The translations under genes and the position numbers were made by a program. The notes under the pieces were generated by a model. It was not told the origin of the DNA. It did no database searches and saw only the letters and a program-made list of their open reading frames with translations. This document shows, in pieces, positions 1 through 64,000 of a stretch of DNA of 64,000 nucleotides; position 1 is the first letter of the stretch; the number at the start of each line of letters is the position of its first letter. Source of the stretch: Sabulicella rubraurantiaca (GTDB lineage: Bacteria > Pseudomonadota > Alphaproteobacteria > Acetobacterales > Acetobacteraceae); the NCBI RefSeq assembly GCF_017355885.1, contig NZ_JAFEUU010000001.1:248001-312000 (forward strand). Direction: 5' to 3'.

Positions 1-257
1 TGCTCCGCCTCGAAGGCTTCCTGCAGCCTTTGCGGCGTCAGCCCTTCGATCGTCACGACCTCGCGGCCCTCGGCCGCTTCCACCGGCAGGGCACAGGAGG
101 GGACGGACTCGCCATCCAGCAGAACGTGGCAGGCGCCGCACCGCTCCTCGCCGCAGCCGAAGCGCGGGCCGGACAGCGCGAAGTCGCCGCGCAGCGCTTC
201 GAGGAGGGTGACGCCGCCTTGATGCTCCACCGGGCGGCCGTTCAGCGTGAACCCCAT
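1..257 (-). CDS. (2Fe-2S)-binding subunit of a xanthine dehydrogenase-family molybdenum hydroxylase (partial, 3' end outside window)
   Basis: Only the first 85 codons lie in the window; the ATG is at 257. The N-terminus reads as a plant-type ferredoxin fold with the cluster motif C-x4-C-G-A-C (FGCGEERCGAC) and a fourth Cys further on (VPSC). This is how the small, CoxS/IorA-type subunits of molybdenum hydroxylases begin; they carry electrons from the Mo centre. The start lies 2 bases after the stop of the upstream Bug-receptor gene, so the two are almost certainly co-transcribed. A catalytic subunit, if adjacent, would be beyond base 1. The lone large subunit at 40189-42438 is too far away to assume it is the partner. 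Confidence 0.86.
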   Translation of the reverse strand, partial: MGFTLNGRPVEHQGGVTLLEALRGDFALSGPRFGCGEERCGACHVLLDGESVPSCALPVEAAEGREVVTIEGLTPQRLQEAFEAE

Positions 258-259
258 CC

Positions 260-1231
260 TCACCCCGCCGTGATGCGTGCCGTGGTGATCCATTCGCGCT
301 GCCTCGCCACGTCACGCTGGAGGAAGGCGGCGAATTCCTCGACGCTCATCGGCAAGGGCTGGGCGCCCGCCGCCGCCTGGCGCTGCGCCGTCTCGGGCAG
401 GCGAAGGACGCGGTTCACCTCGGCATTCAGCCGCTCGACGATCGGGCGCGGTGTGCCGGCAGGGGCCATGAGGCCCAGCCAGATGCTGGCCTCATAACCC
501 GGCAGCGTCTCGGCCACCGCGGGAAGTTCCGGCAGTAGCGGCGAGCGCTGCGGGCCGGTGGTGGCGAGGCCGCGCACCCGCCCGGCCGTGATCTGCTCGC
601 GCATGGTCGGGATGGCGTCGATCATGATCGGCACCTGGCCGGCGATGACGGCCGTGCGCGCCTCGTTGGAGCCGCGGAAGGGCACGTGCGTGACCTCGAC
701 CCCCGCCATGGATCGGAACACCTCTCCCGCGATGTGGTAGGGCGTGCCGGGTCCGGAGGAGGCATAGTCGTAACGACCCGGATTCGCCTTCAGCAGGGCG
801 ATGAGTTCCGGCACCGTCGTGGCCTGGATGGACGGATGCACGACCAGCGCGTGGTAAGCGATGTTGATCGCAGCGACGGGCGCGAGGTCGCGCAGCAGCA
901 CATAGGGACGGTTCGGCAGCAGCGTCTCGTTCGCCGTGTGCGTGTTGCTCATGAGCAGGAGCGTCTGGCCGTCGGGTGCCGCCTTCGCCACGGCATCCGT
1001 GCCGATGGTGGCGCCGGCGCCGGGCCGGTTCTCCACGATGAAGGGCTGGCCAAACGCCGCCGACAAGGGTTCGGCCAGGAAGCGCGCCGCCACGTCGGCG
1101 CTGCCGCCCAGCCCGAAGGGCACCACGATGCGGACCGGTCGCTGTGGCCAGCTGGGCTGAGCGCGGGCCAGGGACGGCGCGGCCAGGGCAGCCCCAATGC
1201 CGGCCAGAAGAAGCGGGCGACGCTGCGTCAT
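260..1231 (-). CDS. Bug/TctC-family tripartite tricarboxylate transporter substrate-binding protein
   Basis: A 323-residue periplasmic receptor. An N-terminal signal peptide (MTQRRPLLLAGIGAAL, Ala-x-Ala site near residue 24) precedes the typical start of the mature protein (WPQRPVRIVVPFGLGGSAD) and the family blocks FIVENRPGAG and HVPFRGSNEA. Family members bind carboxylates, aromatic acids or amides; the ligand cannot be read from sequence. A longer in-frame reading begins at 1414, but ATG 1231 has a strong GGAGG eight bases upstream and restores a proper signal peptide. No TctA/TctB membrane genes are adjacent, which is usual for Bug genes. It lies 64 bases after the fourth ChrA gene and 2 bases before the Fe-S subunit gene. 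Confidence 0.94.
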   Translation of the reverse strand: MTQRRPLLLAGIGAALAAPSLARAQPSWPQRPVRIVVPFGLGGSADVAARFLAEPLSAAFGQPFIVENRPGAGATIGTDAVAKAAPDGQTLLLMSNTHTANETLLPNRPYVLLRDLAPVAAINIAYHALVVHPSIQATTVPELIALLKANPGRYDYASSGPGTPYHIAGEVFRSMAGVEVTHVPFRGSNEARTAVIAGQVPIMIDAIPTMREQITAGRVRGLATTGPQRSPLLPELPAVAETLPGYEASIWLGLMAPAGTPRPIVERLNAEVNRVLRLPETAQRQAAAGAQPLPMSVEEFAAFLQRDVARQREWITTARITAG

Positions 1232-1295
1232 GGGTTTCCTCCGTTGTGTTGCGTCCTTCTTCCGCCGGGACGGGGCGCGCCGCAAGTGCGTTCCG

Positions 1296-1820
1296 CTAGA
1301 GCAGCAGCGCCCCATAGAACGCCCCGGCCACCAGCACCCAGAGCGGCGAGCGCGAGGAGAGGGTGACGAACACGGTGCAGACGGCAGCCAGCGGCAGGGC
1401 CAGCACCGCCTCATCCACCGTGCCTTTCGCGAGGAGCAGGCCCGAGGCAGCGATCAGACCCACGGCGATGGGGACCAGCCCACGCTCCACCACCCGCAGC
1501 CATGGCAGGTCCCGCTGCCGCAACCGCGCCACAGCATAGGCGAGGAGCGAGGTCGGCCCGCACATGGCCAGCATGGCGGCGAACATCCCTGCTGCGCCGG
1601 CGACATGCCAGCCGATCAGCCCCACCACCATGATGTTTGGCCCAGGCGCAGCCTGGGCCAACGCGAACCGCTTGGCGAAGGCCAGGCTGTCCATCCAGCC
1701 ATGCTCCTCCACCACCACGCGGTGCATCTCGGGCAGCACGGCGATGCCGCCGCCGATGCTCACGAGGGAGAGCGCGAGGAAGGCCAGCACCAAAGGGCCG
1801 ATCTCGTCATCCTCGCTCAT
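1296..1820 (-). CDS. Half-size chromate transporter (ChrA family), C-type half, pair 2
   Basis: A 174-residue, strongly hydrophobic membrane protein with about five or six helices, covering one ChrA domain (a full ChrA is about 400 residues). Family signatures are GGGIAVLPEMHR near residue 23 and the pore motif AQAAPGPN near residue 56. Its ATG overlaps the stop of the preceding half-gene (ATGA at 1817-1820), so the two halves are translationally coupled and presumably form one heterodimeric carrier. Chromate/sulfate antiport is the named family role. Being inside a carboxylate-catabolism operon leaves the real substrate open. Confidence 0.9.
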   Translation of the reverse strand: MSEDDEIGPLVLAFLALSLVSIGGGIAVLPEMHRVVVEEHGWMDSLAFAKRFALAQAAPGPNIMVVGLIGWHVAGAAGMFAAMLAMCGPTSLLAYAVARLRQRDLPWLRVVERGLVPIAVGLIAASGLLLAKGTVDEAVLALPLAAVCTVFVTLSSRSPLWVLVAGAFYGALLL

Positions 1821-2344
1821 CGCGCAGTCCTGTGCGCCGCCCAGATGCCGAGCGGCGCGAGGCCGAGCAGCACGAGGGGGAGGGGAACCCGCAGCAGCGC
1901 CAGGAGGAGGGCCAGCAGCCCGGTCGCGAGCAGCATCGCCGTCGGGCGAAGCTTGATCGCCATCTTGATCGCCGTGCCCAGCACCATCCCGGCAGCAGCG
2001 GCCGCGATGCCGGTCAAGACGGCACGCACCAGCGGGATCTGCCCGTAGCGGTCATAGAGCGAGGCGACGCCGAGCAGCACGGCCATCGGCCCGGCAAAGA
2101 GTCCGATCGCCGCCAGAGCCGCTCCGGCGGCGCCGTGGAAGCGCGTTCCGACATTGATCGCGCAGTTCAACGCATTCGGTCCCGGCAGGACCTGCCCGAC
2201 CCCGAGGGCCTCGGCATATTGCTGGTCGGTGAGCCAGCCCTTCTTCTCAACGAGGAGCTGGCGCGCCCAGGCATTCACCCCGCCGAAGCCGGTCAGGCCG
2301 ATGCGCAGATAGGCCAGGAAAAGCTGCGTGCGGCTGGGCGTCAC
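1817..2344 (-). CDS. Half-size chromate transporter (ChrA family), N-type half, pair 2
   Basis: A 175-residue membrane protein with the N-terminal ChrA-domain signature YLRIGLTGFGGVNAWAR and the conserved VGQVLPGPN stretch near residue 50. It starts at GTG 2344, overlapping the previous stop (GTGA), and ends in ATGA overlap with its partner at 1820. Pairs of short ChrA proteins with opposite topology are a known variant of the family, in which both are needed for function. Here it is the third of four consecutive ChrA halves and clearly resembles the first (2850-3377), so the second pair probably arose by duplication of the first. Confidence 0.9.
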   Translation of the reverse strand: MTPSRTQLFLAYLRIGLTGFGGVNAWARQLLVEKKGWLTDQQYAEALGVGQVLPGPNALNCAINVGTRFHGAAGAALAAIGLFAGPMAVLLGVASLYDRYGQIPLVRAVLTGIAAAAAGMVLGTAIKMAIKLRPTAMLLATGLLALLLALLRVPLPLVLLGLAPLGIWAAHRTAR

Positions 2345-2853
2345 AGGAGGAACCAGCCCAGCACGCCCCCCGCTGCGAGCGCCCAGAGCGGCGAGAAGGC
2401 GGTGCGCCAGACGAAGAGCGCGCTACCCAGGATGATGACCCAGGGCAGCGGGCCGGTCCCGGCTGCCTCTGCCATGATGACGCCCGAGGCGGCGATGAGT
2501 CCGATGGCCACGGGCACCAACCCGAATTGGGCTGGCCTCAGCCAGGGCGCGCGCGAGAGGCGCTGCGTCACTCCTGCGACGCACCAGGCGAGGATTGCGG
2601 CGGGCAGCAGCATGCCGAGAGTCGCTGCGCCAAGCCCCACCGGTCCCGCGATGCGCCAGCCCATCACGGATGCAGCAAGGATATTCGGGCCCGGTGCCGC
2701 CTGGGCGAGCGCGAATAGCTGCGCGAAGGTCGCCGGTTCGATCCAGCCACGAATCTCGACGATTTGGCGGTACATCTCGGGCAGCACTGCATTCGCGCCG
2801 CCGATGGCAAGCAGCGAGAGAAGTGAGAAGGTGAGGAAGAGCTGAAGGATCAC
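2341..2853 (-). CDS. Half-size chromate transporter (ChrA family), C-type half, pair 1
   Basis: A 170-residue membrane protein. The reading frame is open back to 2934, but GTG 2853 is the likely start: it overlaps the stop of the preceding half (GTGA at 2850-2853) and gives an N-terminus (ILQLFLTFSLLSLLAIGG) matching the family. Signatures are GGANAVLPEMYR near residue 17 and AQAAPGPN near residue 50. It closely resembles the C-type half at 1296-1820. Its stop overlaps the GTG of the next half, so all four ChrA genes run without a gap. Confidence 0.9.
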   Translation of the reverse strand: MILQLFLTFSLLSLLAIGGANAVLPEMYRQIVEIRGWIEPATFAQLFALAQAAPGPNILAASVMGWRIAGPVGLGAATLGMLLPAAILAWCVAGVTQRLSRAPWLRPAQFGLVPVAIGLIAASGVIMAEAAGTGPLPWVIILGSALFVWRTAFSPLWALAAGGVLGWFLL

Positions 2854-3377
2854 GCCGTCTGCCTTCTGAGCGACAGCCAGATGCTGATCGGCGCGAGGAT
2901 GAGGACGATCAGCGGCAAGGGCAGGCGCAGCCAAGCACCCGCGACGAGCGACAGCAGCCCGACCCCGATCAGTTCCAGCGGTGGGCGCAGCTTGTCGGCC
3001 ATCTTCACCGCCATGCCGATCACCATCCCCGCAGCGGCTGCGGCGACGCCGCGCATGAAGGAGGCGACGCCCGGCTCCTGCCCGAAATGGTCGTAGAATA
3101 CGGCGAGCAGGATCAGGATGACGAGCGGACCGCTATAGAGCCCCGCCGTCGCCGTCACTGCCCCTGCAAGGCCATGGAAGCGGCGGCCGATCATCACCGC
3201 CGCGTTGCCGACATTCGGCCCCGGCAGCACCTGGCCGAGGCCGAGCACCTCCGCGTATTCGCGCTCGGTCAGCCATTTCCGCTCTTCCACGATGACGTGG
3301 CGGGCGATGGCCGCGACGCCGCCGAAGCCGAGCAGGCCGATCTTGGCGTAGCCGAAGAAGAGCTCGCCGAGCCTCAC
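2850..3377 (-). CDS. Half-size chromate transporter (ChrA family), N-type half, pair 1
   Basis: A 175-residue membrane protein, first of the four ChrA halves in transcription order. It shows the N-domain signature YAKIGLLGFGGVAAIAR and LGQVLPGPNVGN near residue 50. Translation starts at GTG 3377, overlapping the stop of the M20 amidohydrolase gene (GTGA at 3374-3377), which couples transporter synthesis to the upstream catabolic enzymes. The paralogue at 1817-2344 shares the same motif order. The family role is anion (chromate/sulfate) transport; the operon context suggests another anion is possible. Confidence 0.9.
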   Translation of the reverse strand: MRLGELFFGYAKIGLLGFGGVAAIARHVIVEERKWLTEREYAEVLGLGQVLPGPNVGNAAVMIGRRFHGLAGAVTATAGLYSGPLVILILLAVFYDHFGQEPGVASFMRGVAAAAAGMVIGMAVKMADKLRPPLELIGVGLLSLVAGAWLRLPLPLIVLILAPISIWLSLRRQTA

Positions 3378-4540
3378 CGCGGCAGGAGCTGTTCGGCAAT
3401 GGTCGCGAAGAAGGAAGCGCCGATCGGCAGGATTTCGTCGTTGAATTGGTATTGCGGATGGTGGACCGAGTATTCGCCCTCGCCGCCTAGGAAGAGGTAG
3501 GAGCCAGGGCAGGAATTCAGCATGAAGGAGAAATCCTCCGCGCCCATCGTCGGCTTCGGCAGCGGCAGAACCTTGTCCTCGCCCACTACGGCGCGCGCAG
3601 CAGGCAGCACCATCTGCGTACTCTCGGCGTCGTTCACCGTGGCGGGATAGGCGCGAAGGAACCGCGCCTCCGCCGTGCAGCCGAAGCTTTCCGCGATGCC
3701 GGTGACGATCTTCAGGAACTTGCTTTCCAGCAGGTCGCCCACCTCGGGTAGGAACCAGCGCGCCGTGCCCATCATCTTCACCGTGCTGGGGATGACGTTG
3801 TAGGTGTGTCCGCCCTGGATGCAGCCAATGGTGATGACGCCGGCCTCCACCGGCTCCACGTTGCGGGCAACGACGGTCTGCAAAGCCTGGATGATCGCGG
3901 CGGCAACCACGATCGGGTCATTGCCCTCATGCGGCATGGCGCCGTGCGCGCCCTTGCCGGTGATCTCGACCTCGAGGTTTGCGACGGCCGCCATCATCGG
4001 CCCCTCGCGCCACAGGAAGGTGCCGGTGGGCATTCCTGGCCAGTTGTGGATGCCGAAGACGCGCTGCATCGGGAAGCGGTCGAACAGCCCCTCCTTCACC
4101 ATCACCCCGCCCCCGGCGAGGTTCTCCTCGGCAGGCTGGAAGATCACGTAGACCGTGCCGGAGAAGTTGCGCGTCTCGGCCAGGTACTTGGCGGCGCCGA
4201 GCAGCATGGTGGTGTGCCCGTCATGGCCGCAAGCATGCATCTTGCCCTGCACCGTCGACGCGAAGGGCAATCCCGTCGCTTCCTCGATCGGCAGCGCGTC
4301 CATATCGGCACGGAAGCCGATGGCACGGCCGTTCGGTCCGCCCTGGCCATGGATGACGCCGACGATGCCGGTGCGGGCGATGCCCTCATGCACCTCGTCG
4401 CAGCCGAACTCGCGCAGGCGCTGTGCGACCAGGGCGCTCGTGCGAGTTTCCTCGAAGCCCAGCTCGGGATGACGATGGAAATCGTGCCGCCATTCCGTCA
4501 TCTCGGGATGGAAGTCGGCGATGCGGTTGATGACGGGCAT
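3374..4540 (-). CDS. M20-family amidohydrolase (hippurate hydrolase/IAA-amino acid hydrolase type)
   Basis: A 388-residue cytosolic metallohydrolase of the M20D group, which cleaves N-acyl amino acids or related amides. Visible motifs are HRHPELGFEE (N-terminus), FRADMDALPI, the metal-binding MHACGHDGHT near residue 97, PAEENLAGG, and GKGAHGAMP of the dimerisation domain. A Met eight codons upstream is in frame, but ATG 4540 sits behind AAAGGAG and matches family N-termini. It lies 16 bases after the epimerase-like gene and overlaps the first ChrA half, so it belongs to the same operon. The substrate is not determinable; the Bug receptors nearby suggest an imported acyl-amino acid or carboxylate. 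Confidence 0.93.
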   Translation of the reverse strand: MPVINRIADFHPEMTEWRHDFHRHPELGFEETRTSALVAQRLREFGCDEVHEGIARTGIVGVIHGQGGPNGRAIGFRADMDALPIEEATGLPFASTVQGKMHACGHDGHTTMLLGAAKYLAETRNFSGTVYVIFQPAEENLAGGGVMVKEGLFDRFPMQRVFGIHNWPGMPTGTFLWREGPMMAAVANLEVEITGKGAHGAMPHEGNDPIVVAAAIIQALQTVVARNVEPVEAGVITIGCIQGGHTYNVIPSTVKMMGTARWFLPEVGDLLESKFLKIVTGIAESFGCTAEARFLRAYPATVNDAESTQMVLPAARAVVGEDKVLPLPKPTMGAEDFSFMLNSCPGSYLFLGGEGEYSVHHPQYQFNDEILPIGASFFATIAEQLLPR

Positions 4541-4556
4541 GGGGGACTCCTTTGCG

Positions 4557-5375
4557 TCAAGCAAAGGTCAGGCGGAGCCCTTCGGCAAGGGGGATTGGAT
4601 GGACCCCCAGCACCTCCCGCATGGCTGAGATGCTGAAGGCCTTGTCCTCGGTCAGCCGCCGGATCTCGTCCCGCCCAACCCTGGGAAGGAGGAGGCGGGC
4701 CACCGGTGCGATGGCCATCAACAGCCCCGCCGGCACGGGCAGTACTGGACGCGGCGCATAGCCGGCAGCGCGGGCCACCTCGGCGCAGAACTCGCGGTAG
4801 GGCAGGGCCTCCGGCCCCGCCACGATCAGCACGCGCGGTGCCTCATGCGCGATGCCGATGGCCGCGAGGAGAGAGCGCGTGACATCCGACTGGTGGATGG
4901 GCTGGACCAGGGCGCGCCCGCCGCCGGGCAGTGGAAGCGCCGGCAGGCGCCGCATCAGCGCCGCGAGGCGCTGCACGTTGTTCTCGCCCTGGGCGCCGTA
5001 GATCATGGTCGGGTGCAGCATCACGCCAGGGCGGCCATCGGCGAGGAAGGCAGCCTCGCCCGCCCGCACCCCGTCCCCATGAGCGTCCGGCCAGCGAGAG
5101 TGGCGGCGAGTGGAGCCCATCAGCACGACGGGCACCCGCGTCGCGGCCAGGATGGCCGGGGCGTGGCGCGCATGGGCACAGGAGACGACCAGCTCCGCGC
5201 CTTCCAGCGCCTTCGCCAGCGCCGGACCATCCTCCAGCGGAGCGACCGCGTGCGGCGCTTCGATGCCGAGCGCCCGCCAGCGTGCCGCGTCCCGCACCAC
5301 GGCGCGGAAGGGCCGGTCCAGTGCGCGGGCCAGCACAGCGCCGGACCGGCCCGTCGCGCCGATGAGCGCGATCAT
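4557..5375 (-). CDS. NAD(P)-binding, atypical SDR/NmrA-like epimerase family protein
   Basis: A 272-residue protein that opens with the Rossmann loop IALIGATGRSGAVLARAL (GxxGxxG). It has a Tyr-rich central part (PTMIYGAQGENN) and a substrate-domain block QPIHQSDVTRSLLAA, as in NDUFA9-like and complex I-associated atypical SDRs. The frame is open to 5480, but ATG 5375 overlaps the dehydratase stop (ATGA at 5372-5375) and gives the normal Rossmann start. The usual YxxxK pair is not clean, so it may be a reductase or epimerase of unknown substrate, or a non-catalytic cofactor binder. Confidence 0.82.
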   Translation of the reverse strand: MIALIGATGRSGAVLARALDRPFRAVVRDAARWRALGIEAPHAVAPLEDGPALAKALEGAELVVSCAHARHAPAILAATRVPVVLMGSTRRHSRWPDAHGDGVRAGEAAFLADGRPGVMLHPTMIYGAQGENNVQRLAALMRRLPALPLPGGGRALVQPIHQSDVTRSLLAAIGIAHEAPRVLIVAGPEALPYREFCAEVARAAGYAPRPVLPVPAGLLMAIAPVARLLLPRVGRDEIRRLTEDKAFSISAMREVLGVHPIPLAEGLRLTFA

Positions 5376-7066
5376 CCCTCGGGCAGGAGGAAGCGAAGAT
5401 CCGCCCCTTCGGGAGCCTGGGTGACTTCCCGGCGCACCAGCGCGTCCCAGCCGCGCTTCGGCGCGGGCGGGGCCGACCATCGGGCGCGGCGCTCGGCGAG
5501 CACCGCCTCATCAACCAGAAGGTCCAGCCGACGCTCCTTCACCGAGAGCCGGATCCGGTCACCCGTCTCGACCAGGGCGAGCGGACCGCCCGCGAAGGCC
5601 TCCGGGGCGATGTGCAGCACCACCGTGCCGAAGGCCGTGCCGGACATGCGGCAGTCGCTCATCCGCACCATGTCCTTCACCCCCGCACGGCCCAGCTTGC
5701 GCGGGATCGGGAGGTAGCCGGCTTCCGGCATCCCGGCGGGCGAGAGCGGACCGGCGCCCTTCAGGACCATGATGGTCTCAGGCGTCACTGGGAGAGCGTC
5801 GTCGTCGATGCGCGCCGCCAGATCCTCCAGCCCGTCGAAGACGTGGCACTCGGCCTCGTGCTCGAACAAAGCTTCCGTCGCGGCGGAACGCTTGAGAATC
5901 GCGCCATCGGGCGCCAGGCTGCCGCGCAGCGCAACCAAGCCGCCAACGGGAGAGACAGGCTCGGAGCGCGACTTGATGTAGGTGCGGTCCACGAAGGCAG
6001 GCCCATCGCCGATGCGCTCGGCCAGGGTGCGGCCATCGAGGTCTGTGCAGTCGAGGTGCAGCAGGTCACGGATTTCGTGCAGCAGCGCGACGAGGCCGCC
6101 GGCCGTGTGGAAATCCTCCATGTACCCCTCGCCCGTGGGCTTGAGGTCCACAAGAACAGGGGTGGTGTCGGACAGGGCGTTCAGGCGGTCGTAATCCACC
6201 TTCACGCCGACACGCCCAGCGATGGCCGAGAGATGGACGAGGGCATTGGTGGAGCCGCCGAGCGCCAGCAGGACACGAAGCGCGTTCTCGACCGACTTCT
6301 CGGTGATCAGAGTCTCGGGTGGGACGGGCTTCTGGATGAGCCGCACGGCCTGGGCGCCCGCCTCTTCGGCCGCACGCAGTCGGTCGGCATGGGTCGCGGG
6401 GATGGAGGCGGCCATGAGCGGCATGAAGCCGAGCGTTGCGGCAAGGCAGGCCATGGTGCTGGCCGTGCCCATCACGCCGCAGGTCCCCGCGGTGGTGGCG
6501 AGGTTGCCCTCCACCTCTGCGATGCGCTCCTCGCTGACGTCGCCGGCGCGGTAGCGGCCCCAGTAGCGGCGGCAGTCTGTGCAGGCGGCCAGGCGCTCGC
6601 CCATGTAGCGGTTGGCGGACATCGGCCCGACGACAAGCTGTACGGCAGGAACCCCGGCGCTGGCGGCGGCCATGAGCTGGGCGGGAACGGTCTTGTCACA
6701 GCCGCCCACCAGCACGACCGCATCCATGGGCTGGGCCGCGATCATCGCTTCCGTGTCCAGCGCCATCAGATTGCGGTAGTGCATGGAGCAGGGCTGAAGG
6801 AAAGGCTCGCAGAGCGAGATGGTCGGGAAGGCGAGGGGCAGCCCGCCAGCCATCAGCACGCCGCGCTTCACGGCCTCAATCAGCTCGGGCGCCGAGCGGT
6901 GGCAGTTGTTCAGGTCGCTGCCCGTATCGGCGATGCCCACCACGGGCCGGTCGAGGGCGGCCTGGGAATAGCCCATGGACTTGGCGAAGGAGCGCCGCAG
7001 GTAGAGCGCGAACTCCTTGTCGCCGTAATTGGCGGCGCCTCGCGCCAGCCCCTTCTTCTCGGTCAT
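5372..7066 (-). CDS. IlvD/Edd-family dehydratase (sugar-acid dehydratase type)
   Basis: A 564-residue Fe-S dehydratase of the dihydroxy-acid/phosphogluconate/sugar-acid group, which removes water from 2,3-dihydroxy acids. Cluster-ligand motifs are VGGCDKTVPAQ near residue 120 and TAGTCGVMGTAS near residue 190; SDCRMSGTAFGT lies in the C-terminal swivel domain. Length and motifs fit arabinonate/xylonate-type dehydratases at least as well as IlvD, and the catabolic setting favours a sugar-acid role, but the substrate is inferred. The start is ATG 7066 with GGGGAG upstream; an in-frame ATG at 7099 would add 11 residues. It follows the Bug receptor gene by 79 bases. Confidence 0.92.
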   Translation of the reverse strand: MTEKKGLARGAANYGDKEFALYLRRSFAKSMGYSQAALDRPVVGIADTGSDLNNCHRSAPELIEAVKRGVLMAGGLPLAFPTISLCEPFLQPCSMHYRNLMALDTEAMIAAQPMDAVVLVGGCDKTVPAQLMAAASAGVPAVQLVVGPMSANRYMGERLAACTDCRRYWGRYRAGDVSEERIAEVEGNLATTAGTCGVMGTASTMACLAATLGFMPLMAASIPATHADRLRAAEEAGAQAVRLIQKPVPPETLITEKSVENALRVLLALGGSTNALVHLSAIAGRVGVKVDYDRLNALSDTTPVLVDLKPTGEGYMEDFHTAGGLVALLHEIRDLLHLDCTDLDGRTLAERIGDGPAFVDRTYIKSRSEPVSPVGGLVALRGSLAPDGAILKRSAATEALFEHEAECHVFDGLEDLAARIDDDALPVTPETIMVLKGAGPLSPAGMPEAGYLPIPRKLGRAGVKDMVRMSDCRMSGTAFGTVVLHIAPEAFAGGPLALVETGDRIRLSVKERRLDLLVDEAVLAERRARWSAPPAPKRGWDALVRREVTQAPEGADLRFLLPEG

Positions 7067-7100
7067 CGCCGCCACTCCCCAGGCATCACAGCTGGGCAAA

Positions 7101-7117
7101 CTGCCCGCAGAGGGCAG
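7101..7117 (-). terminator. Weak stem-loop after the Bug receptor gene
   Basis: A six-base-pair stem (CTGCCC/GGGCAG, five-base loop) lies in the 79-base gap between the Bug receptor and dehydratase genes. On the minus strand it is followed only by TTT, so it is at best a partial terminator or an mRNA-processing hairpin that could lower dehydratase expression relative to the receptor. Confidence 0.3.
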
Positions 7118-7145
7118 GGGCGTCCAGGGGCTGCCCCCTCTCCCG

Positions 7146-8111
7146 TCATTCAGGCTGGATCCCGGCCCGCGTCATCAACTCCCGATGCAAAGTGAGTTCT
7201 TCCGCGATGCGTGTGCGGAGCGGCTCCGGACCGGGTGGCGTCTCCACGAAGCCAAGCTGGGCGAGCTGTGCCCTCGCCGCCGGGGTACGGAAGCTCTCGG
7301 CCGCTGCCTGGGCCAGGCGTTCCTGGATCGGTTGCGGCGTTCCGGCTGGGGCTTGCAGGGAGAACCAGCCGGCCGAACGCAGACCGGCGAGGCCCATGCC
7401 CAACTCATCCACCGTCGGCACAGTGGGCAAGGCCTCCAGCCGGTTGGCGGCAGGGACCGCGAGCCCGGCCAGGCGCCCGCCCTCGATCTGCGGCCGTGCC
7501 GGGGCAACGACCGTCATCATCGCGTCGATGCGGCCGGCCATCGTCTCGGTCAGGCCGGGCGGGGAACCGTTGAAGGGCACGTGGAGCATGTCGGTCCCGG
7601 TGCGGCGCATGAAATCCAGCATCAGCAAATGCGAAGAGGAGCCGACTCCCCAGGTCGCGTAGGAAAGCGCGCCCGGTCGTGCCTTCGCGGCCTCGACCAG
7701 CGCCTGCACCGTCGGCGTGCGCGGATGGGCGACCAGCGCGAAGCCCGTCTCGGCCAGCATGGTCAAATGCGCGAAATCGTTGACCGGGTCGTATCCGATG
7801 TTGCGGAGCGCGAAGGGCGCCATGGTGAAGGACACCACGGTGCCGAGGAACAGGGTCAGCCCGTCCGGCCGGGCCCGGGCGACGTGGCGGGCGCCGAGCG
7901 TCGTGGTGGCGCCCGGCTTGTGCTCCATGATGAAGGTGCCGCCGAGCCGCTCCGACAAGCCCTGGGTCAGGATGCGCCCGAGCACGTCGGTGGAGCCGCC
8001 GGGTGAATAGGGCAGGACCACCGAGACGGTCTGGCCCCCGGGCCAGGATTGCGCCCGTGCGGGCAGGGCGAGCAAGGCAGGCGCGGCCAGGAAGGCACGG
8101 CGTTGGATCAT
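7146..8111 (-). CDS. Bug/TctC-family tripartite tricarboxylate transporter substrate-binding protein
   Basis: A 321-residue periplasmic receptor with a short signal peptide (MIQRRAFLAAPALLALPARA, cleavage after ARA), a mature start of SWPGGQTVSVVLPYSPGGST, and family blocks FIMEHKPGA and HVPFNGSPPG. It is the first gene of the minus-strand run, next to the divergent promoter region upstream of rplM. ATG 8111 is preceded by CGGAGGAAACC, nearly identical to the leader of the other Bug gene at 1231, suggesting recent common ancestry or a conserved strong RBS. The frame remains open to 8243, but that extension is leader sequence. It probably delivers the substrate degraded by the dehydratase and amidohydrolase downstream. 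Confidence 0.93.
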   Translation of the reverse strand: MIQRRAFLAAPALLALPARAQSWPGGQTVSVVLPYSPGGSTDVLGRILTQGLSERLGGTFIMEHKPGATTTLGARHVARARPDGLTLFLGTVVSFTMAPFALRNIGYDPVNDFAHLTMLAETGFALVAHPRTPTVQALVEAAKARPGALSYATWGVGSSSHLLMLDFMRRTGTDMLHVPFNGSPPGLTETMAGRIDAMMTVVAPARPQIEGGRLAGLAVPAANRLEALPTVPTVDELGMGLAGLRSAGWFSLQAPAGTPQPIQERLAQAAAESFRTPAARAQLAQLGFVETPPGPEPLRTRIAEELTLHRELMTRAGIQPE

Positions 8112-8179
8112 TGGTTTCCTCCGTTTCTCGCAGCTTGGCAGCGCAAGCGTGCGGGGCTCAAGCGGATTGGCGGGCCGTA

Positions 8180-8191
8180 GTATCATGATAC
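8180..8191. promoter_or_regulatory. 12-bp perfect palindrome, candidate operator
   Basis: GTATCATGATAC is a perfect palindrome about 70-80 bases upstream of the Bug receptor start (8111, minus) and about 80 bases upstream of rplM. Short GTAT-ATAC palindromes are typical of GntR-family operators that control sugar-acid and carboxylate operons, so it may repress the 8111-1 operon. No GntR gene is in the window, so this is inference from symmetry and position only. Confidence 0.4.
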
Positions 8192-8269
8192 CGCAGCAAC
8201 TAAGGCTTGACCGGAGGCCGGTTTCCGGCGAGAAGCCCCACACGTAATTCTGCGGTTCAAGGTTCGCAC

Positions 8270-8740
8270 ATGCTCAGCATTCAGACCCGCTCGGTGAAGC
8301 CGGCGGAGGTCCAGAAGAACTGGTGGGTGATCGATGCCGAGGGTCTGGTTCTCGGCCGCCTCGCCTCCATCATCGCCAATCGCCTGCGCGGCAAGCACAA
8401 GGCGACGTTCACCCCGCACGTGGATTGCGGCGACCATGTCGTCGTCGTCAACGCGGACAAGGTGCGGCTGACGGGCAACAAGGCCCAGCAGTCGGTCTTC
8501 TACTACCACACCGGCTATCCGGGCGGCATCAAGGGGCAGACCATCCGCTCCCGCCTCGACGGCCGTTTCCCCACCCGCGTGGTGGAGAAGGCGGTGGAGC
8601 GCATGATCACGCGCGGTCCGCTCGGCCGGCAGCAGATGAAGAACCTGCATGTCTATGCCGGCGGCGAGCACCCCCATGCGGGCCAGAGCCCGCAGGCGCT
8701 CGACGTTGCCGCGATGAACCGCAAGAACAAGGTTGGCTGA
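8270..8740 (+). CDS. rplM: 50S ribosomal protein L13
   Basis: A 156-residue protein, slightly longer than the 142-residue E. coli L13. It carries the characteristic [16 protein letters not shown] start, the [16 protein letters not shown] block, the [18 protein letters not shown] block and a C-terminal [13 protein letters not shown]. The in-frame opening begins at 8207, but ATG 8270 gives the family N-terminus. It is followed one base later by rpsI, the near-universal pairing. It is an early-assembling large-subunit protein whose operon is normally expressed from a strong growth-controlled promoter upstream; TTGACC at 8207 is a possible -35 but has no convincing -10. Confidence 0.98.
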
Positions 8741-8741
8741 G

Positions 8742-9242
8742 ATGAGCGAGCAGACCACGGCGAACTCCCTCGCCGACCTCAAGAACCTGGTCCAGGGCAC
8801 CCCGGCAGCCGCCGGCAGCGAGGCGGCGCCGGCCCGTGAGCCGAAGCGCGATGCCCAGGGACGCGCCTATGCTACCGGCTCCCGCAAGGAGAGCGTGGCG
8901 CGCGTGTGGGTGAAGCCCGGCAAGGGCACCATCACCATCAACGACAAGCCGCAGGGCAAGTATTTCGCGCGCCCTGTGCTGCGGATGCTGATCGCCCAGC
9001 CCTTCCTGGTGGCCGACCGCTACCAGCAGTTCGACGTCGTTGCCACGGTGACGGGCGGTGGGCTGTCGGGCCAGGCCGGCGCGGTGCGCCACGGCATCTC
9101 GCGGGCCCTGTGCAACTACGAGCCGGAGCTGCGCGGCATTCTGAAGAAGGCCGGCTTCCTGACGCGCGACCCGCGTGCGGTCGAGCGCAAGAAGTACGGC
9201 AAGATGAAGGCGCGACGTTCCTTCCAGTTCTCCAAGCGCTGA
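8742..9242 (+). CDS. rpsI: 30S ribosomal protein S9
   Basis: A 166-residue protein. The C-terminal 130 residues are classic S9 ([39 protein letters not shown], and the basic tail ending FQFSKR that reaches the P site). A 35-residue Ala/Pro/Lys-rich N-terminal extension precedes the core, as in many alphaproteobacteria. ATG 8742 starts one base after the rplM stop; an in-frame TTG at 8733 is also possible but less likely. Two hairpins follow the gene. Confidence 0.98.
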
Positions 9243-9250
9243 CGCCTGGG

Positions 9251-9272
9251 GACCGGGCGGCAGCGCCCGGTC
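9251..9272 (+). other. Perfect 8-bp hairpin downstream of rpsI
   Basis: GACCGGGC and GCCCGGTC flank the six-base loop GGCAGC, starting 9 bases after the rpsI stop. There is no T-run after it, so it is more likely a 3'-end stabiliser or the first part of a two-hairpin termination region completed by the stem-loop at 9290-9322. Confidence 0.55.
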
Positions 9273-9289
9273 TTCCAAGGACCGTGTCA

Positions 9290-9322
9290 GGGGTAGGTTC
9301 CGCAAGGGACCTGCCCCTTTTT
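9290..9322 (+). terminator. Intrinsic terminator of the rplM-rpsI operon
   Basis: GGGGTAGGTTCC pairs with GGACCTGCCCC (one G-U pair and one bulged T) around a GCAAG loop and is followed directly by five T residues. Strong GC stem plus T-run is the form expected for Rho-independent termination, and it separates the ribosomal operon from argC, which has its own RBS at about 9355. Confidence 0.8.
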
Positions 9323-9368
9323 CGTTTCTCAACCCTATTCCACACTCGAGACCAACGGAGACGAGACC

Positions 9369-10319
9369 ATGTCCAGGACCCCTTCCATCTTCATTGACGG
9401 CGAAAGCGGCACGACGGGCCTGCAGATCCGCGCGCGGCTGGAGAACCACAAGGGGATCGAGATCCGCTCCATTCCCGAGGAGAAGCGCAAGGACCCGGGT
9501 GCCAAGCGCGCGCTGATGGAGGAGGTGGACGCCGTCGTGCTCTGCCTGCCGGATGCCGGCGCGAAGGAGGTTGCCGCCATCGCGAAGGAGATGGGCGCGA
9601 AGGCCCCGCGGCTGCTGGACGCCTCCACCGCCCATCGGGTGGACCCGGACTGGGTCTATGGCTTCCCCGAACTGACGAAGGGCCATGCCGAGCGCATCGC
9701 CGCGGCGCCCCGTGTTTCCAACCCGGGCTGCTACCCGACCGGAGCCATCGCCCTGCTGCGCCCGCTGACCGAGGCCGGCATCCTGCCCGCGGACTTTCCG
9801 ATCTCAGTCAATGCCGTCTCCGGCTACACGGGCGGCGGCAAGTCCATGATCGCGGAGTTCGACGCGGGCACGGCGGCGCCCTTCTTCCTCTACGGGCTGG
9901 GGCTGGAGCACAAGCACGTGCCTGAGCTTCAGCTTTACTCGGGCCTGTCCCGGCGGCCGATCTTCGTGCCGAGCGTCGGGGAGTTTGCGCAGGGGATGCT
10001 GGTTTCCGTTCCGCTGCATCTCGACGCCCTGCCCGGAAAGCCTGCGCCGGGTGACCTGGAAGCGGCGCTGACGGCGCATTACGCCGGGTCGGACTGGGTG
10101 AAGGTTCTGCCCGCCGATGGCGGGGCGCGCCTCGCACCGGAGGATCTCAATGGCTCGAACGCGCTGGAGCTGCGGGTCTATGGCAGCCCGGCACATCGCC
10201 AAGCGGTGCTGGTCGCGCGGCTCGACAATCTCGGGAAGGGCGCCTCGGGCGCGGCGGTGCAGAATCTGGGGCTGATGCTGGGGGTCGAGGTGGACGCCGC
10301 GCTTCCGGTGGCCGCATGA
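9369..10319 (+). CDS. argC: N-acetyl-gamma-glutamyl-phosphate reductase (short, type 2 form)
   Basis: A 316-residue enzyme of arginine biosynthesis that reduces N-acetylglutamyl-5-phosphate to the semialdehyde using NADPH. The N-terminus has the cofactor loop [13 protein letters not shown]. The catalytic nucleophile is Cys121 in [10 protein letters not shown], and [12 protein letters not shown] is the substrate-loop block. Length and the DGESGTTG motif place it with the compact alphaproteobacterial ArgC group. ATG 9369 follows GGAG by eight bases. The rplM-rpsI-argC order is conserved in alphaproteobacteria. Its stop overlaps the next start (ATGA). Confidence 0.96.
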
Positions 10320-10861
10320 GCCTTTATCCCTTCGAGGGGAAGCTTCCCCGCATCCACTCAGCCGCCTGGATTGCCCCCACGGCGGCCGTGATCGGCGATG
10401 TCGAGATCGGGGAGGCGGCCAGCATCTGGTATCACTGCGTCCTGCGCGGCGACACGAACTTCATCCGGGTCGGCGCGCGGTCGAACATCCAGGACGGAAC
10501 CATCGTCCACGTGAACCATGGGCGGGAACCGGCGATCATCGGGGCCGATGTCACGGTAGGCCATGCCGCCATCATCCACGCCTGTACGCTGGAGGATGGC
10601 GCCTTCGTTGGCATGGGCGCCACCGTGCTGGATGGCTGCGTGATTGAGGGCGGCGGAATGCTGGGGGCGGGTTCCGTGCTGCCGCCCGGAAAGCGCATCC
10701 CGGCTGGGGAACTCTGGATGGGCAACCCGGCTCGGATGGTGCGTGTTCTAGATGAGGCGGCGCGTTCCCGCTTCGCCCGCACCGCGCCGCACTACGTGGA
10801 GTTAGCCGGACGCCACCGCGCTTCGCTGGATGGCGAAAAAGACAGCTTGCCTCCCTCGTAG
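10316..10861 (+). CDS. Gamma-carbonic anhydrase-like hexapeptide-repeat protein
   Basis: A 181-residue left-handed beta-helix protein with repeated hexapeptide turns ([47 protein letters not shown]). The three metal-binding His positions of gamma-carbonic anhydrases are matched in VHVNHG and VGHAAIIHA. It forms trimers with Zn or Fe at subunit interfaces. Members of this YrdA/CaiE/PaaY-like group include true carbonic anhydrases, thioesterases and proteins without proven activity, so the reaction is unsettled. ATG 10316 overlaps the argC stop by four bases. Confidence 0.88.
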
Positions 10862-10889
10862 CGCCATGCGGGCGGGCTAGATTCATCCC

Positions 10890-11465
10890 ATGAACCGCCT
10901 CGCCCTCCCGCTGCTCTTCGCTCTCGCCGGCTGCACGGTCGGCGAGGTCCCGCCCTCAGCCACCATGCCGGTCTCGGCGGTGGGGCCAGTGACGGATCCG
11001 ATGCGGGCCTCCGTCCTGTCCAGCGCTTATGTCTTCGGTCATCCGGCATCCACGCGCCCGGCGGATCGGGCGCGCGGCGCCGCGATGGTGGAGTTCATGG
11101 CGGCCGATTACCGCTGGAATCCGCGCTGGTGGGAATACTCTCCGACCGTCGGGATTCAGTTGGACGAGGCAAGGGCCGAGCTCCGCCGCGCTTATTCGGT
11201 TCCGCCCGGAGCTCCGCCCCAGGTGGTGGTGGACGCCATGGTGGCGACGGGCGCCGCGCTGGAGGCGCGTGACGAGGCAGCCGCGCGCGGCACACTGGTA
11301 GCGCGGGGTTTCCCGGCGCCGGACGCGACTCTCGCCGCACTTTCTGTACCCCGCCCCTTGCCTGCGGCGGCGCGGGCGACCAGCCTTGCCGAATCGGAAT
11401 TGATGCGGATTGAGACGCAGAATCGATTCTCGGGTGATGGCGGCAGCAGCGGCTCCCATCCCTGA
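10890..11465 (+). CDS. Lipoprotein A of a four-gene tandem paralogous family (unknown function)
   Basis: A 191-residue protein with a lipoprotein signal (MNRLALPLLFALAGC, lipobox LAGC, Cys15). The mature part shares a pattern with the next three genes: DP-R followed by a helix, an (M/L)-E-(F/Y) helix, then a basic helix, a short (P)-A-P-x-x-V-V turn, and an Ala-rich C-terminal helix. I do not recognise the family. The protein is predicted to be anchored at the periplasmic face of a membrane, with all-helical content. It lies 28 bases after the gamma-carbonic anhydrase gene, and there is no clear RBS. Confidence 0.75.
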   Translation: MNRLALPLLFALAGCTVGEVPPSATMPVSAVGPVTDPMRASVLSSAYVFGHPASTRPADRARGAAMVEFMAADYRWNPRWWEYSPTVGIQLDEARAELRRAYSVPPGAPPQVVVDAMVATGAALEARDEAAARGTLVARGFPAPDATLAALSVPRPLPAAARATSLAESELMRIETQNRFSGDGGSSGSHP

Positions 11466-11481
11466 TCCAGGAGAACCAGAC

Positions 11482-12006
11482 GTGCGAATGAAAGCCTTCC
11501 TGACGCTGCTTCTCCTTGCTGGTGCATGTGCGCCTCTGCCGCCGGAGAACGTCGTGTATCTGCCGTCTGACGCAGTGCCTGGCGCGGGCGATCCCACGCG
11601 CAGCGCGATCACCTCCGTGGCAGGCGGGTTCGATGTTCTCGGCCGTCCGCGCGGCTCCCTGGCCGACGCCGCGCGTAACATCGCGTTCCTGGAATACCTC
11701 ACGGAGAACACCTCCATGAACAATCCGGTGCTCGACAACACGCCCGTCAACCTGCCGCTCCAGCTTCGGACCGCGCGGCAGGAATGGCGCGGTGCCCTCG
11801 GCATTCCGGCCAACGCACCGCCGCAGCTGGTTGTGAACCAGTATTTCGGCGCGTCGCGCTCGTTGGAGGCGACCGGCACCTCACCCATCAGCCTCGCGGC
11901 GCTCGAGGCGCGGCCAGTCATGCCCGCCACGGCCGCCGCCGCCGCCCTCGCCGGCGAAGCGGTGCGCAGCCGCGGAGCCGGAGCCCCGGTCGGGAGCGTC
12001 CGCTAA
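11482..12006 (+). CDS. Lipoprotein B of a four-gene tandem paralogous family (unknown function)
   Basis: A 174-residue lipoprotein precursor with the lipobox LAGAC preceded by a hydrophobic stretch. GTG 11482 is eight bases after AGGAGA; ATG 11488 is two codons later and also possible. The mature part contains GAGDPTRSAI, FLEYL, TARQEWRGALGIP and APPQLVVN, each with a counterpart in gene C and looser ones in A and D. There is no known domain. It lies 16 bases after gene A and abuts gene C (TAATG), so A-D form an operon. Confidence 0.75.
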   Translation: MRMKAFLTLLLLAGACAPLPPENVVYLPSDAVPGAGDPTRSAITSVAGGFDVLGRPRGSLADAARNIAFLEYLTENTSMNNPVLDNTPVNLPLQLRTARQEWRGALGIPANAPPQLVVNQYFGASRSLEATGTSPISLAALEARPVMPATAAAAALAGEAVRSRGAGAPVGSVR

Positions 12007-12548
12007 TGCGCCGGCGCTCCTTCCTGGTCCTGCTGCCCCTGGCAGCCTGCGCGGAGGGGGCGCTGCCTCCCGTCGAGTCCGCGCGCCTGCCGCCCGGCAG
12101 CGTCGAGGGCGCGGGCGACCCGACCCGAGCGGCCGTGCTCCGCGCCTCCTACGCCTTCACCCATCCGGGGACGCTGGCCAACCAGCCTGCCGCAGCCGCG
12201 GCCGCGATCCTAGACATGGAGTATCTGGCCGCATCGCTGCCGACCGACCCGCGCTACAACCAGCGTGACCCGCTGCTGCCGGTCCGGCTGCGGCAGGCGC
12301 GGCAGGAGTGGCGCGGCGTCCTCGGCATCCCGATGGAGGTGCCGGCCCAGACGGTGATCGACCGTATGGCGCGCATCGCGGGTGCCGTGCAGGCAGGCAT
12401 CCCGCCGCGCGAAGATCCGGCGCTGGTTGCCCGCCTCGCCGCGCTGCCGCCCCTGCCGCGCACGGCCGAGGCGGCCAATTCGGCCGCGCAGGTGCAGCTT
12501 CAGACGGACCAGACACGGGGCGGGGCAGGGGGCCATTTCCGGTTTTGA
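12006..12548 (+). CDS. Lipoprotein C of a four-gene tandem paralogous family (unknown function)
   Basis: A 180-residue lipoprotein precursor with signal MRRRSFLVLLPLAAC (lipobox LAAC, Cys15). The mature region has GAGDPTRAAVLRASYAF, MEYLAASL, RQARQEWRGVLGIP and VPAQTVIDRM, best matched by gene B. ATG 12006 shares its A with the TAA of gene B. Near the C-terminus, PRTAEAANSAAQVQL parallels the PAAARATSLAESEL block of gene A. Function unknown; the shared helices suggest the proteins could assemble with each other. Confidence 0.76.
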   Translation: MRRRSFLVLLPLAACAEGALPPVESARLPPGSVEGAGDPTRAAVLRASYAFTHPGTLANQPAAAAAAILDMEYLAASLPTDPRYNQRDPLLPVRLRQARQEWRGVLGIPMEVPAQTVIDRMARIAGAVQAGIPPREDPALVARLAALPPLPRTAEAANSAAQVQLQTDQTRGGAGGHFRF

Positions 12549-13117
12549 GACGGGCGCTCCTCCTCCTCGCCCTCGCTGCGGCGGGCTGCGCCGAGATGCG
12601 CACACCTCCCGCCCCGCCGCCCCCGCCCGAATTGTCGGGCGGGCCAAGCGCACTGCCGGCGCCGGAAGTCGCGCGCATCGCCGCGCGTGACTTCGACGCT
12701 CAGGGGGCCGCGCTGGAGGGACGGCCGGCCGCCACGGCGCTGGCCATCGCGCGGCTGGAATTCCTGTCCCGCTCGCTCGGCCCCGGCGGCGCGATGGCCG
12801 GGTACCCGGATTCCTTCCGCTTCGTGATGAGCAGGGCAGTCGAGGAAGGGCGGCAGGCCCTGGCCATCGAGCCGCGCGCCGCGCCGGACACCGTGATCGC
12901 AGCGCTGGTCGAGGCGTCCCGCGCCCTGGGGGCGGGAAGGGAGCCGAACCTGGGCCCACCCGTGTTCCGGGATGCCCAGCCAACGCCCCGCGAAAGGCTG
13001 CAGGTTCCTGGCCCGTTCCCGAACGCCGCACTGGCCACGGCGGCGCTGGCAGAGGAGGTGGCGCGGCGCAACAGCGGTGCCGCGACCACGGCCTTTGGCG
13101 TCAGTCGGTCGCCATGA
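12545..13117 (+). CDS. Lipoprotein D of a four-gene tandem paralogous family (unknown function)
   Basis: A 190-residue lipoprotein precursor that I place at the TTG at 12545, which overlaps the stop of gene C (TTGA) and begins a clear lipoprotein signal (RRALLLLALAAAGC). A longer in-frame reading from 12308 would bury this signal and is rejected. A Pro-rich linker follows the lipidated Cys, then the same helix pattern as A-C (IARLEFLSRSL, VEEGRQALAIEP, APDTVIAALVEASRAL), the most diverged of the four. Its last 17 bases overlap the phaC 3' end on the other strand. Confidence 0.72.
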   Translation: MRRALLLLALAAAGCAEMRTPPAPPPPPELSGGPSALPAPEVARIAARDFDAQGAALEGRPAATALAIARLEFLSRSLGPGGAMAGYPDSFRFVMSRAVEEGRQALAIEPRAAPDTVIAALVEASRALGAGREPNLGPPVFRDAQPTPRERLQVPGPFPNAALATAALAEEVARRNSGAATTAFGVSRSP

Positions 13118-14897
13118 CGCGCACGTAGCGCCCCGGCGCATCCTCGATCGCCGGCAGCGCGCCGCTGCCCGGCACGCGGGCCGGGACGCGCTCACTGTCC
13201 AGCGCCGTCACCCAGCGCTGCCAATCCGGCCACCAGGACCCGGCCATCTCGGTCGCGCCGGCAAGCCAGTCATCCGGCGAGGGCGGAAGCTGCTCGTTCA
13301 CCCAGTGGCTGTACTTGCCGGAGTCGGGCGGGTTCACCACCCCCGCAATATGGCCCGAGGCGGCGAGGACGAAGCGGATCGGCCCGCCATAGATCTGCGT
13401 GCCGCGATAAGTGCTCTTCCAGGGCGCGATGTGGTCCTCGCGCGTCGAGATCATGTAGCTCGGCACCTTGATCCTCCGGAGGTCGATCTTCGTGCCGAGG
13501 AGCTCGATCTCGCCCGGCTTCACCAGGTCGTTCTGTTGGTACATCCGGCGCAGGTAGAAGGAATGCATCCGCGCCGGCATCCGCGTGGAATCGTCGTTCC
13601 AGTACAGGAGGTCGAAGGGGAAGGGGTCCTGCCCGAGCAGGTAGTTGTTCACCACGAAGGACCAGATGAGGTCGTTGGCGCGCAGCATGTTGAAGGTGGT
13701 CGCCATCTCGGCGCCCTCCAGGAAGCCGCGCTTCTGCATCTTGTCCTCGAGGGACTTCAACTGCTCTTCGTCGATGAAAACGCCCAGTTCGCCTGCCTCC
13801 TCGAAGTCGGTCATGGTAACGAAGTAAGTCGCCGACTTGATGCGGTCGTCGTTCTTCGCGGCCATGTGGGCGAGGGTGGTGGCCAGCAGCGTCCCGCCCA
13901 GGCAGTAGCCGATCGCGTTGATCTCCCGCTCGCCCGTCGCCTTCTCGATGGCGTCCAGCGCGGCGAGCACGCCCTCGGTCATGTAGTCGTCGAAGCCCTT
14001 CTCGGCCAAGGCCTCGTCCGGGTTGACCCAGGAGCAGACGAAGACCGTGTGGCCCTGTTCCACCGCCCAACGGATTAAGCTGTTCTTCGGGCGAAGGTCG
14101 AGGATGTAGAACTTGTTGATCCAGGGCGGCAGGATCAGGAGCGGCCGCTTCAGCACCTTTTCGGTGGTCGGCGTATACTGGATCAGCTGCATCAGCGGCG
14201 TCTCGAACACCACCTTGCCCGGGGTGACGGCGATGTTCTCGCCCACCTTGAACTTGGTGTCGTCCGTCATGCGGATGCGCAGGCGCCCCTTGCCACGCTC
14301 CAGATCCGCCAGGAGGTTGGAGAGGCCCTTCAGCAGATTGGCGCCGCCCGTTTCCGCGGTGCGGCGCAGCACCTCAGGATTGGTGAGCAGGAAATTGGCC
14401 GGGCTCATCGCGTCCACGAACTGGCGCGTGTAGAAATCCACCTTCTGCGCGGTCTTGGGGTCCAGCCCCTCGGCGCCCTGAACCGTGTTCACGAAGTAGC
14501 GCGCGGAAAGCAGATAGGACTGGCGGATGAAGTCGAAGACCTCGTTTTCCCGCCATGCATCGTCCTTGAATCGCCGGTCGCCCTTGGGCTCGGAAATGAC
14601 CGGGGCGACCTGTTCGCCCAGCATGCGCCGCGCCGTGCTGTTCCACAGCGTCAGGTAGTCCTGCCAGAAGCCGATCTGCGCCTGCATCAACCGCGCCGGA
14701 TTGGCCATCAGCCGGGTCGTCATCTCCATGAAGGCGGAGCCGATGTTGAAGGGGTCGGGGCTTGCCGTCTCCTCCGACTGGCGCTTCAGGAAGTCGGCCA
14801 CGATCCGCTGTCCGCGCTCCGCCACCTCGGCCATGGTACGCGTTACCAGCGCCGGATCCGGCAGCTTGGGGTTGATAGGTTCCTGATTCTGGCTCAC
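13101..14897 (-). CDS. phaC: Class I poly(3-hydroxyalkanoate) synthase
   Basis: A 598-residue alpha/beta-hydrolase-fold polymerase that joins hydroxyacyl-CoA units into PHA on granules. An N-terminal PhaC domain (about 60-270) precedes the catalytic domain. The lipase-like box IGYCLGGTL carries the nucleophile Cys332, STREDHIAPW holds the catalytic Asp and ASGHIAG the catalytic His. A single polypeptide of about 600 residues without a PhaE gene means class I. Translation starts at GTG 14897 behind GGAAGG; upstream in-frame codons to 14993 have no homologous character. No phaA, phaB or phaR is in the window. Confidence 0.96.
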   Translation of the reverse strand: MSQNQEPINPKLPDPALVTRTMAEVAERGQRIVADFLKRQSEETASPDPFNIGSAFMEMTTRLMANPARLMQAQIGFWQDYLTLWNSTARRMLGEQVAPVISEPKGDRRFKDDAWRENEVFDFIRQSYLLSARYFVNTVQGAEGLDPKTAQKVDFYTRQFVDAMSPANFLLTNPEVLRRTAETGGANLLKGLSNLLADLERGKGRLRIRMTDDTKFKVGENIAVTPGKVVFETPLMQLIQYTPTTEKVLKRPLLILPPWINKFYILDLRPKNSLIRWAVEQGHTVFVCSWVNPDEALAEKGFDDYMTEGVLAALDAIEKATGEREINAIGYCLGGTLLATTLAHMAAKNDDRIKSATYFVTMTDFEEAGELGVFIDEEQLKSLEDKMQKRGFLEGAEMATTFNMLRANDLIWSFVVNNYLLGQDPFPFDLLYWNDDSTRMPARMHSFYLRRMYQQNDLVKPGEIELLGTKIDLRRIKVPSYMISTREDHIAPWKSTYRGTQIYGGPIRFVLAASGHIAGVVNPPDSGKYSHWVNEQLPPSPDDWLAGATEMAGSWWPDWQRWVTALDSERVPARVPGSGALPAIEDAPGRYVRVMATD

Positions 14898-14969
14898 GCA
14901 GGGCGCCCTTCCGGCTTTGGCGCGGGCCGAGGGAGCGCTATGGGTAGCGGGAGCCCGAAGGTATCCCGC

Positions 14970-15533
14970 GTGACACAGCCCTTCCCGTCCCACCTCACAC
15001 TTGTCTCAAAGCGTAGTGACGCGCACCGCGCCATTCAAGCGATGTGCCTCGCGACGCTGGCAGCCATGCTCGCCGGATGCGGCGGCGAATCGCCGCAAAT
15101 CGGGCGGCTCTGGCGCGAGGCGACCGGGCAGGAAGCTGCAGGACGGCTGCCGCCTCCTGGCATCGACCGCCCCGCGCCCAACCTCGCCTCCGTGCCTCCG
15201 GTGCCGGAACGGCCGGACCTCGCGGCCCGGCAGAGCCTGACCCGGCGGCTGGAGGAGGATCGCTCTGCGGCGGAGCGGCCGGCGCCGCGCCGCGACCCTG
15301 GCGCCTTGGAAGCCTCGCCCGGCGCGCCGGACATCGCCGCCGCGCCTCCCACCCCGCCGCGCATCGCGACAGCGCCCGCCGTACCCTGGGCACGGCCACG
15401 GGGCGCCCCCGCGGCCCCATCCATCGGCCCGGCCCCGACCCCCGGCGAGGTGCCCGACCTGCCGCCGCCGGAGCTCCTGGCCCCGGCGCCGCCGCCGCCC
15501 AACCTACTCGCGCCCGCGCCGCCTCTGCGGTAA
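14970..15533 (+). CDS. Proline-rich putative lipoprotein
   Basis: About 187 residues if read from GTG 14970 (AAGG eight bases upstream); an ATG at 15042 gives 163 residues. A hydrophobic stretch CLATLAAMLAGCGGE contains a lipobox (LAGC). Everything beyond it is low-complexity Pro/Ala/Arg sequence without recognisable domains, ending in repeated LLAPAPP units. It could be a periplasmic spacer lipoprotein. It lies 36 bases before the aminotransferase gene and is divergent from phaC. Composition makes coding status less certain than for its neighbours, but lipobox, RBS and strand context support it. Confidence 0.6.
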   Translation: MTQPFPSHLTLVSKRSDAHRAIQAMCLATLAAMLAGCGGESPQIGRLWREATGQEAAGRLPPPGIDRPAPNLASVPPVPERPDLAARQSLTRRLEEDRSAAERPAPRRDPGALEASPGAPDIAAAPPTPPRIATAPAVPWARPRGAPAAPSIGPAPTPGEVPDLPPPELLAPAPPPPNLLAPAPPLR

Positions 15534-15569
15534 AGCCGGCGCGAGAGCCTTGTTCCGAGGAGGGCCATC

Positions 15570-16784
15570 ATGGCCGAAGAGTTCCACCGCATTCGCCGAC
15601 TGCCGCCCTATGTCTTCGCCGAGGTGAACTCGGCCAAGGCGAAGGCGCGCGCGGCGGCGGAGGACATCGTGGACCTCGGCATGGGCAACCCCGACAGTCC
15701 GACGCCCCCGCACATCGTCGCCAAGCTGGTCGAGGCGGTTCAGGACCCGCGCACCCACCGCTATTCCATGTCCAAGGGCATTCCCGGACTGCGGAAGGCG
15801 CTGGCCGGCTATTACGCGCGCCGCTTCGGCGTGAAGCTGGACCCGGAAACGGAGGTGGTCGCGACCCTCGGCTCCAAGGAAGGGCTGGCGAACCTCGCCC
15901 AGGCCATCACCTCGCCGGGCGACACGATCCTGGTGCCGAACCCCTCCTACCCGATCCACCAGTTCGGCTTCATCATCGCCGGCGCGACGGCCCGCTCCAT
16001 CCCCTATACGCCCGACGACGCCATGCTGGAGGCGATCGTGCGCGCGGTGAAGCATTCGGTGCCGAAGCCGACCGCGCTGATCGTGAACTTCCCCTCCAAC
16101 CCGACGGCGCTGCTCGCGAGCCGCGAGTTCTACAAGGAGCTGGTGCGGATCGCCCGTGAGCACGAGCTCTTCATCCTGAGCGACCTCGCCTACGCCGAGT
16201 TGTATTTCGACGAGAACAACCCGCCCCCCTCCGTGCTGGAGATCCCGGGTGCGAAGGATTGCACGGTCGAGTTCACCTCGCTCAGCAAGACCTACAACAT
16301 GCCGGGCTGGCGCATGGGCTTTGCCGCCGGCAACCCGCGGCTGATCGCGGCGCTGGCGCGGGTGAAGTCCTATCTGGATTACGGCGCCTTCACGCCTATC
16401 CAGGTCGCGGCGGCCGCCGCGCTGAACGGCCCGCAGGATTGCGTGGCGGAGATGCGCACCCTCTACCGCGAGCGGCGCGACGTGCTGGTGAAGGGGCTGC
16501 GCCAAGCCGGCTGGGACGTCCCGCCCTGCGAGGGCTCCATGTTCCTCTGGGCGCCCATCCCGGAGAAGTTCCGCTCCCTCGGTTCGGTCGAGTTCTCCAA
16601 GCTGCTTCTGGCCAAGGCCAAGGTCGCGGTCGCGCCGGGCATCGGCTTCGGCGAGCATGGCGACGACCACGTCCGCATCGCGCTGGTGGAGAACACGCAT
16701 CGCATCCGCCAGGCGCTGCGTGGCATCCGCAGCTTCCTTCAGGGCGACAACGTCGCCCCGGCCGAGGAGGTCGTGGCGAAGTGA
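15570..16784 (+). CDS. PLP-dependent class I/II aminotransferase (AlaC/LL-diaminopimelate aminotransferase-like)
   Basis: A 404-residue cytosolic aminotransferase. The family blocks are LGMGNPDSPTPPHI, YSMSKGIPGLRKAL, NPSYPIH, VNFPSNPTAL and the PLP-lysine motif SLSKTYNMPGWRMGF (Lys near residue 240). This subgroup is widely annotated as LL-diaminopimelate aminotransferase but in proteobacteria usually acts as glutamate-pyruvate (alanine) transaminase. Coupling to homoserine dehydrogenase keeps an aspartate-family role possible. A strong GAGGAGGG precedes ATG 15570. Its stop overlaps the GTG of hom. Confidence 0.92.
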   Translation: MAEEFHRIRRLPPYVFAEVNSAKAKARAAAEDIVDLGMGNPDSPTPPHIVAKLVEAVQDPRTHRYSMSKGIPGLRKALAGYYARRFGVKLDPETEVVATLGSKEGLANLAQAITSPGDTILVPNPSYPIHQFGFIIAGATARSIPYTPDDAMLEAIVRAVKHSVPKPTALIVNFPSNPTALLASREFYKELVRIAREHELFILSDLAYAELYFDENNPPPSVLEIPGAKDCTVEFTSLSKTYNMPGWRMGFAAGNPRLIAALARVKSYLDYGAFTPIQVAAAAALNGPQDCVAEMRTLYRERRDVLVKGLRQAGWDVPPCEGSMFLWAPIPEKFRSLGSVEFSKLLLAKAKVAVAPGIGFGEHGDDHVRIALVENTHRIRQALRGIRSFLQGDNVAPAEEVVAK

Positions 16785-18064
16785 CGCTCAAGGTTGGAAT
16801 TGCCGGCCTCGGCACGGTCGGAGCCGGTGTCGTTTCACTGCTGCGGGCCAACGCCAGTGTGATCTCCGCGCGCGCCGGGCGGCCCGTCGAAGTCGTCGCG
16901 GTGTCTGCCCGCGACCGCGGCAAGGACCGTGGCGTGGCGCTGGATGGGCTGCGCTGGCACGAGGATCCGGTGGCGCTGGCCGCCGACAACGACCTGGATG
17001 CGGTGGTCGAGGTGATGGGCGGGGCGGAAGGCCCGGCCCGCGCCCTGGTCGAGGCGTCGCTGGAAGCGGGCAAGCCGGTCGTCACCGCCAACAAGGCGCT
17101 GATCGCCACGCATGGCGCGGCGCTGGCGGCGCTGTCCGGGCGCACGGGTGCCGCCCTCGCCTATGAGGCTGCTGTGGCTGGCGGCATCCCGGTGATCAAG
17201 GCCATCCGCGAGGGACTGGCGGGCAACAAGCTCAGCCGCGTCGCGGGCATCCTCAACGGCACCTGCAATTACATCCTGACCGAGATGCGCGTGCAGGGCC
17301 TGCCCTTCGACACGGTGCTCGCCGAGGCGCAGCGCCTGGGTTACGCCGAGGCCGATCCGTCCTTCGACATCGACGGCGTGGACGCGGCGCATAAGCTGGC
17401 CATCCTCGCTGCGCTGGCCTTCGGGCGGCCGGTGGATCTGTCGGCGCTCCACATCGAGGGCATCCGCCATGTCTCGGCGCTGGACATCGCGCTGGCAGGC
17501 GAGCTCGGCTACCGCATCAAGCTGCTCGGCATCGCTTCGCGCGAGGCGGCGGGAGTCGCGGCGCGGGTGCATCCCTGCATGGTGCCGGTGGGCAGCCCGC
17601 TCGCGGCAGTAGAAGGGGTGTTCAATGCCGTTCTGGCGGAAGGCGACGCGGTTGGGCGGGTGGTGCTGCAGGGCCGTGGCGCCGGCGCAGGTCCGACGGC
17701 CAGCGCCGTCGTGGCGGACCTCGTAGACCTCGCACGCGGGCGCCACACCCCGGTCTGGGGCGCGGCCGAGCCCATGGACACCGCGCCGCCCATGCCGATG
17801 GAGCGCCATGTCGGTTCCTACTACATGCGCCTGATGGTGCTTGATCAGCCTGGCGTCATCGCCGACGTGACCGGCATCCTCCGCGATGCTGCGATCAGCC
17901 TGGATTCCATGCTCCAGCGCGGCCGCGCCCCGGGCGAGGCGGTCCCCGTGGTCCTCGTCACCCATGAGTGCGAGGAACGGCGGATGAGTGAGGCGCTGTC
18001 GCGCATCGAGGCACTGCCTTCCGTGGTGGAGAAGCCCGCCGTGATCCGGATCGAGACGCTGTGA
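16781..18064 (+). CDS. hom: Homoserine dehydrogenase with C-terminal ACT domain
   Basis: A 427-residue enzyme that reduces aspartate semialdehyde to homoserine for threonine and methionine synthesis. Residues 1-130 form the NAD(P) domain (GIAGLGTVGAG), then comes the catalytic domain (VTANKALIATHG, GILNGTCNYIL, EADPSFDIDGVDAAHK). An ACT domain from about residue 348 (YYMRLMVLDQPGVIADV) is the usual site for threonine feedback. It starts at GTG 16781 overlapping the aminotransferase stop, and its own stop overlaps the next GTG. An in-frame extension upstream to 16259 is inside the aminotransferase gene and is not used. Confidence 0.97.
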   Translation: MTLKVGIAGLGTVGAGVVSLLRANASVISARAGRPVEVVAVSARDRGKDRGVALDGLRWHEDPVALAADNDLDAVVEVMGGAEGPARALVEASLEAGKPVVTANKALIATHGAALAALSGRTGAALAYEAAVAGGIPVIKAIREGLAGNKLSRVAGILNGTCNYILTEMRVQGLPFDTVLAEAQRLGYAEADPSFDIDGVDAAHKLAILAALAFGRPVDLSALHIEGIRHVSALDIALAGELGYRIKLLGIASREAAGVAARVHPCMVPVGSPLAAVEGVFNAVLAEGDAVGRVVLQGRGAGAGPTASAVVADLVDLARGRHTPVWGAAEPMDTAPPMPMERHVGSYYMRLMVLDQPGVIADVTGILRDAAISLDSMLQRGRAPGEAVPVVLVTHECEERRMSEALSRIEALPSVVEKPAVIRIETL

Positions 18065-18720
18065 CACCGCGCCGCGCCCTTCTGGCCCTGGCCTTGCTGC
18101 TGGCGCCACTCACGGCGGGCGCGCAGGAAACCAAGCTGCGCCTGAGCGATTCTGCGACGATCCGCCGTGCGCCGGACGAGCCCGTGGCCATGCTGCGCGC
18201 CGAGGCGCGGGCCGCGAGCGCCGCGGCCGCCCAAGCCGCGGTGAACCGCACCGTGACGGTCGCGGTGGAGCAGGCGCAGCGCGTCCAGGGGCTGCGCGTC
18301 ACGACCGGCCGCTACGCCACGCATCGCAGCGAGGAGCAGCGGCTCTGGCTCGCCGTGCAGTCCATCACGCTGCGGGGTGGCGAGGCCTCGGCGCTGGCCG
18401 ACCTCGTCGGGACGCTGCAATCGCAGGGCCTGGCCCTCGACATGCTGGGTGCCCAGCTTTCCCAGGAAGCGGAGCGTGAGGTGCGCGAGGAAGCGACGCG
18501 CGAGGCCATCCGCCTCCTGCGCGCTCGCGCCGAGATCGTGGCCACGGAGCTGGGGCTGCGCGTCTCGCATCTCGCGGAGCTTTCGATCGACATGGCCCAT
18601 GACGGTCCGCGCCCGATGATGGCGGCCAGCGCGATGCGCGCGGCGCCGCCGATATCGCTGCCGGAGGACGCGCCGGTGACCGTGCGCGCCTCCGCCGAGG
18701 CCATCCTTCTTCCCCGATGA
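18061..18720 (+). CDS. SIMPL-domain (DUF541) periplasmic protein
   Basis: A 219-residue protein with a Sec signal peptide (about residues 1-21, ending TAGAQ) and a single SIMPL domain (LRLSDSATIRRAPDEPVAMLRAEARA at the start of the mature part, LAVQSITLRGG in the middle). Bacterial SIMPL proteins are envelope proteins linked to oxidative stress and of unclear mechanism. GTG 18061 overlaps the hom stop, and the gene is inserted between hom and glpX, which otherwise sit side by side in related genomes. That placement points to expression coupling rather than a pathway role. Confidence 0.83.
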   Translation: MTPRRALLALALLLAPLTAGAQETKLRLSDSATIRRAPDEPVAMLRAEARAASAAAAQAAVNRTVTVAVEQAQRVQGLRVTTGRYATHRSEEQRLWLAVQSITLRGGEASALADLVGTLQSQGLALDMLGAQLSQEAEREVREEATREAIRLLRARAEIVATELGLRVSHLAELSIDMAHDGPRPMMAASAMRAAPPISLPEDAPVTVRASAEAILLPR

Positions 18721-19730
18721 ACCCAGGACAGACGACGATGCCAATCGAACCCGGCCAGGTGGTGGACCGCAACCTCGCGCTTGAACTCGTGCGTGTGACC
18801 GAGGCGGCGGCGCTGGCCGCGTCTCGCTGGGTGGGCAAGGGCGACAAGAACGCCGCCGATGGCGCGGCGGTGGAGGCGATGCGCCGCGCCTTCGACACGG
18901 TCGGGATCGAAGGCACCGTCGTAATCGGCGAGGGTGAGATGGACGAGGCGCCGATGCTGTTCATCGGCGAGAAGGTTGGGCTCTACGCCAAGACGGGTGG
19001 CGGCGTGCAGGCGGACATCGCGGTGGACCCGCTGGAAGGAACATCGCTCACTGCCAAGGCCGGGCCGAACGCCATGGCCGTCGTAGCGCTGGCGAGCAAG
19101 GGCTGCTTCCTCCACGCCCCCGACATTTATATGGACAAGATCGCGGTCGGGCCGGGCCTGCCGCCGGGCGTCGTGGACCTGGACCTCTCGCCCGGCGAGA
19201 ACCTTCGCCGCCTGGCCGAGGCGCGCGGCGTTCCCGTCAGCGCCCTGACCGTCTGCACCCTGGATCGCGACCGCCACAAGGACATCATCCGAGCCTGCCG
19301 CGAGGCCGGGGCGCGCATGATGCTGATCCCCGACGGCGACGTGTTCGGCGTCGTCGCGGTGTCGCAGCCCGAGACGGGGGTGGACATCTATATGGGCTGG
19401 GGCGGCGCGCCGGAGGGCGTGCTGGCCGCAGCCGCGCTGCGTTGCATTGGCGGGCAGATGCAGGGGCGCCTGATCTTCGAGAATGACGAGCAGGTGGCCC
19501 GCGCGCGCGACATGGGCATCGCCGACCCGAAGCGGAAATATGAGCTGGAGGAGATGGCGCGCGGCGAGGTGATGTTCGCCGCTACCGGCGTGACCTCCGG
19601 CCCCATGTTGCGCGGCGTCCGCATGATCCAGGGCGGCGCCATCACCCATTCCATCGTCATGCGCTCCAAGACCGGCACGGTGCGCTACGTCGAAGGACAT
19701 CACAACTTTACTATGATGCCCAAGGTCTGA
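18717..19730 (+). CDS. glpX: Class II fructose-1,6-bisphosphatase
   Basis: A 337-residue Mn-dependent phosphatase for gluconeogenesis and the Calvin-type regeneration branch. The metal and phosphate motifs are VIGEGEMDEAPML (near residue 70) and VDPLEGTSL (near residue 103), with RNLALELVRVTEAAALA at the N-terminus as in all GlpX. ATG 18717 overlaps the previous stop (ATGA); ATG 18738, which has AGGACAG upstream, is a realistic alternative seven codons later. It is translationally linked to recJ through TGATG at 19728-19732. Confidence 0.96.
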   Translation: MNPGQTTMPIEPGQVVDRNLALELVRVTEAAALAASRWVGKGDKNAADGAAVEAMRRAFDTVGIEGTVVIGEGEMDEAPMLFIGEKVGLYAKTGGGVQADIAVDPLEGTSLTAKAGPNAMAVVALASKGCFLHAPDIYMDKIAVGPGLPPGVVDLDLSPGENLRRLAEARGVPVSALTVCTLDRDRHKDIIRACREAGARMMLIPDGDVFGVVAVSQPETGVDIYMGWGGAPEGVLAAAALRCIGGQMQGRLIFENDEQVARARDMGIADPKRKYELEEMARGEVMFAATGVTSGPMLRGVRMIQGGAITHSIVMRSKTGTVRYVEGHHNFTMMPKV

Positions 19731-21496
19731 TGCAGACCGCGCTCGGCATCGAGCGCAGCCTCACCGGTCGCCGCTGGGTCTGGCGCGGCGGGGATGAGCG
19801 GCTGGGCGCGATGCTCGCCCAGCGTCTGTCCCTGCCGGAACTCGTCGGGCGCCTCCTGGCCACGCGCGGGATCGGGGTGGATGCGGCGGCCGACTTCCTG
19901 GCACCGACCCTGCGCGCCCTGCTGCCCGACCCCTCGACCATGCTCGACATGGATGCGGCCGCTGCGCGCCTCGCAGATGCGGTGCAGCGCGAGGAGCATG
20001 TCGCCGTCTTTGCGGATTACGACGTGGACGGGGCCTGTTCCGGAGCATTGATGGTCGAGGTACTGCGCGGCCTGGGCTGCTCGGTGACCCACCACGTGCC
20101 CGATCGCATCACGGAGGGCTACGGGCCGAACGCGCCCGCGCTGGAGCGCCTGATGCTGGGCGGCGCGACGTTGATCGTCTGCGTGGATTGCGGCATCGCG
20201 GCCCAGGACGCGCTATCCGTCGCGGAGGGCAGGGCGGATGTCGTGGTGCTGGACCACCACAAGACCGAAGGCCCGGCCCCGCGCATCCGCGCCGCCGTGA
20301 ACCCGAACCGGCTCGACTGCACATCGGGGCTCCGACAGCTTTGTGCGGCCGGCGTCGCATTCCTGGCGGCCGTCGCGCTGCAGCGCGAATTGCGGCGGCG
20401 GGGCTTCTTCGCCGCGCGGCCGGAACCGGATCTGAAGCGCCTGCTCGACCTCGTGGCGCTGGCGACGATCTGCGACGTGGTGCCGCTTTCCGGCGTGAAC
20501 CGCGCCTTCGTGCAGCAGGGGCTGCGGGTGCTGGCCGGGCGCGGCCGGGCCGGGCTGAATGCGCTGCTCGACATCGCTGCGGGGCGCGATGCCCCCACCG
20601 CCCACACGCTTGGCTATGCGCTGGGGCCGCGCATCAATGCAGGGGGCCGGATCTCGATCCCTGATCTCGGCCTTCGCCTGCTGCTGGAGGGCGACGCGGT
20701 AGAGGCACGGGCCATGGCGGAACGGCTGGATGCCGTGAATCGCCGCCGCCAGGAGGTCGAGGCGGGGGTGCTTTCCGCGGCCATGGAGGCTGGGCAGCGG
20801 CAGCTCGATGCCGGACATGCGGTGCTGTTGGTGTCCGACGAAGGCTGGCATCCCGGTGTTGTAGGGATCGTGGCCGGGCGCCTGCGCGAGCGCTTCAACC
20901 GCCCGGCCTGCGTGGCAGGAGTGGATGGCGGGACCGCCAAGGGGTCGGGCCGCTCCGTGCCGGGGCTCGACCTGGGCTCGGCGGTCATCGCAGCGCGGCA
21001 GATGGGGCTGCTCTCCGCAGGCGGCGGGCATGCCATGGCGGCAGGCTTCACCCTGTCGGCCGACTCCCTGCCACGGCTGCATGCGCATTTAGACGAGCGG
21101 CTAGCAGCGGCGCGCGACCTTCCCGGCGTGGCGGAGTTGGCGCTGGAGGGGGCCCTGCACCTTCGCGGGGCGACGCCGGAACTCGCCGGGCAGGTTGAGC
21201 GGCTCTCCCCCTTCGGCCCGGCCAACGAGGAGCCGGCCTTCGCCATCACCCGCGCGCGCGTCGTCCGATCCAGCCGGGTCGGGCGCGAGGGGACGACCAT
21301 CCGTGCTTTCCTGGAAGGCGAGGATGGGGGGCGTCTGAAGGCGGTCTGCTTCCGCGCAAAGGAAGGGCCACTTGCCGAAGCTCTCCTGGCTCAAGGCACT
21401 GGGTCGCTTGCCGTAGCCGGATTCCTTCGGGTGGACCGCTGGAACGATCAGGAAACGGCCTGCCTGCACGTCCTGGACGCCGCGCGCGAAGCCTGA
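19730..21496 (+). CDS. recJ: Single-stranded-DNA-specific 5'-3' exonuclease RecJ
   Basis: A 588-residue DHH-superfamily nuclease for recombination and mismatch repair. The DHH domain has FADYDVDGACSG (motif I), VDCGIA (motif II) and LDHHKTEG (motif III). DHHA1 has SAGGGHAMAAGFTL, and a C-terminal OB-like region follows (LSPFGPANEEPAF). Length is normal for the family. The start ATG shares its A with the glpX stop. It is the last gene of the aminotransferase-hom-glpX-recJ operon; a GC hairpin follows about 30 bases after the stop. Confidence 0.97.
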   Translation: MQTALGIERSLTGRRWVWRGGDERLGAMLAQRLSLPELVGRLLATRGIGVDAAADFLAPTLRALLPDPSTMLDMDAAAARLADAVQREEHVAVFADYDVDGACSGALMVEVLRGLGCSVTHHVPDRITEGYGPNAPALERLMLGGATLIVCVDCGIAAQDALSVAEGRADVVVLDHHKTEGPAPRIRAAVNPNRLDCTSGLRQLCAAGVAFLAAVALQRELRRRGFFAARPEPDLKRLLDLVALATICDVVPLSGVNRAFVQQGLRVLAGRGRAGLNALLDIAAGRDAPTAHTLGYALGPRINAGGRISIPDLGLRLLLEGDAVEARAMAERLDAVNRRRQEVEAGVLSAAMEAGQRQLDAGHAVLLVSDEGWHPGVVGIVAGRLRERFNRPACVAGVDGGTAKGSGRSVPGLDLGSAVIAARQMGLLSAGGGHAMAAGFTLSADSLPRLHAHLDERLAAARDLPGVAELALEGALHLRGATPELAGQVERLSPFGPANEEPAFAITRARVVRSSRVGREGTTIRAFLEGEDGGRLKAVCFRAKEGPLAEALLAQGTGSLAVAGFLRVDRWNDQETACLHVLDAAREA

Positions 21497-21523
21497 ACAC
21501 CTCTTCCAGTATGGAAATCTTGA

Positions 21524-21549
21524 GCCCGGCCGACCTTGTCGCGCCGGGC
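21524..21549 (+). terminator. Stem-loop downstream of recJ
   Basis: GCCCGGC and GCCGGGC form a perfect 7-bp stem around a 12-base loop, followed by ATTTGATTCTT. The T-richness is interrupted, so this is a moderate candidate terminator for the long operon that ends with recJ. Confidence 0.5.
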
Positions 21550-21745
21550 ATTTGATTCTTGCTCATGCAAGTAATCGCTCGCCACGGCACAATTGAAATG
21601 GGAAAGATATCTGTCTAAAAAGGAAAATATGCGCGCTTGGACTTGTTTGGTTGTAGATAAGGCGGCAATACTCTCTTAGGTTGTAAAGCCGACGCTGTAG
21701 GAAAGCAATCTGAAGGTCGGCGCAGCCATATGTCAGGGGTATTGA
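21550..21745. other. AT-rich intergenic stretch, no gene recognised
   Basis: Roughly 200 bases between the recJ terminator region and the next gene are far richer in A and T than anything else in the window (for example TGTCTAAAAAGGAAAATATG near 21613). The longest ORF starting inside is only 16 codons. AGGGG at 21735-21739 is a good RBS for ATG 21746. It may hold a promoter with a long leader, or an unrecognised small RNA. I see no tRNA fold, no direct repeats and no integrase site. Confidence 0.5.
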
Positions 21746-21770
21746 ATGGTCCTTCATATTTCGTACGTGA

Positions 21771-22313
21771 ATGACAAGCGGCGGCTCGACAACGAGGTGC
21801 GCCGCAGCCTTGCGGCTTGGCCCCAGCGTTCCCCCCGGTCTTGTTGCGTCCGCCAAGCAGCCCGGCACATGGCTCCGCGCCCGTCCCGAGAATGGACGGC
21901 CCGCGACGCAGCCCTACCTGAAGGTTCCGGGCGCAAACCGGCTTCGGACACTTCCGGATGGGCTCTATCTGCATTTTTCGCCGAGCGCGGAGGAGCCTTA
22001 CGTGGACATCCTTTGCATCGAGGCGTGCGGGACGGTGCAGAACCTGATGGACAAGCGTTCGCGCTTCGCGCCCTCCGTCACCTCGCTACTGGCCGTCTGC
22101 CCCGTGGATTGGCTGCTGGCCCCCGTCCAGCCGGGCCATGCTGTGCCGCGCTGGCGCATGATCCGGATGCTGAAGCGCGAGCCGAAGGAGCCGTTGATCC
22201 TGCCGGTGCGCGACGCGCGCGTGCTCTTCGCGCTGAAGCCGAAGGACTATCTGGGCTTCGCGCAGACCCAGACCGCGCAGCCGCACGAATTTTTCTGCCC
22301 GATGGACCGTTGA
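21771..22313 (+). CDS. Hypothetical protein, probably frameshifted near its start
   Basis: The frame from ATG 21771 gives 180 residues; the last 130 look like a genuine cytosolic protein (LPDGLYLHFSPSAEEPYV, VCPVDWLLAPVQPG, ALKPKDYLGF) with no recognised domain. ATG 21771 has no RBS. By contrast ATG 21746, in another frame, has AGGGG six bases upstream and opens with MVLHISYVNDKRRLDNEVRR. Removing one C from the C6 run at 21831-21836 would join that N-terminus to the downstream frame, giving about 187 residues. So the gene may carry a +1 frameshift, a sequencing error or recoding. Confidence 0.55.
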   Translation: MTSGGSTTRCAAALRLGPSVPPGLVASAKQPGTWLRARPENGRPATQPYLKVPGANRLRTLPDGLYLHFSPSAEEPYVDILCIEACGTVQNLMDKRSRFAPSVTSLLAVCPVDWLLAPVQPGHAVPRWRMIRMLKREPKEPLILPVRDARVLFALKPKDYLGFAQTQTAQPHEFFCPMDR

Positions 22314-22406
22314 TCGGGGCAGACCCGCTCACGCACCGGGCGCTGCGGAACCTGATCTCTCGAGCCTCGTTGGCCTCCAACTTCATGGAGCTGCCGGCGA
22401 ACGATC

Positions 22407-23228
22407 CTATTTGATTAGGGTGTACAGCATCCGCAGGCTGGTGATGGCGAGGAAGAGCGCGAAGGCGCGCTTCAGCAGCAGGGGCGGTATGGTATGCGCA
22501 AGCCGGACCCCCCACGGCGTCGCCACGATCGAGGAGGGCACGATCAAGGCAAAGCCAATCAGGTTCACCCAGCCCAGGGAGTAGGGTGGGCGGCCCTCGG
22601 CGCCGATGCCAGCCACAATGAAGCCGATCGTCGCGGGGATCGAAATGATCAGCCCGAATGCGGAGGTGGTGGCGACGGCCTGGCGGATCGGGACGCCCGC
22701 CATGTTCAGCACCGGCACACCCACCGTGCCGCCGCCGATCCCCATCATGGCACTGACCGCGCCGATGCCGCCGCCGATGAAATGGCGTGAGGCCCCGCTA
22801 GGCAGGCTGTCCCGCAGCCGGAAATCCACACTGGTGACGCCCATGTTGACCGCAACAGCCAGCGCCGTGACGGCGAAGACCAGCGTCAGCCCTGGGCCAC
22901 GCATCGCAACCGCCAGCGCCGTACCGATCAGCACCCCCACGAAGATCGAGGGGGCCAAGCTCCGCAGGAGCCCGATATCCATCGCACCCCTCTGGTAATG
23001 CTTACGAGCCGAGACGATGGAAGTCGGGATGATGGTGGCGAGCGAGGTAGCAACGGCGACCTTCATCTGCGTCGCTTCCGGCACGTCGAAGAGGGGGAGG
23101 ACGTAGAACAGCACGGGCACGATCACGATGCCGCCGCCTACGCCCAGCAGCCCTGCCAGCACGCCGGACACGCAGCCCGTGAACACCATCGCCGCGGCGA
23201 GCCCCGCCAGCCACTGCCAATCCACCAT
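22407..23228 (-). CDS. TSUP-family (TauE/SafE) anion permease
   Basis: A 273-residue inner-membrane protein with about eight helices and the duplicated TSUP motif: GVLAGLLGVGGGIVIVPVL near residue 23 and GAVSAMMGIGGGTVGVPVL near residue 155. These carriers export or import sulfite, sulfonates and related small anions; the substrate is not readable. ATG 23228 is preceded by GAGGAAGG. It is divergent from a second TSUP gene (23299) across a 70-base gap that probably carries both promoters. Confidence 0.92.
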   Translation of the reverse strand: MVDWQWLAGLAAAMVFTGCVSGVLAGLLGVGGGIVIVPVLFYVLPLFDVPEATQMKVAVATSLATIIPTSIVSARKHYQRGAMDIGLLRSLAPSIFVGVLIGTALAVAMRGPGLTLVFAVTALAVAVNMGVTSVDFRLRDSLPSGASRHFIGGGIGAVSAMMGIGGGTVGVPVLNMAGVPIRQAVATTSAFGLIISIPATIGFIVAGIGAEGRPPYSLGWVNLIGFALIVPSSIVATPWGVRLAHTIPPLLLKRAFALFLAITSLRMLYTLIK

Positions 23229-23298
23229 CGGGCTTCGCCTTCCTCATCAAACGGTTCCGCCATAGCTTCGCGGCCCCAACCTGTCACGATGGGCGCAC

Positions 23299-24048
23299 GT
23301 GCTGATTACCGACCCCTTTTTCTATACGCTGGCTGTCCCGGCCTTTCTGCTCACCGGGATCAGCAAGGGTGGCTTTGCCTCCGGCGCCGGCAATACGGGC
23401 GTGCCGCTGATGTCCGTCGCCATTCCCGCTCCCGATGCGGCCGGGATCGCGCTTCCCGTCCTCTGCGCGATGGACATCTCTGCCGTGCGGGCGTGGTGGG
23501 GGCGATGGGACCGGGAATTGCTGCTTTCGCTCCTGCCTGGCGTGGTGGTCGGCATGGCGCTGGGCACGCTGGTCTTCGGGATGCTGTCGGACCGGGCGGT
23601 GAAGCTGGTGATCGGCGTGATGACGCTGGCCTTCCTGGCCCGCAGCCTGTTCGCTTCCGGCGAGGCGCCGGCCCGAATGCGGTCGCGCGTGAGGGCCTTC
23701 TTCAGCTCCGCGGCGTCCGGCGTCACCTCCTTCATCGCCCATGCCGGAGGGCCCCCGCTGGCGATCTATCTTTTCCCGCTGCGCCTCCCTCGCCAGACCC
23801 TGGCGGCGACGACGGCGGTCTTTTTCGCCTTCGTGAACTACGCGAAACTGGTTCCGTACGGCTTCCTGGGCGTGCTGTCCGTGCAGAACCTGTTGACCAG
23901 CCTTGTCCTGCTGCCCCTGGCGCCGATCGGGATCAAGATCGGCGTCGTGCTGGCGCAGCGTATGTCGGACCGCATCTTCTATCGGGTGGTCCATGTCCTT
24001 CTTTTCCTCACATCCCTGCACCTGATCTGGGAAGGCGGTTTTCGATGA
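23299..24048 (+). CDS. TSUP-family (TauE/SafE) anion permease
   Basis: A 249-residue membrane protein with about seven or eight helices; the first motif is LTGISKGGFASGAGNTGVPLM and the second SGVTSFIAHAGGPPLAIYLF. It belongs to a TSUP branch distinct from its divergent neighbour (the GxGGG motifs differ). The start is GTG 23299, with no obvious RBS, so it may be weakly or leaderless translated. Its stop overlaps the racemase start (ATGA at 24045-24048), suggesting the pair handles one substrate, possibly a sulfonate or carboxylate. Confidence 0.88.
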   Translation: MLITDPFFYTLAVPAFLLTGISKGGFASGAGNTGVPLMSVAIPAPDAAGIALPVLCAMDISAVRAWWGRWDRELLLSLLPGVVVGMALGTLVFGMLSDRAVKLVIGVMTLAFLARSLFASGEAPARMRSRVRAFFSSAASGVTSFIAHAGGPPLAIYLFPLRLPRQTLAATTAVFFAFVNYAKLVPYGFLGVLSVQNLLTSLVLLPLAPIGIKIGVVLAQRMSDRIFYRVVHVLLFLTSLHLIWEGGFR

Positions 24049-24734
24049 TGCTCGGCGTCCTTGGCGGCATGGGGCCCTTGGCCTCGGCGGATTTCATGCG
24101 GCAATTGACGCTGCTGACACAGGCGGAGCGCGACCAGGACCACGTTCCCGCCCTGCTGTGGAGCGATCCGCGCGTCCCCGACCGGACGGCGGCACGGCTG
24201 GGGAAGGGCGAGGACCCGCTGCCGATGCTGCTGCAGGGCATCAGGGGGATCGAGGCCGCCGGGTGCAACGCCGTCGCCATCCCCTGCAACACCGCCCATG
24301 GCTGGTTCGACGCCATGCAGGCGGCGACGAAGCTGCCCATCCTGCACATCGTGGATGCCGCCCGTGAGGAATTGGACCGGCTGGGGGTGGAGGACGGCCC
24401 GATCGGGCTGATGGGCACGGCCGGCACGCTGGCCATGGGGCTGTACCAAGGGCGCATCGGGCGGGAATGCCTCGTTCCAGAGCCGGCGCTGATGGAGAGC
24501 CATGTCAGCCCCGGCATCGCTCTGGTGAAGGCGAACCGGGTGCACGATGCCTACGCCCCACTGGCCGAGGCCGCGAGGATCCTGCGCAACCGAGGCGCCC
24601 GCGCGGTGGTGTTGGGCTGTACGGAAATCCCCCTCGGCATCGCAGCAGGCGAGGCGATGGAGTTCCCGGTGGTGGACACGGTCGCCGCCCTGGCGCGGGC
24701 GGCGATCCGTCACATGGGCTTCACGGCGGCCTGA
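24045..24734 (+). CDS. Aspartate/glutamate racemase family protein
   Basis: A 229-residue enzyme of the Asp/Glu/hydantoin racemase superfamily. The first half carries LGGMGPLASADFM and the catalytic Cys in AIPCNTAH (near residue 82); the second half carries the matching Cys in VVLGCTEIPL (near residue 189). Both catalytic cysteines are present, so a cofactor-independent racemase is likely, with aspartate the commonest substrate for this YgeA-like group. ATG 24045 overlaps the TSUP stop; ATG 24048 is equally possible. Confidence 0.92.
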   Translation: MMLGVLGGMGPLASADFMRQLTLLTQAERDQDHVPALLWSDPRVPDRTAARLGKGEDPLPMLLQGIRGIEAAGCNAVAIPCNTAHGWFDAMQAATKLPILHIVDAAREELDRLGVEDGPIGLMGTAGTLAMGLYQGRIGRECLVPEPALMESHVSPGIALVKANRVHDAYAPLAEAARILRNRGARAVVLGCTEIPLGIAAGEAMEFPVVDTVAALARAAIRHMGFTAA

Positions 24735-24758
24735 CGCGCGGTCAGGTGTCTTGAAACT

Positions 24759-24840
24759 CCGGGGAGACGCGGCGCCACGCGAAGTGGGTCTCTCCGGGTC
24801 AGATCAAGCTTGCCAGACTGGGGCGGGCCGAGCCCGCCCC
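24759..24840. terminator. Double-hairpin terminator region between convergent racemase and gabD-like genes
   Basis: Two stem-loops fill the gap. The first pairs CCGGGGAGAC (24759-24768) with GTCTCTCCGG (24788-24797), with one wobble. The second is a perfect 9-bp stem GGGGCGGGC/GCCCGCCCC with loop CGA at 24820-24840. Neither has a T-run, but position between two convergent stops fits a bidirectional terminator. Confidence 0.6.
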
Positions 24841-24848
24841 TAAGCGGG

Positions 24849-26291
24849 TCAGAGACCCGGACCGTGGGCGACGAACTTCGTCGTCAGATAGGCTTCGAGC
24901 CCTTCCGGCCCGCCCTCGCTGCCATGGCCCGACTCCTTCACCCCGCCGAACGGCGTCTCGGCGACGGAGATGCCGAAGGTGTTGATGCCCAGCAGGCCGC
25001 TTTCCACCCGCTCCTGCAGGCGGATCGCGCGGTCGCTGTCACGGGTAAAGGCATAGGCGGCGAGGCCAAAGGGAAGGCGGTTCGCCTCAGAGAAGGCCTC
25101 CTCCTCCGAGGAGAAGCGGTTGATGAGGGCGACGGGGCCGAAGGGCTCCTCGGTCATCATCCGCGCATTCATCGGCACGTCGGACAGCACGGTCGGGCGG
25201 AAGAAGAAGCCCTCATTGCCCATGCGCTCGCCGCCCGTGTGCAGCTTGGCGCCCTTCGAGGTCGCATCGGCGATGAAGGCCGTCATGGCATCCACCCGGC
25301 GCGGATTGGCGAGGGGGCCCATCTGGATGCCGGACTCCATCCCGTTGCCGATCTTCAGCGCCTCGGCGGCCTTGGCGAAGGTCTCGACGAACTTCGCGTG
25401 GGACTTCTCGTGCACCATGAAACGGGTCGGCGACACGCAGACCTGTCCGGCATTGCGGAACTTGCCGGCCACGGCCATGACTGCCGCCTTCTCGGCATCC
25501 ACGTCGTCGAAGACCAGCACGGGGGCATGGCCGCCGAGCTCCATCGTGGTGCGCTGGGCCTTCTCGGCGGCCAGCTTCATCAGCTGCTTGCCTACGGCGG
25601 TGGAGCCGGTGAAGGACACCTTGCGGATGATGTCGCTCGCCATAATGTGCGTGCTGACTTCGCCCGGGACGCCGAACACGACCTGGATCACGCCGGCCGG
25701 CGCGCCCGCCTCAGTGATGAGGCGCGCCATCTCGATCGCCGTCGCCGGCGTCTCCTCGGATGGCTTGATGATGCAGGGGCAGCCGGCGGCGAGGCTGGCC
25801 GCCATCTTCCGGGCCGGGGTAATGGCGGGGAAGTTCCAGGGCGCGAAGGCGGCGGTGACGCCCACCGGCTGCTTCAGCACGATGTGGCGCGTCCCGCCCG
25901 CGCGGGCCGGAATGATGCGACCATAGGCGCGCTTGCCTTCCTCGGCCATGAATTCGAACACGTCGGCCGCGGCGAGGACCTCGATCTTCGCCTCAGGGTG
26001 GGGCTTGCCCTCCTCGAGGGTGAGCATCTCGGCGATGGCGTCCGCGCGCTCGCGCATCGCATCGGCGGTCTTGCGGAGGATGCGGGCGCGCTCATAGGCC
26101 GGGGTGTTGGCCCAGACCGGCAGCGCCTTCTGCGCCGCTTCCAGGGCGCGGTCGAGGTCGGCGGTGGAAGCGTGGGGCAGGGTGCCCAGGCTCTGGCCCG
26201 TCGCGGGGTTCAGCACGGGCTCGCTGTTGCGGCCCTCAGCGCCGAGCCACTCGCCGGCGATCAGCATCTTGAGTTGGGGGTACTGGGACAT
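24849..26291 (-). CDS. gabD: NAD(P)-dependent succinate-semialdehyde dehydrogenase family protein
   Basis: A 480-residue aldehyde dehydrogenase. The motifs are APWNFPAITPARKMA, FTGSTAVGKQLM, the general-base Glu in TMELGGHAPV and the catalytic Cys285 in GQVCVSPTR, with the C-terminal GGVKESGHGSEGG typical of the succinate-semialdehyde group. It oxidises succinate semialdehyde or a similar short acid aldehyde into the TCA cycle. ATG 26291 follows GGAGG by eight bases. The exact substrate is inferred from family resemblance; 2,5-dioxopentanoate-type activity is a fair alternative given the sugar-acid context elsewhere. Confidence 0.9.
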   Translation of the reverse strand: MSQYPQLKMLIAGEWLGAEGRNSEPVLNPATGQSLGTLPHASTADLDRALEAAQKALPVWANTPAYERARILRKTADAMRERADAIAEMLTLEEGKPHPEAKIEVLAAADVFEFMAEEGKRAYGRIIPARAGGTRHIVLKQPVGVTAAFAPWNFPAITPARKMAASLAAGCPCIIKPSEETPATAIEMARLITEAGAPAGVIQVVFGVPGEVSTHIMASDIIRKVSFTGSTAVGKQLMKLAAEKAQRTTMELGGHAPVLVFDDVDAEKAAVMAVAGKFRNAGQVCVSPTRFMVHEKSHAKFVETFAKAAEALKIGNGMESGIQMGPLANPRRVDAMTAFIADATSKGAKLHTGGERMGNEGFFFRPTVLSDVPMNARMMTEEPFGPVALINRFSSEEEAFSEANRLPFGLAAYAFTRDSDRAIRLQERVESGLLGINTFGISVAETPFGGVKESGHGSEGGPEGLEAYLTTKFVAHGPGL

Positions 26292-26357
26292 CAGCGATCC
26301 TCCGTATTCTCCCGGAGGATAGAGGCGATGCGGCCCGGCGCGAAGCCGGGGGTCACA

Positions 26358-26594
26358 TCAGCATTCGCAACCCGGCGCAGGCTCGGAGGAGCCGCGGACG
26401 ATGTGATGGTCCACCCATTCGGCGACGAGGCGCCGCGCCTCCGTCACAGAGGATTCCGGGTGATGAACGCGATACAGCGTCGTGCAGGCCTGGAAGGCGA
26501 CCATATCCGGCTGGCCGAGGTCGCGAAGCTCGCGATAGGCAGTGACGACGGCCCGCTCGCAGCGTCGGGCGATGTGGCTGTAGTCGCGACCCAT
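26358..26594 (-). CDS. Small hypothetical protein with CxC C-terminus and structured mRNA leader
   Basis: A 78-residue, mostly helical protein rich in Arg, His and Glu (RDYSHIARRCERAVVTAYRE, VTEARRLVAEWVDHHIV), ending in a short tail with a C-x-C pair (GCEC) and an internal Cys; metal binding is possible but unproven. I do not recognise a family. ATG 26594 has the RBS GGAGGG six bases upstream, which lies inside the long inverted repeat at 26600-26634. A promoter with overlapping operator palindrome follows at 26635-26664. Such elaborate control of so small a gene supports its being real. Confidence 0.72.
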   Translation of the reverse strand: MGRDYSHIARRCERAVVTAYRELRDLGQPDMVAFQACTTLYRVHHPESSVTEARRLVAEWVDHHIVRGSSEPAPGCEC

Positions 26595-26599
26595 GGTAA

Positions 26600-26634
26600 C
26601 CCTCCAAGTTGCGAATCACTCGCAACTTGGAGGG
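26600..26634 (-). promoter_or_regulatory. 15-bp perfect inverted repeat covering the Shine-Dalgarno site
   Basis: CCCTCCAAGTTGCGA and TCGCAACTTGGAGGG flank a five-base loop in the leader of the 78-residue gene. In the mRNA the 3' arm contains GGAGGG, the ribosome-binding site, six bases from ATG 26594. If transcription starts upstream of the 5' arm, the site is locked in a very stable hairpin. If it starts within the arm, as the promoter spacing suggests, a shorter stem remains at the extreme 5' end and leaves the site free. It could also be a DNA operator. Confidence 0.75.
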
Positions 26635-26664
26635 AGGATAGCGACGCTTGAACAAGCGTTCAAG
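26635..26664 (-). promoter_or_regulatory. Sigma-70-like promoter with overlapping palindromic operator
   Basis: On the minus strand, TTGAAC (26658-26663) and TATCCT (26635-26640) are separated by exactly 17 bases, a reasonable -35/-10 pair (4 of 6 matches each). The -35 lies within the perfect palindrome CTTGAAC-GCTT-GTTCAAG (26647-26664), with an overlapping second palindrome ACGCTTG-TT-CAAGCGT. TetR-type repressors often bind such TTGAAC/GTTCAA sites. It drives the 78-residue gene. Confidence 0.6.
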
Positions 26665-26675
26665 TGACGCCGGGG

Positions 26676-27749
26676 TCAGGCGCGCGAAACAGCTTCCGCG
26701 ATCGCCTTGCCCACATCCACCGTGCCGGCCTGGCCGCCCAGGTCGCGGGTGCGCGGGCCGCCGTCGCGCAGCAGCGCCTCGATGGAATCGGTGACGGCCT
26801 TGGCCGCTTCCCGCTCACCCAGGTGGTCCAGCATCATGGCGCCGGACCAGATCTGGCCGATCGGGTTCGCCACCCACTTGCCGGCAATGTCCGGCGCCGA
26901 GCCGTGCACCGGCTCGAACATCGAGGGGTGGTCCTTCTCGGGATTGATGTTGGCGCTGGCCGCGACGCCGATGGAGCCCGCCACCGCGGGCCCCAAGTCG
27001 GACAGGATGTCGCCGAACAGGTTGGAGCCGACCACCACGTCGAACCAGTCCGGGTGCTGCACGAAATGCGCGCAGAGGATGTCGATGTGGAACTGGTCCG
27101 TCGTCACCTCGGGGTAGTTCTTCGCCATCTCGGCGAAGCGCTCGTCCCAGTAGGGCATGGTGAAGGTGATGCCATTGGACTTGGTGGCGCTGGTCACCTT
27201 CTTTCGCGGGCGGGTCATCGCCAGCTCGAACGCATACTTGATGATCCGATCGGTGCCCGTCCGGGTCAGGATGGATTGCTGCGAGACGAATTCTCGGTCG
27301 GTGCCCGGGAACATCCGGCCGCCGACGGAGGAGTATTCGCCCTCGGTGTTCTCGCGCACGACATAGAAGTCGATCTCGTGCGGCGCGCGGTCGGCGAGCG
27401 GCGTCTTCACGCCAGGCAGCAGCTTGCAGGGGCGCAACGAGACATACTGGTCGAAGCCGCGCCGGATCGGGATCAGGAGGCCCCAGAGCGAGACATGGTC
27501 CGGCACGCCAGGCCAGCCCACCGCGCCCAGGAAGACGCTGTCGCTGTCGCGAAGCTGGTCCAGCCCGTCGTCGGGCATCATCTTGCCGGTCTGGGCGTAG
27601 GTCTCGCAGGACCAATCATAGTGCTTCAGCTCCAGCTCGAAGCCGAAGCGGCGGGCGGCCGCGTCGAGGACGCGCAGCCCCTCGGGCGTGGTTTCCTTGC
27701 CGATGCCATCCCCGGGAATGACGGCGATGCGGTGCTTGCGGCCGGCCAT
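26676..27749 (-). CDS. Tartrate dehydrogenase/isopropylmalate dehydrogenase-family decarboxylating dehydrogenase
   Basis: A 357-residue NAD-dependent beta-decarboxylating dehydrogenase. It has the N-terminal IAVIPGDGIGKETTPEGL, the substrate-binding stretch VSLRPCKLLPG, the active-site Tyr in VRENTEGEYSSVGG and the cofactor-end motif EPVHGSAPDIAGKWVANP. The VGWPGVPDHVSLWGLL block is typical of the tartrate/D-malate dehydrogenase (TtuC/DmlA) branch rather than LeuB or Icd. It converts tartrate or D-malate to oxaloglycolate/pyruvate-type products. The frame is open to 27848, but ATG 27749 with GGGGAAA upstream gives the family start. A minus-strand gene, it is followed downstream by the small regulated gene. 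Confidence 0.9.
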   Translation of the reverse strand: MAGRKHRIAVIPGDGIGKETTPEGLRVLDAAARRFGFELELKHYDWSCETYAQTGKMMPDDGLDQLRDSDSVFLGAVGWPGVPDHVSLWGLLIPIRRGFDQYVSLRPCKLLPGVKTPLADRAPHEIDFYVVRENTEGEYSSVGGRMFPGTDREFVSQQSILTRTGTDRIIKYAFELAMTRPRKKVTSATKSNGITFTMPYWDERFAEMAKNYPEVTTDQFHIDILCAHFVQHPDWFDVVVGSNLFGDILSDLGPAVAGSIGVAASANINPEKDHPSMFEPVHGSAPDIAGKWVANPIGQIWSGAMMLDHLGEREAAKAVTDSIEALLRDGGPRTRDLGGQAGTVDVGKAIAEAVSRA

Positions 27750-27783
27750 GGGACGCTTTCCCCTCTTGCTGAACCCGGTCGGG

Positions 27784-28614
27784 TTACGCCGCGCGGGGTC
27801 CCCCGGCAAGACGGCGCAGCAGGACCAGAAGGGGTATGGCCAGCGCAACGAGTCCCGCTTGCACCGCCGGGCGCGGCCCGAATGACAGGTCGAGATTGGC
27901 GGCGGCGATGCGCGCGGCGGGGAGATTGGTGGTCAGCGCGTACCAAGCATATTCCAGCCCCGCCGCACCCCCGACCGCAAGCAACACGAGGCAGAGAAGC
28001 GCCGCTGGATGCGCCTGCCACCGCGCCGGCAGGAAACGCCACGCCACGAGCCACAGGAACAGCCCCGCCATCAGCACCGGCTGGGAAGTGTCCGCCTTGC
28101 TCTGGATGAAGGCATGCAGCAGGGCGATGGTGGCGATGGGAAAGACCAGCTTGTGCAGCTTCTTCCAGCGCCGCCCGAGCCGCTTCATCCAGCCATCCGT
28201 GCTCGTCCAGCCGAGCACCGTGAGACCCAGCAGCGCCGTGAAGCCCAGGGCGAGGTAGAAGCGCGATGCGATTTCCAAAGCTGCGCGCCAGATCACCCAG
28301 TTCTGGTCGGCCACGTACAGTGAAAGGTGCAGCACCGCCCAAGCCAGCGTCCCCAGCCCCAGCATCCGCCTGATCGTGAACAGCCGCGGCCAGGAGAGCG
28401 CCCGCCCCAACGGCGTGACGGCGAGGGTGATGACGAGGAAGCGCAACGCCCAGCGCCCCGTCTCATGCATGGCCTGGTTCAGCGGCTCCGGCCCAAGCCC
28501 GTGCGAGAGGGCAAGGTACAGGATCCATCCGGCCGGCAGCACCAGAGCCAGAAGCGTCGCGATCCGCAATGGCGAGACGCGCCCCGCCCGGTCGCGCCAG
28601 GGCGCCATGGTCAC
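27784..28614 (-). CDS. msrQ: MsrQ/YedZ-like heme-binding membrane subunit (ferric reductase-type)
   Basis: A 276-residue membrane protein with about six to eight helices of the ferric reductase-like transmembrane domain. Conserved His lie in helices (WAVLHLSLYVADQ, RWKKLHKLVFP, IALLHAFIQ), as in the b-heme protein that feeds electrons to the periplasmic methionine-sulfoxide reductase MsrP. The start is GTG 28614 overlapping the preceding stop (GTGA); ATG 28608 is two codons later. No msrP gene is adjacent, although msrP-msrQ is the usual pair, so it may be an orphan or serve another periplasmic reductase. It is longer at the C-terminus than E. coli MsrQ (211 residues). Confidence 0.86.
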   Translation of the reverse strand: MTMAPWRDRAGRVSPLRIATLLALVLPAGWILYLALSHGLGPEPLNQAMHETGRWALRFLVITLAVTPLGRALSWPRLFTIRRMLGLGTLAWAVLHLSLYVADQNWVIWRAALEIASRFYLALGFTALLGLTVLGWTSTDGWMKRLGRRWKKLHKLVFPIATIALLHAFIQSKADTSQPVLMAGLFLWLVAWRFLPARWQAHPAALLCLVLLAVGGAAGLEYAWYALTTNLPAARIAAANLDLSFGPRPAVQAGLVALAIPLLVLLRRLAGGPRAA

Positions 28615-29510
28615 AGCCAGTTCCGCATCAGGATCGCGTGCGCGACGCGCCCTGTTTCATCCAGCGGTGGGCGGGGCGGCGGAGGCTCGGCGCCAAGTGG
28701 AGCGGCGAGGCGCCGTGCGTAAAGTTCGGCGAGCAGGCGGCGGTGGCGCGGCCCAAGCCCAGGTGGCTCAGCCACGAAGAGCGGCGCGGGGGAGAGCAGG
28801 GATTCCGACAGCATAGAAATTGAGTCTCCCGTCACGACCAACCGCCCTGCCTGGGCCAGGAGGGAAAGGTATGGATTCGGCCCATCCGCGCCGAAGCGAT
28901 GCAGGTGGTGCGGCGTGCCGCGAAGGGCCTCCTCCACCGCGCTTGCCGCTTCCTCGCCCGTGCGGCGGGAAGTGGTGACGAAGAGGAAGCCGCCAAGCCC
29001 AGCCGCTCCGCGTGCGAAACGAGCGGCGAGGGCAGGGTCCATCCCCTCGCCACGCACAGGACCGCCGAGCAGCAGCGCCACGTCGCAATGGGGAAGACGC
29101 GGCGCGGCCGCCAAGGTCTCGGGTGTGACGCGGTGGGTGGAACCAAGTATTTGCAGTTGGTTACCGGCCTTTTTTGCGCCGTCATGCGAGCCGACCACCA
29201 GCAGGTCAAAATCGTCCGCGCCCAGCCGCGGCCACATGCAATGAATCGTCCGCACCCCGCGCCGCCGCAGCCAGCGCGAGACGGGCACGGCACGGCGTCC
29301 GGCGGAAATGGCGATTCGGGGCCAGGGCGGAGCGAAGGCGGCAGTTTCGGAAACGCCTAGAAGTGTCGGAAAAGGCAGCGGAAGCGACGCCCAGCGCGAC
29401 CAGACCAGCTTCACGCGCCGGAACGGCACGCCCAGCCGCTCGGCGATGCCCAGGGCCTGCGCGCCGGTGCCCGCGCGCGGATCTTCCAACACCCAGACGG
29501 GTTCGGTCAT
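28611..29510 (-). CDS. ELM1/GtrOC1-family putative glycosyltransferase-like protein
   Basis: A 299-residue soluble protein of the mitochondrial fission ELM1-like family (formerly DUF1022). It has an N-terminal VWVLEDPRAGTGAQALGIAERLG, HCMWPRLGADDFDLLVVGSHDG in the middle and VTGDSISMLSESL near the C-terminus, resembling the GT-B donor site. In plants ELM1 acts in mitochondrial division; the bacterial role is unknown, with envelope glycan work suggested by the fold. ATG 29510 is divergent from pyrE across 54 bases and overlaps msrQ at its end. Confidence 0.87.
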   Translation of the reverse strand: MTEPVWVLEDPRAGTGAQALGIAERLGVPFRRVKLVWSRWASLPLPFPTLLGVSETAAFAPPWPRIAISAGRRAVPVSRWLRRRGVRTIHCMWPRLGADDFDLLVVGSHDGAKKAGNQLQILGSTHRVTPETLAAAPRLPHCDVALLLGGPVRGEGMDPALAARFARGAAGLGGFLFVTTSRRTGEEAASAVEEALRGTPHHLHRFGADGPNPYLSLLAQAGRLVVTGDSISMLSESLLSPAPLFVAEPPGLGPRHRRLLAELYARRLAAPLGAEPPPPRPPLDETGRVAHAILMRNWL

Positions 29511-29564
29511 TGTCGCGCCACCTGTGCACGGCTATCGGGAGAATGGCTTTCCCGGGGTTCCAGC

Positions 29565-30290
29565 ATGACCATCCACCACGATTCCGGCTTCGACCGCGAC
29601 GCCGCCCTGACCACCGCGCGCATCCTCCTGGAGATCAAGGCCGTCAACTTCCGGCCGGAGGACCCCTATACCCTGACCAGCGGCTGGAAGAGCCCCGTCT
29701 ATATCGACTGCCGCAAGATCATCTCCTACCCACGGGCTCGGGCGCGCATCTGCGACCTCGGCGTGGAGAAGATCAACCGTGCCGTCGGCTTCGAGACAAT
29801 CGAGAGCATCGCGGGTGGCGAGACGGCGGGCATCCCCTTCGCGGCCTGGATCAGCGACCGCATGAACGTGCCCATGGCCTATGTTCGCAAGAAGCCCAAG
29901 GGCTTCGGGCGCAACGCTCTGATTGAAGGTGACGTCCCGGTCGGCAAGGAAACCCTGCTGGTCGAGGATCTGACGACGGATGGCGCCTCGAAGATCCGCT
30001 TCGCCCAGGCGCTGCGCGAGGCGGGGGCGAAATGCGCCCACACCTTCGTCGTGTTCTATTACGGCGTCTTCCCCGGATCCTTCGAGCAGATGAAGGCCAT
30101 GAACCTGTCGCTGCACCACCTCGCCTCCTGGTGGGACGTGCTGGAGGTGTGCCGCGAGCGCGACTACTTCCCCGAGGCCTCGCTGGCGGGGGTACGCCGC
30201 TTCCTGGAGGATCCGGTGGGATGGAGCCGTGCCCATGGCGGCGTCGGCAGCCTGGACGAGGCGCTGGCCCACAAGGGCAAGGGCCCCTGA
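29565..30290 (+). CDS. pyrE: Orotate phosphoribosyltransferase
   Basis: A 241-residue pyrimidine-biosynthesis enzyme that joins orotate to PRPP. It shows TLTSGWKSPVYIDCRKIISYPRAR at the N-terminus and the PRPP-binding motif LLVEDLTTDGASK (near residue 130). It belongs to the longer alphaproteobacterial PyrE form with an extra C-terminal region (WWDVLEVCRERDYF). ATG 29565 starts the plus-strand group; the ABC-importer receptor gene follows 16 bases later, perhaps co-transcribed. Confidence 0.96.
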   Translation: MTIHHDSGFDRDAALTTARILLEIKAVNFRPEDPYTLTSGWKSPVYIDCRKIISYPRARARICDLGVEKINRAVGFETIESIAGGETAGIPFAAWISDRMNVPMAYVRKKPKGFGRNALIEGDVPVGKETLLVEDLTTDGASKIRFAQALREAGAKCAHTFVVFYYGVFPGSFEQMKAMNLSLHHLASWWDVLEVCRERDYFPEASLAGVRRFLEDPVGWSRAHGGVGSLDEALAHKGKGP

Positions 30291-30306
30291 CGGGCGAGGA
30301 GGGGAC

Positions 30307-31953
30307 ATGAAGCGCTGGCTCATCGCCTTTCTGTTCCTCGTCTTGCCGGCGATGGCGCAGGGCCGCGACACGCTCACCATCGGCATCACGCAGTACCCCT
30401 CCACCTTTCACCCGAACATCGACAGCATGGCCGCGAAGTCCTACGTGCTGGGCTTCGCGCGCCGCCCTGTCACCGCCTACGACGCCGAGTGGCGCGTCAC
30501 CTGCCTCCTCTGCGAGACGTTGCCGACGCTCGAAAACGGCCTCGCGGTGCGGGAGCGTACGCCGGACGGCAAGGACGGCATCGCCGTCACCTGGGTGCTA
30601 CGCGAAGGCCTTCGCTGGGGCGACGGCACGCCCCTCACGACCGAGGATCTGCGCTTCGCCTGGGAGGCGGGGCGCGAGTCAACGACCGGCTTCGGCCCCG
30701 CCGAGTTCTACCGCTCCGCCTATGAGTTCACTGCCCATGACGCGCGGCGCTTCACCATCCGCTTCGACAAGGTAACCTTCGAGTTCGCCAGCCTTGGCGA
30801 TTTCGCGCCTCTGCCCGCGCATTTGGAGCGCGAGCGCTGGCGGGCTGACCCGCGCGCCTATCGCAGCCGCACGCTCTACGACACGGAGCCGGCAAATCCC
30901 GGCCTCTGGAACGGCCCCTACCGCATCACTGCGGTCCAGCCCGGCGCCGGCGTGACGCTGGAGCGCAACGAGCACTGGTCCGGACCTCCCCCGCACTTCC
31001 GCCGCATCCAGGTCCGCACCGTGGAGAACACAGCGAGCCTGGAGGCGCAGCTTCTCGCTGGGCAGGTGGACATGGTCGCCGGCGAGCTTGGTCTGCCGGT
31101 GGAGCAGGCCTCGGCCCTGATGCGCCGGACTGGCAGCCGCTTCCATGTCGAATACAAGCCCGGCCTGATCTACGAGCATGTGGACCTTCGCCTTGATCAT
31201 CCCGCGCTCTCTGACCGGCGGGTGCGGCAGGCGCTGCTGCATGCGTTGGACCGGCCGCAGATCGTCGCGCGGCTCTTCGAGGGGCGGCAGACCGTGGCGC
31301 ACTCCACCGTGAACCCGCTCGACTGGGTGCATGAGGCAGCGACCCGCCAATACGCGCATGACCCGGCCCGCGCTGTTGCCCTGCTGGAGGAAGCCGGCTG
31401 GCGCCCCGGCCCCAATGGCATCCGCGTGAATGCTTCTGGCGAGCGCCTATCCTTCGAACTGATGACCACCGCGGGCAATCGCTCGCGCGAGGCCGTGCAG
31501 CAGGTGATCCAGGCGCAGTGGCGCGCGGTGGGTGTCGAGGCGCGCATCCGCAACGAACCGCCGCGCGTGCTGTTCGGTGAGAGCCTGTCCCGCCGGCGCT
31601 TCGGTGGCGCCGCCATGTATGCCTGGATCTCCGCGCCCGAGGGCGTGCCCCGCACCTCCCTCCACTCGGAGGAGATTCCCTCCGCCGAGCGGAATTGGGC
31701 CGGCCAGAACTACACGGGCTTCCGCAATGAAGAGATGAACGCGCTTCTGGAAGCGCTGCCGCAGGAACTGGACCGCGAGAAGCGGCGCGACATGTGGCGA
31801 CGCCTCCAGGCCGTCTATGCCGACGAACTGCCGGCCCTGCCGCTCTGGTTCCGCCAGGACGCACATCTCTGGCCGCGCTGGCTCGAAGGGGTACGTCCGA
31901 CCGGGCACCTCAATTCCTCCACGCTCTGGGCCGAGGAATGGCGGGCGCGCTGA
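30307..31953 (+). CDS. Peptide/opine/nickel-type ABC transporter substrate-binding protein (SBP family 5)
   Basis: A 548-residue periplasmic receptor with a cleavable signal (MKRWLIAFLFLVLPAMAQG) and the family-5 features: WVLREGLRWGDGTPLTTEDLRFAW near residue 100, the GPYRITAVQPG block and repeated large lobes. Family members bind oligopeptides, opines, sugars or heme. ATG 30307 has GAGGAGGGG directly upstream, which beats the open frame back to 30229. It overlaps the next permease gene by 16 bases. Confidence 0.93.
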   Translation: MKRWLIAFLFLVLPAMAQGRDTLTIGITQYPSTFHPNIDSMAAKSYVLGFARRPVTAYDAEWRVTCLLCETLPTLENGLAVRERTPDGKDGIAVTWVLREGLRWGDGTPLTTEDLRFAWEAGRESTTGFGPAEFYRSAYEFTAHDARRFTIRFDKVTFEFASLGDFAPLPAHLERERWRADPRAYRSRTLYDTEPANPGLWNGPYRITAVQPGAGVTLERNEHWSGPPPHFRRIQVRTVENTASLEAQLLAGQVDMVAGELGLPVEQASALMRRTGSRFHVEYKPGLIYEHVDLRLDHPALSDRRVRQALLHALDRPQIVARLFEGRQTVAHSTVNPLDWVHEAATRQYAHDPARAVALLEEAGWRPGPNGIRVNASGERLSFELMTTAGNRSREAVQQVIQAQWRAVGVEARIRNEPPRVLFGESLSRRRFGGAAMYAWISAPEGVPRTSLHSEEIPSAERNWAGQNYTGFRNEEMNALLEALPQELDREKRRDMWRRLQAVYADELPALPLWFRQDAHLWPRWLEGVRPTGHLNSSTLWAEEWRAR

Positions 31954-32858
31954 TCCTGCGCCGCCTCGCGCAGATCGCGGTGACCACCGCGATCCTGTCG
32001 CTCTGCGCCTTCCTCTTGATCGGGCTGATGCCGGGTGACCCGATCGACCTCGCCATCGCCGGCGACCCGCGGCTTTCCGCCGAGGATGCGGCGCGGATGC
32101 GGGCGCTGCACGGCCTGGATCAGCCCTTGCTTGCCCGCTACCTCGCCTGGGCGCAGTCCGTGCTCGGCGGAAATTTCGGCCATTCCCGGCTCTTCGCGCA
32201 GCCCGTCTCCGCGCTGCTCGGCCCGGCGCTGCTCTCGACGCTGGAGTTGCTGGGCCTCGCTCTGCTGCTGGCTGTGGGGGCAGGGGTCGGACTTGGGGCG
32301 CTGGCGGCGCTGCGGCCGCGCTGGTCAGGCCCGGTGCAGGCCCTGGCGCTGGCGGCCCAGGCCATGCCCACCTTCTGGCTCGGCCTCCTCCTTATCATCC
32401 TATTTGCCGTCACGCTCGGCTGGCTGCCGGCGGGTGGGGCGGAAGGCGGCTGGCGTTTCCTCCTCCTGCCGGTCGTCACCCTGGCCTTCGCCAACCTCGC
32501 TGCCTACACGCGCCACTCAGCCGCCGCGCTCACCGCAGCTCTGGCCGAGCCGCATATTCGCACCGCCCGCGCCAAGGGTGCATCGGAGGCACGCGTGCTA
32601 TGGCGCCATGCCTGGCCGAACGCAGCCGTGCCCGTCATCGCCGTCGCAGCGCTGGATGCCGGGGCGCTCGTTTCTGGGGCGCTGGTTACGGAGACGGTCT
32701 TCGCCCGGCCCGGCATGGGCAAGCTGATCTTCGACGCCGTGATGGGCAGCGACTTCAACCTCGCCCTGCTTGCGCTGCTGGTCGTCGCGGTGGTGACCAT
32801 GCTGGCGACGCTCGCCGCCGATCTGATCCAGCGCTGGCTGGATCCGCGCCTCGCGTGA
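31938..32858 (+). CDS. ABC transporter permease, DppB/OppB type
   Basis: A 306-residue inner-membrane permease with six helices. It begins with LILRRLAQIAVTTAILSL and has the EAA-type cytoplasmic loop (RTARAKGASEARVLWRHAWPNA) followed by LVTETVFARPGMGKLI. This is the first permease of a family-5 importer. The ATG at 31938 lies inside the receptor's last codons, giving a 16-base overlap; the longer frame to 31794 has no membrane character. Paired with the next gene. Confidence 0.92.
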   Translation: MAGALILRRLAQIAVTTAILSLCAFLLIGLMPGDPIDLAIAGDPRLSAEDAARMRALHGLDQPLLARYLAWAQSVLGGNFGHSRLFAQPVSALLGPALLSTLELLGLALLLAVGAGVGLGALAALRPRWSGPVQALALAAQAMPTFWLGLLLIILFAVTLGWLPAGGAEGGWRFLLLPVVTLAFANLAAYTRHSAAALTAALAEPHIRTARAKGASEARVLWRHAWPNAAVPVIAVAALDAGALVSGALVTETVFARPGMGKLIFDAVMGSDFNLALLALLVVAVVTMLATLAADLIQRWLDPRLA

Positions 32859-33673
32859 AGTCGGGGCTTCTCATCCTCGGCGCGCTGGCCCTGGCGGCGC
32901 TGGCTGCACCAATTGCCTCCGCCGCTCTCGGGCATGACCCGTTCCTTCCCGATCTGTTCAATCGCTTCGCGCCGCCTTCCGCCGCGCATCCGCTCGGCAC
33001 GGACGAGCTGGGGCGGGACGTGTTGCTGCGCCTCCTGCACGGGGCGCGGGTTTCGCTTGCGGTCGGGCTGGCCGCGGCGATGGCCGCGACGGTGGTCGGA
33101 ACGGCGGCGGGGCTGCTCGCCGCCTGGAAGGGCGGCTGGGTGGATGCGGCGCTGATGCGCCTCGCCGACGGGATGCTGGCGCTGCCGGCGCTGCCGCTCC
33201 TCGTCATCCTGGCGGCGCTGGATCCGGCGGCGATCGGCCTTCCGCGCGGCGAGGCGCTGTCCGACATGATCCGCATCGCAGGACTACTGGCCTTGTTTGG
33301 CTGGGTGGGGGTGGCCCGGCTGGTGCGGGCCGGGGCGCTCTCCGTGCTGGCGCGAGACTTCGTGCGCGCGGCGAGGGCGATGGGAGTGGGCGAGGGGCGC
33401 ATCCTTCGCCGCCACGTCCTGCCGGAGCTTGCGGCGCCGATTGCCATCGCGACGGCGCTCGCGGTTGGCGGCGCCGTGCTGGCCGAAAGCACGCTCAGCT
33501 TCCTTGGCCTCGGCATCGCGCCGCCCGCGCCCTCCTGGGGCAACATGCTTGCCAATGCGCAGGAGGTCGCGTTTCAGGCGCCGCTCGTCGCGCTCTGGCC
33601 GGGGCTTGCCATCCTGCTGGCGGTGCTGGGCTGCAACCTCGTCGCCGACGCTATTTCGCGGAAGCGGCGCTGA
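32855..33673 (+). CDS. ABC transporter permease, DppC/OppC type
   Basis: A 272-residue permease with the N-terminal LGTDELGRDVLLRLLHGARVSL typical of DppC/OppC and the EAA loop RAARAMGVGEGRILRRHVLPE, plus AESTLSFLGLGIAPPAPSWGNML. GTG 32855 overlaps the previous stop. No ATPase gene follows: glnE lies on the opposite strand immediately after, and its 3' end overlaps this one by 23 bases. The two permeases therefore need a nucleotide-binding protein encoded elsewhere. Confidence 0.92.
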   Translation: MKSGLLILGALALAALAAPIASAALGHDPFLPDLFNRFAPPSAAHPLGTDELGRDVLLRLLHGARVSLAVGLAAAMAATVVGTAAGLLAAWKGGWVDAALMRLADGMLALPALPLLVILAALDPAAIGLPRGEALSDMIRIAGLLALFGWVGVARLVRAGALSVLARDFVRAARAMGVGEGRILRRHVLPELAAPIAIATALAVGGAVLAESTLSFLGLGIAPPAPSWGNMLANAQEVAFQAPLVALWPGLAILLAVLGCNLVADAISRKRR

Positions 33674-36596
33674 AGGCGCCGATCCGGCGCGCGAAACTCT
33701 CCTGCACGGCGGAGGCATGATCCTCCATGACCCGACGCAGTGTGCCGAGGTCCGGGATCTCCCGTCCCACCAGCGCGCCCGCGACGTCGCGCATCGCCTC
33801 CTCCGCGGTGGGAGGCAGCGCTGCCTCGCGCCACTTGCCGACCGTGAGGCGCAGCAGGCTGAGCAGGGTCCGCCACAGCCGCTCCGCCTGGATCAGCGTC
33901 TCGGCCTCGCGCTCATCCAGCAGTCCCTCGCGGCCGAGAGCGCGCAGTACCTCACGCGTCGTGCCGCGGAGGAGCCTCGGGTGGGTGCGGGCGTGGGCCA
34001 CGCTCATGGCCTGGGCGATGAACTCGACCTCCGTCAGCCCGCCCTGCATTCCCTTGATGTCCCAGGGACCGTCGGGCGGCAGGTCGCGAAGCAGGCGCGC
34101 CCGCATTGCGGCGGCGTCGGCCAGCACGGCCTCGACGTCGCGCTGCTGGGTCAAGGCAGACCGCACCGCGTCGCGCACCGCGCGCGACAGTGCCGTGGGG
34201 CCGGCGATGACCCGTGCCCGGGTGAGGGCCATGCGCTCCCAGGTCCACGCCTCCTCGGCGTGGTAGCGCTGGAAGGAGGCGAGGCGCACCGCCACCGGAC
34301 CCTTGTTGCCCGAGGGGCGCAGCCGCATGTCCACCTCGAAGGCGCGCCCCTCCGCGCCCGGCGCCGTTAGCGCCGCAACGATCTGATGCGCGAGCCGGAT
34401 GAAGTATTCCGACGGCGCGAGAGAGCGTGGGCCGCCCTGGCTGCCCTCCGCCTCCGGGTCGCAATCATAGATCAGGATCAGGTCGAGGTCGGAGGCGGGC
34501 AGCATCTCGCGCCCACCCAGCTTGCCGAGCGCCAGCACCGCCATGCCACCGCCCGGCACCTCGCCGAACCGGCGGGCGAAGTCTGCCTGGACGGCCGGCA
34601 GCAAGGCAGAAACGGCAGCGTCGGACACGGCGGAGCGGCATTCGCCCGCGCTGTCTGCGTCCATCCGTCCTTCCAGAGCAGCCGCATCCACCTCGAACAT
34701 GCGCTCGACCACCATGCGGCGCGTCGCCTCCAGCGCATCGTCCAGGTCGCGCGCCTCGCGCAGCAGGGCGGGCAAGGTGGCGAGTGGCTTCTCGCCCGGC
34801 GGAGCGTGGGTGCCGGCCAGCAGTCCTTCCAGTGCGGCCGGTCGCCGGGCCAGATGATCGGCCAGTGTTGGCGCGGCACCAAGCAACCCCGCCAGGCGAA
34901 CCAGCAGGCGCGGATTGCGGTGCAGCACCGAAAGGAACTGCACCCCGGCCGCCAAACGGCCGAGGAGGGAGTCGAGCCGCGCCAGCGCCGCTTCCGGCTC
35001 CCTCTGCCGCGCGAAGGCGGCCAGCAGGGCGGGCATCATCTCCGTCAGCAATTCGCGCGCCCGTTCGGAACGCGTGGCGCGCGGACGGCCATGGTGCCAG
35101 CCGCGTACCATCGCCGCGACGGAGGAGGGATCCCGGAACCCCATGCCACGCAGCGTCTCCAGCGTTTCCGGGTCGTCCTCGACGCCCGTAAAGACGAGGC
35201 TGCCGCCTTCGCCTTCGCTGGCGGAAAGCCGGGGCGCTGCCTCGAACATGGAGGCGTAGTGGCTCTGCACCCGCAGCTGATGCTCGGTCAGCACGGCGGA
35301 GAAGGTCTCGGCATCCGGATAGCCCATGAAGCGGGCGATGCGGGCGAGTTCCTCAGGTGCCTCGGGCAGCCTGTGCGTCTGCCGGTCCGCCACCATCTGC
35401 AGGCGATGCTCGGTGTTGCGAAGGAAGACGTAGGCGTCGGCGAGATCGGCGGCGGCGCGGCGGTCCATCTTGCCCGCCCCGGCCAGCGCCGCCAGCGCGC
35501 CAAGCGTCGTGGGATCGCGCAGCGCCGGATCGCGCCCGCCCCAGATCAGCTGCAGGACCTGCGCGGTGAATTCGATCTCGCGGATGCCGCCGCGGCCGAG
35601 CTTCACGTCATGCCCCGCCACGGCGATGGTTCCACCCGCACCCCTTTCCCCCTTGTGTCGGTGGATCTGGCGCTTGATGGAATGGATGTCGGCGACCGCC
35701 GCGAAGTCGAGGTGCCTGCGCCAGACGAAGGGGCGCAACTCCTTGAGGAAGGCGTCGCCGGCCGGGCGATCCCCAGCGACGGGGCGCGCCTTGATCATCG
35801 CCGCCCGCTCCCAGTTCTGGCCCAGGCTCTCGTAATAGGTGAGCGCCATGGGGACAGAGACGCAGAGCGGCGTCGCAGCCGGATCTGGACGTAGGCGAAG
35901 ATCGGTCCGAAAGACGTAACCCTCGCCAGTGCGTTCCTCCATTAGCCGCACGAGGTCGCGCGCCAGCCGCACATAGGGGGCGGCGCCGTGCTCCTCGTGG
36001 TAGGCTGCCGAATCGGGATCATGCAGCAGCATCAGGTCAATGTCGGAGGAATAGTTCAGCTCCCTCCCACCCAGCTTCCCCATGCCGAGCACGATGAGGC
36101 CGGAGCCGCGGGTGATCGCGCGCGGCTCGCCCTTGGCGCGGGGGAGGCGGATCTGACCGCGGCGATGGGCGTCCAGCAGCAAATGGGCGCAGGCGAACTC
36201 GATCGCGTTCTCCGCGAGGTCGGAGAGGGCGCCGGTCACGCGGTCCAGGCTCCACATCCCCGCGAGATCGGCGGCGGCCGCGACCAGGGCGCCCTGGCGC
36301 TTGGCGCGGCGCAGCAGCGTCGCAACCGCTTCGCGCGGCGAGGCGGGATCGGCCTTGGACAGCGGCTCCAGCGCGCAGGCCATCGCATCCTCCGCCCCGC
36401 GATCCAGCAGGCGGATGAGGCTCGGCGCCTCCCCGACGGCGAGGTCGGAGAGGAAGGGGCTGTGGCCGCCGATGCGATCCAGCAGGGCCTGCGCGTCAGG
36501 ACGCTGGGCAAGGGCCTGGCGGGCCGCATCGCCCTCGGCGAGGCGGGCGCGCAGCGCTGCGGCGGCCGCGGGGTCGTGGATCGGGCTCTCGGGCAT
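33651..36596 (-). CDS. glnE: Bifunctional glutamine synthetase adenylyltransferase/adenylyl-removing enzyme
   Basis: A 981-residue regulator of nitrogen assimilation that adds AMP to, or removes it from, glutamine synthetase in response to PII and glutamine. Two nucleotidyltransferase domains are visible by G-x-G-D-x-D patterns: GKLGGRELNYSSDIDLM near residue 180 (adenylyl-removing) and GKLGGREMLPASDLDLI near residue 700 (adenylyl-transferring). Each is followed by a helical GlnD/PII-uridylyltransferase-type domain. ATG 36596 gives the family start; the frame is open to 36719 but that overlaps the promoter region. It is divergent from the AsmA-like gene across 23 bases. Confidence 0.96.
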   Translation of the reverse strand: MPESPIHDPAAAAALRARLAEGDAARQALAQRPDAQALLDRIGGHSPFLSDLAVGEAPSLIRLLDRGAEDAMACALEPLSKADPASPREAVATLLRRAKRQGALVAAAADLAGMWSLDRVTGALSDLAENAIEFACAHLLLDAHRRGQIRLPRAKGEPRAITRGSGLIVLGMGKLGGRELNYSSDIDLMLLHDPDSAAYHEEHGAAPYVRLARDLVRLMEERTGEGYVFRTDLRLRPDPAATPLCVSVPMALTYYESLGQNWERAAMIKARPVAGDRPAGDAFLKELRPFVWRRHLDFAAVADIHSIKRQIHRHKGERGAGGTIAVAGHDVKLGRGGIREIEFTAQVLQLIWGGRDPALRDPTTLGALAALAGAGKMDRRAAADLADAYVFLRNTEHRLQMVADRQTHRLPEAPEELARIARFMGYPDAETFSAVLTEHQLRVQSHYASMFEAAPRLSASEGEGGSLVFTGVEDDPETLETLRGMGFRDPSSVAAMVRGWHHGRPRATRSERARELLTEMMPALLAAFARQREPEAALARLDSLLGRLAAGVQFLSVLHRNPRLLVRLAGLLGAAPTLADHLARRPAALEGLLAGTHAPPGEKPLATLPALLREARDLDDALEATRRMVVERMFEVDAAALEGRMDADSAGECRSAVSDAAVSALLPAVQADFARRFGEVPGGGMAVLALGKLGGREMLPASDLDLILIYDCDPEAEGSQGGPRSLAPSEYFIRLAHQIVAALTAPGAEGRAFEVDMRLRPSGNKGPVAVRLASFQRYHAEEAWTWERMALTRARVIAGPTALSRAVRDAVRSALTQQRDVEAVLADAAAMRARLLRDLPPDGPWDIKGMQGGLTEVEFIAQAMSVAHARTHPRLLRGTTREVLRALGREGLLDEREAETLIQAERLWRTLLSLLRLTVGKWREAALPPTAEEAMRDVAGALVGREIPDLGTLRRVMEDHASAVQESFARRIGAFSAASAK

Positions 36597-36619
36597 CGGG
36601 ACAGAGGGAAGGCCCGGCG

Positions 36620-39600
36620 ATGATCGGGGGTCAAGCCCTTCGCCGCCACCGATGGCTTCGTTGGTTTCTCGCCGTGCTGGTCGCGATCCCCCTTCTGGGT
36701 GGCGCGGCGACGGGTGCATTGCTCTGGCGGCTGGGGCAGGGGCCGCTCGTAGTGCCGATGCTGGCCCGGCAGATCGAGCAGCAATTGACGCCGGATGGAG
36801 GCAGAGGGCGCCTTTCCGTAGCCGAGGCGCGCCTTGCCTGGGACGGGTTCCGGGGCACGGCGCCGATCGAGGTGCAGATCTCAGGCGTGACGCTGCGCGA
36901 CGAGGCGGGGCGCATGGTCGGTTCCTTGCCGGACTCCTCGCTCTTCCTGGCGCCGAGGCCCCTCCTGCGTGGCAGGCTGGCGCCGACCGAGATTGCCCTG
37001 CGCGGCCCAGAGGTTCGGCTGCGGCGGGAGGAGGATGGGCGGATCCACCTTGACCTCCCAGGTGAAGGAGAGGCGCAGGAAGCAGGCCCAGCCGACGCCA
37101 CCGGCGACTTGCTGGCCGGGCTGATGCGTCCGGATCCAGGCGACAGCCCCATCGCCGACCTGCGCCGCCTCCGCATCCGCAGCGGCCTCGTCACCGTGCA
37201 GGACCAAGCGATGGACCGCGTGTGGCGGTTACAGGGCGTGGAAGTCGAGATCCGCCGTTCCTCCGAGGGCGTGCTCTCGGCAGATGGCGAAGCCGAACTG
37301 GTCACGGCGGGCGCCACCGTTCCGGTGCATGTGTCGGGGGAGGGCCGCGGTGAGCCCTGGTCCCTTACGGCCCGGCTCGGCCTGCCCGTTCTTCGCCCAG
37401 CCGAAATCGGCCGTATCTTTCCCGCGGCCGAGGCGCTCACCGCGCTCGACGCGCCGCTCGCCCTGGAAGCCGCGGCATCCTTCGACAAGGAAGGGACGCC
37501 GCGTGGCGTCTCCGTCTCGCTCTCGGCGCCCGAGGGTGGCCGCATCGCCGGCCTTCCTTTCGCGGCGCTCGACGCACGGCTGCACGCGACCGAGGAAAGG
37601 CTGGACCTCGAGGAGGCGCGGATCCGCGTCGGTCAGCGGTCTCTTTCCGCCCAGGGCGTGCTGTTGCGCCATGATGCAGGCTGGCGAGGCCGCCTGAACC
37701 TCGGCGCAGAAGCGGTGGAGGCGGAGGATTTCGCCGGGCAATGGCCAGGCACGCTCTGGCCGGAGGCGCGCGCTGTCGTGATCGGCGCCTGGCCGCGCGG
37801 GCGGGTTGAGGCGCTTTCTCTCGGCCTGGACGTGATGGCAGACGGGGCGCTTCGCGAATGGCGCGTGGAGAGTGGCGAGGCCCAGGCCCGCGCAACCGGG
37901 ATGACACTGACCCTCGAAGGGCTGGGGCGCATCAACCTGGATGCCGCCGAACTAGACGCCGCCGCGACCCGGGGCGCCCTGACCCTGCGGCGCGCAGAGA
38001 TCCGGCTGGAGCCTGTCGCGCCGGGCGCGCCTGGCCCGGTCCTGCAGGCCTCGGGCGCCGCGCGAAGCGAGGCGGGGAAGTGGCGCGGCAGTGCGGAACT
38101 CGCGCTGGACCGCGTCAGAATCGCGGACCTTCGCACGCTGTGGCCCGCCGGCCTGGGCGGGCCTGAGCGGATCTGGATCACCGAAAACCTCACGGCCGGC
38201 GAAATCCGGAACGGGCGCTGGACCGTGGAGGCGGAGGCGGCAGGCGACTTCTCCTCCCTCACGCCCCTTGCCTTGAACGGCGAGGCAAGGGTGGAGGGCG
38301 CCACGGTGCACTGGCTTCGCCCCGTGCCCCCCATTCGCGGGGTCTCGGCCACCGTGCGCTTCGGGCTGGAGGAGGTGACGGTCTCGACGCGCGGCGGTCG
38401 GCAGGAGCGCGATGGCGGCGAGGTCGGTGCGCTCGAAGTCCGCGATGCCAATCTGCGCTTCCTGCTGCCCGCCGGGCGGATCCCGCGCACTGAGATGACG
38501 CTGAATCTCGCAGGGCCGGTCGCGGACGTGGTCGCCATCGTGCGCCACCCGCGCCTGCACCTGTTCGACCGCCGGCCCTTCCCGGTGACGGTGGCGGCGG
38601 GCGCGATGGAGGGGACGTTGAACCTGTCCTTCCCGCTCATCGCCAATCTCACCACCGACCAGCTTCGCCTGCGCGCCGAAAGCCGGGTCCGCGGCGGGCG
38701 CCTCACGCGCCTTCTGCTGGAGCGCGACCTGGACGAGATTAATGCCGAACTGACGCTGGACACGGAATCGATGCGCGTCGCCGGCAATGCGAGCTTCGCC
38801 GGAACGCCGGTCCGGGTTGGGGCCGAGATGGATTTCCGCCAGGGCCCCGCCACGCAGATCGTGTCACGCGAAACGGCGAGCGGACGCTTCGACGCACGCG
38901 TGCTGGCCGAGCTGGGCTTCGACGCGGGTGGGATGCTCTCCGGCCCCGTGGCGATCGAGGCGCGCACGGAGCGGAGGCGCAACAGCCAGGGCACCGTGGC
39001 ATTGCGAGGCGATCTGCGCGATTCGGTGCTGCGCTTTTCGCCACTGAAATGGGTGAAACCGCGCGGCACACCGGGCAGCGCCGAAGCGTCGCTGCGCCTG
39101 AATGGTGATTCGCTAACCAGCATCGAGAACATCCGCATCGAGGCGCTGGAGCTTGCGCTGCGCGGCCGTGCGGTGGCGCCTCGCGGCAGCCGGATTGAGC
39201 GTGTGGAGTTCGCCGAGAGCTTGTTCGGCGGCAGCCGCTTCGTGGGCGAGGCCCGTGCATCCGCGCAGCGCGACGGCCCTTGGAGCGTGGCGCTGCGCGG
39301 ACCCGTGCTTGACCTTCGGCCGGTCTTCGGTCCCACCGGACATGTTTCGGGCGGTGCGGCGCGCGACCGGCTGGCGCCGAACGAAGCGGAGGGCGATGCG
39401 CCGCCGCTGTTGCTCGACCTGCGCTTCGACCAGGTGCTGATGGGCGAGCGGCGTGACGTGTTCGGTGTGGTCGCACGCGGCGCCACCGACTCGCAGGGTG
39501 TGATCCGCGAGGCCACGCTGCGCGGAGCGACGGCGCGGGGCGCGGGCGGGTTCGAACTCACCCTGGCGCCGCGTGGTCAGGCGCGCCTCCTGCGCGGCAC

Positions 39601-40192
39601 CGCCGACGACGGGGGCGCGCTGCTGAACGCGCTCGGCATCACCTCATCCGTGCGCGGAGGGCGAATGTCGCTGTCGGCACAGTATGCGGAGAACCGGCCC
39701 GGCGCGCCGCTCAGCGGCACGGCGGAACTGGAACAATTCGTGATGCGCGACGCCCCGGCCCTGGGCAAGGCTTTGCAGGCAATGACACTCTACGGGCTGG
39801 TCGAGGCGATGCAGGGCGGGACCGGGCTTGCCTTCGCCCGCGCCATCGTGCCCTTCACACTGACGCCTGAGGAGGTCCGCATCGCCGACGCGCGGGCTTT
39901 CTCCGCCTCGCTCGGCGTAACAGCGCGAGGGCGTTTGCTGCGGGAGCGGAGCGTGCTGGACATGGAGGGGACGATCGTGCCGGCCTATTTCTTCAACTCG
40001 CTTCTGGGGAACCTGCCCCTGATCGGCCGGCTCTTCTCGCCCGAGGCAGGAGGTGGCCTATTTGCCGCGACCTTCCGCGCCCAGGGCGACGCGGATGATC
40101 CTCAAGTGACGGTAAATCCCCTGGCCGCGTTGACGCCGGGCTTCCTGCGCGGGCTGTTCGGCCTCGCCGAGAGCGGGGCGCCGAGGCGGTGA
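36620..40192 (+). CDS. Giant AsmA/YhdP-family (DUF3971) envelope protein
   Basis: 1190 residues with one N-terminal transmembrane helix (about 12-34: WFLAVLVAIPLLGGAATGALLW) and a very long periplasmic part of repeating beta-strands. A DUF3971-type domain lies around residues 200-480 and an AsmA-like C-terminal region from about 1000 (TLYGLVEAMQGGTGL, VPAYFFNSLLGNLPLIGRLF). Such proteins form hydrophobic grooves thought to move phospholipids between membranes (TamB/YhdP/AsmA group). ATG 36620 has AAGG eight bases upstream. Adjacency to glnE is common in relatives. The stop overlaps the next GTG. Confidence 0.9.
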   Translation: MIGGQALRRHRWLRWFLAVLVAIPLLGGAATGALLWRLGQGPLVVPMLARQIEQQLTPDGGRGRLSVAEARLAWDGFRGTAPIEVQISGVTLRDEAGRMVGSLPDSSLFLAPRPLLRGRLAPTEIALRGPEVRLRREEDGRIHLDLPGEGEAQEAGPADATGDLLAGLMRPDPGDSPIADLRRLRIRSGLVTVQDQAMDRVWRLQGVEVEIRRSSEGVLSADGEAELVTAGATVPVHVSGEGRGEPWSLTARLGLPVLRPAEIGRIFPAAEALTALDAPLALEAAASFDKEGTPRGVSVSLSAPEGGRIAGLPFAALDARLHATEERLDLEEARIRVGQRSLSAQGVLLRHDAGWRGRLNLGAEAVEAEDFAGQWPGTLWPEARAVVIGAWPRGRVEALSLGLDVMADGALREWRVESGEAQARATGMTLTLEGLGRINLDAAELDAAATRGALTLRRAEIRLEPVAPGAPGPVLQASGAARSEAGKWRGSAELALDRVRIADLRTLWPAGLGGPERIWITENLTAGEIRNGRWTVEAEAAGDFSSLTPLALNGEARVEGATVHWLRPVPPIRGVSATVRFGLEEVTVSTRGGRQERDGGEVGALEVRDANLRFLLPAGRIPRTEMTLNLAGPVADVVAIVRHPRLHLFDRRPFPVTVAAGAMEGTLNLSFPLIANLTTDQLRLRAESRVRGGRLTRLLLERDLDEINAELTLDTESMRVAGNASFAGTPVRVGAEMDFRQGPATQIVSRETASGRFDARVLAELGFDAGGMLSGPVAIEARTERRRNSQGTVALRGDLRDSVLRFSPLKWVKPRGTPGSAEASLRLNGDSLTSIENIRIEALELALRGRAVAPRGSRIERVEFAESLFGGSRFVGEARASAQRDGPWSVALRGPVLDLRPVFGPTGHVSGGAARDRLAPNEAEGDAPPLLLDLRFDQVLMGERRDVFGVVARGATDSQGVIREATLRGATARGAGGFELTLAPRGQARLLRGTADDGGALLNALGITSSVRGGRMSLSAQYAENRPGAPLSGTAELEQFVMRDAPALGKALQAMTLYGLVEAMQGGTGLAFARAIVPFTLTPEEVRIADARAFSASLGVTARGRLLRERSVLDMEGTIVPAYFFNSLLGNLPLIGRLFSPEAGGGLFAATFRAQGDADDPQVTVNPLAALTPGFLRGLFGLAESGAPRR

Positions 40193-42438
40193 CCCTGTTT
40201 GGCGCGCCGCTCCGGCGCTTCGAGGATGCGCGCTTCCTGACCGGGCGCGGCGACTACGTGGCTGACCGCGCGCCTTCCGGTGCGCTTCGGGCCGTGTTCC
40301 TCCGTTCGCCTCACGCGCATGCGAACCTGCTCTCGGTGAATGTGGAGGCGGCGCGGGCGATGCCGGGTGTGCGCCTGATCCTCACGGGCGCTGACCTCGC
40401 CGCCGCTGGCATCGGTTCGCTGCGCTGCGCCAACACGCTTGCGGGGGCCGAGATCCCGCTGCGCGAACCGCCGCGCCCATGCCTTGCCACGGATCGCGTG
40501 CGCCATGTGGGCGAGGCGGTAGCGCTGGTCGTCGCCGAAACCGAGGCGCAGGCGCTGGACGCCGCGGAGTTCATCGCGGCGGATTACGACGCCCTCCCTG
40601 CCGTCACGGACCCCCTGGACCCTGCTGGACCTGCGCTGCACGACGTCGCGCCCGACAATATTGCCTTCCTCTGGGGAAAGGGTGATTCCGAAGCGGTGCG
40701 GGATGGCTTCGTGCGCGCGGCTCGTGTGATCGAGGCCGCCATTCCCAACCCGCGCGTCACCTGCGCGCCCATCGAGCCGCGCGCCGCCCTGGCCTGGGAG
40801 GAAGGCGGGCGGCTGCACCTCCTGTGCAACGGTCAGGCGGTCCATGGCATGCGGGCGCAGATCGCTTCCGCCATGGCGCTGGAGCCGGACAGGCTGCGCG
40901 TCGTCGCGCCTGACGTGGGTGGCGGGTTCGGTGTGAAGAACGTGGCCTTCCCGGAGCACATCGCGCTGCTGCACGCCACGCGCCTTCTCGGCGCACCAAT
41001 CCGCTGGATTTCGACCCAGGCAGAGGATTTCGCCGCCTCCGCCCATGGCAGAGCCCTGCACGGCACGGCCCGTCTCGCCCTCGATGCCGAGGGGCGGATG
41101 CTGGCTCTGGATGTACAGGCCGTGGCGGAGATGGGTGCCTACCTGTCGCTGCACGGCCCGCATTGCCCGACCAATGCGGCCTCGACCGCCATGGGGGGCT
41201 GCTACGACATCCCGGCCATCCGGTTTTCCGTGCGCGGCGTCTTCACCAACGCCGCCCCGATCGAGGCCTATCGCGGCGCCGGCAAGCCCGAGGCCAATTT
41301 CCTCATCGAATCCCTGATCGAACAGGCAGGCGAGGAGCGCCATGCGCTGCGCGCCCGCAACCTGATTGCCAGCCATCCGCACCGCACCGCGCTGGGCATG
41401 AACATCCTCGAGGGTGCCTTCCCCGAGCGCCTGCAGGAGGCCGAGCGCCTCGCGGACCGCGCCGGCTTCGCGGATCGCCGCAAGGAGAGCGAGGCGCGCG
41501 GCAGGCTGCGCGGTTTCGGCCTGACCTGCTTCCTGGAGACGGCACGCGGCACGCCCGGCGAATGGGCGCGGCTGCGGATGCAAAAGGATGGCAGCGTGGA
41601 GCTTGCAGTCGGGACGCAAAGCAACGGCCAGGGCCATGAGACCAGCTTCCCGCAATACGCCGCCACGCTGCTGGATTTGCCGCCCGAGCAGTTCCGCTAC
41701 GTCCAGGCCGACACGGATCGCATCGCGCGCGGCAACGGCCATGGGGGCGCCCGTTCGCTGCACATGGGCGGCGAGGCCATCCGGCTGGCCGCCGCGGCCA
41801 TGCTAGCCTCCGCGCGCACCGCGGCGGCCCGCCTGCTGCAATGCGACCCGAACGCGCTGCATTACGCCGCCGGCCGCTTCACCCTCACCGATTGCCGCGG
41901 CCTCGAACTTGCCGAGGTGGCGGCGCTGGAGGGAGCGCTGGAGGGAGAGGCGGCGCATGGCGTGGACCTCGTCACCTTCCCCAACGGCGCTCACGCCGCC
42001 GAGGTCGAGGTGGATCCCGAGACGGGGGAGGTGGTGCTGCTCTCCTACCTCGCCGTGGATGACTACGGGCGCGTGCTCAATCCGTTGCTGCTGCGCGGAA
42101 GCGTGCAGGGCGGGCTGGCGCAGGGCATCGGGCAGGCCCTGATGGAGCGCATCGCCTATGACGGCGACGGCCAGCTGCTCTCGGCCGGGTTCTCCGACTA
42201 TGCGATGCCCCGCGCCGCCGATCTTCCCGATCTGCGCGTGGAGCTGCGCGAGGACCATCCGACCGAGGCGAATGGGCTGGGGGTGAAGGGGAGCGGCCAA
42301 GCCGGCTGCATCGCCGCGCCCCAGGCGGTGATGGCGGCAATCCGCGACGCGCTCGGGGCCGACATCACCATGCCCGCCAGCCCGGAGAAGATCTGGCGGG
42401 CGATCAATTCTCGCCCTCGGGCACCAGATCCACGTTGA
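40189..42438 (+). CDS. Molybdenum hydroxylase large subunit (xanthine dehydrogenase/aldehyde oxidase family), active-site Glu replaced by Gln
   Basis: 749 residues with the a/b hammerhead domain first (FEDARFLTGRGDYVAD, GEAVALVVAETEAQA) and the MoCo-binding domains after it (APDVGGGFGVKN near residue 240, EAYRGAGKPEANF near residue 360, GTQSNGQGHET near residue 480). The C-terminal catalytic loop, normally G-x-G-E-x-G, reads GVKGSGQAGC with Gln704 where the family's catalytic Glu is expected. No Fe-S or FAD subunit gene is adjacent. GTG 40189 overlaps the AsmA-like stop. It may be an altered-activity enzyme or rely on distant partners. Confidence 0.9.
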   Translation: MTLFGAPLRRFEDARFLTGRGDYVADRAPSGALRAVFLRSPHAHANLLSVNVEAARAMPGVRLILTGADLAAAGIGSLRCANTLAGAEIPLREPPRPCLATDRVRHVGEAVALVVAETEAQALDAAEFIAADYDALPAVTDPLDPAGPALHDVAPDNIAFLWGKGDSEAVRDGFVRAARVIEAAIPNPRVTCAPIEPRAALAWEEGGRLHLLCNGQAVHGMRAQIASAMALEPDRLRVVAPDVGGGFGVKNVAFPEHIALLHATRLLGAPIRWISTQAEDFAASAHGRALHGTARLALDAEGRMLALDVQAVAEMGAYLSLHGPHCPTNAASTAMGGCYDIPAIRFSVRGVFTNAAPIEAYRGAGKPEANFLIESLIEQAGEERHALRARNLIASHPHRTALGMNILEGAFPERLQEAERLADRAGFADRRKESEARGRLRGFGLTCFLETARGTPGEWARLRMQKDGSVELAVGTQSNGQGHETSFPQYAATLLDLPPEQFRYVQADTDRIARGNGHGGARSLHMGGEAIRLAAAAMLASARTAAARLLQCDPNALHYAAGRFTLTDCRGLELAEVAALEGALEGEAAHGVDLVTFPNGAHAAEVEVDPETGEVVLLSYLAVDDYGRVLNPLLLRGSVQGGLAQGIGQALMERIAYDGDGQLLSAGFSDYAMPRAADLPDLRVELREDHPTEANGLGVKGSGQAGCIAAPQAVMAAIRDALGADITMPASPEKIWRAINSRPRAPDPR

Positions 42439-43267
42439 CGGTGAGGCTGTGCGCGCCGCCGCCCAGCAGCACCCCGCGGAGCGGCGACACGTCGGAAAAA
42501 TCCCGCCCCCAAGCGAGCAGCACGTGCTCGTCCCGCACGACGATGCCATTGGTCGGGTCGAGCTGGGCCCAGCCGAGGCGCGGGCCGAGCCAGGCCTGCA
42601 CCCAGGCATGGGACTGGTCGGCCCCGCGCCTTCGCGGCTCGCCCTGCGGCGGACGCGTCCGCACGTAGCCGGAGACGTAGCGTGCCGGCAGGCCCAGCCC
42701 ACGCAGCGCCGAGAGCATGACCTGCGTGAAGTCCTGGCACACGCCGCGTCGCGTCCGCATCACCTCGGCGATGGGAGTGGTGATGCTGGTCACGCCCGCC
42801 TGGAAGGTGAAGTCGCGCCGGATGCGGGCATTGAGGTCCATCAGGCCGAGGAGCACGGGGCGGCCCCGCGGGAAGGAGGGCGCGGCGTAATCGCGCGTCA
42901 CGGGGAGCAGCGGGATGGACGAGGTGGGCAGGATGAACTCGGCGGCCTCCGCGTCGTGCGCGGCGCTGCGCGCTGCTTCCCAGGGTGGCGTCTCCGCAGG
43001 TGGGGCGTCGAAGCTCACCTCGACCAGACTCTCCGCCGTCACCTCGAAGGCCGTGTGCGGCGCGGCCAGGAAAAGTCGCGTCGCCGGATTGCCGAAATGG
43101 TCCGGCGCCTCCGTGTGATGGTCGGGAGCAGGCAGGCAAGTGATGCGCGTCGAAACGACCCTCTGCCCTGGCATTTCGCGCGGGCGCAGATGGAGGAGGT
43201 GCGAAGCGAGGTCCACCGGATACTGGTATTCATAGGCGGTGCGGTGGCGCAGCCAGTAGGTCGGCAT
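42404..43267 (-). CDS. Transglutaminase-like cysteine protease/ligase domain protein
   Basis: 287 residues: an N-terminal Bact_transglu_N beta region (YWLRHRTAYEYQYPVDLASH, LLHLRPRE) followed by a transglutaminase core with Cys177 in RGVCQDFTQVM, the His in SHAWVQAWLG and the Asp in LDPTNG, so the catalytic triad is complete. Third gene of the amidoligase cluster, 8 bases after the ATP-grasp/alpha-E gene. ATG 43267 fits the family start; GTG 43273 is two codons upstream. It overlaps the 3' end of the molybdenum hydroxylase gene by 35 bases. It probably cleaves or forms amide bonds in the peptide product of the cluster. Confidence 0.92.
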   Translation of the reverse strand: MPTYWLRHRTAYEYQYPVDLASHLLHLRPREMPGQRVVSTRITCLPAPDHHTEAPDHFGNPATRLFLAAPHTAFEVTAESLVEVSFDAPPAETPPWEAARSAAHDAEAAEFILPTSSIPLLPVTRDYAAPSFPRGRPVLLGLMDLNARIRRDFTFQAGVTSITTPIAEVMRTRRGVCQDFTQVMLSALRGLGLPARYVSGYVRTRPPQGEPRRRGADQSHAWVQAWLGPRLGWAQLDPTNGIVVRDEHVLLAWGRDFSDVSPLRGVLLGGGAHSLTVNVDLVPEGEN

Positions 43268-43275
43268 GGGCACGC

Positions 43276-45708
43276 TCAAGCGCCGAGGACCAGCGCGTCG
43301 CCGCCCGTGTCCACCCCGACGGCACGCGGCGCGGGCAGCAGCGCGAAGTAGCGCCGCGTCACCATGTCCGACAGGACGCCGACCTCGCTGGCGATGTGGC
43401 GCAGCAGCGGTGGCAATTCCGCCGCCGCGCGTGACTGGTCCGCCGCGTCGAGCAGCCGCGGCGTGATGCCCTGGGCAAGGGAGAGCAGCCGCCCAGCCTC
43501 CTGCGCCGCCGCGTCGTTCCGCTCCGTGGACACCTCGCCCAGCGCGGTGGCGACGCCGGCAAGCTGGAAGGCGAGGCCGCGCGGATTGGACGGGTCGGCC
43601 AGGACGAGGTCCAGCGCCGGGGCAGGCTGCAGCACGTTCAGGTAGCGCGAGCGATAGGTGATGGCGCTGTCGCAAAGCTCCAGCACGAGACGCAGCCCGG
43701 CCTCGATGCGCTGGGGCGGGCCGTCCAGCGCCGTTGCGATCTCGGAGGCGATGGCTTGGCCGCGCTCGATGCGGCGGCCCAGTTCCAGAAAGAGATGGGC
43801 GCCGCCTCGCACCATGTTCTCCGCCGCCATGCCGGCCACCGCATTGGCGAAGCGCAGCGATGGAACGAGCGCCCGCGCCAGTTCCGGCAGGTCGGGCGGC
43901 GCGGCGTCCAGTGACGCTTCCGCCGCGCGCAGCGTCTGGGTGAAGGTGGCGTGCATGTCAGCGGTCAACCGGTCGCGCACGGATTCCACAAGCTGTCCGA
44001 TCCGATCCTGCAGGTGCCGCATCGCGGGCGCGGCCTGCCGCCGCAGCGCATCCGCCAGCGGCGAAAGGCTGCCGGTCGAAGGCTTGGCCTCGCGCCCCAG
44101 CAGCGCCGCCTCGTTCAGGCAATGGGCGAGGACCGAAAGCTCCACCATCTCGCGCGGGAGGAGGGCACCGCGCCGGATCCGGGCGATGCTGGCGCGCATC
44201 AGCCTCGCGCCGCGATCCAGCCGCTCCACGTAGCGGCCCAGCCAGAACAAATTATCGGCGACGCGCGAGGGAATGGCGCCCGCGGTGCGGCGGATGGGCA
44301 GGGGCGGCGCGACATGCGCGGCCGGGCCGATGATCGCCTCGGATGGGTCGGGAGGGACCCAGACATCCTTGCACCAGCCCGCGCCCGGCAACCGGCCGGT
44401 GAGCGGGGCACCCGGACCCACCAGACGTGCGATCCCACCGGGGAAGCATTGCCACTTCTCGCCGTCATGCACGGCGAAGACACGCAGGACGAACGGCACC
44501 GGCGCGAGGGTCCCATCCTCCAGCGCGGGCGCCATGGGCAGGGCCGGCAGGGCCACCGCGGCCTCCACCCGTGCAGGGTCGCGGTGGCGCCGCTCCCCGG
44601 CGCGGCCATCCCCCGCCGGGCGGAACAGCCAGGCGGAGGCATCGTCCGGCAGGCGCGGCGGCGCGTCTCCGGAAGCAAGGAGAGTGGTGGGGAGGGAGGG
44701 CAGCTCCAGCGCCTCGCCGATAAGGCGTGGCGCAAGCTTGTCCAGGAAGGCTGCAAGCGCCGGCATCTCCCCCAGCGACGCGCCGGGCCGGTTCACGCAG
44801 GACAGTGCCCCGTGGCGAAGCGCGTCGAGCAGGCCTGGTACGCCACGCCCGGCATCCGCCTCGGGCTGGTCCAGCGGGTCGATCGTATGGGCATCGAGCC
44901 GCGACAGCAGCACGTCGAGGCGCTGGAGGCCGGCCAGCGTCTTGAGGAACAGCGCGCCATTGCGCACCGAAAGGTCGCCCGCCTCCACCAGCGCGCAGTT
45001 GAGTTCCCGCGACAGGACGACATGCTCGTACCAATGCGGGTCGCCGATACCGGGGGAAAGCAGGGCGATCGCCGGTTCCGCCTGGGCCCCCGTCGCGAGG
45101 CGCGCGAGGGATTCCTGCCAGAGTTCGAAGAAGGGCGAGAGGGATAGCGGCGCGGCGGCGCGGAACGCCTCCGGCATGGCGGAGGAGAGCAGGCGCCGGT
45201 TCTCGAGCGCCTGACCGAGGCCGGAGGCGCGGCCGGTCCGGTCCTGCAGGACACGCCATGCGCCATCCGGCCCGCGGACCAGGTCGGCCCCATAGAGATT
45301 CAGCCACGGACCCGGAGCCGGGCCGCGCATGGGGCGCAGGAAATCGGGGCTGCCCAGGACCAGTGGCGCTGGGAGGAGGCCCTCGGACAGCAGTTCCTGC
45401 CGCCCGTAGAGGTCCGACAGAACCGCATCCAGCAGCCGGGCCCGCTGCGCGACCCCGCGCGCCAGCGACTCGAACTCGGCGCCATCCAGGGGCAGTGGCA
45501 GTGGGTCCAGCCGCCAGCCCGACCGCGCGCCCGGAAGGAGCGAGGCCGGCCCCTCTTCCTGCATGGCGCGCGACAGGCGCTCGCCGCGCTCGGCGAGGGC
45601 CGAGCGGTCGAGCGAACCAACCGCGCCCATGACCCCGCGCCAATGTGACCGCAGCCGGCCGTCGCCCGAGACCATCTCGTCCCGGCCGGCGGTGAACTCA
45701 GGAAACAT
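43276..45708 (-). CDS. Circularly permuted ATP-grasp ligase fused to an alpha-E domain
   Basis: 810 residues in two modules. Residues 1-470 are a circularly permuted type-2 ATP-grasp (DUF404/407-like: LLSPGIGDPHWYEHVVLSREL, VEAGDLSVRNG, SCVNRPGASLGE, VLRVFAVHDGEKWQCFPGG). Residues 480-805 are the all-helical alpha-E domain (SRVADNLFWLGRYVERLDRGARLM with the conserved E-R pair). The two parts are separate genes in many bacteria but fused here. ATG 45708 overlaps the stop of the upstream gene by 11 bases. The predicted role is ATP-dependent peptide-bond formation on a carrier or short peptide, without ribosomes. Confidence 0.93.
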   Translation of the reverse strand: MFPEFTAGRDEMVSGDGRLRSHWRGVMGAVGSLDRSALAERGERLSRAMQEEGPASLLPGARSGWRLDPLPLPLDGAEFESLARGVAQRARLLDAVLSDLYGRQELLSEGLLPAPLVLGSPDFLRPMRGPAPGPWLNLYGADLVRGPDGAWRVLQDRTGRASGLGQALENRRLLSSAMPEAFRAAAPLSLSPFFELWQESLARLATGAQAEPAIALLSPGIGDPHWYEHVVLSRELNCALVEAGDLSVRNGALFLKTLAGLQRLDVLLSRLDAHTIDPLDQPEADAGRGVPGLLDALRHGALSCVNRPGASLGEMPALAAFLDKLAPRLIGEALELPSLPTTLLASGDAPPRLPDDASAWLFRPAGDGRAGERRHRDPARVEAAVALPALPMAPALEDGTLAPVPFVLRVFAVHDGEKWQCFPGGIARLVGPGAPLTGRLPGAGWCKDVWVPPDPSEAIIGPAAHVAPPLPIRRTAGAIPSRVADNLFWLGRYVERLDRGARLMRASIARIRRGALLPREMVELSVLAHCLNEAALLGREAKPSTGSLSPLADALRRQAAPAMRHLQDRIGQLVESVRDRLTADMHATFTQTLRAAEASLDAAPPDLPELARALVPSLRFANAVAGMAAENMVRGGAHLFLELGRRIERGQAIASEIATALDGPPQRIEAGLRLVLELCDSAITYRSRYLNVLQPAPALDLVLADPSNPRGLAFQLAGVATALGEVSTERNDAAAQEAGRLLSLAQGITPRLLDAADQSRAAAELPPLLRHIASEVGVLSDMVTRRYFALLPAPRAVGVDTGGDALVLGA

Positions 45709-48700
45709 GTGCGCGCAGGTCGAGCGTGCAGGGATGCTCGAGGCTGGGGGCCGGAACCGGGCGCGGCATGGGACCGGGGGTGTGGCCATGGGCGAAGAAG
45801 CGGGCGCGGCGACGGGCCTCCGCCTCGTTCGCGTTGACCGGGAAGGTCTGGTAGTTGCGCCCGCCCGGATGCGAGACGTGGTAGGTCAGGCCGCCGACCG
45901 CGCGCCCCGTCCAGGCATCATGCACGTCGAGCACCAGCGGAGTCTGCGCCCGCACCGTGGGATGCAGGGCAGAGGGCGGATCCCAGGCCTTGAAGCGGAT
46001 GCCCGCTACGAACTCGCCGGCCTGGCCCGTCGGATGCAGCGGCACGGCGGCTCCATTGGCGGCAAGGGTGTAGCGCTCTGGAACCCAATTGGTGACGCGG
46101 GCCTGCACGCGCTCGACGCTGCTGTCCACGTAGCGCACCGTGCCGCCGCCGCCCGTCTCCTCGCCCAGCACGTGCCAGGGCTCCAGGGCATGGCGTAGCT
46201 CGAGTTCCATTCCCGCTGCTTCCACCGTGCCGAGGCGCGGAAAGCGGAACTCGAAATGCGGCGCGAACCAGGCGGGGTCGAGCGCGAACCCCATCTGCCC
46301 CATCTCCTCCAGCGCGCTACGGAAATCCTCTTCGGCATGATGGGGAAGCATGAAGCGGTCATGCAGTGCCGTGCCCCAGCGCACGAGCGACCGGCGATAG
46401 GGCTGTCCCCAGAAGGCGGCGACGGCGGCGCGCATCAGAAGCATCTGCGCCAACGACATCTCCGCGTGGGGCGGCATCTCGAAGGCACGGAACTCGACCA
46501 GGCCGCGGCGCCCGCCCGGGCCGTTCGGGTCGTACATCTTGTCGATGCAGAACTCCGTCCGGTGGGTGTTGCCGGTCATGTCGGCGAGGAGGTTGCGGAA
46601 CAGGCGATCGGTCAGCCAGGGCGGCACCGGCCCCCCGGCGCGCATGCGGTCCAGTTCCCGGAAGGCGATCTCCATCTCCCGGATCGCATCCATCCGCGCC
46701 TCGTCCACGCGCGGGTGCTGCGAGGTGGGGCCGATGAACAGGCCGGAGAAGAGGAAGCTCAGAGACGGATGGTTGTGCCAGAACGAGACCAGCGAGCGCA
46801 GCAGGTCCGGCCGCCGCAGGAAGGGGCTGTCCTCCACCGTCGCGCCGCCCATGACGACGTGGTTGCCCCCGCCCGTGCCGACATGGCGGCCATCCAACAT
46901 GAACTTCTCGGTGGCGAGGCCGACCTGCCGCGCCTCCTCGTAAAGCTGGGTCGTGCGCTGTTCCATCTCCGTCCAGGAGTGGGCGGGGTGGATATTGGCC
47001 TCGATCACGCCAGGATCGGGCGTGACGGAGAAATTGTTGAGGCGGTCATCCTCGGGCGGCAGGTAGCCCTCGATGACCACGGGACGGCCACTCTCCTCCG
47101 CCGTCGCCTCGATGGCCGCGAGGAGCGACAGCCAGTCCTCCGCATCGAAGAGCGGCGGGCAGAAGATGTGCAGCTTCCCGTCGCGCGGCTCGACGCACAA
47201 AGCAGTGCGCACCTGGGCAGGGTCATTCATCCCCACCTCGGGCGGCGGCTGCGGCACGGGGCGCTGGTTCACCGGCAGATCCACACCGGAGACGGAGGCG
47301 CGCAGCTGGTCGAGCAGGGGGAGGGGCTGCTTTGGCGCGAAGGGGTCGGGCTCGAAGGGTCCCTCCATCGCCAGATCCTCGGGCGAGAGCCAGGGCAGGG
47401 AGGCCAGGGGCAGACGCAGCCCCATCGGCGCGTCGCCTGGGGTCAGGAACAAGGCTTCGTCGCGGAAGAACCAGCGGCCCGATTGCCAGCGCCGGTCCCC
47501 ATTCATCCGGACACGGCGCAAGGGCAGCACGGAGCCGACCGGCGAGCCGAGGCCGCCGCGGAACAGCCGGGCGAAGCGCGCCCGCTCCAGCGGATCAAGC
47601 AGCTTGCTGTCCTCGGCCGCCACGTTTGCTGGGAGCCGGTTCTCGCGCCACAGGTAGTAGTGCACGTCCTCATGCGCGTCCCGCACCAGCTCGGGTGGGA
47701 CTTGGAGGCGTTCGGCCAGGCGTTCGGCGAAGCGCGCGGCATCCTTGGGCGTCGCCCCGCCCGGCGTGTCGTCCGAGGCGAGGAGGCCAGGGTCGCTCCA
47801 GATCGCCTCGCCATCGCGGCGCCAGTGGCAGGAAAGGGCGAAGCGGGGCAGGGGCTCGCCCGGATACTGCTTGCCCTGGCCTGTGTGCAGCACGAAGCTC
47901 GGCGCCCAGAGCGGCGCGAGGCGGCGGATCAACTTCTGGGCGTAGAGGCGCTTGGTCGGCCCCAGCGCATCCGTGTTCCATTCCGGCGCGTCGCGGTCGG
48001 AGGCGGCGACGAAGGTTGGCTCACCGCCCATGGAGAGCCGCACATCCTGCCGCGCCAAGGCCCGGTCCACCTCTCGCCCCATGGCGGTGATCGCGGCGCA
48101 TTGCTCAGGTGTGTAGGGCTTGGTGACGCGCGGCCGGTCCTCGATGCGGCGGATATGCATCTCGAAGCCGAACTCCACCTCCGCCTTCTCGACGAGGCCG
48201 GAGATCGGGGCGGCGGATTGCGGCTCCGGCGTCGAGGCCAGAGGGATGTGGCCTTCGCCGGCAAAGAGGCCGGAGGTGGCATCCAGCCCGACCCAGCCCG
48301 CACCGGGCAGGTACACCTCGGCCCAGGCATGGAGGTCGGTGAAGTCGGCGCTCGGCCCTTCCGGTCCCTCGACCGGCTTCACGTCCGCGACGAGCTGGAT
48401 CAGGTAGCCGGAGCAGAAGCGCGCGGCGAAGCCCAGATGACGCAGGGCCTGGACCAGCAACCAGGCAGAGTCGCGGCAGGACCCGCGCGCTTCGCCCAGG
48501 GTTCGCTCCGGCTCCCACACGCCCGGCTCCATCCGGACGATGTAGGCGATGCGACCCTGCACCGCCTGATTGATGCGCCACAGGAAATCCACCGTCGCCT
48601 CGCCCTCGCGCGGCGCGACCTCGGCGAGGAGGGAGCGGAGCATCGGCCCGGCCGGAGCCTGCTTGCGGAAGGGGGCAAGCTCCTCGCTCAGCACCGGGTC

Positions 48701-49018
48701 ATAGCTGAAGGGGAACTTCTCCGCCTCCGGCTCCAGGAAGAAGTCGAACGGGTTGATCACCGCCATGTCGGCGACGAGGTCCACCGTGACGGTGAACTCC
48801 TTCACCTTTTCGGGGAACACGACCCGGGCCTGGAAATTGCCCTGTGGGTCCTGCTGCCAGTTCAGGAAGTGCTTCGCCGGCTCGACCTTGAGGGAATAGG
48901 AGAGGATTGGCGTCCGCGCATGCGGCGCCGGGCGGAGGCGGATGACCTGCGGGCCAATGCTGACCGGCCTTTCGTAGCGATAGGTGGTGCGGTGGGTCAG
49001 CGCGGCGTGGATGGACAT
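45698..49018 (-). CDS. Transglutaminase fused to a putative amidoligase (DUF2126)
   Basis: 1106 residues. Residues 1-280 form a transglutaminase unit (YRYERPVSIGPQVIRLRP; Cys181 in RGSCRDSAWLL; DLHAWAEVYLPGAGWVGLD). From about 300 to 1090 comes the DUF2126 putative amidoligase of the COOH-NH2 ligase/glutamine-synthetase fold (DVRLSMGGEPTFVAASD, HTGQGKQYPGEPLPR, FWHNHPSLSFLFSGLF, GLVEFRAFEMPPH). It is the first gene of the three-gene cluster, starting at ATG 49018 and divergent from the PLP gene by 38 bases. The fused protease and ligase domains suggest one protein that both joins and releases amide-linked products. Confidence 0.94.
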   Translation of the reverse strand: MSIHAALTHRTTYRYERPVSIGPQVIRLRPAPHARTPILSYSLKVEPAKHFLNWQQDPQGNFQARVVFPEKVKEFTVTVDLVADMAVINPFDFFLEPEAEKFPFSYDPVLSEELAPFRKQAPAGPMLRSLLAEVAPREGEATVDFLWRINQAVQGRIAYIVRMEPGVWEPERTLGEARGSCRDSAWLLVQALRHLGFAARFCSGYLIQLVADVKPVEGPEGPSADFTDLHAWAEVYLPGAGWVGLDATSGLFAGEGHIPLASTPEPQSAAPISGLVEKAEVEFGFEMHIRRIEDRPRVTKPYTPEQCAAITAMGREVDRALARQDVRLSMGGEPTFVAASDRDAPEWNTDALGPTKRLYAQKLIRRLAPLWAPSFVLHTGQGKQYPGEPLPRFALSCHWRRDGEAIWSDPGLLASDDTPGGATPKDAARFAERLAERLQVPPELVRDAHEDVHYYLWRENRLPANVAAEDSKLLDPLERARFARLFRGGLGSPVGSVLPLRRVRMNGDRRWQSGRWFFRDEALFLTPGDAPMGLRLPLASLPWLSPEDLAMEGPFEPDPFAPKQPLPLLDQLRASVSGVDLPVNQRPVPQPPPEVGMNDPAQVRTALCVEPRDGKLHIFCPPLFDAEDWLSLLAAIEATAEESGRPVVIEGYLPPEDDRLNNFSVTPDPGVIEANIHPAHSWTEMEQRTTQLYEEARQVGLATEKFMLDGRHVGTGGGNHVVMGGATVEDSPFLRRPDLLRSLVSFWHNHPSLSFLFSGLFIGPTSQHPRVDEARMDAIREMEIAFRELDRMRAGGPVPPWLTDRLFRNLLADMTGNTHRTEFCIDKMYDPNGPGGRRGLVEFRAFEMPPHAEMSLAQMLLMRAAVAAFWGQPYRRSLVRWGTALHDRFMLPHHAEEDFRSALEEMGQMGFALDPAWFAPHFEFRFPRLGTVEAAGMELELRHALEPWHVLGEETGGGGTVRYVDSSVERVQARVTNWVPERYTLAANGAAVPLHPTGQAGEFVAGIRFKAWDPPSALHPTVRAQTPLVLDVHDAWTGRAVGGLTYHVSHPGGRNYQTFPVNANEAEARRRARFFAHGHTPGPMPRPVPAPSLEHPCTLDLRAHVS

Positions 49019-49056
49019 GGTTCCCCGTCAGCAAGCGGCGCGCCACTATAGGGGCC

Positions 49057-50148
49057 ATGCGTCCCCTCTTCGACCCCGGTGAATTCACGATCCCCGCTGG
49101 GGTGCATCATCTCTGTGCAGGCGGGAAATCCGCGGTGCTGCGTTGCACGGAAACCGCGCTGCTGCGGTTCCTCCAGGACAAGACGGGCGGAAAGGAGGGC
49201 GACATCCGGCAGGAAGCGGAGGTGGAACGCCTCACTACCCGCCTAGCCAGGTTCTGGTCCGTGCCGGATGGCGATGTCGGGCTCTGCTCCTCCGTGGCGG
49301 AGGGTGTCTCGATCCTGGCGGAAAGCTGGGATTGGCGGCCGGGCGACAACGTCGTGGCGGTGGCGCATGAATACCCCTCCCTCGCGGCGCCCTTCGCTGC
49401 CCTGCCGGGGGTGGAACTGAGGGTCGTGCCCGACCTCGCCGCACTGCGCGCCCGGGCCGACTCGCGCACTCGCATGGTGCTGGCGAGCCATGTGAGCTTC
49501 CTCGACGCCGAGCGGGCCGATCTCCCCGGCCTGCGCGAGGCGGCAGACCGGGTGGGTGCGGCGCTGGTGCTGGACCACACGCAGGCAGCAGGCTGGTGCC
49601 GCATCGGCGCCGGGATCGAGGATTTCGGCCTTGCCGCCTGCTACAAGTGGATGCTCGGCATCACCGGCATCGCCATCGCCCATTGGAACCGCGCTCGCCA
49701 GCCCGGCTGGGCGCCGCGTACGGCCGGGTGGCACAGCATCGGCGCCGAATGGCGGCCGGACTGGCCTGAACGCCCTCTGGTGCCCGGCGCCATGCGCTTC
49801 AACCGCGGCAACCCGAATCATGCCGGCGCCTATGCCCTCCACGCCGCGCTGGATTTCCTTGAGATTTACGATGCGGCCGCGCTGGAGGCCCATGTCCTCG
49901 CCCTTGCCGGCGAGCTGCGCGCCCGTTGCCTCGAAGCCGGGCTTCCGATGCTGACCCCTATCAACCATGGCGCCAGCGTCTGCCTGCCGCATCCGGACAC
50001 GCGCGCGGCCATCGCCGCCCTGAACCAGCGTGGCGTCTGGGCTTGGGGCGGACGCGGGCGCATCCGCGTCTCCTTCCATGGCTACAATGGCGGCGCCGAC
50101 CTCGACTCCGCCTTCACTGCGCTGCGCGAGGTGTTCAGCGCCCCTTGA
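49057..50148 (+). CDS. Class V-fold PLP-dependent aminotransferase/cysteine desulfurase-like protein
   Basis: 363 residues of fold-type I. The PLP lysine is Lys197 in AACYKWMLGITG, preceded by the cofactor-aspartate motif LVLDHTQAAGW; CSSVAEGVSILAE binds the phosphate. It resembles the kynureninase/isopenicillin-epimerase-like branch rather than IscS (no mobile-loop Cys block). The reaction is unknown. ATG 49057 is divergent from the amidoligase cluster; shared regulation is possible, and it could supply an amino-acid building block. Its last 14 bases overlap the enoyl-CoA hydratase gene. Confidence 0.87.
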   Translation: MRPLFDPGEFTIPAGVHHLCAGGKSAVLRCTETALLRFLQDKTGGKEGDIRQEAEVERLTTRLARFWSVPDGDVGLCSSVAEGVSILAESWDWRPGDNVVAVAHEYPSLAAPFAALPGVELRVVPDLAALRARADSRTRMVLASHVSFLDAERADLPGLREAADRVGAALVLDHTQAAGWCRIGAGIEDFGLAACYKWMLGITGIAIAHWNRARQPGWAPRTAGWHSIGAEWRPDWPERPLVPGAMRFNRGNPNHAGAYALHAALDFLEIYDAAALEAHVLALAGELRARCLEAGLPMLTPINHGASVCLPHPDTRAAIAALNQRGVWAWGGRGRIRVSFHGYNGGADLDSAFTALREVFSAP

Positions 50149-50911
50149 ACACAGGCACGCGCTTCTCCCGGAAGGCGGTGAGGCCCTCGCGCAGATCCTC
50201 GCTCGCCTGGCTTTCCTTGGCGCGCAAGATCGCAGCCGGCACATCGAACTGGCCGCGGGCGATCTCGTTCAGCGAGCGCTTCACCCCCTGGACCGCCAGC
50301 GGCGCCATGGCGGCAAGGCGATCTGCAAGCGCATCCACCCGCGCATCCAGCTGGTCGGCCGGGACCATTTCGGTCAGGTAGCCGATGGCCAGCATCTCCG
50401 GCGCGGCGATCTTCTCCGCGGTGAGGAAAAGCTTCTTCGCCGCGTTCAGCCCGAGGCGCGATACGTAGCGCACCATGCCAGACGGATAGTAGTGCAGCCC
50501 CAGCCGGGCGGCGGGCATGAACATCTCCGCAGTGTCCACGCCGATGCGGAAGTCGCAGCACAGGGCGAGGTCGGTGGAGCCGCCATACACCCCGCCGTTG
50601 AGCCGGCAGATCACCGGAGCCCGAAGATTCTCCAGCTTTTCCAGCATCTGCTCGAAGGACGCCTCGCCGGTCACCTCGGCCGCCGGCCGGGATGCAAGGT
50701 CGCCCAGATGGTAGCCGGAGGAGAAGGACCGCCCCGTGCCGGTGATGACCACAACACGGATCGCCGGATCGGCGTCGATCGCGGCGAAGTGGGCGATGAG
50801 GGTCTGCAGGTCCTCCGGTTGGATACGGTTATGCACCGACGGCCGGTTGAGCCGGATCGTGGCCCGCATTCCTGCGACCGAGAGGATGGGAGTGCCGCCG
50901 TCCTGGTCCAT
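50135..50911 (-). CDS. Enoyl-CoA hydratase/isomerase family protein
   Basis: 258 residues of crotonase fold. The oxyanion-hole segments are GTGRSFSSGYHLGDLAS (near residue 58) and NGGVYGGSTDLALCCD (near residue 105). Position 125-140 reads PAARLGLHYYPSG, where classical enoyl-CoA hydratases carry a catalytic Glu (PExxLG), so the second acid is absent and isomerase, hydrolase or other chemistry is likely. ATG 50911 has AAAGGGA upstream. Convergent with the PLP gene (14-base overlap). Confidence 0.9.
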   Translation of the reverse strand: MDQDGGTPILSVAGMRATIRLNRPSVHNRIQPEDLQTLIAHFAAIDADPAIRVVVITGTGRSFSSGYHLGDLASRPAAEVTGEASFEQMLEKLENLRAPVICRLNGGVYGGSTDLALCCDFRIGVDTAEMFMPAARLGLHYYPSGMVRYVSRLGLNAAKKLFLTAEKIAAPEMLAIGYLTEMVPADQLDARVDALADRLAAMAPLAVQGVKRSLNEIARGQFDVPAAILRAKESQASEDLREGLTAFREKRVPVFKGR

Positions 50912-51016
50912 GTCCGTCCCTTTTGCCTATTCCGTGTGCCGTTCCGGTCCGGGTTAGCGACCTCCGGCCCTGTCGTCCATCTGTGCCGACCGGGGCTTTC
51001 CCCCTTCATTTGCGGA

Positions 51017-51556
51017 ATGATCATCCGCGACAGTCGTCCCGAGGATATCCCAGCCATTGCCGCGATCTATGGGCATTGGGTGACGCACGGCCTCGCTTCT
51101 TTCGAGGAGGAGGCACCCGGCCCGGCCGAGATGGCGCGGCGCCGCGATGCGATCCTCGCAGGCGGCTTCCCCTACCTCGTCGCGGTGGAGGGCGGTCGCG
51201 TCCTTGGCTATGCCTACGCAGGGCCCTATCGCCCGCGCCGGGCCTATCGCTTCACGGTCGAGAACTCGATCTACGTCGCGCCCGGTGCCGGCAAGGGTGG
51301 AGTGGGGCGTGCCCTGCTGGCGGCGCTGCTGGCGCGCTGCGAGGAATCCGGCTTCCGCCTCGTCGTCGCGGTGATCGGCGACAGCGGCAATCAGGCCTCC
51401 ATCCGCCTGCATGAGGCGGCAGGGTTCCGACACGCAGGGCTGCTGCCTGCGGTCGGATGGAAGCACGGGCGCTGGGTGGACTCCGTGCTGATGACGCGCC
51501 CCCTGGGTGAGGGCGCGGCGACGCCGCCGGAAGCCGCGCTCACTGCCGCGAAGTAA
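51017..51556 (+). CDS. GNAT N-acetyltransferase (MnaT/phosphinothricin acetyltransferase-like)
   Basis: 179 residues. Opens with IIRDSRPEDIPAIAAIYGHWV, has the acetyl-CoA loop APGAGKGGVGRALL near residue 95 and IGDSGNQASIRLHEAAGFRHAG, typical of the PAT/MnaT group that acetylates amino acids such as methionine sulfone, methionine sulfoximine or phosphinothricin. ATG 51017 has no clear RBS. The frame is open back to 50030 on the other side of the enoyl-CoA hydratase gene; that part is antisense and rejected. The C-terminus overlaps glpD by 17 bases. Confidence 0.92.
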   Translation: MIIRDSRPEDIPAIAAIYGHWVTHGLASFEEEAPGPAEMARRRDAILAGGFPYLVAVEGGRVLGYAYAGPYRPRRAYRFTVENSIYVAPGAGKGGVGRALLAALLARCEESGFRLVVAVIGDSGNQASIRLHEAAGFRHAGLLPAVGWKHGRWVDSVLMTRPLGEGAATPPEAALTAAK

Positions 51557-53003
51557 GGCTCTCCCAGGCGTCGCGGAAATCCTGCGCCTCCTGCGGCGAA
51601 AGATGCAGGCCGAGGCGCGTGCGGCGCCATAGCACGTCGTCCGGTGCCGTGGCCCACTCATGCTTTTGCATCCAGGCGGCTTCGCGCTCGGTCAGCCCCG
51701 CGCCGAAATGCCGGCCCAACTCGCCACCCATCACCTCGGGCAGTAGGGAGCCGTGGGTGCGGACGAGGCGCGGCAGCCATTCGTGCGGGATATGGGGCAG
51801 GGCGCGGGCCATTTCTTCCGTGAAGGCGGCGCGGCTCCTCCCGGCAAAGTCGCCGCCGGGAAGGATCGCGGATCCGGTCCAGGGCGTGCCGGCACGGCCC
51901 AGCGCGGCGCCGATCTGCCCGGCCGCCTCCTCGGCAAGGCGCCGGAAGGTGGTGATCTTCCCGCCATAGACCGACAGGAGCGGCGCGCCCGCCCGGTCCA
52001 GCTTAAGGACGTAGTCGCGTGTCACGGCGGAGGGATCGGCTGCTCCGTCGTCGAACAAGGGGCGGACGCCGCTATAGGTCCAGACGATCTCCTCCGGCGT
52101 CACCGCGCGGCGGAACTGGCGGGAGACGGCGGCACAGAGATACTCGGCCTCCTCCGGCGTGCAGCGAGCCTCGCCGGGGTCGCCCTCATGCGGAACGTCG
52201 GTCGTGCCGATCAGGGAGAAGCGGCCTTCATACGGAATGACGAAGACTACGCGCCGGTCGTCATTCTGCAGGATGAACGCGTGATCGCCCTCATACAGAC
52301 GCGGCACGACGATATGCGAGCCACGGATCAGCCGGACCTTGCCGGGAGGCGGGGTGTTCGCCGCCTCCAGCGCCCGCTGCACCCAGGGTCCGGCGGCGTT
52401 GACGATGCCGCGCACCCGCGCCTCCTCGCCGCCCTCCAGGGTCACGATCCAGTGATCCGCGGCGCGGTGAGCTCGCGTGAAGCAGGTGCGTGGGCGGATT
52501 GTGGCGCCCCGGGCTCGCGCATCCATGGCGTTCAGCAGGACAAGGCGACTATCCTCCACCCAGGCATCCGAATAGCCGAAGGCGTGGGTGATCTCCGGCC
52601 GCAGCGGCGCGGCGCGCGGGTCGCCCGCGGTGCGGAAACTCTCGGCGCCAGGCAGGGAGACGCGGCGGGCAAGGTGGTCGTACAGGAACAGCCCGGCGCG
52701 GATCATCCAGCGCGGGCGCATCTCGGGCCGATGCGGCAGGACGAAGCGCAGCGGCCAGATGATGTGCGGCGCGGTCCGAAGCAGCACCTCGCGCTCGCCC
52801 AGCGCCTCGCGCACCAAGCGGTATTCGTGGTGCTCCAGGTAGCGAAGCCCGCCATGGATCAGCTTGGAGGAGGAGGAAGATGTGGCCTGGGCAAGGTCGC
52901 CCCGCTCCACCAACAGGACGGAATGGCCGCGACCCTGGAGGTCGCGCGCGATGCCGGCGCCGTTCACTCCGCCGCCGATCACCAGAATGTCGAATTGCTG
53001 CAT
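51540..53003 (-). CDS. glpD: Aerobic glycerol-3-phosphate dehydrogenase
   Basis: 487 residues, a membrane-associated FAD enzyme that oxidises glycerol-3-phosphate to dihydroxyacetone phosphate and passes electrons to ubiquinone. N-terminal FAD loop FDILVIGGGVNGAGIARDL, the SSSSKLIHGGLRYLE block, and a C-terminal helical cap domain. The start ATG 53003 gives the FAD motif at residue 8; the open frame to 53162 is unrelated. It is the last gene of the phnDCEE-glpD operon, 10 bases after the second phnE gene, which links transport to glycerol-3-phosphate oxidation. Confidence 0.95.
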   Translation of the reverse strand: MQQFDILVIGGGVNGAGIARDLQGRGHSVLLVERGDLAQATSSSSSKLIHGGLRYLEHHEYRLVREALGEREVLLRTAPHIIWPLRFVLPHRPEMRPRWMIRAGLFLYDHLARRVSLPGAESFRTAGDPRAAPLRPEITHAFGYSDAWVEDSRLVLLNAMDARARGATIRPRTCFTRAHRAADHWIVTLEGGEEARVRGIVNAAGPWVQRALEAANTPPPGKVRLIRGSHIVVPRLYEGDHAFILQNDDRRVVFVIPYEGRFSLIGTTDVPHEGDPGEARCTPEEAEYLCAAVSRQFRRAVTPEEIVWTYSGVRPLFDDGAADPSAVTRDYVLKLDRAGAPLLSVYGGKITTFRRLAEEAAGQIGAALGRAGTPWTGSAILPGGDFAGRSRAAFTEEMARALPHIPHEWLPRLVRTHGSLLPEVMGGELGRHFGAGLTEREAAWMQKHEWATAPDDVLWRRTRLGLHLSPQEAQDFRDAWESLTSRQ

Positions 53004-53013
53004 GCAGAATGCT

Positions 53014-53814
53014 CTAGAGAAGCCGGGCGCGGATGCGGGTGACGAGGATCTCGGCCAGCAGGACCACCGCCAGGATGGCGAGGAGGATCGTCGCCACACG
53101 CTCCCATTGGAAGAAGTTGATCGCGTCGTCCAGCACCACGCCGATGCCGCCTGCGCCGACAAGCCCCAGCACCGCGGATTCCCGTAGGTTGATGTCCCAC
53201 CGGAACAGCGCCACGCCCCAAAAGGCGGGCTGGACCTGTGGCCAGACGCCTTTCAGCATCCGCAGCGGCCAGGACGCGCCCGTGGCGGTCAGGGCTTCGA
53301 CGGGGCCGGGATGTGCTTCCTCCAGCGCCTCGGCCATCAGCTTGCCGACGAAGCCGATGGAGCGGAAGGCGATGGCGAAGACCCCCGCCGCTGGTCCCGG
53401 CCCGAAGACCGCCACGAAGATCAGTGCCCAGACCAGCGAATTCACCGAGCGCGAGGAGACGAGAACCAACTGGGCCAGCGCGTTGAGAATGGCGCTGCGG
53501 CAGATGTTGCGCGCCGCCATCAGCGCAAAGGGCATGGCCAGCGCGATGCCGAGGATGGTGCCGAGCGTGGCGATGTGCAGCGTCTCCATCAGCGCCGCGT
53601 GCACCGAGGGATAGTAGTGTCCGAGGTCGGGCGGCCACATCCGCAGGAGCAGGTCGGCCATCTGTTCCGGCGCGTCGGTGAGGAACTCGGGAATGATCTC
53701 GACCGTGCGGATCGCCCAGACCAGCGCAGCCACGGTAAGCAGCGTGACAAGAAACCGCCCGAGGCGCTGGCCCGGCGTGTGCCGGACCCATTCGCGGTGC
53801 AGCGTCGCGCTCAT
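53014..53814 (-). CDS. phnE: Phosphonate-type ABC transporter permease (PhnE), second copy
   Basis: 266 residues with five or six helices. The EAA-like cytoplasmic loop is AEALEEAHPGPVEALTATGAS, with RWDINLRESAVLGLVGAGGIG before the last helix, as in PhnE. ATG 53814 overlaps the first phnE stop (ATGA). It pairs with the first permease as a heterodimer in the PhnDCE importer. A longer frame runs upstream to 54288 inside the first phnE and is not used. Confidence 0.93.
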   Translation of the reverse strand: MSATLHREWVRHTPGQRLGRFLVTLLTVAALVWAIRTVEIIPEFLTDAPEQMADLLLRMWPPDLGHYYPSVHAALMETLHIATLGTILGIALAMPFALMAARNICRSAILNALAQLVLVSSRSVNSLVWALIFVAVFGPGPAAGVFAIAFRSIGFVGKLMAEALEEAHPGPVEALTATGASWPLRMLKGVWPQVQPAFWGVALFRWDINLRESAVLGLVGAGGIGVVLDDAINFFQWERVATILLAILAVVLLAEILVTRIRARLL

Positions 53815-54578
53815 TGCAATGCCGCCCGGATGCGGCCTGCGACGATCTCGGCTGCGAAGATCAACGCGATGATGGCGAGCAGGATGGCGGCGACGAAGTC
53901 GTAGTCGAAGCGCTTGAAGGCGGCGAAGAGCGTGCCGCCGATGCCTCCTGCGCCGACGATACCGACCAGCGTCGAATTCCGCAGGTTGGAATCCAGCTGG
54001 TATAGGGAGAAGCCGATGAAGCGCGAGGCGACCTGTGGCAGCACCCCATAGAGCAGCACGGCGGCGGGGCCGGCGCCCGAGGCGCGCACCGCCTCCACCT
54101 GCTTCATGCTGATCTCCTCGATCGCCTCGGCGAAGAGCTTGGCGACGAAGCCCAGCGAGGCGACGGTCAACGCGGCCACGCCAGCCAGCGCGCCGAAGCC
54201 GATCGCCTTCACGAAGAGTATGGCGACGATGACGTAGTGCAGCGACCGGCACACGGCGATAAAGCCGCGAGTCGGAGCGGAGAGCCAAGCGGGTGCCAAG
54301 TTGCGCGCCGCCATCAGCCCGAGGGGAAGGGACAGGATGATGCCGAGCGCCGTCGAGATCACGGCGATCTGCATGGACTCGACCAGCCCCTCAACCAGGA
54401 GCTCCCATCGGGTGAAATCGGGCGGCCACATGCGGGCCAGGAAACGCCCGCCCTCGCCAAGCCCGGTCGCCAGACGCTCCCCCGTGATCCCGAGCTGCGA
54501 CGTGGCCCAGATGGAGTAGACCGCAAGGGCGAGAAGGCCGAGCCGCGCCGGCCAGTTGGGAGCGAAGGCGCGCCTCAA
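53811..54578 (-). CDS. phnE: Phosphonate-type ABC transporter permease (PhnE), first copy
   Basis: 255 residues. Membrane permease with [21 protein letters not shown] (EAA loop) and [22 protein letters not shown]. The start is a TTG at 54578 overlapping the phnC stop (TTGA), the rarest start codon in the operon, which may set a lower dose of this subunit unless coupling compensates. The partner permease starts at 53814. Confidence 0.92.
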
Positions 54579-55333
54579 AGCCAGTCCTCGCCGCCGTAGA
54601 TCTCGCTCAGGTGGTCGTTGCTGATGGCGTCAGGCGGCCCGTCGAACACGACGCGGCCGCCCGTCATGCCGATGATCCGCACGGCGAAGCGCTTGGCCAG
54701 TTCCACGTTGTGGATGTTCACGATGACCGGGACCCCCGCCTCACCAGTGAGGCGCGCCATCAACTCCATCACCTCGACGGCCGTTTTGGGGTCGAGCGAG
54801 GAGGTGGGCTCGTCTGCCAGCAGCAGGGCAGGGGACTGCATGAGGGCCCGGGCGATGCCGACGCGCTGGCGCTGGCCGCCCGACAGCGCGTCGGCGCGCC
54901 GCGTCGCCTGTTCTGGCAGCCCAACCGCGTCCAGCAAGGCAAATGCGCGGTCCAGATCCTCCCGCGGGTAGCGACGCAGCCAGGCGCGCCAGAGCGGCAC
55001 GTAGCCCAGTCGTCCGGTCAGCACGTTCTCCATCACCGAGAGGCGTTCGACGAGGTTGTATTCCTGGAACACCATGCCGATGCGCCGCCTTGCCGCGCGG
55101 AGTGCCCCGCCGCGCAGCCGCGCCAGATCCTGCCCACCCATCATGATGGAACCCTGCGTCGGCTCCACCAGCCGGTTCACGCAGCGGAGCAAAGTAGACT
55201 TGCCCGTGCCCGAGGGCCCGATGATGGCGGTGATGCCCTGCGCGCCGATCGAGAGGTCGATGCCGCGCAGGACCGGTTTCCCAGGCTGGTATTCCTTCAC
55301 CAGCCCACGGATCTCGAGGATAGGCTGCGTCAC
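54575..55333 (-). CDS. phnC: Phosphonate-type ABC transporter ATP-binding protein
   Basis: 252 residues. Walker [10 protein letters not shown] (near residue 39), ABC signature [10 protein letters not shown] (near 150), Walker [13 protein letters not shown] and the H-loop VNIHNVELA. The length and the motif [19 protein letters not shown] place it with PhnC. GTG 55333 overlaps the phnD stop. It energises the two PhnE permeases. Confidence 0.95.
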
Positions 55334-56403
55334 TGCGGGCGTTGCGGGGCAGGGGCAGGCTGCTGCTGGGCTGGTTGTTGTTGAGGCTGCTGAGCCGCGC
55401 GGCGCCGCGCCTCCGCTTCCAGCTCACGCCGGCTTTCGGCGTCGAAGGCGGCGCGCGTGTAGGGCGCGTTCACCGCATCGGCGACGGCGCGCACCGGCGC
55501 CCATTCGCGCAGATAGGTGGCGGGCCAGAAGCGGTCATTACCGCCCAGATCACGCCGCATCTGCTCGGGGAAACGGTAGTCGTAGAAGCATTGCCGGATG
55601 CGCTGCACCAGTTCGGGCTGCAGGTCATGCGCATGGGCGAAGCTGCTGGTGGGGAAGGGATCGCTCTGCCACACCGTCCGGAAGTTTTCGCCGCGCACCT
55701 GCCCGCGGCTGACCATGCGGTTGTACACGTCGCTCGCCACCGGCGCGGCGTCGTAGTCGCCGGCATTCACCCCCATGACGCTGCGGTCATGCCCACCCGA
55801 GTAGATGACGCGATAATCCGTGTCCGGGGTCAGTCCATGGGTCGGGAACATGGCCCGCGGCGCGAGGTTGCCGCTGTTCGAAGTGGCCGAGGTATGAGCG
55901 ACCCGGCGGCCCTTAAGATCGGCCAGGGTGCGGAACTCGCTGTTCGCGCGGACGAGGGTGACGACGCGGTAGCTCTCGAACTCCCGCTCATTGCCCTTGA
56001 TGGCGAAGGGCACGGCGCCGGCCAGGTTCACAGCGAAGGCGGTCGGGCCGGTCGAGAAGCCGGCGATATGCAGCCGCCCCGACCGCATGGCTTCGACCTG
56101 CGCCGCGTTGCTGGTCACCTGGAAATACACGACCCGCCGTCCGGTGCATTGCGTCAGATGCTCCAGCAGCGGCCGGAACTGCGTGGCGTAGAGGGCAGGA
56201 TCCTCGACCGGGGTGTAGGCGAAGACGAGCGTGGAGGGGTTCCGGAACCGGCTCGGATCCCGCGGTGGGTCGGCGACGAGGTCGCGATCCTCGTCGCAAT
56301 AGGCATCGTCGAGCGCGCCGCGATGAGTGCAGGCCGCCCCCTGCGCCTGAGCGAGGCTCGGCAGCAGGGCAAGGGCCGTGGCGGCGAGGAGCGGTCGGAG
56401 CAT
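55330..56403 (-). CDS. phnD: Phosphonate/phosphite-type ABC transporter substrate-binding protein
   Basis: 357 residues. Signal peptide of about 20 residues ([21 protein letters not shown]), then a PhnD-like periplasmic receptor with [21 protein letters not shown] and the ligand-loop block [14 protein letters not shown] near residue 165. Residues beyond 325 are a low-complexity Gln/Pro/Ala tail not needed for binding. ATG 56403 has AAGGGA upstream. Ligand could be a phosphonate, phosphite or a phosphate ester; proximity to glpD favours a glycerol-linked phosphonate or ester but is not proof. Confidence 0.92.
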
Positions 56404-56543
56404 GGCATTTCCCTTGGACGTGGCGGTGATCTGTTCTTCGGCACCGCCTGACATTCCAGCCTGTAATGGTGTTTCTGCGCCAGGAAAACCGGTTGCCGGA
56501 GGCAGATCTGGCGGGAAGCGGATGGCAACCCCACATCCCTTCC

Positions 56544-57113
56544 ATGAGCGACACAGCGACCGGGCAAGCCGCCTCCGAATACGCCACCCTGGGCGGTGGC
56601 TGCTTCTGGTGCCTGGACGGCGCCTACCGCGACGTGCGTGGCATCACCGAGGTGGTCTCCGGATATGCCGGCGGGCACGTCCCGAACCCCAGCTACCAGC
56701 AGGTCTGCGGCAAGGGCACCGGCCATGCCGAGGTGGTGCGGCTCCGATTCGACCCGACCGTGATCTCCTATGCGGACATCCTCCGCATGTTCTTCACCCT
56801 GCACGACCCGACCACGAAGGACCGCCAGGGCGCCGATGTCGGGCCGCAATACCGCTCGGTCATCCTGGCCGAGACGCCGGAGCAGATGGAGACGGCCCGT
56901 GCCGTAATGGCGGAGGTCCAGCAAGCCGGCATCTGGGGCGCTCCCCTGGTGACCGAGCTCGTTCCGGCCGCCGAATTCTGGCCCGCCGAGCCGGAGCACC
57001 AGGACTACTTCCGCCGCAATCCCTGGTCCGGCTATTGTCGGGCCGTCATCGCCCCCAAGGTCGCGAAGTTCCGCAAGGGCTTTGCCGGCCGGCTATCCCG
57101 CGCGGAGGCCTGA
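56544..57113 (+). CDS. msrA: Peptide-methionine (S)-S-oxide reductase
   Basis: 189 residues. The catalytic motif GGCFWC puts the active Cys at residue 20; GYAGGHVPNPSYQQVCGKGTGHAEVVRL and LFFTLHDPTTKDRQGADVGPQYRS-like stretches follow the family closely. A resolving Cys is likely near the C-terminus (WSGYC). ATG 56544 gives the normal MsrA N-terminus; an ATG at 56466 would add 26 residues without homology. Three bases separate it from msrB. The gap to phnD (140 bases, divergent) holds both promoters. Confidence 0.95.
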   Translation: MSDTATGQAASEYATLGGGCFWCLDGAYRDVRGITEVVSGYAGGHVPNPSYQQVCGKGTGHAEVVRLRFDPTVISYADILRMFFTLHDPTTKDRQGADVGPQYRSVILAETPEQMETARAVMAEVQQAGIWGAPLVTELVPAAEFWPAEPEHQDYFRRNPWSGYCRAVIAPKVAKFRKGFAGRLSRAEA

Positions 57114-57116
57114 TCC

Positions 57117-57536
57117 ATGTTCTTCGGTCGCAAGCCCAAGGGCGAAGACTTCCCCATCCAGCGCACCGAGGCGGAATGGCGCTCCAGCCTCTCGCCCACG
57201 GCATACAAGGTCCTGCGCGAGCACGGCACCGAGCGGGCCGGCACTTCCCCCCTGAATGCCGAGAAGCGCTCCGGCAGCTTCCTTTGCGCAGGGTGTGGAA
57301 CACCGGTCTTCGAGTCGGACTCTAAGTTCGAGAGCGGGACGGGCTGGCCCTCCTTCACCGCGCCGGTGGAGGGCAACGTGGCGACGGAGGAGGATAATTC
57401 CTTCTTCATGCGCCGGACCGAGGCGCATTGCGCGGCCTGTGGCGGGCATCTGGGCCACGTGTTCCCGGACGGGCCGGAGCCGACCGGGATGCGCTGGTGC
57501 ATCAACGGCGCCGCCCTTGAGTTCAAGCCCGATTGA
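57117..57536 (+). CDS. msrB: Peptide-methionine (R)-S-oxide reductase
   Basis: 139 residues. The Zn-binding C-x-x-C pairs are CAGC (near residue 57) and CAAC (near 106), with the substrate region SGTGWPSF and the catalytic Cys in MRWCINGAAL near the end. It repairs the R-epimer of methionine sulfoxide that MsrA leaves. Coupled directly to msrA, which fits joint expression. There is no export signal, so the pair acts in the cytosol. Confidence 0.96.
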   Translation: MFFGRKPKGEDFPIQRTEAEWRSSLSPTAYKVLREHGTERAGTSPLNAEKRSGSFLCAGCGTPVFESDSKFESGTGWPSFTAPVEGNVATEEDNSFFMRRTEAHCAACGGHLGHVFPDGPEPTGMRWCINGAALEFKPD

Positions 57537-57595
57537 AACCCGGAGGCGTCCAGGCTTTTCTCACTGCTAGGGAAATTCTTGGAACATTGCCGGCC

Positions 57596-58699
57596 ATGTG
57601 GCGCGCCCTCTTTTTTGTCATTGCCTTCTGGGCTGCGCCGGCGCGGGCCGACCTCGCCTATGTCCTGAATTCCGCCGATGCGACGATCAGCGTCGTGGAT
57701 ACGGCCACCCGGGCCGAGATCCGCCGAATCCCGGTGCTGCGCGAGGTGCACCACCTTGTCGTCACGCCGGATGGCCGGTCGCTGGTGGTCGGAGATAGCG
57801 GCGGCAACGAACTCATCTTCCTCGACCCCGAATCCGGCGCGGTGCAGCGGCGGGAGCGGATCAGCAATCCCTATCACCTGGAATACAGTCCGGACGGGCG
57901 ATACCTCGTCGTCGCCAGCCTACGGCGCGACCAGGTGGACATCTACGAGGCTGCGTCCCTCACCCTGCTTCAACGCTTCCGCCAGCCCGACAAGCCGAGC
58001 CATGTCGCCTTCAGCCCCGACAGCCGCTGGGCTTTCGTGACACTGCAGGGCTCCGGCCAGGTCGCGGCGGTGGACCTCGAGGCGCGGCAGACCGCCTGGG
58101 TGCAGGATGTCGGGCCGGAGCCGGCAGGCATCATCTGGCACCGCGGCAGGCTGATCGTCGGGCTGATGGGCCGCGAGGATTTTGTCGCGCTTGACCCGAC
58201 GACGCGCGAGGTTCGCCCCGCCTTCCGTGTCGGGCGCGGCGCGCACACCATCTTCCCGGCCCCGAACGGACGCACCCTCTACGCCACCTCCCGCGTCGAG
58301 AGCCGGATCGCCGAGGTGGATGCCGAGACGCTGGAAGTGCGGCGCATCTTCGAGATCGCGGGCGGGCCGGATTGCATTGCCTTCGACTCCGAGGGCCGGC
58401 TCTACGCCACGCTGCGCTGGACCGGGCGGCTGCTGGTCCTCGACACCGCGACTGGGGAACACGCGCAGATCCGCGTCGGCCGCTCGCCGCACGGGGTCTT
58501 CGTGATGCCTCGGCGGCCGGGACTCGACGCCGCCTTCGCCTTCCAGTCCCCGGGGGCGCAGAGCGGCACGCGGCCCATGGGCGCACCGCCGCCCAGGGGC
58601 CTCGCTGCGCTGCAAGGGACAGGTCCGGCTGTCACGGTGACGCCCGTGCGGGTCGAGGCCGGGTCTCCCACCTCGCGGCTGCGCGCGCCCTGGCGATGA
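57596..58699 (+). CDS. Periplasmic YncE/YVTN-type beta-propeller protein
   Basis: 367 residues. Signal peptide (MWRALFFVIAFWAAPARA), then seven WD/YVTN-like blades, each about 40 residues with repeats such as VVDTATRAEIRRI, LDPESGAVQRRE, AVDLEARQTAWV and LDTATGEHAQI. Such propellers are surface or periplasmic scaffolds, sometimes linked to quinoprotein and metal systems. ATG 57596 follows GGAA by 11 bases; the open frame back to 57533 overlaps msrB. The C-terminal 45 residues are Pro/Gly-rich. Its stop overlaps the deacetylase start. Confidence 0.85.
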   Translation: MWRALFFVIAFWAAPARADLAYVLNSADATISVVDTATRAEIRRIPVLREVHHLVVTPDGRSLVVGDSGGNELIFLDPESGAVQRRERISNPYHLEYSPDGRYLVVASLRRDQVDIYEAASLTLLQRFRQPDKPSHVAFSPDSRWAFVTLQGSGQVAAVDLEARQTAWVQDVGPEPAGIIWHRGRLIVGLMGREDFVALDPTTREVRPAFRVGRGAHTIFPAPNGRTLYATSRVESRIAEVDAETLEVRRIFEIAGGPDCIAFDSEGRLYATLRWTGRLLVLDTATGEHAQIRVGRSPHGVFVMPRRPGLDAAFAFQSPGAQSGTRPMGAPPPRGLAALQGTGPAVTVTPVRVEAGSPTSRLRAPWR

Positions 58700-59433
58700 T
58701 CCGGCGCCGCGCCCTGGCCGCGGCGTTTCTTTCCGCCCCCGCGCTGGCGCAGGGCTGCGCCGGAACTCTCTACCTCACCATCGACACGGGCTGGTCGCGC
58801 GAGGCGGAGCTGATCGCCGACGTGCTGCGGCGGCGCGGCGTGATCGCGACCCTCTTCGTTGCCAATGAGCGCACGCACCGCGGCGACCGCCAGCTCGAGG
58901 AAGCCTGGGCCCCGTTCTGGCGGGCCCGCGCGGCTGAGGGGCATGTCTTCGCCAGCCACACCTGGCGCCATTGGTATTTCCGCGGCGATCCGTCGCCCGG
59001 CCGTGTCCAGTATGCCTCCCGCCAGGGCGAGGGGGCGGAGGTGCTGGACGGCGCGGCCCTGTGCTCCGAATTGCGCCGCCCGGTCGACGCGTTGCGCGAA
59101 CTCGTCCCGGGGGCTCGCATCCTGCCGCTCTGGCGGGCGCCGGGCGGCATCGTCACGCCGGGGGCGCTGCGCCTTGCCGCTACCTGCGGACTTCGGCACC
59201 AGGGATGGAGCCGCAACGGCTTCCTGGGGGATGAGCTTGACAGCGCGGCCCATCCCAACGACGCGCTGCTGCGCCGGGCGCTGGCCAATATCCGCTCCGG
59301 TGAGGTTTTGGTAATGCATTGGGGCGTCCGCTCGCGACGGGAACCCTTCGGGCTGGTCTTCGACCGCCTGCTTGAGGGACTGCTCGGCCGCGGCTTCTGC
59401 TTCGCCCCGCTGCCCGAGGAAGGCATCGCGTGA
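58696..59433 (+). CDS. Polysaccharide deacetylase-like (NodB-fold) protein with altered metal motif
   Basis: 245 residues. Signal peptide ending about residue 18 (APALAQ), then NodB homology: motif 1 reads LTIDTG (Asp30-Thr31) in place of the usual T-F-D-D-G, motif 2 keeps H-x-x-x-H in SHTWRHWYF, and RAPGGIVTPGAL is motif 3. The second Asp of motif 1, a metal ligand in most members, is Thr here, so activity may be altered or lost. ATG 58696 overlaps the previous stop (ATGA). The previous beta-propeller gene suggests an envelope glycan role. Confidence 0.82.
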   Translation: MIRRRALAAAFLSAPALAQGCAGTLYLTIDTGWSREAELIADVLRRRGVIATLFVANERTHRGDRQLEEAWAPFWRARAAEGHVFASHTWRHWYFRGDPSPGRVQYASRQGEGAEVLDGAALCSELRRPVDALRELVPGARILPLWRAPGGIVTPGALRLAATCGLRHQGWSRNGFLGDELDSAAHPNDALLRRALANIRSGEVLVMHWGVRSRREPFGLVFDRLLEGLLGRGFCFAPLPEEGIA

Positions 59434-60386
59434 TGTGGGACTGGATCGTGGACCGCTACGACCTGTTCACGGGCTGGGCTTTCGAGGCGCTCCTGCAGCC
59501 CCTCATGTATCGGCTCGGCCTGATGGACTGGGCGGACGAGGCCTTCCTCTGGATGGATTTCCTGGTGTTCGGGCTTATTCAGGTCGTTGTGGTCGCGGTG
59601 GTCTGCCTGCCGCTCGAAGCCTGGCGGCCGGTGGAGCGCTGGGAAAGCCACCGCAAGGTGCTGACGGATGTCGCCTACACGCTGCTCGCGCGCCTCGGCA
59701 TCCTGCCCATGATCGGCTTCGTGCTGTTCTTCGCCGCCCAGACCCGCATCGAGGCGATGATCGCCGATTCCGGCTGGGTGCCGCCCACGCTGGAGACCTT
59801 TCTTCCCTTCCTGCGGGAACAGCCTTTCCTCGCGCTGATCTTCTACATCGTCGTGCTGGATTTCGCGGCCTATTGGCACCACCGCTTCCAGCACCGCATC
59901 GGCTGGTGGTGGGCACTGCATTCCATCCATCACGCCCAGACGCAGATGACCTTCTGGACGGATGACCGGAATCACATATTAGACGACATCCTGGCGGCGG
60001 CGTGGTTCGGGGCTATCGCCGTGCTGATCGGCGTGCCGCCGGGACAGTTCCCCATCATCCTGCTCGTCCTGCGCCTCGCCGAGAGCCTGTCCCATGCCAA
60101 TGTCCGACTGGATTTCGGCCGGGTGGGGGAGAGGCTCTTCGTCTCGCCGCGCTTCCACCGCGCGCATCACGGCGTACTGAGTGTCGGGGCCGAGGGAAAG
60201 AACTACGGCGTGCTGCTTCCGGTCTGGGACTGGATCTTCGGCACGGCGGATTTCCAGCGCGACCACTACCCCCGCACCGGCGACCCTTCCGCCCCACGCG
60301 CCTATGTCGAGGGCGGCTGGCTGCGACAGCAGGCCGCCGGCTTCCGCGAGATCTGGCGCGCGATCCGGGGGAAGCGCGCCTCATAG
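59433..60386 (+). CDS. Sterol desaturase/fatty acid hydroxylase superfamily membrane protein
   Basis: 317 residues from ATG 59433 (GTG 59430, one codon upstream, is also possible) with GAGGAAGG close upstream. About four helices surround histidine clusters HHRFQH, HSIHHAQ and FHRAHHG, the di-iron ligands of the family, plus a possible additional His in WTDDRNHILDD. It likely hydroxylates or desaturates a lipid in the inner membrane; substrate unknown. Its 3' end overlaps chrA by 6 bases. Confidence 0.91.
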   Translation: MWDWIVDRYDLFTGWAFEALLQPLMYRLGLMDWADEAFLWMDFLVFGLIQVVVVAVVCLPLEAWRPVERWESHRKVLTDVAYTLLARLGILPMIGFVLFFAAQTRIEAMIADSGWVPPTLETFLPFLREQPFLALIFYIVVLDFAAYWHHRFQHRIGWWWALHSIHHAQTQMTFWTDDRNHILDDILAAAWFGAIAVLIGVPPGQFPIILLVLRLAESLSHANVRLDFGRVGERLFVSPRFHRAHHGVLSVGAEGKNYGVLLPVWDWIFGTADFQRDHYPRTGDPSAPRAYVEGGWLRQQAAGFREIWRAIRGKRAS

Positions 60387-61631
60387 GGCAAGGCTCACGA
60401 CGAGCCCCGCCACCGCAGTTGTGCCGAGTGTTGGCACCACCCCCAGCCGGGAGTGGAACAAGGCCAGCGCCGCTACGATGCTCAAGGCCAGCGCGTCCCA
60501 GCGCATCCCTGTGAGGGCGGGCCTGGGGCCGTCCGGCCCCGGGAAGCACACGCGCAGCCCGAACCGGAGGGCCAGATTGGCGATCACCCCGACCACCGCG
60601 GCCGTCACCCCCGCCAGCGCCCCGGACAGCTTGGCGTGGCCATGGAGACGCTCGACGAAGGGCGCGCCGAGGAAGATCCAAGCGAAGCAGGGAACAAAGG
60701 TAACCCAGACCGTCAGTGCCGCCGCCGCGACGCCGCCCAGAAGGCCGCCGTAGCGCCAGCCTGCGAGGAACCCTACGAATTCCAGGACCAGGATCAGGGG
60801 GCCAGGCGTCGTTTCAGCCAGGCCCCGACCCCCGAGCATCTCAGAGGGGGAAAGCCAGCGGTGATGCTCCACGGCCTCCTGCGCCACATAGGCCAGGACG
60901 GCATAGGCACCGCCAAAGGTGACGACCGCCATCTTCGAGAAGAACCAGGCGATGTCGCCATAGAGTCCGCCCTCGGCGCTCAGCAGCGCGACTGGCCAGA
61001 GCCACAGCACCAGAGCCAGCAGTCCAGCGCGCCGCGCCCCTGCGGTGAGTGCGGCGACCCGCCCCGGATCGGCTATCAGCAGGGCATCCAGCGCTGCCGG
61101 CGCGTCGGTCGCTTCGCCCTTATGCGCCGACGGGACAAAGGCGCCAGGCGCGGCCCAGCCAATCAGCGCCGCGCCAAGCACCACCGCGGGGAAGGGCACG
61201 TCGAAGAAGAAGAGCGGGACGAAGGCGGCAGCCGCCACCACCCAGGGAAGGAGGCCGTGCAAGGCGCGCCGCGCGACGCGCAGTAGCGCCTCAAACACCA
61301 GCACCTCGCCCAGCACGGCATAGATCAGCGACAGGGCGAGCAGGATCAGCGCCCCGGGCAGTACGAACAGCGCGCCGGCAACGACGCCGCCCTTAACCCC
61401 GTGCATCAGCCAGCCGAGATAGGTCGCCAGCTGGGTCGCCTCCGGCCCAGGCAGAAGCATGCAGAAGTTGAGGGCGTGGAGGTATCGCGCCTCGCCCACC
61501 CAACGGCGTTCCTGCACCAGCTCGCGATGCATCAGTGCGATCTGCGCGGCGGGACCGCCGAAGGACAGGAGACCGATGCGAAGCCAGACCGGGAAGGCCT
61601 CTCCGAAGCTCGGCAGCGAGGGTGAGTTCAT
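60381..61631 (-). CDS. chrA: Full-length chromate transporter ChrA
   Basis: 416 residues, the standard two-domain form. N-domain has FGGPAAQIALMHRELVQERRWV and MLLPGPEATQLATYLGW; C-domain has FGGAYAVLAYVAQEAVEHHRWL and GLAETTPGPLILVLEFVGFLAG. About ten to twelve helices. It exports chromate from the cytoplasm in known members. It is divergent from oxyR across 154 bases, so oxidative stress control is plausible. Contrast with the four half-size ChrA proteins at 1296-3377. Confidence 0.94.
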   Translation of the reverse strand: MNSPSLPSFGEAFPVWLRIGLLSFGGPAAQIALMHRELVQERRWVGEARYLHALNFCMLLPGPEATQLATYLGWLMHGVKGGVVAGALFVLPGALILLALSLIYAVLGEVLVFEALLRVARRALHGLLPWVVAAAAFVPLFFFDVPFPAVVLGAALIGWAAPGAFVPSAHKGEATDAPAALDALLIADPGRVAALTAGARRAGLLALVLWLWPVALLSAEGGLYGDIAWFFSKMAVVTFGGAYAVLAYVAQEAVEHHRWLSPSEMLGGRGLAETTPGPLILVLEFVGFLAGWRYGGLLGGVAAAALTVWVTFVPCFAWIFLGAPFVERLHGHAKLSGALAGVTAAVVGVIANLALRFGLRVCFPGPDGPRPALTGMRWDALALSIVAALALFHSRLGVVPTLGTTAVAGLVVSLAL

Positions 61632-61785
61632 GCTGGGATTGCGGTCGCGGGCCAGTTGTGGACTTCCTTATGCGCGTCGCGCCGCAGATTGGCCCGGAGC
61701 ATGTCGATGGCGTCACGCGACTGTCAAGCGCATGGACCCCCTGCTGCGCCCCTGGGATACTCCCCGCCCGATTCGGGAGGGGCAC

Positions 61786-62736
61786 ATGAATCTCGCGGGC
61801 CTATCGTTGCGCGACCTTGAGTATGTGAGTGCGGTGGCTGAGCACCGGCATTTCGGCCGGGCCGCAGCGGCCTGCGGCGTGTCTCAGCCCACCTTGTCGG
61901 GACAGCTTCGGAAGCTGGAGGAGTTTCTCGGCCTCGAGATCTTCGAGCGTTCGCCGCGCGGCGTCCTTGTCACCGCACGCGGCGAGGAGGTGGTGGCCCA
62001 AGCGCGTCGAATCCTCAGCGAGGCGCGACGGCTCTTCGAGGTGGTCCGCACGGGCGCGGAGCCGCTGACCGGCGTGGTGCGGCTGGGCGTGATCTCGACG
62101 CTCGGTCCCTACCTCGTGCCCTTTCTGCTGAGGCCACTGCGTGACCGCTTTCCGCGCCTGCGCCTGCTGCTGATCGAGGGCAACACTCGCCCCTTGATCC
62201 GCCAGCTGGAGGAAGGGGAGCTGGATGCGGTGCTGGCCACCGGCCCGCTCGGGGAAAGCGACCTCACAGAACTGCCGCTGTTCCGCGAGGAGCTGGCGCT
62301 TGCCGTGCCGCGCGACCATGCCCTCGCGCAGGTTGAGGAGGTGCGGCCCGAGGATATCCCGGTCAGCGAGCTGATTTTGCTCAGCGAAGGCCATTGCCTG
62401 CGTGACCAGACGCTGGGCTTCTGCCCGAACCGCCTGCGCGAGGGTGACCACGCCCTCCAAGCGGCAAGCCTCGAGTCGCTGCGGCAGATGATTGCGGCCG
62501 GGAGCGGCGTGTCGCTCATCCCGCAGCTTGCGATCCAGGTGGGTGCGCTGCTGGACGACATGGTGGCCTACCGGCGCGTCGCAGGCGGGGTGTTCGGCCG
62601 CGACGTGGCGCTGTTCCACCGCCCCAGCTTCGGCCGTATTCGCGACATCCGCCTCCTTCGGCAGGCGATCGGCGAGATCCTCGCCGAGCAGAGCGGCGTG
62701 CGCGTGCACCGGCCCGGGATCCGTTTAGCAAGCTAG
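61786..62736 (+). CDS. oxyR: Hydrogen peroxide-sensing LysR-type regulator
   Basis: 316 residues. Winged helix-turn-helix at about 6-65 (LRDLEYVSAVAEHRHFGRAA, VSQPTLSGQLRKLEE) and a periplasmic-binding-like effector domain. The peroxide-sensing loop GHCLRDQTLGFC carries Cys204 and Cys213, the pair that forms a disulfide in OxyR. ATG 61786 follows GGGAGGGG. It normally activates catalase, peroxidase and related genes and represses its own; here it is divergent from chrA. An open frame reaching back to 61459 is antisense to chrA. Confidence 0.95.
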   Translation: MNLAGLSLRDLEYVSAVAEHRHFGRAAAACGVSQPTLSGQLRKLEEFLGLEIFERSPRGVLVTARGEEVVAQARRILSEARRLFEVVRTGAEPLTGVVRLGVISTLGPYLVPFLLRPLRDRFPRLRLLLIEGNTRPLIRQLEEGELDAVLATGPLGESDLTELPLFREELALAVPRDHALAQVEEVRPEDIPVSELILLSEGHCLRDQTLGFCPNRLREGDHALQAASLESLRQMIAAGSGVSLIPQLAIQVGALLDDMVAYRRVAGGVFGRDVALFHRPSFGRIRDIRLLRQAIGEILAEQSGVRVHRPGIRLAS

Positions 62737-62743
62737 CGCGGCC

Positions 62744-63025
62744 TCAGCCGAGTTGACGAAGCAGGTCGTGCATCCGTCCGGCCTGCGCCTCCGCCGCCGC
62801 CTCGGCGCGGGCGATCGCCGCGGCCAGCCTTTCCGTCACGCCGCGCCGTCCCTGCCGCAACTCGGCCATCAGTGAGGTGGCTTCGCGCAGCACCTCCGTC
62901 ACGTCGTGCACGCCGGAGGCCAAGCGTCCTGCCAATAGCGGCAGGTCCTCATCCGGGTGAAAAGGCGCAGCCACCTCATCACGCGTGGCGACGAGACGGG
63001 CATAGAGGGCGGCATCCGGTGTCAT
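62744..63025 (-). CDS. Small helical hypothetical protein
   Basis: 93 residues, rich in Ala, Glu and Arg, with a long amphipathic helix (REATSLMAELRQGRRGVTERLAAAIARAEAAAEAQ) that looks coiled-coil-forming. No recognised family and no signal peptide. ATG 63025 is 35 bases downstream of the flavoprotein gene and oxyR stops 8 bases before its end on the opposite strand. RBS weak. It could assist the neighbouring flavoprotein, but nothing in the sequence shows this. Confidence 0.6.
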   Translation of the reverse strand: MTPDAALYARLVATRDEVAAPFHPDEDLPLLAGRLASGVHDVTEVLREATSLMAELRQGRRGVTERLAAAIARAEAAAEAQAGRMHDLLRQLG

Positions 63026-63060
63026 GCCGCGAGGCTGCGCCGGATGTCATGAAAGAAGAG

Positions 63061-64000
63061 TTAAGCCGCCTCGGTCAGCAGCGTCTCGCCGGGCTTCAGC
63101 CGCGTGAAGGCGACGTCGCGCCAGGACAGGCGCACGGCACTGCCATTCATCGTCACCACCGTATGGCGCAGTCCGCCACTCGCATCATCCGTCTGCGGAA
63201 AATCCTCGCGCCAATGAGCGCCGCGGCTTTCGGTGCGAGCCTCGGCAGCGGCGACGATGGCGCGGCTGACCAGGATCAGGCTCTCCAGGTTGAGCCAGTC
63301 AGACCAGGAGAGGTTGAAGCCGCGCGCTCCATCCGCGACGCCCGTGGCACGTAGCTCCGCCTCCAGCGCATCCAGCCCGCTCGCCGCCTCGGCGAGGCGA
63401 GGGCCGTCGCGCAGGATGCCGGCCTTGTCCCACATGAGATTCGCCAGCGCGTCGCGGATTGGCCCGAGGAGGCTGGGCTTCCGGGAAAAAGGCGCCTCGG
63501 CGGCCGCCCGAGCCGCGTCGAGCGCCGCAGGGTCGGGGTCCGCCCATTCGCCCTCCCGAGGAACCCAGCGCGCCATGGTATCACCCGCGATGCCACCAAA
63601 GACGGTGGAATTGGCGACGCCGTTGCCGCCGAGGCGGTTCGCGCCATGCACCCCACCCGTATCCTCGCCAGCGGCGAAAAGCCCGGGCAGGGCGGTCGAG
63701 CCATCGGCGGCGAAGGCGACTCCGCCCATCATATAATGCGCGGTCGGCACCACCGGCACGCGCCCGGCCGCGAGGTCGAAGCCCATATCGGCGCAGCGCT
63801 CCACCATGCCCTTGAACTGCTTGCGCACATTCTCGGGACCGAGATGCCCCATCTCGATCCACAGCCCGCCGGCTTCGTTCACGCGGCCAGCCTGGATTTC
63901 CCGCTCCATGGAGCGGGAGACGATGTCGCGCGTCGCACGCTCGTTGCGCGGGTCGTAATTGTGCATGAAGCGCTCGCCGTCGCCGTTGAGCAGGTAGCCC
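63061..64000 (-). CDS. Fumarate reductase/succinate dehydrogenase-type flavoprotein (partial, 5' end outside window)
   Basis: About 313 residues of the C-terminal part. Capping and FAD-binding motifs PTAHYMMGGVAFAADG and LFAAGEDTGGVHGANRLGGNG are clear, with the R-x-x active-site region around HNYDPRNERATRDIV upstream. The C-terminal helical domain (about 140-250) follows. It could be a succinate dehydrogenase/fumarate reductase A-type subunit, an L-aspartate oxidase or an adenylylsulfate-reductase-like flavoprotein; without the N-terminal domain I cannot decide. The start lies beyond base 64000. Confidence 0.85.
   Translation of the reverse strand, partial: GYLLNGDGERFMHNYDPRNERATRDIVSRSMEREIQAGRVNEAGGLWIEMGHLGPENVRKQFKGMVERCADMGFDLAAGRVPVVPTAHYMMGGVAFAADGSTALPGLFAAGEDTGGVHGANRLGGNGVANSTVFGGIAGDTMARWVPREGEWADPDPAALDAARAAAEAPFSRKPSLLGPIRDALANLMWDKAGILRDGPRLAEAASGLDALEAELRATGVADGARGFNLSWSDWLNLESLILVSRAIVAAAEARTESRGAHWREDFPQTDDASGGLRHTVVTMNGSAVRLSWRDVAFTRLKPGETLLTEAA

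Follow-up and report, generated by a model that had tools for sequence, protein, structure and literature searches.

A short gene on the minus strand of a 64,000-nucleotide stretch of the Sabulicella rubraurantiaca genome (the window) is very probably an iron-starvation gene repressed by Fur, and its 78-residue product would belong to an unnamed family of three-helix proteins, with conserved cysteine and histidine residues, that is tied to Fur. The operator part of this reading is well supported by comparison of leaders and genomes, and the function of the protein is put forward as a hypothesis. According to the mechanism that we propose, iron-loaded Fur would bind the TTGCGAGTGATTCGCAA box, which begins nine bases past the -10 element and lies over what would be the first transcribed bases, and would thereby turn the gene off; once iron runs out, Fur would leave and the small protein would be made from an ordinary Shine-Dalgarno sequence. 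Its most likely role would be that of an iron-stress effector which handles metal through its cysteine and histidine residues and works alongside Fur, the metal-handling component being read from the conservation of these residues only.

Results

The gene and its protein family

A sequence-only reading of this DNA had described a 78-residue gene with a C-x-C end and with no known family, and each of these statements held on comparison. The open reading frame comprises 78 codons and ends in GCEC (Table 1), and it is considered to be a real gene because third-position differences dominate among its relatives and because 34 of the 36 sampled genomes of its own family, the Acetobacteraceae, carry it; a chance open reading frame was rejected by this codon-position pattern and conservation. 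A scan of named genomes returned 397 relatives, the best 80 of which were kept, and these differ from the window gene at codon positions one, two and three in 1079, 760 and 2884 instances, respectively. They represent Roseococcus, Rubritepida, Rhodovarius, Roseomonas-type genomes and other Acetobacteraceae, as well as metagenome bins labelled Acetobacteraceae, Rhodospirillales, Alphaproteobacteria or Asaia. Residues C12, C37, HHPE (44-47), HH63-64 and C76-x-C78 are invariant in a 21-row family alignment; C12, C37 and HHPE are all present in 80/80 named relatives, as is the C-x-C end.

Searches of Pfam, NCBIfam and PHROGs gave no credible match. The Pfam scan of the 78-residue protein produced one unrelated weak hit only (E 0.063), 23 family members searched against Pfam and NCBIfam produced weak hits only (best E 0.012, in one of the 23), and the best E-value of a PDB sequence search was 0.43. 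The AlphaFold model consists of three helices (residues 3-25, 30-44 and 50-66; mean pLDDT 85.8), the order of which implies that C12 and H44/H45 should lie at one end of the bundle. Foldseek returned no hit with E <=0.001 for the models of the window group and of the fur-linked group described below, and the best VIA-align match was to part of a Cas12f chain, at a Z of 8.1 that is common for helical bundles. Sequence comparison establishes the protein as one branch of a family of small three-helix proteins, alphaproteobacterial and unnamed, which share a near-invariant cysteine and a His-His-Pro motif. No paper on this small-protein family was recognised from titles and abstract openings in the literature. 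At the 34 own-family loci no recurrent iron-specific gene was found within 1.5 kb; subsets of these loci are flanked by an isopropylmalate/tartrate-dehydrogenase-like gene or by an MFS transporter gene (names from translations), and a function deduced from conserved neighbours in the own family was rejected as none of these is iron-specific.

Table 1. Features of the gene and its leader (positions in the window)
Feature	Position	Strand	Basis or remark
Gene for 78-aa protein of an unnamed family	26594..26358	minus	conservation and codon-position pattern
-35 element TTGAAC	26663-26658	minus	similar hexamers in relatives; without entry in consensus scan
-10 element TATCCT	26640-26635	minus	TAT-type hexamers at equal spacing in many relatives; without entry in consensus scan
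Shine-Dalgarno sequence GGAGG	26605-26601	minus	six bases before the ATG (26594)
Putative Fur-type operator TTGCGAGTGATTCGCAA, 7-1-7 dyad	26609-26625	minus	starts ~3 bases downstream of the predicted transcription start
Candidate second operator ACTTGAACGCTTGTTCAA over the -35	26648-26665		resembles the SmtB/ArsR 12-2-12 class
Perfect 15-bp inverted repeat	26600-26634		inner part is the Fur-type box

Promoter elements and the Fur-type box

The compact promoter-operator that had been proposed for this leader was recovered feature by feature, on the minus strand and at the place where each had been described. The distance from TTGAAC to TATCCT is 17 bases, exactly as had been claimed, and the pair shares 8 of its 12 bases with the sigma-70 consensus, which is under the threshold of the consensus scan; a scan of 26580-26900 for promoter and terminator consensus sequences listed nothing. 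The pair is regarded as credible mainly because similar hexamers at equal spacing recur in relatives, and by the usual spacing rule from the -10 element the transcription start is estimated at ~26628. Both palindromes of the earlier description are present, namely the perfect TTGAAC-GCTT-GTTCAA over the -35 element (26663-26648) and the overlapping ACGCTT-GTTC-AAGCGT (26659-26644). The latter is not a general feature, being, by eye, complete in the window only and one mismatch off in the relative L002.

The Fur-type box is widely conserved before the gene. A match to TTGCGANTNATTCGCAA within two mismatches precedes it at 28 of the 30 family loci whose leaders were examined (34 loci match, and four of them were left out). 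When the 120 bases upstream were scored for their best box, a value of at least 12 out of 16 was reached in 62 of 79 usable named relatives (L186, near a contig end, was dropped from the 80) as compared to 2 of 742 control windows taken from those contigs. In the other 17 of the 79 every box over these 120 bases scores below 12, and no box was seen in the small-genome relatives L061-L063. We take TGCGAnTnATTCGCA to resemble the classical TGATAATnATTATCA Fur dyad. By eye, the Roseomonas-type leaders L196, L218, L225 and L231 display an extra half-site, TCGCAAC, immediately 3' of the box, which looks like an overlap of two Fur dimers.

Within the own genome the box pattern with at most three mismatches is matched 39 times, counted strand-wise, and its reversed form 11 times. 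Nine places other than the one studied here lie within two mismatches of the box, and four of them are directly before iron-uptake genes as judged from our own reading and Pfam. These four are before a TonB-receptor gene (PF07715), before an ABC ATPase gene with Peripla_BP_2 and, as a double site made up of two of the nine, before a gene for an FbpA-like binding protein (SBP_bac_6). A few kilobases from the FbpA-like gene, an ABC permease gene is preceded by a site with three mismatches. A fifth place is before a Sel1 gene adjoining that TonB-receptor gene. The TTGAGAATTACTCGCAA box (L033, ~1501-1517) is situated in a formate-dehydrogenase-type cluster between a DUF3306 gene and a Nitrate_red_del gene, hinting at iron control of an Fe-S enzyme. 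The TTGCGAGTGAGTCGCAA box (L034, ~1501-1517) is located at the start of an open reading frame (1041-1577, minus strand) without a Pfam match, the product of which is a second candidate iron-starvation protein. Two of the nine places look like chance.

Homologues behind fur in other orders

In a class-wide sample of 387 genomes the family was found in 34, and hence Fur biology does not in general include it. Outside the own family, 11 of 25 fetched loci from this sample have the gene directly behind fur on the same strand and 14 do not adjoin fur. One order, to which Azospirillum and Indioceanicola belong (plasmid records of both genera have hits at coordinates shared with some of its genomes), has the family in 75 of 82 genomes, and at all 30 top-scoring fetched loci (one per genome, the best 30 of the 75 matching genomes) the gene is behind fur. 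A second order, that of genome G050, has it in 15 of 17 genomes, with 15/15 best hits behind fur and 15 further lower-scoring copies not adjoining fur. Several genomes of this second order carry two to five family copies (L142-L156).

The fur-linked set of 56 rows corresponds to 50 distinct places, six pairs being the same place. The nearest in-frame start is at most 42 bases from the fur stop in 49 of these, and the 50th (L136, without a start) is cut at a contig end and also follows fur; an overlap of four bases with the fur stop occurs in 21 of the 50, the starts being a mechanical choice. In the Azospirillum-type loci L112, L113 and L115-L126 the fur stop codon contains the nearest start of the small gene, and this ATGA overlap suggests translational coupling of the two genes. 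The chromid of Azospirillum brasilense Sp7 harbours a second family copy, also behind a FUR-family gene (PF01475, E 2e-34). In Sabulicella rubraurantiaca the gene is not next to fur, as the two are on separate contigs, the gene on C11 and the FUR-family match on C61.

The fur-linked and Acetobacteraceae groups are homologous (hhalign probability 99.0%, E 2.4e-18, 55 columns, 40% identity), and their AlphaFold models have similar helix patterns (pLDDT 85.4 and 85.8, respectively). In the 44 of 45 fur-linked rows used for residue counts (L136 was left out) H-H/C-P is kept throughout, the C-terminal C-x-C occurs in none, and 23 rows have a cysteine one or two residues before the conserved cysteine. 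A box scoring at least 12 precedes fur itself at 7 of 28 fur-linked loci (five Azospirillum-type loci, L109 and L137), a count made without control windows. A different element was observed in the family of genome G071, where seven of eight loci (L262 and L264-L269, but not L263) carry TTGA[TC]-N4-[AG]TCAA approximately 100-135 bases before the matched gene part; we take this to be an FNR/DNR-like palindrome. The small gene is thus encountered in three settings, each in different groups: under a Fur-type box, with fur, and under an oxygen-type box.

Discussion

Alternative readings of the leader

The perfect 15-bp inverted repeat with the ribosome-binding site in its 3' arm exists as had been described (arms 26634-26620 and 26614-26600, 5-base loop), and by our own arithmetic only ~0.0005 perfect repeats of this length with a loop of 3-10 would be expected by chance per 64 kb. 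The sequence-only reading had suggested, as one of two possibilities, that this hairpin hides the Shine-Dalgarno sequence until it is opened by temperature, a ligand or an RNA-binding protein, and an RNA that includes 26634 would indeed fold into a strong stem which takes in GGAGGG (-35.2 kcal/mol, z -4.96). However, the outer part of the repeat (26634-26626 with 26608-26600) was observed in no leader but those of the window and of one close relative: the 9-bp outward extension to the Shine-Dalgarno sequence is present in 2 of 30 family loci (the window and L002), reaching at most 2 bp in the others, and in 1 of the 79 usable named loci, L157, which is the same place as L002. In an alignment of 53 leaders (49 distinct), comprising the 52 of 79 with a box score of at least 13 plus the window, each of the eight outermost pairs is unpaired in 22-34 of the 49 distinct sequences (216 of 392 cells), and relatives do not keep the pairing of the Shine-Dalgarno sequence through compensatory changes. 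A start at ~26628, which is an estimate for a promoter that the consensus scan did not list, would leave six outer arm bases untranscribed and would place the bases pairing with GGAGGG upstream of the message; the predicted fold from this position retains a stem of 9 bp (z -0.94, with 30 of 200 shuffles equally good over 69 bases), and GGAGG lies outside this 5' stem, partly in a weaker predicted helix with coding bases. Among the observations that had been named as speaking against a switch, the lack of conservation of the repeat was thus found, and a start downstream of the arm is predicted only. As the outer arm is unconserved and most of the masking part is upstream of the predicted start, and as an Rfam search of the window gave no match, an RNA switch was rejected, and translational control by the hairpin is considered extremely improbable. 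It is also improbable, if less so, that the RNA would open with a stabilising 9-bp stem in addition to the operator role of the DNA: the predicted start coincides with the base of that stem, but its fold is no better than that of shuffled sequences and the uninterrupted stem is shorter in most relatives. Moreover, the inner pair at columns 13-23 is broken in 13 of the 49 distinct leaders by TTGCGA...TCTCAA-type boxes, in which the stem is broken and a Fur-like half-site is kept, as a DNA operator would allow; four other inner stem pairs are invariant across the 49. The whole-stem covariation score (0.190 vs 0.133) and the fraction of paired cells (67.8% vs 63.9%) both exceed all 500 shuffles, but a DNA dyad also yields such covariation, which does not separate the DNA from the RNA reading. 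The inverted repeat is most likely a DNA landing site for Fur rather than an RNA switch, with a lineage-specific extension towards the Shine-Dalgarno sequence, and the case may serve as a warning that perfect hairpins at ribosome-binding sites can be disguised DNA operators.

With the repeat taken as a DNA operator, the identity of the protein that reads it, and that of a possible second reader over the -35 element, are to be weighed. Irr, Zur, Mur and Fur regulators share related dyads, and several same-genus genomes encode two to four FUR-family proteins, both of which would favour a different Fur-superfamily sensor, of the Irr, Zur or Mur type, as the reader of the box; this is nevertheless very improbable, given that the genome of Sabulicella rubraurantiaca has a single FUR-family protein (PF01475, E 1.5e-31), which scores like the best hit of most same-genus genomes, and that other box sites are at iron-uptake genes. 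Compatible with Fur as the reader of the box is dual metal control, in which an ArsR/SmtB-type repressor would act on the TTGAAC palindrome and the gene would respond to iron as well as to zinc or a comparable metal, a proposal to which we assign somewhat less than an even chance. TTGAAY-N4-RTTYA was recognised over the -35 element in 33 of 79 named leaders, although its right half is lost in many Roseomonas-type leaders. The only other site of the own genome within one mismatch, TGAACAGGTGTTCA (L091:1500-1520), lies between an ArsR-family gene and znuA and is a candidate zinc-type ArsR operator, but ~3 such sites would be expected by chance according to rough arithmetic, so the site count alone proves nothing. 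In 14 of 15 same-genus genomes, among them the own, a similar core (at least 8 of 10 positions) is located at or before the znuA-side ArsR gene, as compared to 140 of 900 control windows; this count was made on L238-L252, 15 of 18 loci, the other three being from other families, and a 16th same-genus genome, G014, with a weak ArsR match only, was left out. Genome-wide, the TTGAAC palindrome shows no enrichment, with 8 matches vs 15 for the reversed pattern, and a regulon defined by this palindrome was rejected for that reason. A similar layout is described in PMC8790569 for AzuR, an SmtB/ArsR repressor encoded in a znu operon which binds a 12-2-12 repeat over the -35 element of a remote metallothionein gene. 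The likeness to this AzuR-NmtA pair consists of the palindrome over the -35, a repressor gene beside znu genes and a remote small cysteine-containing target, whereas the protein targeted here is predicted to be a three-helix one with Cys/His residues, and its gene has a Fur-type box in addition. Among the other repeats that PMC8790569 describes in the genome is one whose core reads CTGAACA-GA-TGTTCAAG. No such repeat was found there near the znu operon itself, which counts against the proposal of dual metal control.

Comparison with known iron systems

HemP/HmuP/ChuP proteins are small iron regulators linked to Fur-controlled iron supply, and the protein described here resembles them in being small and, as proposed, tied to Fur-controlled iron supply; identity with HemP/HmuP was rejected as there is no Pfam or NCBIfam match to that family. 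The bacterioferritin-associated ferredoxin Bfd (PF04324) is likewise small and contains cysteines, and it is induced by iron lack in the related Gluconacetobacter diazotrophicus according to PMC9368920. This identity was also rejected, since the 78-residue protein has no match to PF04324 (Fer2_BFD), and the genome has a Bfd-type match of its own in a 59-residue frame (C11:455071-455214). G. diazotrophicus possesses a functional Fur and a Fur-box regulon, as set out in the same source (PMC9368920), to which the present system is similar in that the promoter carries an inverted repeat, further sites lie at genes for TonB and ABC iron uptake, and the genome has a single fur gene; it differs in that a 9-1-9 consensus is given there and a 7-1-7 dyad is found here. 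The word 'hypothetical' is absent from the main text of PMC9368920, which gives the target sites in a supplementary table.

Significance

A further, tentative proposal, which we consider possible but rather doubtful, is that the family as a whole represents a dedicated partner of Fur, which would bind metal or Fur itself and would tune iron sensing or deliver iron in starvation, being encoded with fur, and often overlapping it, in Azospirillum and related bacteria, whereas its gene would be governed by a Fur box (and possibly an ArsR-type site) in the Acetobacteraceae and by an FNR-like box in a third group. If this were true, iron control in these alphaproteobacteria would have a component that has gone unrecognised. 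Few bacterial regulators have been studied as well as Fur, and yet a small protein whose gene directly follows fur in two orders, and lies under a Fur-type box in another, has no family in the libraries searched. Should the protein bind Fur or hand over metal, it would be an added player in the iron sensing of nitrogen-fixing and plant-associated alphaproteobacteria.
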